This document shows positions 1 through 35,487 of a stretch of 35,487 nt of DNA, one piece after another. The notes beneath the pieces are model-generated. The model ran no database searches and was not told the DNA's origin. It saw only the letters and a list, made by a program, of their open reading frames with translations. The translations under genes were made by a program, and so were the position numbers. The DNA comes from Thermoflexales bacterium (GTDB lineage Bacteria > Chloroflexota > Anaerolineae > B4-G1 > SLSP01). The stretch lies in NCBI GenBank assembly GCA_007125545.1, contig SLDA01000441.1:1-35487 (forward strand), given 5' to 3'. The first letter of the stretch is position 1. Each line of letters starts with the position of its first letter.

Positions 1-20
1 ACAAGCTTTTCTTCAGCCAT
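1..20 (-). CDS. Possible 5' end of a gene running off the left edge
   Basis: On the minus strand an ATG at 20-18 opens a frame reading MAEEKL to the edge, preceded by a purine-rich GAGGGGG about 5 bases upstream. Another ATG at 43-41 in a different frame is also possible. Only six or seven codons are visible, so neither the product nor the reality of the gene can be established. It would lie downstream of the CpXC gene in the same direction. Confidence 0.25.
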
Positions 21-85
21 ACAGCCCCCTCTGCGCTGGCCATCTTCCTACGACGAATGCAGGTGTGTAGACGAGTCACAGAAAC

Positions 86-127
86 AACCCTTAGGTTCGA
101 AAACGCGCGACCTAGAACCTAAGGGTT
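86..127 (-). terminator. 13-bp perfect inverted repeat after the CpXC gene
   Basis: The arms AACCCTTAGGTTC (86-98) and GAACCTAAGGGTT (115-127) pair perfectly around a 16-base loop. The element begins 17 bases beyond the stop of the minus-strand CpXC gene, so it fits a transcription terminator. The minus-strand run-out is GTTTCTG rather than a true U tract, so it may be factor-dependent, or an operator for the gene beyond the left edge. Confidence 0.5.
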
Positions 128-144
128 TGGCGTCGAAGAAGGCG

Positions 145-1578
145 TTAGCGCTTGGCGATGATCAAGCCAGATGGTGTGCGCGTCTCAGAGTCCGAGTCGC
201 CCGGTTGCGCCTGTGCGGCCGGCTGCTGCTCACGACGTTCTGTTGCCGCTTCGGCGGCTGCCGGCGCGATCCTGCGGGCCCGCGTTGCGACCCGTGCCAG
301 ACGCTCCGCCGCTTCAGCTTGACCTTGCTCGACCAACGACTGTCCCATGGCCTCCAGGAATTCCAGGAATCGCGGGGTCAGAAGCTCTTTGGCAGACTCC
401 AATTGCTGATCGAGCTGCTCCTCGGGCACGGCCATGAGACGACGCGCCAGGGAGACTTCGGGCGGCATCGAGCCCTCAATCACCCGGTTGACCGCCGATG
501 CTGCGCGCTGGATTTCCTCGACAGCCTTGGTATCGCCCTGCTGCTGCGCCTCACGCATCTGTCCACCGAGGACGGCGAAGAAGATTTCGTCCAGCTCGGC
601 CATGTGGCTGGCAGCCAGCCGCTGGGGATCGGAACTCTGGATCAGTTTGCTGAGCAACGCGGTCCGTTCCCGAACCTCTTCTTCACTCTGCTTCATCATT
701 TCATCGCGCAGATCGAGAATCGTACGTCGCAACTTCTGCAGTTCGGCTTTCTCCTCCGGAGATTCAGCCGTGTCAATCTGCTTGACCAGCGATTGGAAGA
801 AGCCGTAGTCCATCAGACTGATGCCCGATTGCACGAGCAGCGTGATGGTCTCCTCGTCCGGGGCGCGCGTCAGAGCATCGAGCAGCGATTCACGGCTCGG
901 ATTCTGGGCGAAGGAACGGAAGATCTCGGAGCGCTGCGCCAATACCTTCCCTATATCGGTCTCTTGGACCAGAAACTCGTGCAAGGTCTCCAGTTTCTCC
1001 GGTTCGGCGATCTGCTGACCGGAGGCGACCAGCTGCATAAGGTACTCAAGGAAAGCAAAAGCGCCCTCGTCAATGAGAGACTCATTGTTAGCCACCATCT
1101 CGGGCCAGTCAGCCGGCTCCGCCTGAAGCAGCTCCACCACGAATTCGCGCTGTCGCTGTGCTTCCGCCATGTCCTCTTCTGAGATGCCCTCAAGCTCCAA
1201 GACGCGCTTCACCAAAGTGTCCATACTGATGAAGGTTTCCGGCTGCAATAGATAGCCTCTGCGCTCTTCGGGTGCCATCGCATCCATCAATTGGCGGGCC
1301 AGCTGCCCTGCCGCACGCTGGCGCTCCACTTCGGTGGGTCCCGACTCAATGGGCAAATAGAGCAGCGCAACTTCTTTCTCGGGATCATGGTAAATGAACG
1401 GAATGTTGAGAGCTCCCCCAGTCCCACACGAAGGACAGACCGCAACGTTTATGCTTCCGCCGATAATGCGATTCCGCGCGCCGGGATCCACTCGCACATC
1501 CAGAATCTGCTCCACCGGGGTTTGAAATCTTGTCCTGCATGAGGGACAAGTTACTGTTGCCATATATCGAGGTGGCAT
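145..1578 (-). CDS. CpXC-domain zinc-binding protein, 477 aa
   Basis: The N terminus has two Cys-x2-Cys knuckles (C11/C14 and C48/C51; CPSC and CPSCG) separated by a short beta-rich stretch, the arrangement of the CpXC domain, which probably binds zinc. The remaining roughly 380 residues look largely helical and acidic, and end in an Ala/Gln/Arg-rich tail. I recognise no catalytic motif, and the family's role is not known. The first ATG is chosen because AAAGGAGT lies 6 bases upstream, whereas the ATG at codon 6 has no such site. It follows the histidine kinase gene by 92 bp. A TATAAT overlapping the kinase stop codon could give it its own promoter. Confidence 0.85.
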   Translation of the reverse strand: MPPRYMATVTCPSCRTRFQTPVEQILDVRVDPGARNRIIGGSINVAVCPSCGTGGALNIPFIYHDPEKEVALLYLPIESGPTEVERQRAAGQLARQLMDAMAPEERRGYLLQPETFISMDTLVKRVLELEGISEEDMAEAQRQREFVVELLQAEPADWPEMVANNESLIDEGAFAFLEYLMQLVASGQQIAEPEKLETLHEFLVQETDIGKVLAQRSEIFRSFAQNPSRESLLDALTRAPDEETITLLVQSGISLMDYGFFQSLVKQIDTAESPEEKAELQKLRRTILDLRDEMMKQSEEEVRERTALLSKLIQSSDPQRLAASHMAELDEIFFAVLGGQMREAQQQGDTKAVEEIQRAASAVNRVIEGSMPPEVSLARRLMAVPEEQLDQQLESAKELLTPRFLEFLEAMGQSLVEQGQAEAAERLARVATRARRIAPAAAEAATERREQQPAAQAQPGDSDSETRTPSGLIIAKR

Positions 1579-1669
1579 GAACTAACTCCTTTGTCGTTAT
1601 TGCATGATCGTGACGCTCAAGCACTGCCCCCTACGGGTAGCACCGTGACCGATCATATCCACAGATGTA

Positions 1670-1675
1670 ATTATA
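1670..1675 (-). promoter_or_regulatory. Possible -10 box for the CpXC gene
   Basis: A perfect minus-strand TATAAT overlaps the TAA stop of the histidine kinase gene. No convincing -35 hexamer lies at 16-18 bases. A short palindrome, CCAGACTCTGG (1676-1686), sits directly upstream in the spacer and could be an operator. Confidence 0.35.
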
Positions 1676-3275
1676 CCAGACTCTGGTCTCTCCAAATGGC
1701 GAGTCCGGTCTCCCTTGGCAGGGCAACATGAAATGTAGACCCACGGCCCGGCGTGCTTGACACCCAGCACCTCCCACCATGCGCCTCGACGATGGCGCGC
1801 GTCAGATAGAGGCCGAGTCCCGTACCGGCTACCGCACGGGTCTCCGGTCCCTCAACACGATAGAACCGGTCGAAGATCCGCTCTTGCTCGTCCAGCGGAA
1901 TCCCGACCCCCTCATCCGAAACCGACACCACCACCTCGGCAGGATTCGCACGTCCCCGCACTTCGATCCTTCCGCCGTGGGGAGAGTACTTGATGGCATT
2001 CGAGACAAGGTTGTCCAGGACCTGCTCCAACCGCTGGGGATCGCCGTGTATCGTCGGGAAATCGGATGAAAACGACATAGTCAGGTCGTGCCGGCGGGTT
2101 CGGGGACGGTAGCGAGCCACCACACGTTGCGCCACGTACTCAAGATCGATCTCGTCAACATCGCGGAATGGCAGCCCACCGGCCTGTAAACGGGAGGCAT
2201 CCAGTAGGTCGTCCACCAGTCTCGCGAGTCGGTCGGCCTCTTGCACGACGTCACTGAGCATCTCATCGACCAGCCCTGGGTTGTCGCGAGCTTCGGGCCG
2301 GCGCAGCGTCTCAGCATATCCCTTGATAATCGAAACCGGCGTTTTCAGTTCATGCGACACGACTGAAATGAACGTGTCTTTGAGGGCATCAGCTTCCCGG
2401 AAGCGCGTGATATCGCGGGCGGTACCGATGATGTTTAATAGACGCCCATGGGGCGTCATCAGTGGCGCGTAAGTGACACCCAGGGAGACCAAGCTCCCGT
2501 TGCGGCGGCGCAGCTCTCCTTCCACATAGAGCGCGCGCCCCTCCTCTATGGGCCACCCCTGGGCCACGGCGTCCTCCAACGTCATCCGCGAGGTGAGCCG
2601 CGCCCACACCATCACTTCGTCGTGATGGCGCTCCACGGCGAGCTCAGCGGGCCAGCCCGAGAGGGTAACCAAGGCGCGATTGAAACGCTCAAATCGCAGA
2701 TTGGGTCGCAATACCATAATACCGTCGGCGCTGGAGTCGATCAGCGCATCAAGCCGGCGTCTTTCGGTATCAGCGGCTTCATACAGGCGTGCATTGTGCA
2801 CAGCAATGGCGGCGTAATCGGCAAAGCTTGCCAGAATCTGGCGATCATCAGGTGAGAAGCGCGAGCTCTGTGCCCGGAAGATGAAGATCACGCCCAGAAG
2901 GTCACGCTCAACGATCATAGGTAAGGAGACCACCTGCCGCAGCAACAGTCCAGTGGCCTCAGCTATGCGGTCCAGCTTATCGGCGAGGTCGGGAATCGAG
3001 AAGTCCTCGATACGACTGACGTCAGGTACATCCTCTACCAACAGGCTGAAGGAGTCGACAAGAGCGGGCGGCAACCCATAACTGGCCCAGAAGGCGAAGT
3101 CGCCGGCTTCGTTCCTCAACGCAATGAGGCCAGATTGCCCGAGCAGCATATCCACCGACGCCTGCAGGATCAACCGCAGAACGCCGCGAAGATTTAGTCG
3201 CGAGACCAGCGCCTGCGTGATACTCAACAGATGGTCGCGCTGCCTGATTCGATAGTCGTACAGGCTCAAACCCAC
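1671..3275 (-). CDS. Sensor histidine kinase, GAF-PAS-HisKA-HATPase, 534 aa
   Basis: Domains in order: a GAF-like sensor at about residues 20-165, a PAS domain at about 172-290 ending in the usual GTARDIT, a HisKA dimerisation domain with phospho-acceptor H308 in SVVSHELKTP, and an ATPase domain with the N box (DNLVSNAIKYS), G1 (DEGVGIP), F box (FDRFYRV) and G2 (GTGLGLYL). All kinase motifs are intact. No transmembrane segment is visible, so it should be a soluble kinase sensing a small molecule or redox state. The start is GTG with a weak GGGGTGA upstream. It begins 12 bp after the aminotransferase gene, suggesting co-transcription. No response regulator lies in the window, so its partner is unknown. 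Confidence 0.93.
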   Translation of the reverse strand: MGLSLYDYRIRQRDHLLSITQALVSRLNLRGVLRLILQASVDMLLGQSGLIALRNEAGDFAFWASYGLPPALVDSFSLLVEDVPDVSRIEDFSIPDLADKLDRIAEATGLLLRQVVSLPMIVERDLLGVIFIFRAQSSRFSPDDRQILASFADYAAIAVHNARLYEAADTERRRLDALIDSSADGIMVLRPNLRFERFNRALVTLSGWPAELAVERHHDEVMVWARLTSRMTLEDAVAQGWPIEEGRALYVEGELRRRNGSLVSLGVTYAPLMTPHGRLLNIIGTARDITRFREADALKDTFISVVSHELKTPVSIIKGYAETLRRPEARDNPGLVDEMLSDVVQEADRLARLVDDLLDASRLQAGGLPFRDVDEIDLEYVAQRVVARYRPRTRRHDLTMSFSSDFPTIHGDPQRLEQVLDNLVSNAIKYSPHGGRIEVRGRANPAEVVVSVSDEGVGIPLDEQERIFDRFYRVEGPETRAVAGTGLGLYLTRAIVEAHGGRCWVSSTPGRGSTFHVALPRETGLAIWRDQSLV

Positions 3276-3287
3276 CGGATCACCCCA

Positions 3288-4598
3288 CTAACCCGCTTGA
3301 GCCAAGGTGAGGGCCTCTTCGAAAAGCATGAGGCCCTCCTCAATATGCGCCTCGGTGACATTGAGGGGCGGGACAAAGCGTACTGTGTTGGGGCCTGCGC
3401 CCAAGAGCAATAGCCCCTGCGCGAACGCCTCCATCACAATTCGATTGCGCAGTTCGGGAGCCCGTGAGAGACTGTCCCTATCGGTGATAATCTCCACCCC
3501 GATCATCAGCCCACGCCCGCGGACGTCACCGATACATGGGTGGTGATCCGCCATATCAGACAGTCCGCCCAGCAGCGTCTGCCCCATCGTGCAGGCATTC
3601 TGCATCATGCCCTCGCGGATCAAACGCAGCGTGGCCAACGCGGCGGCACAGGAGACCGGGTTGCCACCAAAGGTACTGGCGTGCGAACCCGCAGGCCAAG
3701 ACATGAGTTCGCTGCGCGCCAGCGTGGCCCCCAGCGGCATGCCCGACGCGATCCCTTTGGCCACGGCCACGATGTCCGGCTCAACGCTCTCGTGTTCAAT
3801 CGCAAACCAACGCCCTGTCCGCCCCATTCCGCTCTGCACCTCATCCGCGATAAGCAAGATGCCATACTCGTCGCAAAGATGGCGCAGTGCCGGAAAGAAC
3901 GAGGGGGGCGGGACGATGTAGCCGCCCTCGCCTTGAATAGGCTCGACGAGAATGCCGGCTACTTCTTCGGGACAAACCTTGCGGGTGAACACGACTTCGC
4001 GCAGAAAACGGATCACCGCCTCTCCCTCATCTTCTCCTTCCCGCGCCAGCGACGGGCGGTAGGGATCCGGATAAGGAATGTGAATCACCGGCGGTGCTAC
4101 GGGCGTGAAAGCGCGACGCTGAACGATCTTACTGGCTGTAAAGGCAAGGGCACCCAAAGTACGTCCGTGGAATCCGCCATAGAAAGCGATGAAGTAAGGG
4201 CGCCGCGTCGAAAACAGCGCGAGCTTGATGGCTGCCTCCACAGCCTCGGCACCAGAGTTGGCAAAGAAGGTGCGCGTGGGACCCTGCATCGGGGCGATCC
4301 CGCTGAGTTCCTCGGCCAGCTCAATCTGGTTGGGATAGTAGTAGTCAGTCCCGGACATGTGGAGGAAACGTTCCGCTTGCGACACGATCGCGGCTACCAC
4401 CTCGGGGTGGCAGTGGCCCGTAGAGGTGACGGCGACCCCGCTGCTGAAGTCAAGATACCGGTTACCATCCACGTCCCAGACTTCGGTGCCGGAGCCTCGC
4501 CCCATCACGAAGGGATACCCACGGGTGTAAGAGGGAGAAACAACCGTTGCGTCGCGCTCAATGTAGCTTTGCGCTAGAGGCCCCCGATAGTCGAACAT
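3288..4598 (-). CDS. Class III PLP-dependent aminotransferase (4-aminobutyrate/ornithine type), 436 aa
   Basis: A full-length fold-type I, class III aminotransferase that would move an amino group from an omega-amino acid to a keto acid. Visible motifs: NSGAEAVEAA (about 114-123) for cofactor phosphate binding, FYGGFHGRT (139-147), D252 in ADEVQSGMGRTG, which contacts the pyridine nitrogen, and K281 in AVAKGIASG, the Schiff-base lysine. The length is normal. The family includes GABA, acetylornithine and related transaminases and some amino acid racemases, so the substrate is uncertain. AAGGAG lies 7 bases before the ATG. The histidine kinase gene follows after 12 bp. Confidence 0.92.
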   Translation of the reverse strand: MFDYRGPLAQSYIERDATVVSPSYTRGYPFVMGRGSGTEVWDVDGNRYLDFSSGVAVTSTGHCHPEVVAAIVSQAERFLHMSGTDYYYPNQIELAEELSGIAPMQGPTRTFFANSGAEAVEAAIKLALFSTRRPYFIAFYGGFHGRTLGALAFTASKIVQRRAFTPVAPPVIHIPYPDPYRPSLAREGEDEGEAVIRFLREVVFTRKVCPEEVAGILVEPIQGEGGYIVPPPSFFPALRHLCDEYGILLIADEVQSGMGRTGRWFAIEHESVEPDIVAVAKGIASGMPLGATLARSELMSWPAGSHASTFGGNPVSCAAALATLRLIREGMMQNACTMGQTLLGGLSDMADHHPCIGDVRGRGLMIGVEIITDRDSLSRAPELRNRIVMEAFAQGLLLLGAGPNTVRFVPPLNVTEAHIEEGLMLFEEALTLAQAG

Positions 4599-4646
4599 GC
4601 CCCGCTCCTTCTGCTAAGTGGTCACCTGTTTGACTCGCTTGCCCGG

Positions 4647-4674
4647 ATTGTACACCGGAATGGGAGCACTGAAA
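4647..4674 (-). promoter_or_regulatory. Possible promoter of the aminotransferase-kinase unit
   Basis: On the minus strand, TTTCAG (4674-4669), a 16-base spacer and TACAAT (4652-4647) lie about 50 bases before the aminotransferase start. The -35 match is weak. It sits in the 101-bp gap after the antiporter-like operon. Confidence 0.35.
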
Positions 4675-4699
4675 CTAATCCTCAACCGGCGACGGGCAC

Positions 4700-6139
4700 C
4701 TACTGCGTGAAGAAGGTGAAACCCTGCGCAGTCTGCAATGCAACCTGACTGGCCAGCTGCGGGAAGACGCCCAGGAATAGGATCCCACCCACCAACAGCA
4801 GGATCAAAACAAGCACGACCGGATCTTCCGGCACCGAGACAAATCGGCGTTGCGCGGGCACTGGAGCCAGGAGCATCCGCGCGCTACTGACTAACCCCAT
4901 CATCACCCCAGCACTACCGAGGAGGGCAATCGTGGCTTGAAATAGATTGGTCTCAGCAATCAGACGATAGAGTCCCCAGCGAGCTGCAAAACCAAGCGAG
5001 AGAGGGAACCCGGCCATCGCAATGCCGCCAATCATAAACGCCAGGGTACGCCACGGGGCGACCCAAGCCGCGCCCGTCAGATCGTCAATTTGATCTTCCC
5101 CGCCACCCAATCGACGGAGACCGTCCAGCCCCAAGGTCATCAGGCCCAGGGCCAGAGGACGGGCCATCAGGATCACCAGGGTAAGCGCCAATCCCGCCGT
5201 CTGGCGAGCACCCAACGCGACAAACATGGCACCATTGTCGACCAATGTAGCGTACCCCACCATCCGCCCCAGTCGACGTTGTGAAGCCGCCAGCGCACCT
5301 CCCAGCACCATCATCAACAAGCCCAAAGAGGTGAAGAGAGAGCCAAAGGCCGCCTGGTCACTCAACCAACGATAGTTCTGCAGGTATGCCAACAAGAGAA
5401 ACCACACGGTGCCTACATTGACGGTGAAAAGAAAGGTCACAACCGGGGGCGACCCATCCATGGCGACGGACGAGAGCCACGACTGGAAGGGTACGGCACC
5501 CAGGAGGATCGCCAGCGACAGCCCCAAAAGAATCGTCGCCGATTCCAGCAAACCCACGTCTCCGGGGAAGATAGCATACTGCTCCAGTAGCAACTGGGTG
5601 ATCATCAATCCCGGCAAGGCCAGTGTTGCGTATACCAGGTACTGCAAGCCACCCTTGGCCTTGCCGCCGTAGATGTTGCCTCTAGCATCGACAAGGGGTT
5701 CCTGCAGCGGGAACAGCGTCAGCAGCGCCGCGATCTCAATCAACAGTGCGGCAAAGACCACTTGCTGCACCATCATCGCACCCATCAACATCGCCACAGC
5801 TGCCAGGCCGCTGGGGAAGAAATTCGAGTGTGGCAGAAGCCGCCAAGCAACCAAAAACAGCATCGCCGCTGTGTAGCCGATAAACATAATCGGTAGCCGG
5901 TCGACGGGCTCGATCACCAGCAGACGTCCCCACACACTCAGGGGCGCACCCATATTTACCGTTACCGGCCCAAGGGAGACGGATTGGCCCAGCGGCGTGA
6001 GAGCAATCAGCGTGCTGACCCCAGCTGCTGCACCGAGAGCAAGCCACGCCATCAGATGCGTCCAGCGGCGCAGAAGCTGAAGCAGGGCGGCGGTAGCCAG
6101 CAAGGTGCCGATAACGAACAGCGGTCCGGAGAACGTCAC
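4700..6139 (-). CDS. Complex I-like antiporter-type membrane subunit (NuoN/NuoM-like), 479 aa
   Basis: About 14 hydrophobic helices and short loops place this in the proton-conducting membrane transporter family (NuoL/M/N, MrpA/D, HyfB/F). A TM5-like glutamate is present (ALLIEIAALL, about residue 136). The central region that is normally a lysine followed by a P-x-W-L-P-D-A-H-like stretch reads GAVPFQSWLSSVAM instead, and the second conserved lysine is replaced (FTVNVG). Proton-pumping residues therefore appear partly lost. The start is a GTG overlapping the stop of the preceding gene by 4 bp (GTGA), implying translational coupling. It is the last of three membrane genes. Its substrate and partner enzyme are unknown. 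Confidence 0.8.
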   Translation of the reverse strand: MTFSGPLFVIGTLLATAALLQLLRRWTHLMAWLALGAAAGVSTLIALTPLGQSVSLGPVTVNMGAPLSVWGRLLVIEPVDRLPIMFIGYTAAMLFLVAWRLLPHSNFFPSGLAAVAMLMGAMMVQQVVFAALLIEIAALLTLFPLQEPLVDARGNIYGGKAKGGLQYLVYATLALPGLMITQLLLEQYAIFPGDVGLLESATILLGLSLAILLGAVPFQSWLSSVAMDGSPPVVTFLFTVNVGTVWFLLLAYLQNYRWLSDQAAFGSLFTSLGLLMMVLGGALAASQRRLGRMVGYATLVDNGAMFVALGARQTAGLALTLVILMARPLALGLMTLGLDGLRRLGGGEDQIDDLTGAAWVAPWRTLAFMIGGIAMAGFPLSLGFAARWGLYRLIAETNLFQATIALLGSAGVMMGLVSSARMLLAPVPAQRRFVSVPEDPVVLVLILLLVGGILFLGVFPQLASQVALQTAQGFTFFTQ

Positions 6140-6759
6140 GCCGGAACCTCAGCAACAGTGAGGTAAGAAACAGCCAATCCAACGAGAAGGTTGATCACGA
6201 CCAACAGCCCGGCGATCAGAAGCCCCGGGTCCTGTGCGGTATAGAAGATCTCAAGCGCTGCCAGGAGGTTGAGCACCCCCACACCCACCACGCCTGGATC
6301 GTTCTCCTCGGTGCCAAAGAAAAGAACGGCAAGAATGCCGAGTAGGAAGCAGGCCAGTCCCAACTCAGCTGAAACATACGGAAGGGCGAACCGTTGCGAC
6401 GCCAACCACGCGACAACCGTAGCCGTCGTCAACATCAACGCCCGGAAGGGAAGGTTCGTTGCCCAGCGGAGTAGCTTGCCCGATTGCTGTGTGCTCTGCT
6501 GCCGAATTCTGGCGCTAATCAGCAAGGCCCCTGAGATCAGCCAACCGATCAGGACCTTCATAATCACCATCTCGAGCCGTGTGTCGAAGATGCGTGCAAA
6601 GAGCACGCCGATGAATAAGTACTGCACCAGGAGCGCCAGGAAACGAACCCGCCACGCGTCGATCACATAAATGACAGCGCCAGTGAGAAAGATGCCCCAC
6701 GCCGCCGGCATAGACACGAAATTGGAAAACTGATCCAACCAGACCAGGAAGGGATTCAT
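6136..6759 (-). CDS. Small multi-spanning membrane protein, HyfE/NuoK-like, 207 aa
   Basis: Six or so hydrophobic helices. The C-terminal part (VGVGVLNLLAALEIFYTA, then a final helix) resembles the NuoK/HyfE/MrpC fold, with an intramembrane glutamate in the penultimate helix. Its position between two antiporter-like subunits, as in Hyf- or Mrp-type membrane arms, supports this. The ATG at 6759 is preferred over an upstream in-frame start because it overlaps the preceding stop by 4 bp (ATGA), and the upstream residues are Arg/Cys-rich and out of character. Sequence identity to HyfE cannot be judged by eye, so the family call is tentative, but a membrane role is clear. Confidence 0.75.
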   Translation of the reverse strand: MNPFLVWLDQFSNFVSMPAAWGIFLTGAVIYVIDAWRVRFLALLVQYLFIGVLFARIFDTRLEMVIMKVLIGWLISGALLISARIRQQSTQQSGKLLRWATNLPFRALMLTTATVVAWLASQRFALPYVSAELGLACFLLGILAVLFFGTEENDPGVVGVGVLNLLAALEIFYTAQDPGLLIAGLLVVINLLVGLAVSYLTVAEVPA

Positions 6760-8306
6760 CGGCTCCCCATTATCATCAACACCAGCAGCACAATCAGCAA
6801 GGACCAGAGCACGGAGCCGCTGCCCTCCACGACGTCGGCAGTCGCACGCAGAACGCCCAGCATATTCTCTGACCCCTCCCAAACCGCACTATATAGCCAT
6901 TGAAGATCGACCAGATCGACCAGAAAACGGAGGCGATCCAGACTCCGCTGCACGATGTTGCTGAAATGAGCCAAAACCAGCGCGAGAACCAGCGCGGCGG
7001 TCCAGAGAAGCAAAGAAACTGGAGCTCCGGCTGCGAGATCCACGTGTACCGCAGCGCCGATTATCACCGCAACAATCAATACCAGCCCGGCCAGCGCACT
7101 CAATAGCAGGTACATATGCGGCGGGCGGACTCGCCCCTGAGCTTGCCGGCTGGTGCTGCGCAATAGTGCAGCTGCAGTTCCCGCAAAAGCCAGCATACCG
7201 AAGATCCGTAAGGGCCAAGAGGGCACTTCGAAGAGACCACGGTAGAGAGAGAACAGGGGTGACGGCGGGGCTCCGATGAGGAAGCAGACTGCGATAGCAG
7301 CGGGCCAGACGAGATAGAAGTCACGCCGCTCGAAGCGCTTGGTGACGATCAATAACGCCATGCAGGCGACCCAAGTTCCAGTGCCGAGAAGCAAGAGAGC
7401 TGCATCGCCCAGCACCAGCGCACCCGTAACCACTCCCAGCAAAGCGGCGTGGCCTGCGACCAGGAGGGCCTGGCGTCCCCTGAAACTCAACGCCTTGATA
7501 CCGAGCCAGAGAAGCGACAAGATGCCCCAGGTGACTACCCATACGGGTAGGACCACCAGTCCCGGCAAGGAGATCAACCGGTACAGCAGAGCGATCCCCA
7601 TAATCGGATTCATAATGCTCATCAGCGTCAGAGGATGCGAACGGCTGAGCACCTCCGTGTTCACGATCTGAAACGGATAGAATCCCACACGCATCAAACC
7701 GGCGATCAACAGCAGCACGAGAGAGGAGTTGGAGGGGCGCATGAGCCACCAGATGCCGCTGGTTCCTTCACGCAACAGGAAGAGGGATATCGTCCAGAGC
7801 AGCACCGACGCGAAGCCCTGCACAGCAGCCGCCCATACCACCCGCTCGCCCTCCTGGCCGGCGACCAGACGGACCACAACCCACGCGATGTCAAAGATGG
7901 CCCACAGCGCGAGGGTCATCAGCACCGACCCGGCGCTGAGCGCCAGCCAGGTCACGGTGAAGAGAAACAGCAACAGGGTCCCACCGAAGGAGAGAGCAAT
8001 CCGGCGCTCGGCAAGCTCCACCCACAACAGGCCGCTGACTGCAGCGCCGAACATTAGAGTAGCCCACCAAATCTCGGGGCTCAGATCGAGTATCAGCCAT
8101 CCACCGGTCACACTCATCGGCGCCCAAACAGAAAGCACCCATGTCGCCGACAGGGGTACTGTAGCCCAAACTACCGTCAAGAGCGTCATCCAGGCGGCAG
8201 CCAGAGGTTTATGTATAATGCGTAATTTGGGAATGGCATTGGTGGCGAGAAGCAGCACGCCACCACCGATCCCCATGTAGATCAAAAGTGGAAAGAAATA
8301 GACCAT
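6756..8306 (-). CDS. Complex I-like antiporter-type membrane subunit (NuoL/M-like), 516 aa
   Basis: A polytopic protein of about 14 helices, first gene of the three-gene membrane operon. Features reminiscent of the antiporter family are an acidic residue in the TM5 region (AIFDIAWVV, where Glu is usual) and a central stretch, LMRVGFYPFQ, matching the position of the broken TM7 helix, with Arg where Lys is canonical. The usual PDAH motif is absent. This is a divergent member, and conduction cannot be assumed. The ATG at 8306 is chosen because GGAG lies 6 bases upstream; a TTG four codons earlier would itself contain that site. The promoter at 8325-8352 would give a leader of only about 12 bases. 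Confidence 0.78.
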   Translation of the reverse strand: MVYFFPLLIYMGIGGGVLLLATNAIPKLRIIHKPLAAAWMTLLTVVWATVPLSATWVLSVWAPMSVTGGWLILDLSPEIWWATLMFGAAVSGLLWVELAERRIALSFGGTLLLFLFTVTWLALSAGSVLMTLALWAIFDIAWVVVRLVAGQEGERVVWAAAVQGFASVLLWTISLFLLREGTSGIWWLMRPSNSSLVLLLIAGLMRVGFYPFQIVNTEVLSRSHPLTLMSIMNPIMGIALLYRLISLPGLVVLPVWVVTWGILSLLWLGIKALSFRGRQALLVAGHAALLGVVTGALVLGDAALLLLGTGTWVACMALLIVTKRFERRDFYLVWPAAIAVCFLIGAPPSPLFSLYRGLFEVPSWPLRIFGMLAFAGTAAALLRSTSRQAQGRVRPPHMYLLLSALAGLVLIVAVIIGAAVHVDLAAGAPVSLLLWTAALVLALVLAHFSNIVQRSLDRLRFLVDLVDLQWLYSAVWEGSENMLGVLRATADVVEGSGSVLWSLLIVLLVLMIMGSR

Positions 8307-8324
8307 TGTCGACTCCAAACCGCG

Positions 8325-8352
8325 ATTCTAGCACAGAAGCAGGCTCTGGCAA
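8325..8352 (-). promoter_or_regulatory. Sigma70-type promoter of the antiporter-like operon
   Basis: On the minus strand, TTGCCA (8352-8347), a 16-base spacer and TAGAAT (8330-8325). Transcription would start near 8318, about 12 bases before the ATG at 8306. Each hexamer differs from consensus by one base. Confidence 0.65.
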
Positions 8353-8427
8353 GCACACGACGTTCGCATACCTCGTCTCCAGTAGCACCTCCTCAGACTG
8401 ATCACGCACCCCGGCAAAACACCCGAC

Positions 8428-10149
8428 TCACTCTCCAGGAAAGAGAAAGACAAAAGGTGCGTCATAGACCCGGTTACTTTCGTCCAGCCGCGGTAACCGC
8501 AGCGCATAGCGCGTACCACACCGTTGCGCCAGGGACAATGGATGCGAGAGACCGGCATCAGCGAGTGGATCGTCGGTGATCGCCAGAGGGCCGAGACGAG
8601 GACAGCGCGCGAACACTACAGCCTCTCGGGCCGCAAATAATGCGCTGTACCAGGCCAGAGTTTCGGCGTAACGCTCCGGATACCTTGCCAGGGCACCGTA
8701 ACTCCGCCGACTCGCTACGACGATCACCTCCGCATCGGTTAGCGCCCCGGTCAAAGCCTGCGCTTTGTGCTGATCATCCTCCTCAAAGAGGGGAAGGGTC
8801 ACCTGTGTGAAGCGCGCCACGTCATCCGCCCCACGGGGCACCGGTAGGGGATGGTCCCACGCCTCCACAGTGATCACGGCCCCAGGGGGCAGGTGCTCAT
8901 AGAGCCAATCTGACGCAGCGGCCCACGGATGTGGCTGAGCATAGATACTCGCTTGAGCCAACCCCAAGAAGGCCGTCCCTCCTACCAATAGTGCAACCGT
9001 AACGCTCCTTGCCAACGCCGAACCGCGCAAGGTAAATGGCCAAGTTGGGCTACGATCTCGCCGAGAGCCAAAACAGAAATAGACAGCCCAGGCAATCCAC
9101 CAGGGATAGAGGAGGAGCATATAGCGCGAGAACTTGACGTGCAGGGCCCCGATACTCACGAAGAGCAGCAACGTCCACCCCGCCGCCATAGTATCGGCCC
9201 ATCGGCGTCGTCCACCGCGCCACCCAACCCATAAGCCCCGCACTATCCCGGCGGGCGCCAGGAAAGCCACGAACGGACCCAGACCCCATAGCGCCATCTG
9301 GATCAGGGGATACACATACGGCAGGGTGCCGGCATACTGCTGAGTGTAGGGGAACTCATAGCGACCACTCACCAGCAGGCTCTGAATGAGAGGTCCGCGC
9401 CAGCAGGCCACCGGAGTGAGGAAAGACCAGGGTGATGCCGCCGCAAAGACGATGACAGCACTGCATACCAGTTGCCTAGCCGATGGCATGCCCAAGCGTA
9501 GGCGCGCTCTCGGTCCGTGCGCACCCTCCGCCACCTCCGCGGAAGCGTCCGATGAGCTCCCTCCGATCAGCAGGGCTGCAGCCAACAGGGGCAGAACCGC
9601 TACGGCAGCACTGGCCTTGCAAGCCACCGCCAATCCAACCAACCCACCGGCAGCACGCCAATGCCTACGCCGTGCCGCGAGCACAGCCACTGAGACGAAA
9701 AGTGCCGCAAAAGGATCAACTGTATAGAAACGCGCGGCCTGAATCAGGAATGGCGCAAACGTGGCAACCGCCAACGCGACAAGCCCTCCTCGCCATCCGG
9801 CGAGCGCTGCTCCGCAAGCCCCCGCAACCGCCACCAGGAGAACCCCAACCAGGCCCGCCAGAAGACGGGCAGCGTAGAGTGGATCGGCCCCGGGTGCCGT
9901 GAGGGTCAAGAGGCGCCCCACTGTGACCGGCAAGTGTCCATAAGGGAATTCGGCTACTGTCGTACAAACGTTGGTGTAGAGCGGTTGCGCCGCCGCAACA
10001 CCCAACAGGAAGCGCTCGTCGGGATGCGCTGCAATCCCAGCATCCCAATCAGGCCCGGGCAAGCGCAAAGCGGTCGCTGCCAATAGCAGCAGCACCCATA
10101 GCACCCAACGCCATCGATGCAAGCCGGCGGAGCTGGTGGTTTGGCGCAT
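8428..10149 (-). CDS. GT-C type membrane glycosyltransferase (ArnT/PMT-like), 573 aa
   Basis: An integral membrane protein of about 11-12 helices. After the first helix comes GPDWDAG followed by HPDER, an acidic loop motif placed like the catalytic Asp/Glu of GT-C enzymes that move a sugar from a polyprenyl-phosphate carrier to lipid, glycan or protein on the outer face of the membrane. A soluble, mostly hydrophilic tail follows the last helix (about residues 380-573), as in these enzymes. The ATG at 10149 is preferred because an earlier in-frame start would lie inside the divergent promoter region. No clear Shine-Dalgarno is seen. It reads away from the GNAT leader. Acceptor and donor cannot be deduced. 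Confidence 0.78.
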   Translation of the reverse strand: MRQTTSSAGLHRWRWVLWVLLLLAATALRLPGPDWDAGIAAHPDERFLLGVAAAQPLYTNVCTTVAEFPYGHLPVTVGRLLTLTAPGADPLYAARLLAGLVGVLLVAVAGACGAALAGWRGGLVALAVATFAPFLIQAARFYTVDPFAALFVSVAVLAARRRHWRAAGGLVGLAVACKASAAVAVLPLLAAALLIGGSSSDASAEVAEGAHGPRARLRLGMPSARQLVCSAVIVFAAASPWSFLTPVACWRGPLIQSLLVSGRYEFPYTQQYAGTLPYVYPLIQMALWGLGPFVAFLAPAGIVRGLWVGWRGGRRRWADTMAAGWTLLLFVSIGALHVKFSRYMLLLYPWWIAWAVYFCFGSRRDRSPTWPFTLRGSALARSVTVALLVGGTAFLGLAQASIYAQPHPWAAASDWLYEHLPPGAVITVEAWDHPLPVPRGADDVARFTQVTLPLFEEDDQHKAQALTGALTDAEVIVVASRRSYGALARYPERYAETLAWYSALFAAREAVVFARCPRLGPLAITDDPLADAGLSHPLSLAQRCGTRYALRLPRLDESNRVYDAPFVFLFPGE

Positions 10150-10186
10150 AGTACGTTGATAAGCCGATATCGCAGCCACCGCCCCA

Positions 10187-10192
10187 GTATAA
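10187..10192 (-). promoter_or_regulatory. Possible -10 box for the glycosyltransferase gene
   Basis: A minus-strand TATACT lies about 38 bases before the glycosyltransferase ATG, back to back with the strong plus-strand promoter at 10199-10227. No good -35 hexamer stands at the usual distance. Confidence 0.3.
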
Positions 10193-10198
10193 CAGTAT

Positions 10199-10227
10199 TT
10201 GACAAGAGAGAAGAAGTGCTGTAGAAT
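10199..10227 (+). promoter_or_regulatory. Near-consensus sigma70 promoter of the GNAT leader
   Basis: A perfect TTGACA (10199-10204), a 17-base spacer and TAGAAT (10222-10227). This is the best promoter in the window. Transcription should begin near 10234 and run through the structured leader toward the acetyltransferase gene at 10577. Confidence 0.8.
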
Positions 10228-10278
10228 GTGCAACGGAAAAGTGTGAGGATCAAACTAACTAAGGACACTGTGACAGAA

Positions 10279-10368
10279 ATGGCAAATGTGATGAGCTTCA
10301 GGAGAGTCCCGGAGGGCGATATCGCCCCATTTCCTTATCGCAGTGCGCCTGTCACCGGGTTAGAATGA
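10279..10368 (+). CDS. Possible 29-codon leader ORF
   Basis: An ATG opens a 29-codon frame (MANVMSFRRV...) ending in TGA 21 bases before the first terminator stem. AAGGA lies 13 bases upstream, farther than ideal. The peptide has no run of a single amino acid as in classical biosynthetic attenuators. Its start sits against the 5' arm of the long-range stem at 10270-10276, so translation and that stem would compete. It may be chance; its placement inside a promoter-terminator unit is the main support. Confidence 0.3.
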   Translation: MANVMSFRRVPEGDIAPFPYRSAPVTGLE

Positions 10369-10389
10369 ACTAACCAAACAAAGAACCTG

Positions 10390-10427
10390 AAGGCCGTGGC
10401 GGACTGCGATCCCCACGGCCTTTTTTT
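10390..10427 (+). terminator. Intrinsic terminator T1
   Basis: The arms AAGGCCGTGG (10390-10399) and CCACGGCCTT (10413-10422) form a 10-bp stem with a 13-base loop and run directly into seven T residues (10421-10427). It is a textbook intrinsic terminator on the plus strand. Confidence 0.85.
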
Positions 10428-10449
10428 GTTGCCGGCAAGCGTGTAGGAG

Positions 10450-10484
10450 GCCGTGGGGGCAGAGACAAACCCCACGGCTTTTTT
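10450..10484 (+). terminator. Intrinsic terminator T2
   Basis: The arms GCCGTGGGG (10450-10458) and CCCCACGGC (10470-10478) are followed by six T residues. The stem repeats the sequence of T1, so it probably arose by duplication. The T1 3' arm with its flank, CCCCACGGCC (10411-10420), can pair over 10 bp with GGCCGTGGGG (10449-10458) of T2, which would undo both terminators. Confidence 0.82.
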
Positions 10485-10576
10485 GTTGGGACCGTCGGGG
10501 TACCGGGGAAATCCGTTCCCGAACAAGGGTAGCACGCTAGCAATCATTAAGATAGAGCGATGCAATAAGGAGAGAA

Positions 10577-11623
10577 ATGATAGCACACACGACCACAAAC
10601 AAGACCTGGTCCCTGGCGACCACCGAGGTTCCCTCCGTCGAGGGGCTGACCTTCCGCGGATTTCGCGGGCCCGAGGACTATCCGGCGATGGTGTACATCG
10701 CGAACCGGGCCAACCGAGCTGATGGGTCCGACTTTGTCGAGAGCGTGGAAAATCTTGCGGCTCAGTATGCTCACCTGATCAACAGCGACGCTGCCACGGA
10801 CTTGATCGTGGCGGAGATGAAGGGCGAGCCTATTGGTTACGGGCGCGTCTGGTGGCACCAGGTAGAGAATGGCCCCCGGGTCTATGGGCACTTCGCCTTC
10901 CTGGTGCCTGAGTGGCGAGGCTATGCCATTCGGCACACTATGCTGAGGCATAACGAGGCGCGACTCCTGGCCATAGCGCGGCAGCACGAGACCGAAGCCC
11001 CACGTTGTTACGAGGTTTGGGCTTCGGAAAGCGAGACAGCCTGGGTCACGTTGCTGGAGCAGGAAGGGTACACACCTGCGCGTTATAGCTTCGAGATGGT
11101 GCGTGAGCACCTCAACGATATTCTCGACCTACCCTTGCCGGAAGGCCTCACGGTCCGTCCCGTAAAGCCGGAGATGTATCAGACTGTGTGGCATGCGGCA
11201 CGGGAAGCTTTCCGCGATCACTGGGGCTTCTCCCAGGAAGAGTGGGCCGACGACAACTTTGAGAGCTGGCAGGAGCAGGACACCTTCACACCGGAGCTGT
11301 GGCAGGTAGCCTGGGATGGGGACGAAGTTGCCGGTATGATCCTAAACTTCATCAACGAGAAAGAGAATCGGGAATACAACCGGCTCCGTGGGTACACAGA
11401 GACGATCTGCGTACGCCGGCCCTACAGGCGCAAGGGTTTGGCACGAGCTCTGATCGCTCGCAGTCTCAAACTGCACCGGGAGTTGGGAATGACCGAGGCC
11501 GCGTTGGGCGTCGATGCGGAGAATCCGAATGGCGCCCTGCAGCTCTACGAGAGCATGGGTTTCCGTACAACCAAGCGCTTTGCAAACTATCGCAAACCCT
11601 TTAACGTGGAAGCAGCTGAATGA
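10577..11623 (+). CDS. Tandem-domain GNAT acetyltransferase, 348 aa
   Basis: Two GNAT folds in one chain, an architecture also seen in mycothiol synthase. The C-terminal domain (about 190-343) has a good acetyl-CoA motif A (VRRPYRRKGLARAL) and the closing ENPNGALQLYESMGF typical of active N-acetyltransferases. In the N-terminal domain (about 24-170) the motif is degenerate (PEWRGYAIR), so it is probably structural or substrate-binding. AAGGAG lies 4 bases before the ATG. No promoter is evident between T2 and the gene, so expression may depend on read-through from the promoter at 10199. It is followed by a tightly spaced small gene. The substrate is unknown; mycothiol is unlikely to be safe to infer. 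Confidence 0.88.
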   Translation: MIAHTTTNKTWSLATTEVPSVEGLTFRGFRGPEDYPAMVYIANRANRADGSDFVESVENLAAQYAHLINSDAATDLIVAEMKGEPIGYGRVWWHQVENGPRVYGHFAFLVPEWRGYAIRHTMLRHNEARLLAIARQHETEAPRCYEVWASESETAWVTLLEQEGYTPARYSFEMVREHLNDILDLPLPEGLTVRPVKPEMYQTVWHAAREAFRDHWGFSQEEWADDNFESWQEQDTFTPELWQVAWDGDEVAGMILNFINEKENREYNRLRGYTETICVRRPYRRKGLARALIARSLKLHRELGMTEAALGVDAENPNGALQLYESMGFRTTKRFANYRKPFNVEAAE

Positions 11624-11635
11624 GGAGAGACAGGG

Positions 11636-11998
11636 ATGTATATCATCCGTGAACATGCAGAAGAAAATCCAAGCCGGATCTGCCACATCTGTACAGGGCA
11701 GGACGTCAGGAACATCGCATCACAGAGCGATGCCCTCGTCGGTATCGACGAGGAGTTCCTGGCCTGGCTTTACATCGCGCCCGGCTACGAAGAGAGTGAG
11801 CAGAGCCGCCAGCTTCTGGAGTTGGCACGCCGTCTGATCGGGCCCGATGCCTGGGCCGTCGTCTCGTTGGGGCGCGGTGATGCCGAACAGAACGAAGACA
11901 TCCTGACGTCGATGGGACTTCAGGTCATTGAGAGTTACGAGAACACGGCACCCGCCTCCGATGGGATCAGCGTGCATCTGACGAGAACGGTATCGTAA
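11636..11998 (+). CDS. Hypothetical protein of unknown function, 120 aa
   Basis: GAGGAGA overlaps the stop of the acetyltransferase gene and lies about 8 bases before this ATG, so the two genes are very likely co-translated. The protein is soluble and acidic, with a CHIC motif at residues 16-19 and an alternating strand/helix pattern (AWAVVSLGRGDAEQNEDILTSMG) suggesting a small alpha/beta fold. I recognise no family. The tight coupling suggests it works with the acetyltransferase, perhaps as a partner or on the same substrate. Confidence 0.7.
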   Translation: MYIIREHAEENPSRICHICTGQDVRNIASQSDALVGIDEEFLAWLYIAPGYEESEQSRQLLELARRLIGPDAWAVVSLGRGDAEQNEDILTSMGLQVIESYENTAPASDGISVHLTRTVS

Positions 11999-12019
11999 TG
12001 ACGACGGCAAACCGGGAGT

Positions 12020-12093
12020 GGCGGTTGCTAACCGCCTAACTACAGACCCAGCGAGGACGAGGGCGCTCAGCAGCGCGACTCGCCCTCGCTGGG
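12020..12093. terminator. Two strong hairpins between convergent genes
   Basis: GGCGGTT/AACCGCC with a 3-base loop (12020-12036) is followed by a long compound hairpin (12047-12093). The outer arms of the latter are CCCAGCGAGG and CCTCGCTGGG, with inner CGAG/CTCG and GCGCT/AGCGC pairs around a CAGC loop. They lie between the convergent 120-aa gene and the ABC permease gene, so they probably end transcription from one or both sides. Neither has a U tract on either strand. Confidence 0.55.
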
Positions 12094-12162
12094 ATCTCGC
12101 TTCAGCTGCTTGGGCAGCGGTACCCCTGGATCAGCTCGCAGGAGAGGCCGTGCCCGCCCGCG

Positions 12163-13218
12163 CTACCCCGCCGCCACCAGTCTGCGCGAGACCTTGCCCA
12201 GCCCCCAGCCCATCGCTCCGACCAGGGCAGCATAGCCAAGCACTGCGGACAGCCCAACCCCGGGATCCCCTGTCGCGAGGCGTGTCAGCAGCGTTACCGG
12301 CGAGAGATCCGACATGAAGCTGAGGCTGGCGGCGAGGAGGATGAAGAGAGCGTAGATAAACTGACCCCGTTCTCTGTCGTGGAAGAGGAGCGTGATAAGG
12401 GCCGACACAATGGCGATAGCGGTGGCACTGAGTGTGCTCACGGCAAGCACCAGGGGCACCCGGTGGACCACGATCCCATTGAGGCCCATGAGCGCCACCC
12501 AGCACAGCCCCTGGGCCAAGCTGACTGCCAGCGCTGCTGTCATTTTGGCGCCGAGGATTGTGTTCAGCGAGAGTGGGCCCGCCCACAGGGTCTCCAATGT
12601 GTGGTTCACCATCTCCTCTGAGATCGTGTCGATCACGATCCCGCCGGTCACAAAGCCGGGGAAGAAGAGCAGTAAGGGAATGAGCGCCCCATACTGGAAC
12701 TCGTACGTGCTCGACGAAAGGCCCTGGAGATTCGCGTAGCGCAGCTCGATCCCGTTCTCTTTACGCAACCGCTCCTCGTACTCCTTGAGCGGCTTGCGCA
12801 GCGCCATCCGCAGCAGCGTCGCTCGCGTGTCGGAGGCCGGCAGCACCAATTCAGCCTCGGACACCTCATCTGCACCGTTCAGCGTATCGGGCAGCAGAAT
12901 CGCTGCGTCCAATTCACCCGCATCAAATGCGACCTGCACAGCGGCGGACGATGGGAATTGGCGGGGTTGGGCGTCATTCTCCGCCAGCACCGCCGCCATC
13001 GCGGCGGCAGCGTCCACTTCACCCACCACCCCTACACGTGGACGCATCTGGCTTGTCAGCTGCGTGCTATCGGGATCGTAGATCGAGATCAATCCCACCA
13101 ACAGTGTGGACGAGAAAGACGCGACAAACAGCTGGATCGCGAAGGCGATCAGAATCGTGCGTTCGCGGATCAGCGCACGCACTTCACGCTCCAGCAGGGC
13201 CCGAAATGCTGCGCTCAT
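12163..13218 (-). CDS. ABC-2 type transporter permease (NatB-like), 351 aa
   Basis: Topology is one N-terminal helix (about 20-45), a large extracytoplasmic domain (about 50-185) and five to six C-terminal helices. This is the usual layout of ABC-2 permeases in NatAB-type exporters. The C-terminal membrane half contains IDTISEEMVNHTLETLWAGP, the coupling-helix region that docks on the ATPase. The ATG at 13218 overlaps the stop of the upstream permease gene by 4 bp (ATGA). An upstream in-frame extension is Pro/Gly/Arg-rich, lies inside the neighbour and is rejected. The ATPase partner is most likely the divergent gene at 14869. The substrate is unknown. Confidence 0.85.
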   Translation of the reverse strand: MSAAFRALLEREVRALIRERTILIAFAIQLFVASFSSTLLVGLISIYDPDSTQLTSQMRPRVGVVGEVDAAAAMAAVLAENDAQPRQFPSSAAVQVAFDAGELDAAILLPDTLNGADEVSEAELVLPASDTRATLLRMALRKPLKEYEERLRKENGIELRYANLQGLSSSTYEFQYGALIPLLLFFPGFVTGGIVIDTISEEMVNHTLETLWAGPLSLNTILGAKMTAALAVSLAQGLCWVALMGLNGIVVHRVPLVLAVSTLSATAIAIVSALITLLFHDRERGQFIYALFILLAASLSFMSDLSPVTLLTRLATGDPGVGLSAVLGYAALVGAMGWGLGKVSRRLVAAG

Positions 13219-14828
13219 AGGCTCACTACCCCCAGAACCACCAAATTGTACATTAGGTGCACGGCACCTGCGACCGCCAGCGCATAGCGGTACCGGCGCG
13301 GGCCCCACCAAAGGAGGAGCAGCGCCAGGATCGCGGTGAACACCCAGTGAGCGGCTAACGTAATCCAGAGCTTTCCGGCATTAAGCAGCACGGCGGACAA
13401 CAGAGACTCCGACACACTTTGAATCGACACCATCAGCAGCAACTTCTCCCCGATCAAGAACCCGAGCGCCGACAGGAATGCCAATAGCACCACCGGCAGC
13501 ACCTTGTTGACCCGCCGCTCCTCGATCAGCATCGCGATCCCGCCAGACTTCGCCACCTCCTCCACCACCACCGACGCTGCCAGGACTCCGCCGAGAGCCA
13601 GGCGCAATGGGAAATTGAGCGCGAATGTCAGCGCCACCAGTTGTATCAGATACACCATGGGGATCAGGCCAAGGCTGACGAGGAAGGTGGACAGATAGGG
13701 ACGCCGCAGGTCCATCGCCATGTACACCGCCTCCGCCAGCTTGCGGTAGATGGGGCGGTGCCGTGACAGGTACTCCTCGTTCAGAATCCGGCTCCCGATG
13801 TAGATGAAGATGCTGAACATCAGGAGCATCGGCAGCGCCGCCGTTAGGTACGCGCGCAGGCTAAAGGCGTTGTCCTGATACATCTCGACCGCCAGGCTCA
13901 GCGGCGAAATGTAGGCAAGATCGCTGAACCCCAGCAGCATCGCCGGGAAGACCAGGTAGAGCGTGGTCGCAACGGTGACGAACATCGAGATGAAGGTCGT
14001 GTCCATAAACGAGCGGTAGATCAATGGCACCATCAAAGTCACCGACAGGACGAAACAGATCACCGGCACGAAAATAATCGCCGCAAGCAGCGGGTTGCCG
14101 CCCAAAACCGTTGCCATAGCCATCACCACCACCAACGCAAACAACAGGTACGGCAGCACCTTGCCAAGGATGATCTGCAGCGACGAGATCGGGGATGCCA
14201 GAAGCACGCTAATCCGGCGCTCGCGCCGCTCCTCCATCAACCCACTGGTGAAGAACATACCGACCAGGAAAATCGGGAACAGGTGAAGTGACGCCTTAAG
14301 GACACCCTCAAAGGGCATGGGCGGCTGCATCAGGGAGGGAACAACCACCTCCTTGTCGCGCTCGGTCGCCAGGTCCTCGGGAATGGGAAAGCTCGTGACC
14401 CCCACGCGAAACGGAAAGCCCTCAGACGCCGGATAGTCCTCGGCGATCCTTGCAAGTTCCGTTGTCTCCAGGTATAGTCTCAGCGCGCCGACGGCATACT
14501 GCGCCTTCTCCGTATCGCGCGGGATCACGTTCGCGCTATCGATGTAGACGTCGATGCGGCCTTCAGCCAGCGCAGCGTGCCCCTCGGACGGAGACATAGT
14601 CCGAGCACGGAATCGGGGATCGTTGAGTGTGGGACCGTCGGACGAGACGCCCACGTTATAGATCGCGCGTCCGCGAATGCCTTGTTGACGGTAGCTGACG
14701 TAGCTGACGAGCAACACCAGCACGAGCGCGCCGAGCACCAAGGGGCGACTGCGATCGGAGAATCGCGAACGGAGGCGGGTTAACTCCCGGTTAGTGATAG
14801 CCAGCGATGTGCCGAGAAATGCTTTCAT
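13215..14828 (-). CDS. ABC-2 permease fused to a PrsW-like intramembrane protease domain, 537 aa
   Basis: Residues 1-350 are an ABC-2 permease: N-terminal helix (about 29-45), an extracytoplasmic domain, then helices including the coupling-helix motif MEERRERRISVLLASPIS (about 198-215). Residues about 375-537 form a second membrane domain with the four hallmark motifs of PrsW-type glutamic proteases: EEVAK (E423, E424, K427), GFLIGEK (E461), HWVFTA (H494) and HLMYN (H524, N528). PrsW in Bacillus cleaves an anti-sigma factor within the membrane; CPBP proteases use a related motif set (EExxxR). Here Lys is in the motif, favouring PrsW. It overlaps the second permease gene by 4 bp. A role such as export coupled to precursor processing is an inference. 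Confidence 0.82.
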   Translation of the reverse strand: MKAFLGTSLAITNRELTRLRSRFSDRSRPLVLGALVLVLLVSYVSYRQQGIRGRAIYNVGVSSDGPTLNDPRFRARTMSPSEGHAALAEGRIDVYIDSANVIPRDTEKAQYAVGALRLYLETTELARIAEDYPASEGFPFRVGVTSFPIPEDLATERDKEVVVPSLMQPPMPFEGVLKASLHLFPIFLVGMFFTSGLMEERRERRISVLLASPISSLQIILGKVLPYLLFALVVVMAMATVLGGNPLLAAIIFVPVICFVLSVTLMVPLIYRSFMDTTFISMFVTVATTLYLVFPAMLLGFSDLAYISPLSLAVEMYQDNAFSLRAYLTAALPMLLMFSIFIYIGSRILNEEYLSRHRPIYRKLAEAVYMAMDLRRPYLSTFLVSLGLIPMVYLIQLVALTFALNFPLRLALGGVLAASVVVEEVAKSGGIAMLIEERRVNKVLPVVLLAFLSALGFLIGEKLLLMVSIQSVSESLLSAVLLNAGKLWITLAAHWVFTAILALLLLWWGPRRYRYALAVAGAVHLMYNLVVLGVVSL

Positions 14829-14868
14829 AGATCGACAGATACTTCAAACATTAGGTGGAAGAAAAGAC

Positions 14869-15789
14869 ATGAGCGCACTAGACAATGCCATCTCGCTTCG
14901 CAACGTGACCAAACTCTATCGCGACACCGCCGCCGTCAAGGACCTCAGCCTGGACGTGAAACCAGGCGAGATCGTGGGCATCATCGGACACAACGGCGCA
15001 GGCAAAAGCACCACCCTGAAGATGATCCTGGGGCTCATCACCCCCTCCCATGGTACGGTTCACGTGCTGGGGCGCGATATGGCGCAGGAGCCCGTTGACG
15101 TCAAGCAGCGCATCGGCTATCTGCCCGAGGAGAGCTCACTCTACGACAACATGAACGTCGTGGAGTATCTTACGTTTTTCTCCAAACTATACAACCTGTC
15201 AAGACCCCTGGCAGGGGAGAGGATCGATGCCCTCCTGAACAGCCTGCAGCTCAATGCCGGGGAGAAGCTCACGATCGAGCTCTCCAAGGGCATGCGGCGC
15301 AAAGTAGCCATTGCCCGCACGCTCCTGCACGACCCCGAACTCCTGATCCTTGACGAGCCCAACTCGGGCCTCGACCCGCTGACCTCGTTCTTCGTCATCA
15401 ACTACCTGCAGGAACTGCGACGCCAGGGCAAGACCATTCTGGTAAGTGCCCACAACCTCTTCCACATCGAGCTGATCTGCGACCGGGTCGTCATTCTAAA
15501 ATCGGGAGAGCTCGTCGTCTGCGACAGAATGGACGCCATCCGCCAGCAGCTAGGCAGCCGGGGCTACGAGGTCCACTTCCGTGCGGACGAGTCCCTCGAC
15601 TATCCCGACGAGCAGGGCAACTACGTCTTCCGTTCCGACAGCATCGGCGACATCGCCACGATGCTGGAGACCATCTCCCAGAACGGGTGGAGCCTGGTCA
15701 ACCTCGCCATCCGTGAGTCCGCCCTGGAGGACATCTATGTCCGTCTGATGACGGACCCACCCGTGGACCCGGGCAACGGCAGAGGCTAG
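14869..15789 (+). CDS. ABC transporter ATP-binding protein (NatA-like), 306 aa
   Basis: A complete ABC ATPase that powers an exporter. It has Walker A GHNGAGKST (about 43-51), a signature-like ELSKGMRRKVAIA (LSKGM in place of LSGGQ), Walker B LLILDEPNSGLDP, and the switch His in SAHN. The C-terminal tail (to EDIYVRLM) is the usual extension of NatA/DrrA/CcmA types. The ATG at 14869 is chosen over one 25 codons upstream because AGGTGG lies about 10 bases before it, and the longer form would overlap the divergent permease gene. It is transcribed away from the two permease genes across only 40 bp, unusual for an ABC set. Confidence 0.9.
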   Translation: MSALDNAISLRNVTKLYRDTAAVKDLSLDVKPGEIVGIIGHNGAGKSTTLKMILGLITPSHGTVHVLGRDMAQEPVDVKQRIGYLPEESSLYDNMNVVEYLTFFSKLYNLSRPLAGERIDALLNSLQLNAGEKLTIELSKGMRRKVAIARTLLHDPELLILDEPNSGLDPLTSFFVINYLQELRRQGKTILVSAHNLFHIELICDRVVILKSGELVVCDRMDAIRQQLGSRGYEVHFRADESLDYPDEQGNYVFRSDSIGDIATMLETISQNGWSLVNLAIRESALEDIYVRLMTDPPVDPGNGRG

Positions 15790-15851
15790 TCGCCGCGTCG
15801 CCCCCGAACCCAATCCGCCCCCTTGTGCATCGTGTCTGAATGGAACGGGGT

Positions 15852-17570
15852 CTAAGCCACCGCCACTTCGGCAATGAGAATCCCATAGGGCGCCACGGTC
15901 AGCGCCACGAGATCAATAGGGCCCGACCGTGCCGGCGTCGAGAACATCACCTCTGTAACACGATAGGGTAGATCCGGAGCCAGGCTTTGTGTCTGAGCTG
16001 TGTAGTTCAGCACGACCAGACACAGCTGGTCCGGGACACGCCGCAGGAAGGCCAGACAGGACGCGCCGTCCTCTAGCACGGACTCATACTCCCCGAGACG
16101 CAGGGCCGGGGAGGACCGGCGCACCGCCAACAGGCGCCGGTAAAAGGCCAACATCGACGTGGGGTCGTCGAGCTGGTCGGCCACATTCACACCTTCCGCA
16201 TAGTTGGGGTGAACCGGCAACCAGGTGTCCACCCCGGCAGGGCTGAAGCCCGCATTGGGCGCATTGGACCACTGCATCGGTGTGCGAGCGACATCCCGTG
16301 TCGCCTTGCGAACCAGGGCAAATGCGCGATCCTCTGAGAATCCGTTTTCCACCGCCAGAGCGTACTGGCGCAGCGCCAGTGTGTCGCGAAACTGCTCGAG
16401 GGAATCCAGCACGCGATTCACCATGCCGATCTCTTCGCCGTAGTACAGAAACGGCGTGCCACGTAGCGTCAGAAGCAAGGCGAGCGAGAGCCGAGCGAGT
16501 TCGGCATCGTGGACGCCGTCGCCAAACGCACTCTTGACCCGGGGCGAGTCGTGGTTGCCAAGGGTATTACAGGGCCAGGCCCCGTCGGGCAATTGGGCCA
16601 ACCGCTCGGCCTGATTGGCCCGGATCTGTGGCGGGGTCAAGCGTCGCGTACGCATCAGCTCAAAGTTGAAGACCATATGCAGTTCATCATCGCCACTACC
16701 ATAGTACGCGATCTTCTCATCTTCACCGATCAGCACCACGTCGCCGTAGCCGTTAACGAGCTGTCGGAGGTCTTTCATCAGGTCGTGCACCTCCGGCAGG
16801 TCGAACTGGTACTCGAACAGTCGTTCCCACTCCCTGCCCAACTCAGCCAGGACATCGGGATCTTCCGCAGTCGCCCATACCGCGTAGAGATCAAGGAGCG
16901 TCATATCGCTCGTGTGGTCGGGCAGGTCGGGGTGCTCGTAGATCGTGGCAATCGCATCAAGGCGGAACCCGTCGACGCCAAGGTCCAGCCAGAATCGCAC
17001 CACGTCCCACATCGCCGCGCGGACCTCTGGGTTGCGCCAGTTCAGATCGGGCTGCTCCTTGAGGAAGTGATGGTAGTAGTACTGGTCCGTTGCGGGGTCG
17101 TACTCCCAAGCCGAACCGGTGAAGCTCGACTCCCAGTTGTTCGGCGGCAAGCGCTCACCATCCGTACCGGTCCGCCCATCCCGCCAGACATACCAGTCAC
17201 GCTTAGGATGGTCACGCCCCGACCTCGAGGCCTGAAACCACGGATGTTGATCCGACGTGTGGTTCAGAACAAGGTCGAGGACGACGCGTATGCCACGCTG
17301 ATGCGCCCCTTCCAGAAAGGCACGGAAGGTGTCCAGAGTGCCGTACTCGGGTGCCACGCCGATGTAATCGCTGATGTCGTACCCACAGTCAACCTGCGGT
17401 GATGGATAGTGCGGAGAGAGCCAGATCGCATCGATGCCCAGATGCTCCAGGTAATCCAGCTGCCGGATGATCCCGGCGAAGTCACCCATTCCATCGCCGT
17501 CCTCATCCGCGAAACTGCGCGGATAGATCTGATAGAAGACCGCCTCTTGCCACCACCTCGAGTTTACCAC
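15852..17570 (-). CDS. GH13 alpha-glucosidase / oligo-1,6-glucosidase family, 572 aa
   Basis: A full-length GH13 enzyme that would hydrolyse terminal alpha-glucosidic bonds in small oligosaccharides in the cytoplasm; no signal peptide is present. It shows VFYQIYPRSFAD at the N terminus, DLVLNHTS (region I), nucleophile D205 in GFRLDA, acid/base E283 in LIGE, and transition-state D341 in GNHDSPR. Specificity (maltose, isomaltose, sucrose, trehalose synthase-like transfer) cannot be fixed by eye. The start is GTG with AGGAGG about 5 bases upstream. The palindromic array at 17604-17664 precedes it, and GH130 is upstream in the same direction. Confidence 0.92.
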   Translation of the reverse strand: MVNSRWWQEAVFYQIYPRSFADEDGDGMGDFAGIIRQLDYLEHLGIDAIWLSPHYPSPQVDCGYDISDYIGVAPEYGTLDTFRAFLEGAHQRGIRVVLDLVLNHTSDQHPWFQASRSGRDHPKRDWYVWRDGRTGTDGERLPPNNWESSFTGSAWEYDPATDQYYYHHFLKEQPDLNWRNPEVRAAMWDVVRFWLDLGVDGFRLDAIATIYEHPDLPDHTSDMTLLDLYAVWATAEDPDVLAELGREWERLFEYQFDLPEVHDLMKDLRQLVNGYGDVVLIGEDEKIAYYGSGDDELHMVFNFELMRTRRLTPPQIRANQAERLAQLPDGAWPCNTLGNHDSPRVKSAFGDGVHDAELARLSLALLLTLRGTPFLYYGEEIGMVNRVLDSLEQFRDTLALRQYALAVENGFSEDRAFALVRKATRDVARTPMQWSNAPNAGFSPAGVDTWLPVHPNYAEGVNVADQLDDPTSMLAFYRRLLAVRRSSPALRLGEYESVLEDGASCLAFLRRVPDQLCLVVLNYTAQTQSLAPDLPYRVTEVMFSTPARSGPIDLVALTVAPYGILIAEVAVA

Positions 17571-17603
17571 AAACGCCTCCTCTGCTGCTCTGAAGCCAAC
17601 CCT

Positions 17604-17664
17604 GTGAAAGCTTCACGAGGCGTGAAGGCTTCACTTGGCGTGAAGGCTTCACTTGGCGTGAAGG
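17604..17664. repeat. Tandem array of 13-bp palindromes at 18-bp spacing
   Basis: GTGAAAGCTTCAC (17604-17616), GTGAAGGCTTCAC (17622-17634) and GTGAAGGCTTCAC (17640-17652) are separated by GAGGC or TTGGC, with a fourth partial copy GTGAAGG at 17658. Each full unit is a palindrome. The GH130 stop codon (17651-17649) lies within the third copy, so the array spans the end of GH130 and the short gap before GH13. It may be a multi-site operator for GH13, a set of RNA hairpins, or a local slippage duplication of the GH130 3' end. Confidence 0.8.
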
Positions 17665-18578
17665 ACAAAGTCGAGAGCTTCCTCTAATGTGCAGGTCGCC
17701 AGAGCAATGACGTGATCGCCGCCGCCATAGTAGAAGTAGACGGTGCCATCGACCACCGGATTGGCGCAAGAGAAGGTCACGTTGTTGACATCCCCTCTCA
17801 ACTCCCAGATCTCTTCAGGCCAGAAGATAGGCGTCTGCGGGCGACGAATGACGCGAGTTGGATCATCAAGATCCAGCAAACAGAGCCCCTGCTGGTAGAC
17901 TATTTCGGCGCCGTATGCGTGGTAGAAGAGGAGCCACCCATGCTCGGTTTCGATCGGCAAACCGTTGCCGCCCACGCTGACGTTATCCCAGCCCTCCGCG
18001 TTGTCAGGACGAGATCCCATCACCCGGTGCATATCGTCCCGCTCCCAAGTCTTGAGATCGTCGCTGTAAGCCAACCAGATGCTACCCTTGGGACGGTGCA
18101 ACGCGACGTAACGCCCATTGATCTTGCGTGGGAAAAGAACGTGGTCCTTATTATCTTCTCCAATGACGATGGGCCCCAGCCTCTCCCAGGTAATCAGATT
18201 GGTACTGCGTGCAACCATAGGCAGAACGCCGCCGCCGGCGTGGGTCGGCTCTCCCTCGCCGGTGAACTCACGCCCATAGGCGGTGTAGGTCATATAGTAA
18301 ACCCCATCCAGCTTGGTAAGACGGGGATCCTCAAGCCCGCGCGAGTCAGTACCGTCGATGGGCGCCAGGATCGGATCGCGCATACGGTTCCACGTCACGC
18401 CGTCCGCGCTGACTGCATAGCCCAGCCGGCTTACCCAGTCGTGACCCTGCGCGCGATAGATCATGTGGAAAAGTCCATTGTCGTAGATCACGCCGGGGTT
18501 GAAAACGTTGTAGCATTCCCAGTCCGAAGTGGCATCCGGGAGCATAAGCGGATTGTCGGGATGTCGCTGTAGCTTCAT
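17649..18578 (-). CDS. GH130 family glycoside phosphorylase (beta-mannoside type), 309 aa
   Basis: A five-bladed beta-propeller enzyme of the GH130 type. It has FNPGV (about 26-30), YRAQG (41-45), the GLEDPR motif with the proposed general acid D84, and FPRKINGRY followed by HRP, the region that binds phosphate in characterised family members. Known members phosphorolyse beta-1,4-mannosyl-glucose, mannobiose or mannosyl-GlcNAc, giving mannose-1-phosphate; which applies here cannot be told. No signal peptide is present, so it acts in the cytoplasm. The ATG at 18578 is chosen because AGGAGT lies about 7 bases upstream; an earlier TTG would contain that site. It lies 14 bp after nagA. Confidence 0.88.
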
Positions 18579-18592
18579 ATCACCCACTCCTT

Positions 18593-19624
18593 TCAAGCGC
18601 TGTCGCTGCGTAGCGTAAACCGGCGATTCACGAACGCCAAACCTGCACCCTCCTCACCTCGCACCACGTCTGGAGCCAACCCTATGAGCGCCAGGCTGTT
18701 GTAGAACCCCACCGCCAGGAGTTCCTCCAGGTCGAAGTCGGTCACGGAGGCAAACACATTCATGCAGTCCAGCATCGTCGCCGAGGAACCTACCAAACAC
18801 TGCTTGTCGGGGTTGTGGAGCCGTCCTGAAGGCTCCAGAATCGCCCGGTTTCCCAAGACCTGGTATTCGCCTGCAGGGAGGCCTGCCACCGGTGAGGCAT
18901 CACTCACCACGATCAAGCGATCTTGTCCCTTGGCACTCGCTGCCACGCGGAGCACCGAAGCCGGCAGGTGATGCCCGTCAGCGATGATCATAGCGACGTA
19001 GTTATCATTGCTCAACCCATCCCAGATGGGATTGGGATGACGGGGCAGCAAATTGGGCAGTCCGTTCCCCAGATGCGTGAGCGCGCGGGCGCCGCACCCC
19101 CGGAGACGAACGAGGTCATCCTGGTCAAACACCGAATGCCCGAGGGAAACCGTCACATTTCGCGCCGTAGCAGCCTCGATGAGCTCCTCGACGCCGGGCA
19201 GTTCCGCCGCCACGGTGAGCAACCGGACATATCCCCCACCCAGATCAAGTAGCTCTTCCAGCAACTCGAGATCGGGCGCCTGAACGGAAGCCGGGTCATG
19301 GGCACCGACGGCTCCAGGCTCGGACGAGATAAACGGCCCCTCAAGATGCAACCCGAGGACGCGGCCCCGGAACTCGTCGGACTCAAGCGTCCTGACCAAA
19401 AGGGGCAGATTCCGACGGTAGGTCTCCATCGGACTGGTTATGACCGTCGCCAAAAACGCGGCGGTTCCACGGTTGAGCAATGCCCGCCACGCATCCAGCA
19501 AGTCCGCTTTGCTCAACTCGGGATCGGAGAAATCAACCCCGCCAAAGCCGTTGACCTGGAGATCCACGAAACCGGGGATCGGAATGAACTCGCCTCCACC
19601 ATACTCTGATCGTACCGGGTTCAC
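18593..19624 (-). CDS. nagA: N-acetylglucosamine-6-phosphate deacetylase, 343 aa, short N terminus
   Basis: Removes acetate from GlcNAc-6-P to give GlcN-6-P, the substrate of the adjacent NagB. Family motifs are present: [10 protein letters not shown] (17-26), HLEGPFIS with metal ligand E95, GHS (H163), THLGN (H184), IADGHH and SDA with catalytic D242. The GTG start at 19624 lies one base after the nagB stop, with GGAG 7 bases upstream. PGF is at residue 17, whereas in E. coli NagA it is near residue 53, so about 35 residues of the N-terminal beta-sandwich are missing. A longer in-frame extension would lie inside nagB and does not resemble NagA. Confidence 0.9.
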
Positions 19625-19625
19625 G

Positions 19626-20363
19626 TTACGACTCCAGGAGCGCAGCGGAGGCTGTGTCCAGATAGAGATCGCATTCCGGATGTTCCTGGAGTATGGATGA
19701 TGGCAGGTTGGGCGTGACAGGACCTTCCACTGCTTTCTGAACCGCCTCTGCCTTACGTCCGTCGGGCACAGTACACACGATGGCATCACTCTTCATAATC
19801 TGCTGAATACTCATCGAGATCGCGCGCTCGGGGACAGCGTCCAATGAGGGAAACCACCCCTCGCCCAGCTGCTGGCGCCGGCAGGCCTCATCGAGATTCA
19901 CAATGAGATAGGGCTCTTCTGTCTGAAAGTCCGCCGGGGGGTCGTTGAAGGCGAGATGACCGTTCTCACCGATACCGATACAGGCCACGTCGATGGTCCG
20001 CCCACGGATGAGGTCGCCCAGTCGCCGGCATTCCGCGGCGGGATCCGCGGCCTCTCCATCGACGAAGTGAAACTCCTGGAGTGCGGGCACCCGATCCACG
20101 AACCTTTCCTTGAGGTACTTGCGAAAGCTGGCAGGGTGGTCCTCAGGCAGCCCAATGTACTCGTCAAGATGAAACGCCGTGACCCGGGACCAGTCAACAT
20201 CCCGCTCTACCAAGCTCTCCAGCATCTCGAATTGGCTTGCGCCGGTTGCCAGAATCAGAGTGGCGGCACCTCGCGTTTCAATGGCAGCCTTAAGCCCGGC
20301 TGCCGCTTTCCGAGCTGCAGCGGCACCCATTTCCTCCTTAGTCTCGAAAATGTGAATCTCCAT
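19626..20363 (-). CDS. nagB: Glucosamine-6-phosphate deaminase, 245 aa
   Basis: Converts GlcN-6-P to fructose-6-P and ammonia, the second step after NagA. Sugar-phosphate isomerase motifs: LATGASQ (38-44, phosphate loop), AFHLDEYIG with catalytic D67, and [12 protein letters not shown] with ring-opening H136. E. coli has Asp two residues before this His; here it is Asn134, as I recall also for the Bacillus-type enzyme. The ATG at 20363 follows GAGGAG by 6 bases; a longer frame upstream has no support. The nagA start codon follows the stop by one base, so the two are coupled. The length is normal for the short allosteric-independent form. Confidence 0.92.
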
Positions 20364-20410
20364 TGCGTCTCCTCGTATGGCACTTCCTGACGTATACGCG
20401 TGCACCTGAC

Positions 20411-20470
20411 AAGAAAAGAGGGCACACTCCAATCGCCTGAGGGTTCAGGCAATGTCAGCAATGCGCCCTC
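20411..20470 (-). terminator. Compound hairpin terminator between the cNMP-binding gene and nagB
   Basis: On the minus strand an outer GAGGGC/GCCCTC stem (20470-20465 with 20423-20418) encloses a GCCTGA/TCAGGC hairpin (20435-20450) and is followed by TTTTCTT (20417-20411). This would end the transcript of the upstream cyclic-nucleotide-binding gene, and perhaps attenuate read-through into nagB. Confidence 0.65.
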
Positions 20471-20490
20471 CACGTAGAGCGAAGTGAAGC

Positions 20491-20931
20491 CTAGAGCGAA
20501 CTCATCAGACGACTGAACCGTTCGGCAAGCTGTTGCAGAACAGCAACCGCCATCTCACCATCTTGCTTTATCACACTGAGAAACTCCCAACGGGTCAAGA
20601 CCATACAAACGGTCGGCTTTTTGGCAATGACAGATGCGGTGCGCGTCACATCAGTCAATAGGGCCAGTTCTCCGAAGAAATCGCCGGGAAGTAGGGGGTT
20701 CAACACGATGCTCGTGCCGTCTGCGCGACGGTGCACGGCCTCCGCTTCGCCGGATTCAATGACGAAGAGCCCCTCCCCTCCTTGACCCTGAGTCAGGATT
20801 GCATCCCCTTCCTTGTAGGTTCGTTCAACAAACTGGCGAGCCAATCGCTCAAGTTGTCGCTTGCCAAGGCCACCAAAGAGCGGCGTCTTCATCAGGATAT
20901 CTAGTGTTGTGTCTTGGTCGGGCATGCTCAT
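20491..20931 (-). CDS. Stand-alone cyclic-nucleotide-binding (CAP_ED) protein A, 146 aa
   Basis: A single cNMP-binding beta-roll with flanking helices and no DNA-binding helix-turn-helix. The phosphate-binding cassette is canonical: FFGELALL then TRTASV, including the Glu that contacts ribose and the Arg that contacts the cyclic phosphate. It is therefore a candidate receptor for cAMP or cGMP that must act on a partner protein. It is a clear paralogue of the gene at 23733, sharing the KRQL(E/Q)xLAR, DFFGELALL and RTASVIA blocks across the whole length. It has its own promoter and terminator. AAAGG precedes the ATG; a second ATG two codons later is possible. Confidence 0.88.
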   Translation of the reverse strand: MSMPDQDTTLDILMKTPLFGGLGKRQLERLARQFVERTYKEGDAILTQGQGGEGLFVIESGEAEAVHRRADGTSIVLNPLLPGDFFGELALLTDVTRTASVIAKKPTVCMVLTRWEFLSVIKQDGEMAVAVLQQLAERFSRLMSSL

Positions 20932-20975
20932 TTACCTTTCTCTAGGTGAAACGATAACGGACCGAAGTTAGACTT

Positions 20976-21004
20976 ATTTTACTCCAGATCAACACCCTAC
21001 ACAA
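20976..21004 (-). promoter_or_regulatory. Sigma70-type promoter of cNMP-binding gene A
   Basis: On the minus strand, TTGTGT (21004-20999), a 17-base spacer and TAAAAT (20981-20976), about 45 bases before the ATG. It lies in the 168-bp gap after the GH65 gene. Confidence 0.55.
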
Positions 21005-21099
21005 ACGTCACTCCACCAAAGTGGGCACGCTGTTTGGACAAAGCAGTTCCCCAGTCCTACAATATCGCCGTGCTCGTTGCGTATCGGACAGGAGTCGCG

Positions 21100-23295
21100 T
21101 CAATGGATCAGAGGCTCATCGTCAGGCTGACGCAGATCGAACTCCAGCCACTCTCCTCGATAGCAGAGCTTGAAGGCCAGTCGCGTCCACCCTGCCGGGA
21201 GACGCGGCTCGGCAACCGGACCATCCGGGGTCAAGCGCACGCCACCGAATCCAAAGACCACAGCCTGCCAGAGTCCGCCTGCCGTTGCCCCGTGGATACC
21301 CTCTGAGGTGTTGCCACGGTTATCCAGCAAATCCGTTCCTGCAGCAAGCTCAAAGAAATGGTACGCTTGCTCGAGGTCTCCAATGCGCGCAGCCAGCGCC
21401 GCCTGGATCGCCGGTCCGAGGGACGAGCCGTAGGTCACATCAGTCTTGGGCGTATAGTAGGACCAATTGGCGTGCAGCGCCTCCTCCGTATACACGTCGT
21501 CCAGCAGATAGAGCAGCATCAGGACATCGGGCTGTTTGAGTATCTGGCACTGCTGCGTCGTTGCGACACCAAGAATTGCCTGTAGTGAGGTCGTGCGCGG
21601 TTCATACTCCTCGAAGAGCACCTCCTGGAGTTCATAGAATCCTGAAAACTGCTCGATCAAGCTGGTGCCGGGATCAAATCCGATATAGAGGCCCTCGATC
21701 ACCGTCCGCCACTGATCGAGGCGGGTGTCCGTGAGTCCCAGGCGTCCCAGCAGCTCATCGCCGTGTTGGGTGTGGTTCGAGCGCAGCCACTCGATGACCT
21801 GTAGGGCTGCCTCGAGATTCCAGCGTGCCATACCGTTCGTGAATGCGTTGTTGGTGACGTGATCGTGATTTTCGTCCGGGCCGATGACATCACAGATCTC
21901 GTAGACCTGACGCTCGGCATTCCACTCGGCCCGGCTGGCCCAGAATCGCGCCGTTTCCAGCATAATCTCGGCCCCATAGTAGCGCATAAAGTCCTCATCG
22001 CCCGTCACGCGCCAGTAGTTGTAGACGGCGTAGGCTACGTCTGCCGTGATATGTAATTCAATGTCTCCACACCAGATGCGAACCAACTCACCCTCTTCCT
22101 TGTCCTGAGTCCACACGGGTATCCACCGAGGCGTGGTCTCAGCGCCGGTTTCGGCGCTCTCCCAGGCATACATCGCGCCCTCGAGTCCCTCCTTGGTGGC
22201 CTTTTGCCGGGCCCCTGGAAGCGTCCAATAACGGTACTCGAGCATATTGCGGGCTACCGCCGGCTGGGTATAGATGAAAAAGGGTAGCATGAAAATCTCA
22301 GTGTCCCAGAAGACGTGTCCCCTATAGCCATACCCGCTGAGCGTCTTGGCCGGAATGCTTGCCCGTTCCTCGAATCGGGGTGCCGCAATCGAGAGTTGAA
22401 AAAGAGCATAGCGCAGAGACAAGTCTGCCTCTTCATCGCCTTCAATGACGACATTGGAGCGCTCCCACAAAAGGGCCCAAGCCTCGGTCTGCGCCTCGAG
22501 CAACTCAGCATAACCGCTATCTCGCGCCTGTGCCAGGGCCTCGACAGCCGCAGCCGCGGGATCTTTCGTGTCACGGGAGGTATAGATGGCGACAAACTTG
22601 TCCGCGACCAGGGATTGTCCTGGCGCCAATTGGCCTTCAGCGATGACTGTCGGCGCCCACAGGCAATCCCGTGCACTGTGGACGATTCCTGGCTGAGATA
22701 CGTGTAGCGCGGCGGCCTCGCTCAGAACCACACCGGTAGCGTTAGTACGCACCTGGAGGTGCACGCTTTGTGAGTCCACAGGTCCCTGGTCCAAGAGCTG
22801 CCAGTGCCGGTATCCTTCATTGTCGACGATGCCCGAAATACCAGCACGCAGTTCCACCGCGGACGAGAAATCAACCGAGGTGATGTGACAGCGCACCGCC
22901 AAAATGTGAGGAGATGCCAAGCTGGCAAAGCGCTCGAAAATGAGCTGCACCGTACTCCCAGCAGGGCTACGCCAGAGAACGGTCCTCGTCAGCACGCCGT
23001 TTCGCAAGTCAAGTTCCCGACGATAGGAGAGCACCTCGCCTTGATCCATCCGGAAGCGGGCACCGCCTATATAAACATGGAAGTCTATCCAGGTCGGTGC
23101 GTTGACGAGTTCGGTATGCACGATAGCCAAGTCATTGAACACACCGTGGAGGAGGGTCACCGGTGACCTGCCGGCATAGCCTTCCTCAAAGGTTCCGCGA
23201 GTGCCCAAGTAGCCGTTGCCAATCGTATACACAGTCTCCCTATAAGGCATCAGGTCGGGCACAAACGTCTCTTCAACAATCTTCCAGTTCTCCAT
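21100..23295 (-). CDS. GH65 family disaccharide phosphorylase (maltose/kojibiose/trehalose type), 731 aa
   Basis: A full-length GH65 enzyme with an N-terminal beta-sandwich (about 1-270), linker helices and an (alpha/alpha)6 barrel. Barrel motifs: GYRGHVFWDTEIFMLPFF (about 324-340), GPDENHDHVTNNAFTNG with general acid E475, and the HGATAGGLWQAVVFGFGG phosphate-binding region near 680. It would split an alpha-glucoside with inorganic phosphate to beta-glucose-1-phosphate and a sugar. Which linkage (maltose, trehalose, kojibiose, nigerose) depends on a loop I cannot read by eye. There is no signal peptide. AAGGAGCTAGG precedes the ATG. No phosphoglucomutase gene is adjacent. Confidence 0.93.
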   Translation of the reverse strand: MENWKIVEETFVPDLMPYRETVYTIGNGYLGTRGTFEEGYAGRSPVTLLHGVFNDLAIVHTELVNAPTWIDFHVYIGGARFRMDQGEVLSYRRELDLRNGVLTRTVLWRSPAGSTVQLIFERFASLASPHILAVRCHITSVDFSSAVELRAGISGIVDNEGYRHWQLLDQGPVDSQSVHLQVRTNATGVVLSEAAALHVSQPGIVHSARDCLWAPTVIAEGQLAPGQSLVADKFVAIYTSRDTKDPAAAAVEALAQARDSGYAELLEAQTEAWALLWERSNVVIEGDEEADLSLRYALFQLSIAAPRFEERASIPAKTLSGYGYRGHVFWDTEIFMLPFFIYTQPAVARNMLEYRYWTLPGARQKATKEGLEGAMYAWESAETGAETTPRWIPVWTQDKEEGELVRIWCGDIELHITADVAYAVYNYWRVTGDEDFMRYYGAEIMLETARFWASRAEWNAERQVYEICDVIGPDENHDHVTNNAFTNGMARWNLEAALQVIEWLRSNHTQHGDELLGRLGLTDTRLDQWRTVIEGLYIGFDPGTSLIEQFSGFYELQEVLFEEYEPRTTSLQAILGVATTQQCQILKQPDVLMLLYLLDDVYTEEALHANWSYYTPKTDVTYGSSLGPAIQAALAARIGDLEQAYHFFELAAGTDLLDNRGNTSEGIHGATAGGLWQAVVFGFGGVRLTPDGPVAEPRLPAGWTRLAFKLCYRGEWLEFDLRQPDDEPLIH

Positions 23296-23732
23296 CCTAG
23301 CTCCTTACCATCTTCTTGTCGGGGCACGCAAGACGCCGGTGGCCTGAACATAGCACGTAGGGTCCATCTGATTTTGTGATCCCAAGGCCGGACTGGGGCC
23401 GGCTCCAATTTCAGTATACCTCATTCCGCGCAGTTTTCGGAAGCGCCCGTTGCATCGAGGGCGCCTCGAATCCGCTGAGCCGGTTGGTCCGGCAACCATG
23501 CCGATTCACGTACTATGCCCGGCTCCCGCAGGAACCGGATCGTTCAGGTAGTAGAATCGCAGGTGAGTGTATAACTTCATCGCGATTTCGTATTGCACCT
23601 GGCCCCACCGTACGCTATAATTGTGCCTACAGGATCGCATGCGCTCGTCCACGCGGCATCACCTACCTTTCAATGGGGTTCCAGAACCAGGTTGCTCATT
23701 CGGACGCAAGACAAAGCAGTTAGGAGGCGAAA
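23296..23732. promoter_or_regulatory. 437-bp divergent intergenic region between GH65 and cNMP-binding gene B
   Basis: No gene is visible on either strand. The plus-strand promoter at 23593-23621 serves the right-hand gene. On the minus strand a TATACT (23418-23413) about 118 bases before GH65 is a possible -10, with only a poor -35. Short inverted repeats are present, for example GAGGGCGCCTC near 23457 and GCCGGTTGGTCCGGC near 23480, and could be regulator sites. I see no riboswitch or tRNA here. Confidence 0.5.
23593..23621 (+). promoter_or_regulatory. Sigma70-type promoter of the cNMP-binding/cyclase operon
   Basis: TTGCAC (23593-23598), a 17-base spacer and a perfect TATAAT (23616-23621). 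The start would fall near 23628, leaving a leader of about 105 bases before the ATG at 23733. Confidence 0.7.
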
Positions 23733-24167
23733 ATGGCTGATGAGGAAAAGATCGTCGAACTGATCAAGGAAGTGCCGCTATTTGCAAACCTGAAACGGCG
23801 CCAACTGCAGAACCTAGCCCGGATCTTTGTAGAACGTAGATGCGGACCCGATGAAGTCATTGTGCCGCAGGGTCGCGACGGGTTTGGCTTCTTCGTTATC
23901 ACGTCAGGCTCTGCCAAGGCTGTTAGAGAACGAAGCGATGGATCGACCGTTGTAGTCAACACTTTCGGACCCAACGACTTTTTCGGCGAGCTAGCGCTAT
24001 TGGACAACGGCCCGCGCACCGCTTCTGTCATCGCGACAGAACCCACCCATTGTCTGATTCTGCCTCGCGAGAACTTCCTGGGCGCGCTGCGTCGAGATGG
24101 AGATATGGCAGTTGAAATTATGGTCGAGCTGGCCAGGAGATTCAGGACCGCCCTGGAGGTCTACTGA
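23733..24167 (+). CDS. Stand-alone cyclic-nucleotide-binding (CAP_ED) protein B, 144 aa
   Basis: One cNMP-binding domain without an effector domain, paralogous to the protein at 20491. The cassette FFGELALLDNGPRTASV keeps the ribose-binding Glu and the phosphate-binding Arg, so cAMP/cGMP binding is plausible. GGAGG lies 6 bases before the ATG. The gene is followed after 19 bp by the cyclase-domain gene, so the putative sensor and the putative nucleotide source are co-transcribed. With no output domain of its own, it probably regulates by protein contact, perhaps with the downstream protein. Confidence 0.9.
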   Translation: MADEEKIVELIKEVPLFANLKRRQLQNLARIFVERRCGPDEVIVPQGRDGFGFFVITSGSAKAVRERSDGSTVVVNTFGPNDFFGELALLDNGPRTASVIATEPTHCLILPRENFLGALRRDGDMAVEIMVELARRFRTALEVY

Positions 24168-24186
24168 GACTGCTGGAACCTACCTT

Positions 24187-27100
24187 ATGACCTGTCCGAC
24201 TTGTAGCTATGGTAATCGTGCCGAGGCGCTGTACTGCGGCATGTGTGGTACGCGGCTGACCCGCATCTGCCTTACCTGTGGGTATGCAAATCCGCGTGAT
24301 TATCGCTTCTGTATCCGCTGCGGCAACGAATTGGCCGCTGAACCCGGTATGCTGGTTGAAGCAGAGCAGGTCAAGCCCCTATCCCCGCCGCAGAACTTCC
24401 CGGAAGCCGAGCCCGCACCGGCAGCTGTTGATGGCGTGCCGGAGACCGGTCGTTACGCAGGTCGACAGTTGGAGGGAGAACGCCGGGTAGCCACCATCAT
24501 TATGACCGACGTCCAGGGCTCGACCGACTTACTAAGTAAGCTGGGCACAGAGGCGTGGGTGGAGCTGATGAACCGCATCTTCCAACTGATGGAAGCCGAA
24601 ATCTATCGGCTTGACGGCCGCGTCGATCAGTTCCGGGGCGACGGACTCGTGGCATTCTTTGGCACCGCGGTGGCGCACGAGGACGACCCCGAGCGTGGGG
24701 TCTTGGCGGCGATGGCGATGCAGAAGGCGACCCTTGACTTTGCTGCCGAGCTCTACGAGCTTGAAGGAATCAGCCTATCACTCCGTATCGGGGTCAACAC
24801 CGGCGAGGTCATCGTGACGAACGTCGGCAACGCCCTAACCTACAGCGAGGATACGGCGATGGGCGAGGCGATCGCTCTAGCGGCCAGGATGGAACAGGCC
24901 GCCGAGCCCGGCACAGTCCTGGTCAGCGAGAACACCTACTATATGACCGAGCAGCAGTTTGAGTGGCAGCCGCTGGGCCAAATCACGGTGAAGGGGATTG
25001 CCCAACCCGTCCGCGTCTACCGGCCCCTCGCTGCGCGGATCTCGCCGGAGCGCCCCGACTTCGAACTTGCGCCGACGCTGATCGGGCGGGAACAAGAGCT
25101 GGAAACCCTAATGGACGCCGTTGAGGACCTTCAAGAAGGTCGCGGCTCGATCCTGATGCTAACCGGCGACCGAGGCATGGGTAAGTCGGTGGTACTTCAG
25201 GAGATGCGCCGCAGCCTCGCCCGCCAGGAAGCCCTACGCGCCGAGATTCAACATGTGGAAGGCGCCTCTCTCGCCGGATTGGATCCGCATCTCCTTCCCG
25301 ACGAAGCCGGCGCGCTCACGCTGGGCGCTATGCACACGACCGAGATCCACGGGCGGGCACGCTCCTACGACCAATCCCAACCCTACGCCGTCTGGCAGGA
25401 TATGCTGCGTGATTGGCTGGGCGTGAGGCAGGACGAGCCGCAGGAGCGTGTGCGGGAGCGACTGCGCCAGGAGGTGGAGAAGCTGTGGGGCGAAGGACGG
25501 CTCGAGCATTATCCGGACCTCGCGCGATTCCTGGGTGTGCCGTTGGACGCGGCCTCTGCCGATCCGACCCAGTCGTTGGATGCAGAAAGCTCGCGACAGC
25601 GCCTCTTCCTGGCCATTCGAAGCTGGATCGAGCAATTGGCAAGCCTGGGGCCCTTGATCCTGACGTTCAATGATATGCACTGGGTAGACACGACCTCGCT
25701 AGATCTGCTCAGATACTGCCTGCCCCTCTGTGACTATCTGGATCTGCTCTGGCTCCTGGTATTCCGCCCGGACCGGCTCTCCGCGATCTGGCAGTTCAGC
25801 CACTACGTGGAGACGGAGTATCCGCATCGGGTGGTGCCGGTGACACTGCCGCCGCTGACCCCCAGTCAAAGTGAAACATTGATCGAACAGATTATCGGTC
25901 GTGATGTACTCCCGGCCGAAACGCAATCCCTCATCATTCAGAAAGCTGATGGGAATCCCTTTTTCACACAGGAACTGGTACGCTCTCTGGTTGCCGACGG
26001 CAGACTGGTGCGGGAAGTAGAGGTCAATGGGGATGGGCAGCCGGTCGAGCGGTGGCGGGCCACCGAAGCTGTCACCGACCTGGGTCTACCCGACAGTCTT
26101 CAGGGCCTGCTGATGGCCCGGATAGACCGACTGGGCGCAGCCGAGCAGGACATCTTGCTTCGTGCAGCCGTCATCGGATGCACTTTCTGGTCCAAGTTGC
26201 TTCAGGCCATCTCACCGGAGTATCCGGACCTGCGGGGAATCCTGACGGCACTCCAACGCGCACAACTGATCTCCGAACAGGGCCGGGGACCGGATCTCGG
26301 TGTGGAGTATGTCTTCAAATCGAAGTTGATCTGCGACGCAGCCTATGACAGCTTGCTGAGTTCGCAGCGTGCCGGCTATCATCACCGCATCGCCAACTAT
26401 CTGGAGACGCGATATGAGCGCGACCCGGATGCCCAAAATCAAAGTTTCTACTATAGGGAGCTGGCCTACCATTACCAGCACGCCAAGCAGCCCGACAAGG
26501 AGCTTGTCTACACGCTCAAGAACGCCGACCAGGCCAAGAGCATCTATGCCCACGCAGAGGCGGCCCAACACTACACGCATGCTCTCGACCTGCTCAAGGA
26601 GCTCTGCAAGCGCGTCGATGATGAGGAAGCTCACAAGCGGCTGAGGAGCCAATGCTTCCAGGTCTTGTTGAACCGTCGTGAGGTCTACTATATGATGGGC
26701 GAGTATAGCAAGATGCGTGCCGATGCCCAGGCGCTGCTGCCGCTGGCACGCGAGCTGCCCCACGAGCCGGTGCTGCTCATCGATGCCCTGCTCCACCAGC
26801 CCGGCGTCCGCGATCTTCAGGTCCGCGAGGAGGTGGAAAAAGGGATCGCTATGACTGAAGAAGCGCTGGCGTTGTCACGGCAGCTAGGCGACCGGCACCG
26901 TGAGATGGAGAGCCTTTTGGCGCTGACGAATCAGCGCTTGGCCTTCAGCGATCCGGAGTGGCAGACCATCGCAGAGCAGGCGCTCGCCCTTGCCGCCGAA
27001 CTCGAGAACCACTACTATGAGGCCAGAATCCTGGTCGGTATGGGCAGCATCTTTGCATACAGCGATGAACCCGAACGCAGTATGGAGTATCTGGAGGCGG

Positions 27101-28092
27101 CTGCGGCTCTCGCTATGAGCGAGGGCCTCGAGGACAAATTGATCCAGATGTCACTGCTGAACCTTCTCGGCCTGGAGCATGAGCGCAAAGGTGATTATTA
27201 CACGCTATTGGTCGACTACCAGCAAGAGCGACTGCACGCCAGCCGCGAGATCGGGCACCGCCCTATGCAGAGCCAAGCGCTCCAGGCTTGCGGACGCATC
27301 ATCGGTCTCTACCTCGGTGATTACAGCGCGGGCCTCAGCGCGCTTGAGGAGTGCCGCCGCATCCAGCATGGCAGTCCGGATGAGGTCTACCCCCTCTTTC
27401 ACATGCTCGAGATCTACGTAGCCCAGGCCGACCATGATGCCGCCCGTGAGGCGCTGGAGGAGATCCTGACCATTGGCGTGCCGGTGAGCGACAGGTCACA
27501 GGCCAGCTTAAAACTGGCAGAGATGAGCCTGCGGAATGCGGAGGCGGCACGCGCCGCGACCAAGGGCCACTCCGGAGAAGTCGTCGCGGCGCTACACAGA
27601 ACCCTGGAGCTCGCCACATCTGTGACAGAGCTGGCGGTCTGCAATCCGCTCATTTCACGCCAGTACGAGATGGCAGCCCAGTGCAAGGCAGTGACCGCCC
27701 ACCTGGGACTCGCCGTGACCGCAGAGGACGCCGAGGAGCGGCAGAGGCATCTGGAGGCAGCGCTAGAAGCTGGGGAACGTGCGTATGAGATATTCCAGCA
27801 CTTCGGCTTCGTACAGATTGTGGAGGCCACGAGTGAGAAGGTGCTTCTCCGCTACAGCCAGGCTTTGGCGGCCAACCAGCAGCAAGAGCTCTCCGTCCGC
27901 TACTTGAGGCGCGCCTACGATGAGATGATGCGGAAGCATGCGCTGATCCCGGCAGACAGCCCCTATCGCCGGACCTATCTCGAGCAGATCCCGATCCATC
28001 GCGAGATCCGTGCGGCCCACGCCACCCGGCTTGGCGCGATCTTGCCGGAGGCGCTGCAGACCTCTGGTCAGACGGAGATCACCGTACCGTAA
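24187..28092 (+). CDS. Zinc-ribbon / class III nucleotide cyclase / AAA ATPase / TPR protein, 1301 aa
   Basis: Domains in order: double zinc ribbon (CPTC...CGMC and CLTC...CIRC, 3-45), a class III adenylate/guanylate cyclase homology domain (about 98-280), a STAND-like AAA ATPase with Walker A GDRGMGKS (327-334) and the typical ADGNPFFTQELVRSL, then a long helical TPR-like region to the end. In the cyclase domain both metal Asp residues are present (D108 in MTDVQGST, D152 in RGDG), and so is R234. The adenine-specifying Lys is Q148, the usual DYTxxG is EDTAMG (221-226), and the transition-state Asn is A230. Cyclase activity is thus in doubt. The start at 24187 follows the cNMP-binding gene by 19 bp; its ribosome site is weak. 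It is probably a signalling hub. Confidence 0.88.
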   Translation: MTCPTCSYGNRAEALYCGMCGTRLTRICLTCGYANPRDYRFCIRCGNELAAEPGMLVEAEQVKPLSPPQNFPEAEPAPAAVDGVPETGRYAGRQLEGERRVATIIMTDVQGSTDLLSKLGTEAWVELMNRIFQLMEAEIYRLDGRVDQFRGDGLVAFFGTAVAHEDDPERGVLAAMAMQKATLDFAAELYELEGISLSLRIGVNTGEVIVTNVGNALTYSEDTAMGEAIALAARMEQAAEPGTVLVSENTYYMTEQQFEWQPLGQITVKGIAQPVRVYRPLAARISPERPDFELAPTLIGREQELETLMDAVEDLQEGRGSILMLTGDRGMGKSVVLQEMRRSLARQEALRAEIQHVEGASLAGLDPHLLPDEAGALTLGAMHTTEIHGRARSYDQSQPYAVWQDMLRDWLGVRQDEPQERVRERLRQEVEKLWGEGRLEHYPDLARFLGVPLDAASADPTQSLDAESSRQRLFLAIRSWIEQLASLGPLILTFNDMHWVDTTSLDLLRYCLPLCDYLDLLWLLVFRPDRLSAIWQFSHYVETEYPHRVVPVTLPPLTPSQSETLIEQIIGRDVLPAETQSLIIQKADGNPFFTQELVRSLVADGRLVREVEVNGDGQPVERWRATEAVTDLGLPDSLQGLLMARIDRLGAAEQDILLRAAVIGCTFWSKLLQAISPEYPDLRGILTALQRAQLISEQGRGPDLGVEYVFKSKLICDAAYDSLLSSQRAGYHHRIANYLETRYERDPDAQNQSFYYRELAYHYQHAKQPDKELVYTLKNADQAKSIYAHAEAAQHYTHALDLLKELCKRVDDEEAHKRLRSQCFQVLLNRREVYYMMGEYSKMRADAQALLPLARELPHEPVLLIDALLHQPGVRDLQVREEVEKGIAMTEEALALSRQLGDRHREMESLLALTNQRLAFSDPEWQTIAEQALALAAELENHYYEARILVGMGSIFAYSDEPERSMEYLEAAAALAMSEGLEDKLIQMSLLNLLGLEHERKGDYYTLLVDYQQERLHASREIGHRPMQSQALQACGRIIGLYLGDYSAGLSALEECRRIQHGSPDEVYPLFHMLEIYVAQADHDAAREALEEILTIGVPVSDRSQASLKLAEMSLRNAEAARAATKGHSGEVVAALHRTLELATSVTELAVCNPLISRQYEMAAQCKAVTAHLGLAVTAEDAEERQRHLEAALEAGERAYEIFQHFGFVQIVEATSEKVLLRYSQALAANQQQELSVRYLRRAYDEMMRKHALIPADSPYRRTYLEQIPIHREIRAAHATRLGAILPEALQTSGQTEITVP

Positions 28093-28117
28093 ATCGCACG
28101 ATCGCGATTGAGAATTG

Positions 28118-28150
28118 AAAGCGGCGCGCCATTGACTGGCGCGCCGCTTT
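28118..28150. terminator. Bidirectional terminator between convergent cyclase and ppdK genes
   Basis: AAAGCGGCGCGCCA (28118-28131) and TGGCGCGCCGCTTT (28137-28150) form a perfect 14-bp stem with a 5-base TTGAC loop. It lies between the convergent genes at 24187 and 28196, and the sequence is symmetric, giving a short TTT on each strand. It should stop transcription from both sides. Confidence 0.8.
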
Positions 28151-28163
28151 GGGTTAGCGTAGT

Positions 28164-28183
28164 TTCGGAGTACCGACTCCGAA
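28164..28183. terminator. Second hairpin beyond ppdK
   Basis: TTCGGAGT (28164-28171) and ACTCCGAA (28176-28183) pair perfectly around a 4-base loop, 12 bases past the ppdK stop. There is no U tract; it probably supports the stronger neighbouring terminator or protects the 3' end of the ppdK transcript. Confidence 0.5.
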
Positions 28184-28195
28184 CACGGACAAGGC

Positions 28196-30991
28196 TTAGC
28201 GGTTATTGATGGCCGACTGCGCCGCCGACAGACGGGCAATCGGCACACGGAACGGCGAGCAGCTCACGTAGTCGAGGCCGACGCGATGACAGAAGTCGAT
28301 CGACTCCGGATCACCGCCGTGCTCGCCACAGATCCCGATCTCGAGATCCGGGTTCGCAGCGCGTCCTTCCTCAACACACATCGCCACCAGCCGGCCTACG
28401 CCCTCCTCATCGAGAACCTGGAAGGGGTTCTGCGGCAGGATCCCGCGGTCGACGTACTGGAGAAGGAACTTACCTTCAGCATCGTCACGGCTATAGCCGT
28501 AGGTCATCTGGGTCAAGTCGTTGGTCCCGAAGGAGAAGAACTGGGCGTATTTCGCGATCTGACCTGCCGTAAGGGCAGCGCGAGGTACCTCAATCATCGT
28601 GCCGAAGATAGCGGGCACTTCGATCCCTTCTTCTTCCATCACCTCTTTGGCAACTTCTTCCAGCTTAGTACGCTCGTGCTGCAGTTCGGCCACGACGCCC
28701 ACGAGGGGGATCATCACCTCGGGATGTACGTCGATGCCGCGCTTGGCACAGCGGCAAGCCGCCTGGAAGTAAGCGCGCGTCTGCATCTCGGTCAGGCCCT
28801 TGTACATAATGCCCGCACGGCAGCCGCGCAGACCCATCATAGGATTGACTTCCCACATTCCCTCGACGATACGGAGCATCTTCTCCTTGGCATCGAGCTC
28901 GGTACGAATCCTATCCAGCTCCTCAACCCCCTTAACCGCACCGGTCAAGATCTGCAACTTGAGTGAGAAGACCTCTTCGACCAGTTCGTCCTTGCTTGGC
29001 AGGAACTCGTGCATCGGGGGATCGATCAGGCGCATAATAACGGGTAGACCCTCCATCGCCTCAAAGATACCCTCGAAGTCCTGCTCCTGAATGGGCAGCA
29101 TATCATTCAGCGCCGCCTCGCGCTCTGCATCGTCTGCCGCAACGATCATGCGAATGACGGCGTCGCGAGCGCGCTCATCGAAGAACATGTGCTCGGTCCG
29201 GCAGAGGCCGATACCCTGTGCCCCAAAGTCGATGGAGCGACGTGCATCCGCGGGGTAGTCCGCGTTTGCCCGAACACCCAGCGTGCGAACCTCGTCGGCC
29301 CAGGTGAGCAACTCGATCAGGTCAATCTGGTCCTCATAGCGGCTCTCGGTCAGCGGAACGGTGCCGAGGAAGACCTCACCGGTGAATCCATCGATGGAGA
29401 TGGTATCCCCTTCCTTGACGACAACGCCGTCCACGGTCGTGAAATGGCGCCGTCCAAGATCTACCGAGATGTCGCCACAGCCCGCGACACAGGGTAGGTT
29501 GTTCCCACGCGCCACAACGGCTGCGTGAGACGTCGCGCCGCCTTTTTGGGTCAGTACACCCTTGGCAATCAACATTCCCGGCACGTCATCCGGGGCAGTC
29601 TCGGGGCGTACCAATATGACAGCATCACCTGCTTGGGCGCGTTCGATAGCGCGATCCGAGTTGAAGACCGCGACCCCCACGGCAGCACCAGGGGAGGCGT
29701 TGAGTCCGCGCGCGATCTGGTGCTTCTCGGCATCCGGATCAAACGCGGGGCGCAGGAGCTGCTCGACGTGGGCAGGCTCGACGCGCGTCAGCGCCTCTTC
29801 CTTATCGATAATCCCATCCTTCGCGAAGTCCACCGCGATCTTGACGTGCGCGGCAGCGGTACGCTTGCCGGCGCGGGTCTGAAGCATCCAGAGCGTACCG
29901 CGCTCAATCGTGAACTCCATATCCTGCATATCGCGATAGGAGTGCTCCAGCATATCAACGATTTCAACAAATTGCTGGTAAGCTTCGGGCATCAGTTCCT
30001 CGAGGCTGGGATAGCGCTTGGCGCGTACTTCCTCGGAGATGCCCTGAAGGGCGGCCCACTTACGGGAGCCGGGCAGGCTGATCTGCTGTGGCGTGCGAAT
30101 ACCGGCCACCACATCCTCACCCTGCGCGTTGACCAGGAACTCGCCGTAGAGATATTCGCGCTCGCCCGTGCCGGGGTCGCGGCTGAAAGCCACACCCGTG
30201 GCAGAATCGGTGCCCATATTGCCGAATACCATCGTGCATACGTTAACCGCCGTGCCCCAGTCATGGGGAAGACCTTCGTGCTCGCGATACGCTATAGCGC
30301 GTGCGCCATTCCACGAATCGAAGACGGCGCGGGTGGACAGATCCAACTGCTTGTAAGGATCGGTCGGAAACTCCTCGCCAAATCGCTTCCGGTACATCTC
30401 CTTGTATTCATCGACAAGCCACTTGAGACCATCCAAGCTGACCTGGGTGTCGGTCTCAACGCCCTCGCGCATTTTCAGCTGCTCGAGCTTCTCTTCAAAA
30501 TGCTCCCGGCTATAGCCCATCACGATGTCGGAGAACATCGTGAGGAACCGGCGATAGGCATCGTAGGAGAACCACTCGTTCCCGGACAACTTTGCCAGCG
30601 CTGCGCGCGTCTCGTCGTTCAGGCCCAAGTTGAGGACAGTGTCCATCATACCGGGCATCGACAAGCGCCCACCAGAGCGTACCGACACAAGCAAGGGATT
30701 CTTGGTATCGCCGAAGCCCTTCCCGGTCTGCTGCTCGAGGTCCTTCATCGCCTCAAGAACCTGGTCCCACGCACCCTCGGGATAGGTGCCCGTATTCATG
30801 TAAGCCACGCAGGCCTCGGTCGTGATCGTGAAGCTGGGCGGTACGGGCGCACCCGCAGCAGTCATCTCCACCAGTCCGGCCCCTTTGCCACCGAACAACT
30901 TCTTCATATCGTCAATCGACGGTTCGTGGCCAAGGTCCTCTGCGTACTCTTCCTTGCCATTACGAGTTAAATATACCCACTTATCTGCCAT
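28196..30991 (-). CDS. ppdK: Pyruvate, phosphate dikinase, 931 aa
   Basis: Interconverts pyruvate, ATP and phosphate with phosphoenolpyruvate, AMP and pyrophosphate, at the glycolysis/gluconeogenesis branch point. An N-terminal ATP-grasp domain starts FGGKGAGLVEM and FTITTEAC. The swivelling phosphohistidine domain has GGATSHAAVVARGN with the catalytic His. The C-terminal PEP/pyruvate TIM barrel has GTNDLTQMTYGYSRDD and the catalytic Cys in CGEHGG. The length is usual for bacterial PPDK. The ATG at 30991 is chosen because GGAGG lies about 7 bases upstream; the upstream extension overlaps the promoter. No regulatory protein (DUF299) gene is adjacent. Confidence 0.96.
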   Translation of the reverse strand: MADKWVYLTRNGKEEYAEDLGHEPSIDDMKKLFGGKGAGLVEMTAAGAPVPPSFTITTEACVAYMNTGTYPEGAWDQVLEAMKDLEQQTGKGFGDTKNPLLVSVRSGGRLSMPGMMDTVLNLGLNDETRAALAKLSGNEWFSYDAYRRFLTMFSDIVMGYSREHFEEKLEQLKMREGVETDTQVSLDGLKWLVDEYKEMYRKRFGEEFPTDPYKQLDLSTRAVFDSWNGARAIAYREHEGLPHDWGTAVNVCTMVFGNMGTDSATGVAFSRDPGTGEREYLYGEFLVNAQGEDVVAGIRTPQQISLPGSRKWAALQGISEEVRAKRYPSLEELMPEAYQQFVEIVDMLEHSYRDMQDMEFTIERGTLWMLQTRAGKRTAAAHVKIAVDFAKDGIIDKEEALTRVEPAHVEQLLRPAFDPDAEKHQIARGLNASPGAAVGVAVFNSDRAIERAQAGDAVILVRPETAPDDVPGMLIAKGVLTQKGGATSHAAVVARGNNLPCVAGCGDISVDLGRRHFTTVDGVVVKEGDTISIDGFTGEVFLGTVPLTESRYEDQIDLIELLTWADEVRTLGVRANADYPADARRSIDFGAQGIGLCRTEHMFFDERARDAVIRMIVAADDAEREAALNDMLPIQEQDFEGIFEAMEGLPVIMRLIDPPMHEFLPSKDELVEEVFSLKLQILTGAVKGVEELDRIRTELDAKEKMLRIVEGMWEVNPMMGLRGCRAGIMYKGLTEMQTRAYFQAACRCAKRGIDVHPEVMIPLVGVVAELQHERTKLEEVAKEVMEEEGIEVPAIFGTMIEVPRAALTAGQIAKYAQFFSFGTNDLTQMTYGYSRDDAEGKFLLQYVDRGILPQNPFQVLDEEGVGRLVAMCVEEGRAANPDLEIGICGEHGGDPESIDFCHRVGLDYVSCSPFRVPIARLSAAQSAINNR

Positions 30992-31031
30992 TCTCTTGCC
31001 TCCAAGCTCTTTGGTGAAATTGACCCCGTCT

Positions 31032-31060
31032 AGTATACTGTAAAGAAAGAAGGACGCAAA
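31032..31060 (-). promoter_or_regulatory. Possible promoter of ppdK
   Basis: On the minus strand a good TATACT (31037-31032) lies about 40 bases before the ATG, with a poor TTTGCG at 31060-31055 across 17 bases. The gap to the upstream solute-binding gene is 110 bp. Confidence 0.45.
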
Positions 31061-31101
31061 CCTGCGCACCAAAAACCGATATGGCGGCCTTGCAGTCTCT
31101 C

Positions 31102-32787
31102 CTAGGGGTTGGTGACCTGAACCTGGCTCGCCACGACCCGGCGTCGCAGCACATACCAGTCAGGAACGGTCAAGAAACGATCTCCGGAATGCATCAAAGG
31201 ACCCAACTGCCCTCCATTCACACGCATGTCGAGAGCATACGTATACACCGGCACGTAGAGTGGAAGCGCCGGTAACTCCTCCATAAACAATTGCTGAAAC
31301 TCTTTGTAAAGGATCAGACGGTCGTCGCGGCGCGGCGTCACACGCGCTTGCTCTACCAACTCGCTGATACGCCGGTTCTGAAAGCCAGCATAGTTCTGTC
31401 CTTGCCCGGCCAGTGCCTGTGTCTCGTGCCAGAAAGGATAGGGATCCGGATCTCCCGGCACGACGAGGCGAGCGACTGCAGCAGCGTAGACGCGGGAGTC
31501 CATCATACCACTCAAAGCGAGCGGGGGCACGGCCTGAACCGTTACCGAAATACCTAGTTGCTGCCACTGAACTGCAACAGCCTCAGCCACAGCGACATCT
31601 ACCGGGTCATTGGAGGCTGTCAGGGTAAAAGCCAAAGGAGCGCCGGCAGTGTTCCGAAGGACATCGGTGATAGCCTCGCGCCTCCAACCGGCTTCCGCCA
31701 TCAACTCGTAGACGCGCTCCGCGCTCCGCTCATAAGTCGGCACCCCTTCGGTCGTGTAGGCCCAGGTGCCGGGAATGAGCGGCGTATCGGGCAACACAGC
31801 CTGCCCCATCAGAACGCCATCGACCAACGCTTGGCGGTCGATGGCATAGTAGAGGGCGCGACGTACCCGTGCATCATCGAACGGCAGGGTATCCGTAAGT
31901 AACTCATTCAGATAGATCATCGTCATTTCGGCGGTGGGCGCCGAGTAGAGCCGTAGTTCCGGCTCGGCAAAGGCCTCCGGCAGAAGGTCGAGCGGTATGC
32001 GCGCTATGCCCTCAACCAGACCATCCTGGTAAGCCTCATAGGCAGCGTGCGGCGTGGGATAGAAGCGCAGCACCAAGTTCTCCAGATAGGGGCCCCTGCC
32101 ATAGTAACGAGGGAAGCGTTTGAGCGTCACCGAGGATATGTGTCCCTCACCCAACTCCATCTCCATCAAGCGAAAGGGGCCCGTTCCGACTGGCTCACGG
32201 TTGAAATCCAACCGCGTCAACTCTGCAGAACTGATACCTCGTAATCGATGCTCGGGCAAAATGCCCAGGGTGGTGTAGTCCAGAAATGGTGCGTAAGGCT
32301 CGCGGAGCACAAACCGCACCGTGTAGTCATCGACCTCCGTCACCTCCACAGTGCGCCACAGCTCACCGACATCCGGAGGGCCGGGATAATCCGGATCCTG
32401 CAATAGCGCCAGAGTGAAGACGACGTCACTCGCCGTGAAGGGATAGCCGTCGTGCCAGACGATATTACGATTCAGACGGAACGTGTATGTGATCCCGGGT
32501 TCCTGAATCTCCCACCCCAGGGCGAGATCCGGTTCGATCTCCCCGCGCATGTTCATACGGGTCAACCCGCTAAAAACCAGCGCTACAACGTCACGGTCCG
32601 CATCATTATAGAAGCTCAGTAGAGGATTTAGCGATTGTGGATACCCACCCACGCTCTCCACATAGGTCCCACCCGGAGCGGGACGGAACTCGGTGGTATA
32701 GGTGGATGCCATGTAGGCGAGTATGGCCGCAGCCACGAGAAATCCAATGCCTACCAGCATAACTTGCCAGCCTATGCGCCTGAACAT
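31102..32787 (-). CDS. ABC transporter solute-binding protein, family 5 (peptide/nickel type), 561 aa
   Basis: Family 5 extracytoplasmic solute-binding protein. GGTYVESVGGYPQSLNPLLS, VALVFSGLTRMN and ITYTFRLNRNIVWHDGYPFTASDVVFT are typical of the oligopeptide/dipeptide/nickel binders. One N-terminal hydrophobic segment (about 9-28) serves as signal or anchor. There is no lipobox Cys, so it is probably held by an uncleaved helix or cleaved by signal peptidase I. No permease or ATPase gene for the transporter is in the window, so it is an orphan here. Ligand unknown. No clear promoter or Shine-Dalgarno is seen in the 247-bp gap upstream. Confidence 0.9.
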   Translation of the reverse strand: MFRRIGWQVMLVGIGFLVAAAILAYMASTYTTEFRPAPGGTYVESVGGYPQSLNPLLSFYNDADRDVVALVFSGLTRMNMRGEIEPDLALGWEIQEPGITYTFRLNRNIVWHDGYPFTASDVVFTLALLQDPDYPGPPDVGELWRTVEVTEVDDYTVRFVLREPYAPFLDYTTLGILPEHRLRGISSAELTRLDFNREPVGTGPFRLMEMELGEGHISSVTLKRFPRYYGRGPYLENLVLRFYPTPHAAYEAYQDGLVEGIARIPLDLLPEAFAEPELRLYSAPTAEMTMIYLNELLTDTLPFDDARVRRALYYAIDRQALVDGVLMGQAVLPDTPLIPGTWAYTTEGVPTYERSAERVYELMAEAGWRREAITDVLRNTAGAPLAFTLTASNDPVDVAVAEAVAVQWQQLGISVTVQAVPPLALSGMMDSRVYAAAVARLVVPGDPDPYPFWHETQALAGQGQNYAGFQNRRISELVEQARVTPRRDDRLILYKEFQQLFMEELPALPLYVPVYTYALDMRVNGGQLGPLMHSGDRFLTVPDWYVLRRRVVASQVQVTNP

Positions 32788-32932
32788 AAGTCTCTATGTA
32801 GCCTCTACGTGTCTAGTAAGGGGAAAATCAGAATCGGCAGCCAGTGCCACGTGCCGTTTGAGTCGGTTCACGTTATGCAAGCTGCGCTAGCTTGGCACCG
32901 GGCTTACCTGGCCAGCCCCGCTCTAAAGCAGC

Positions 32933-32984
32933 AAAAAAGGACGTAGCCGGCCCTGGAACGGGATCCAATGCACAGCCTTCGTCC
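32933..32984 (-). terminator. Possible terminator downstream of secG
   Basis: On the minus strand GGACG (32984-32980) pairs with CGTCC (32943-32939), with an inner GGC/GCC pair and a smaller TGGA/TCCA hairpin, and six T residues follow at once (32938-32933). The stem is short, but the U tract is good. Confidence 0.45.
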
Positions 32985-33034
32985 TCTATTGGCAGCGTCG
33001 TCGTCATACTATTGCCGGCATCAAGTGTTCCAAT

Positions 33035-33259
33035 CTACCCGGCCACCAGAACATTAGCAATAGCAACCAGGAAAAAGAGAACAGATGTCACAACCGTGAG
33101 ACGAAACAGAAGAAGCTCCGGCCCACGTCGGCGACGAATCAGGCTCGTCTGCGTCCCACCGAAAACGCCGCCCATTCCACTGCTACGCACTTCCAGCAGC
33201 ACGAGAGCGGTAAGGGCGATACCCAGGATAATCTGCACAATGTTCAAATAGACCTGCAT
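33035..33259 (-). CDS. secG: Preprotein translocase subunit SecG, 74 aa
   Basis: A small protein with two transmembrane helices (about 4-23 and 52-72). Between them is a Gly-rich loop, SSGMGGVFGG, the hallmark of SecG. It binds SecYE and helps the SecA-driven export of proteins. The length is normal. AGGAGG lies about 7 bases before the ATG, and a strong promoter stands just upstream, so it is transcribed on its own rather than with the nucleoside phosphorylase gene. Confidence 0.93.
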   Translation of the reverse strand: MQVYLNIVQIILGIALTALVLLEVRSSGMGGVFGGTQTSLIRRRRGPELLLFRLTVVTSVLFFLVAIANVLVAG

Positions 33260-33291
33260 TCTTTAACCTCCTCGAGAAGCAACTGGCCCGA

Positions 33292-33319
33292 ATTATAGCA
33301 TGCTGCGCCAGGATGACAA
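33292..33319 (-). promoter_or_regulatory. Strong sigma70-type promoter of secG
   Basis: On the minus strand, TTGTCA (33319-33314), a 16-base spacer and a perfect TATAAT (33297-33292), about 33 bases before the ATG. A CGAGCC/GGCTCG hairpin (33322-33343) lies just upstream and may end the nucleoside phosphorylase transcript. Confidence 0.75.
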
Positions 33320-33407
33320 CGCGAGCCTTTCAGCCATGGCTCGAGCATAGCGTAGACAGCCGGGGTGGCCGAGATTCCTCCGTATCGCTCTCGTGGTCGC
33401 AGAGGGT

Positions 33408-34712
33408 CTAGGCGACTCGGTCGTAGAAGAGAGGTAGAGCGTCCACCTCATCAGGAGCGATGTGAATGGCCCGCTCGATGCGTTGGGCAGCCTGGTTCAG
33501 GTCAGCCTCGCTTCTCGCGTGCACTGTGAAGAGCGGCTGACCACCTGCAGCCCAGTCCCCCACCTGGACGTGCATCACCACGCCCACACGGTGGTCAATG
33601 GGATCCCCTTTTTTTTCCCGTCCCCCACCAAGGGCCACCACCGCCATACCGATTTTGTCGGCTTCCATCGCCGCGACATAGCCCTCCTGGCGTGCAGTCA
33701 CGGTCTCAATCGCATCCGCACGCGGAAAGCGGTCAGGATCGTCGACGTATGCGGCATCCCCACCCTGCCCCTCAATCAGCTCACGAAACTTCGCGAATGC
33801 GGCCCCGCTGGTCAGCGTCTCGCGGGCTACAGCAACCCCGGCGGTAGGAGTGTCCGCGACACCTCCCAGATGGAGCATTTCGCCCGCGATCGTCAAGGAG
33901 TGTTCGACCAGATCCTCCGGTCCACCGCCTTGCAGCACCGCGAGCGCCTCCACCACCTCCAGACTGTTACCGACCGACCGGCCCAACGGCTGATTCATGT
34001 CCGCAATATAGGCGGTGACTTTACGGCCGACCGCCCTCCCAATCCGCACCAATCCTTCGGCCAACGCTCTGGCCTCTTCCAACGTTCGCATAAAGGCGCC
34101 CGTGCCAACCTTGACGTCTAGCACAATGCCATCGGCGCCACCGGCGATTTTCTTGCTCATAATCGAGCTGATAATCAGGGGGAGGCTGGGCACAGTGCCG
34201 GTGACGTCGCGCAACGCATACAATTTGCCATCCGCCGGCGCCAGGTTGGCAGACTGACCTGTCAGCACGATCCCTAAACGACGTAACTGAGATCGGAACT
34301 CCTCAACGCTCAGGTCAATGCGATAGCCCGGTATCGATTCCAGCTTGTCCAGCGTACCACCGGAAAAACCCAGGCCCCGTCCTGACATCTTCCCCACCGG
34401 CAGGCCGGCCGCGGCTACCACCGGTACGGCGATGAGACTCACCTTGTCCCCGACCCCACCGGTCGAATGCTTATCCACAACGACGCCGGCGATGTCGCTT
34501 AAGTCAAGCATCTGACCCGACTCCGCCATCGCCAACGTGAGATCCCGGGTCTCCTCATCTTGCATGCCGTTTAGCGTCACCGCCATCAGCAACGCCGATG
34601 CCTGGTAATCCGGGATCTCCTCGCGCGTATATGCCTCGATGAAGAATCGGATCTCAGCGCGACTCAGAGACTCGCCATCGCGCTTCTTCTCGATCAGATC
34701 CACCATCCGCAT
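33408..34712 (-). CDS. pdp: Pyrimidine-nucleoside (thymidine) phosphorylase, 434 aa
   Basis: Splits thymidine, uridine or deoxyuridine with phosphate into base and (deoxy)ribose-1-phosphate. It has the family signature SGRGLGFSGGTLDKLESIPG (about 113-132), the phosphate-site KHSTGGVGDK (about 81-90) and the SSIMSKKIAGG stretch. The length of about 434 matches the bacterial Pdp/DeoA group; the two cannot be separated by eye. The ATG at 34712 lies 8 bases after GGAGG; a TTG one codon earlier is an alternative. DegV ends 26 bp upstream, and the two are probably co-transcribed. Confidence 0.93.
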   Translation of the reverse strand: MRMVDLIEKKRDGESLSRAEIRFFIEAYTREEIPDYQASALLMAVTLNGMQDEETRDLTLAMAESGQMLDLSDIAGVVVDKHSTGGVGDKVSLIAVPVVAAAGLPVGKMSGRGLGFSGGTLDKLESIPGYRIDLSVEEFRSQLRRLGIVLTGQSANLAPADGKLYALRDVTGTVPSLPLIISSIMSKKIAGGADGIVLDVKVGTGAFMRTLEEARALAEGLVRIGRAVGRKVTAYIADMNQPLGRSVGNSLEVVEALAVLQGGGPEDLVEHSLTIAGEMLHLGGVADTPTAGVAVARETLTSGAAFAKFRELIEGQGGDAAYVDDPDRFPRADAIETVTARQEGYVAAMEADKIGMAVVALGGGREKKGDPIDHRVGVVMHVQVGDWAAGGQPLFTVHARSEADLNQAAQRIERAIHIAPDEVDALPLFYDRVA

Positions 34713-34738
34713 CAACAGCCTCCGAACCGAATACTCGG

Positions 34739-35487
34739 CTAACTCTCTTTGGAATAGAAAACAATGCCCAGCGTACCGGGGCCGCCATGGGTGCCGACCA
34801 CAGGAGTCAGCACACGCACATGGAGCTGCTCGGGATTGAGCTTTTCCATCACGAGGTCTTTGAACATGGGCAGCTCATCGTCTGCTTCGGCATGGACAAT
34901 CGCCACTTCTGCAGCACGACGACCCTGCAATCGGTCTTCGGCAATCTGGACGATACGGCGTAGCGACTTTCCCCGGCTACGCACTTTCTCCAAGGCTTCG
35001 ACCTTGCCTTCCGTCACGGTGAGCACGGGCTTGAGATTCAAGGCAGATCCCAACAACCGCGCGGCTCCACCGATCCGTCCGCCGCGATGCAGCCATTCCA
35101 GACTATCCACTGCGAAAAGGAGGTCCAGCGTGTCGTAGCAACGCTCAGCCGCCGCGAGGCCATCCTCGACACTCTTCCCTGCCTCAGCCGCCCGTACAGC
35201 CTCAAGCACCTGGAGTCCCGTCCCCATAGAGACAGACCGGGAATCGCGGATCTCGATACGCAGGTCCGGTCGCTCTTCTGCAAGCACCGACTTGGCCTGC
35301 CATGCCGACGCCAGGGTACCACTCAGTTGCTCCGAGATGAAAATGCCGAGAACGGTATCGGTTTCCGCTCGCTCAGCCGCCTCCTTGAAAAACTCTATGA
35401 AGGCACCGGCCGATGGCTGCGACGTCTTGGGAAAGTCGCGGCGCTCCTTCAGCCAGCGGTAGAAAGTATCAGAATCCAGTGTAACGC
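34739..35487 (-). CDS. DegV family fatty-acid-binding protein, N terminus cut by the window edge
   Basis: About 249 codons to the right edge; the stop is present and the start lies outside the window. Reading inward from the edge: DSDTFYRWLKER, then FPKTSQPSAGAFIEFF, then VLGIFISEQLSGTLASAW. This is the standard DegV head, whose TSQPS and SGT Ser/Thr residues hold a fatty acid. The C-terminal half includes SMGTGLQVLEA and VTPVVGTHGGPGTLGIVF, typical of the family's end. Members act as fatty-acid carriers, in some bacteria with a fatty acid kinase (FakB). No FakA is visible. It sits upstream of pdp, separated by 26 bp. Confidence 0.92.
   Translation of the reverse strand, partial: VTLDSDTFYRWLKERRDFPKTSQPSAGAFIEFFKEAAERAETDTVLGIFISEQLSGTLASAWQAKSVLAEERPDLRIEIRDSRSVSMGTGLQVLEAVRAAEAGKSVEDGLAAAERCYDTLDLLFAVDSLEWLHRGGRIGGAARLLGSALNLKPVLTVTEGKVEALEKVRSRGKSLRRIVQIAEDRLQGRRAAEVAIVHAEADDELPMFKDLVMEKLNPEQLHVRVLTPVVGTHGGPGTLGIVFYSKES

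Follow-up and report, generated by a model that had tools for sequence, protein, structure and literature searches.

A predicted PrsW-type intramembrane protease domain fused to an ABC-2 permease in a three-gene cassette of Chloroflexota and euryarchaea

A minus-strand gene in the analysed window (the whole stretch of 35,487 nucleotides, contig SLDA01000441.1 of a Thermoflexales bacterium) encodes an ABC-2 permease that continues, within one uninterrupted frame of 537 codons, into a domain of five helices that belongs to the PrsW family of intramembrane proteases. With an ABC ATPase and a second, shorter permease, it makes up a set of three genes that is predicted to encode an ABC-2 (type V) machine, the long permease of which bears the PrsW-family protease at its C-terminus. 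Judged from sequence comparisons, this architecture taken alone, i.e., a permease–PrsW fusion in a three-gene set, is close to certain. Permease/CPBP fusions are already recognised (NCBIfam NF041647, ABC_perm_CPBP). The PrsW version appears to be undescribed; no description was found in the open-access literature searched, which is not proof of absence. In about 80 genomes from two domains of life, it would tie an intramembrane protease covalently to a membrane machine driven by ATP.

The Fusion Gene and Its Cassette

The genes of the cassette and the two halves of the fusion protein are located in the window as follows.

13215..14828 (stop codon included), minus strand: fusion gene, ABC-2 permease with PrsW-type intramembrane protease domain, 537 aa, ATG start (open reading frame, profiles, AF2)
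13785..14828, minus strand: permease half, residues 1-348, comprising TM1, an extracytoplasmic domain (about 48-172), a coupling helix (about 205-211), and TM2-TM6
13218..13733, minus strand: PrsW-type domain, residues 366-537, five TM helices (HHalign, PF13367 matches, AF2, fold match)
12163..13218, minus strand: second ABC-2 permease, 351 aa, without protease domain (Pfam ABC2_membrane_3, 1.6e-16)
14869..15789, plus strand: divergent ABC ATPase, ATG at 14869, frame open from 14794 (Pfam ABC_tran, 7e-34)

In the window copy, the permease covers residues 1 to about 348 and the five-helix PrsW-family domain residues 366-537. An earlier note on this DNA, which gave no strand, had placed both halves in one uninterrupted frame, and this is the case in the window as well as in 82 of the 82 homologues compared; a sequencing error that fused two genes is therefore ruled out. 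The same note correctly described the neighbours, a second permease adjoining the fusion and an ATPase on the opposite strand. The start of the second permease overlaps the stop of the fusion as ATGA, so the two are probably translationally coupled, and the start codons of fusion and ATPase are 40 bp apart. This order is widely kept. Wherever the contig reaches, the second permease lies directly downstream of the fusion in all loci compared, and it is missing only in L080, which is cut by the contig end. The ATPase is found upstream in all compared loci with enough flank, L049, L102, and L114 included, with the exception of L095, where no ATPase is present within 3.8 kb upstream. It is divergent in most loci and on the same strand in L034, L043, L055, and L114.

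The match of the window copy to Pfam ABC2_membrane_3 is weak (17.9 bits, below cut-off); among fusion members, 72 of 76 match this profile at E<=0.1, the best at 3.2e-22. The characteristics of an ABC-2 exporter are present, namely a permease with six TM helices and an extracytoplasmic domain (AF2 topology), a partner ATPase, and a second permease. The second permease is a paralogue of the permease half (HHalign 97.5%) and is without the C-terminal domain (HHalign 0.1%), so that the machine seems to be built on a pair of unequal permeases. NatAB-like/ABC2_membrane_3 exporters likewise combine an ATPase with ABC-2 permeases that have an extracytoplasmic domain between TM1 and TM2; they differ from the cassette described here, with its two unequal permeases, one carrying a protease domain.

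Assignment of the C-Terminal Domain to the PrsW Family

The membership of the C-terminal domain in the PrsW family is supported by profile comparisons of the family rather than by the window copy alone. The earlier note proposed a search of residues 370-537 with PrsW and CPBP models, and for the window copy the outcome was formally the one that the note regarded as refuting: neither a PrsW nor a CPBP match was obtained in single-sequence Pfam and NCBIfam HMM searches. A single-sequence PDB search with the window protein gave nothing for this domain, and the C-terminal profile had no match among PDB sequences. For the family, on the other hand, the outcome was positive. Three of ten C-terminal domains, each scanned alone, exceeded the curated Pfam cut-off of PF13367 (23.5 bits), with scores of 37.0 (L099), 34.6 (L061), and 31.6 bits (L114). 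The profile of the fusion C-terminus aligned to 29 stand-alone PrsW proteins with an HHalign probability of 95.3% and E 2e-8 (HHalign E-values here refer to a single comparison, not to a database search), with EExxK, FxxxE, His, and HxxxN all in register. Against 29 CPBP proteins, taken like the PrsW set from relatives of the window’s genome, the value was 1.7%. The negative controls gave 0.2% for the permease half against the PrsW profile and less than 0.4% for reversed or column-shuffled PrsW profiles.

These data bear on the alternative that the protein is a CPBP (Rce1/CAAX-type) fusion, i.e., another ABC_perm_CPBP protein. The overall design, with an intramembrane protease domain placed after an ABC-2 permease, is indeed the same as in NF041647, where the protease is of CPBP type. 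We consider this alternative extremely improbable: neither the window copy nor any of the 76 members scanned matched NF041647, the HHalign value for CPBP is low (see above), and the first motif reads EExxK versus EExxxR in CPBP (PMC4602095). Membership in NF041647 and a CPBP/type II CAAX (PF02517) identity, for which the window copy gave no Pfam match at E<=10, were accordingly rejected. The PrsW and CPBP fusions look independent because no member of the window’s family matches NF041647.

The AF2 models are confident, with pLDDT 93 and pTM 0.89 for the domain and pLDDT 87 and pTM 0.82 for the whole protein. With neither model did Foldseek return a match at E<=0.001; ABC-type proteins head the list for the full model. 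The top PDB fold match of the domain, 5a63 chain C, is weak (E 0.35, probability 0.75) and corresponds to APH-1 of gamma-secretase, a distant relative of PrsW and CPBP (PMC6588880). The identity proposed earlier, an ABC-2 permease with a PrsW-type domain beside a permease and an ATPase, is thus upheld by profile, conservation, and gene order, and weakly by fold. The domain shares with PrsW (PF13367; B. subtilis PrsW) four TM motifs in the same order (EExxK, FxxxE, His, HxxxN). It differs in forming the C-terminal domain of an ABC-2 permease in a three-gene transporter cassette; stand-alone PrsW frames from related genomes are mostly 330-460 aa long.

Conservation of the Motif Residues and a Copy Without Most of Them

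The four motifs, positioned by alignment and HHalign, are encoded by the following segments of the window.

13548..13562, minus strand: motif 1, EExxK, with E423, E424, V, A, K427
13446..13460, minus strand: motif 2, FxxxE, with F457 and E461
13347..13349, minus strand: motif 3, His, H494
13245..13259, minus strand: motif 4, HxxYN, with H524, Y527, and N528

The motif positions of the earlier note, EEVAK at 423-427, E461 in GFLIGEK, H494 in HWVFTA, and HLMYN at 524-528, proved exact. The PrsW motifs, EExxK, FxxxE, a conserved His, and HxxxD/N, are located in four successive core helices, and in the AF2 model these are 408-436 (E423, E424, K427), 443-469 (F457, E461), 484-508 (H494), and 510-531 (H524, N528). 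Of the 82 fusions compared, 80 retain all eight residues (E423, E424, K427, F457, E461, H494, H524, N528), at 26-57% identity to the window copy, which suggests that the putative catalytic residues are under selection. When the 82 distinct fusions were aligned and two of them set aside, L080 (cut by the contig end) and L069 (degenerate), 12 of the 172 C-terminal columns were invariant: P390, E423, E424, K427, F457, E461, K462, H494, Y513, H524, Y527, and N528. The seven polar motif residues (E423, E424, K427, E461, H494, H524, N528) all fall within these 12 columns (hypergeometric p about 1e-9). A chance motif was considered and rejected on the conservation and profile evidence.

The same two copies, 2 of 82, are the only departures from the full motif set. 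The degenerate one comes from a Chloroflexota genome that also holds an intact cassette.

L069:2-1507, plus strand: fusion with motifs AQ..Q / F..Q / N / N..LH, Chloroflexota genome G430
L187:2367-3983, minus strand: fusion in an intact cassette, same Chloroflexota genome G430

Of the 12 invariant residues, nine are substituted in L069 (E423A, E424Q, K427Q, E461Q, K462S, H494N, H524N, Y527L, N528H), while P390, F457, and Y513 are kept; the permease half is open and is followed by a second permease. The joint loss of exactly these residues points to a single function of the motif residues, one without which the permease can persist. L069 is thus predicted to be a natural protease-dead, transport-only version, the evidence for which comes from one metagenome-assembled genome, and together with L187, the fusion of the second, intact cassette with its ATPase, it offers a natural dead/alive pair for study. 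The retention of the domain in L069 without catalytic residues could also be taken to mean that the PrsW fold is kept in the membrane without a catalytic role, to stabilise the permease or to bind a ligand, like APH-1 in gamma-secretase, and APH-1 is the top, if weak, fold match. We regard this explanation as quite improbable, as every motif residue is kept in nearly all copies across wide divergence, and the one copy that shows the loss is accompanied by an intact one.

Distribution of the Fusion

A first contig scan with the single window sequence as query found no relatives. A search of the phylum revealed full-length relatives in 5 further genomes of 400, and a scan of genome contigs with a query derived from a profile yielded 151, the best 80 of which were read. 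Those 80 belong to Chloroflexota (Anaerolineae, Dehalococcoidia, Thermoflexia), Methanosarcinales, and one haloarchaeon. After removal of duplicates, the survey for the same fusion that the earlier note had called for amounts to at least 82 distinct fusions from bacteria and archaea (Chloroflexota, Methanosarcinales, haloarchaea), all of them uninterrupted. The distribution is patchy, because within the window’s own taxonomic family only 1 of 24 genomes, the window’s own, has the fusion. The tree separates the bacterial from the archaeal members by a single long branch, a split that may reflect common ancestry or a single ancient transfer; the window copy falls together with L035 and L079 (52-53% identity). 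The public annotation of such a fusion can be uninformative; the copy on a Haladaptatus plasmid is named merely ‘ABC transporter permease subunit’. Methanolobus and haloarchaea are cultivable hosts in which the cassette could be studied.

Topology and Proposed Mechanism

The loops differ strongly in positive charge. Family-wide, the number of K/R per sequence is 1.9 in loop 437-442 and 1.3 in 508-513, compared with 0.01 in 404-407 and 0.25 in 470-483. Taken together with the AF2 helices, these charges point to a 6+5 helix arrangement with the N-terminus inside and the C-terminus outside. Under this topology, E461, H494, and H524 would lie about 6-10 residues, and E423, E424, and K427 about 15-19 residues, from the outer helix ends, and because of these distances the putative site is placed in the outer half to the middle of the membrane. 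Such a depth would suit site-1-like cutting of single-pass or lipid-anchored proteins. The similar membrane depth of the motif residues, along with their joint loss in L069, lends indirect support to the prediction that they converge on one site.

The mechanism we favour, tentatively and at somewhat less than even confidence, is that cleavage in the outer half of the membrane is coupled to ATP-driven removal of the product (cleave-and-extract). It assumes that the PrsW domain would be active as a protease, that its substrate, held in the membrane by a single pass or a lipid anchor, would be cut near the extracytoplasmic side, and that the permease pair would then remove or export the cleavage product at the expense of ATP. 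The recurrence of the set of pump and protease, with its active-site residues kept, suggests that proteolysis of a membrane protein is coupled in a single process to its movement or its sensing. A possible precedent, by analogy, for transporter–protease coupling is known from Bacillus subtilis, where the ABC transporter EcsAB is needed for intramembrane proteolysis by RasP and a membrane-cleaning role was proposed (PMC2996298). The likeness is in the transporter, the loss of which blocks intramembrane proteolysis; unlike in the fusion, EcsAB and RasP are not joined in one protein, and RasP is a site-2 protease rather than a PrsW. The fusion makes the question raised by EcsAB/RasP, whether ABC transporters feed or clear intramembrane proteases, directly testable.

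Neighbouring Genes and Alternative Functions

In archaea, a DUF11/CARDB surface protein is encoded directly downstream of the cassette, on the same strand, in 18 of 28 loci with enough flank, and a gene for an MscS-type channel separates the ATPase from the fusion in Methanolobus and related loci (a cluster of 17 archaeal loci).

L089:10283-12109, plus strand: DUF11/CARDB surface protein, candidate client or partner, with homologues in other Methanosarcinaceae loci
L089:6417-7235, L082:7026-7856, L102:6467-7282, and L095:2933-3748, minus strand: MscS-type channel genes (Pfam on L089 only)

Both neighbours are associations only. The DUF11/CARDB protein has about 600 aa, a hydrophobic N-terminal segment, and a C-terminal TM with a short basic tail; it is confined to a part of the Methanosarcinales and absent from Methanoperedens and haloarchaea. 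In the cleave-and-extract mechanism, this downstream protein would be the best candidate client of the machine in Methanosarcinaceae. Counting against the mechanism are the restricted occurrence of this protein, which may be linked for another reason, and the bacterial loci, where no further gene is constantly linked.

The MscS-type gene hints at envelope stress and thereby at the main rival to ATP-driven product removal, an ATP-gated or load-sensing signalling protease. Here, the permease pair would serve as a mechanical or substrate sensor and turn on the PrsW domain, which would cleave a regulator in a site-1-like kind of signalling, with little or no product transport. It is in line with the role of B. 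subtilis PrsW as the site-1 protease of the anti-sigma factor RsiW (PMC4602095) and with PrsW domains fused elsewhere to PilZ, FHA, and cyclic-nucleotide-binding sensory domains (PMC3482391). No sigma/anti-sigma pair is apparent, however, on inspection of the window by eye or in the recurrent neighbours identified, and signalling in archaea would require a different type of target. On balance, we hold this explanation to be possible but unlikely.

Still less likely is a peptide exporter with built-in processing, in which PrsW would trim the precursor peptide, or signal-peptide remnants, of its own cargo. Exporters that carry their own protease are well established, bacteriocin exporters with C39 domains being an example. 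PrsW-dependent export of toxins has been proposed as well (PMC3482391). Against this explanation, the small linked substrate gene suggested earlier did not emerge, since no small precursor-like gene is conserved beside the cassette among the frames of at least 80 aa compared, a threshold at which very short peptides could be missed.

In a wider form of cleave-and-extract, which we put forward as speculative and on the whole rather unlikely to hold in full, Chloroflexota and euryarchaea would share an ATP-driven machine, a PrsW-type protease built into a pair of ABC-2 permeases. It would cleave surface or signal proteins anchored in the membrane from the outer side, with extraction of the fragments by the same complex, and protease-dead paralogues would serve in transport only.

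Two further regions of the window were noted by eye. At 4700-8318 on the minus strand, three overlapping genes for membrane proteins look like complex I/Mrp-type antiporter subunits, and at 24097-28092 on the plus strand a protein of 1331 aa looks like a signalling protein with a zinc ribbon, a class III adenylate cyclase, and AAA/TPR parts.
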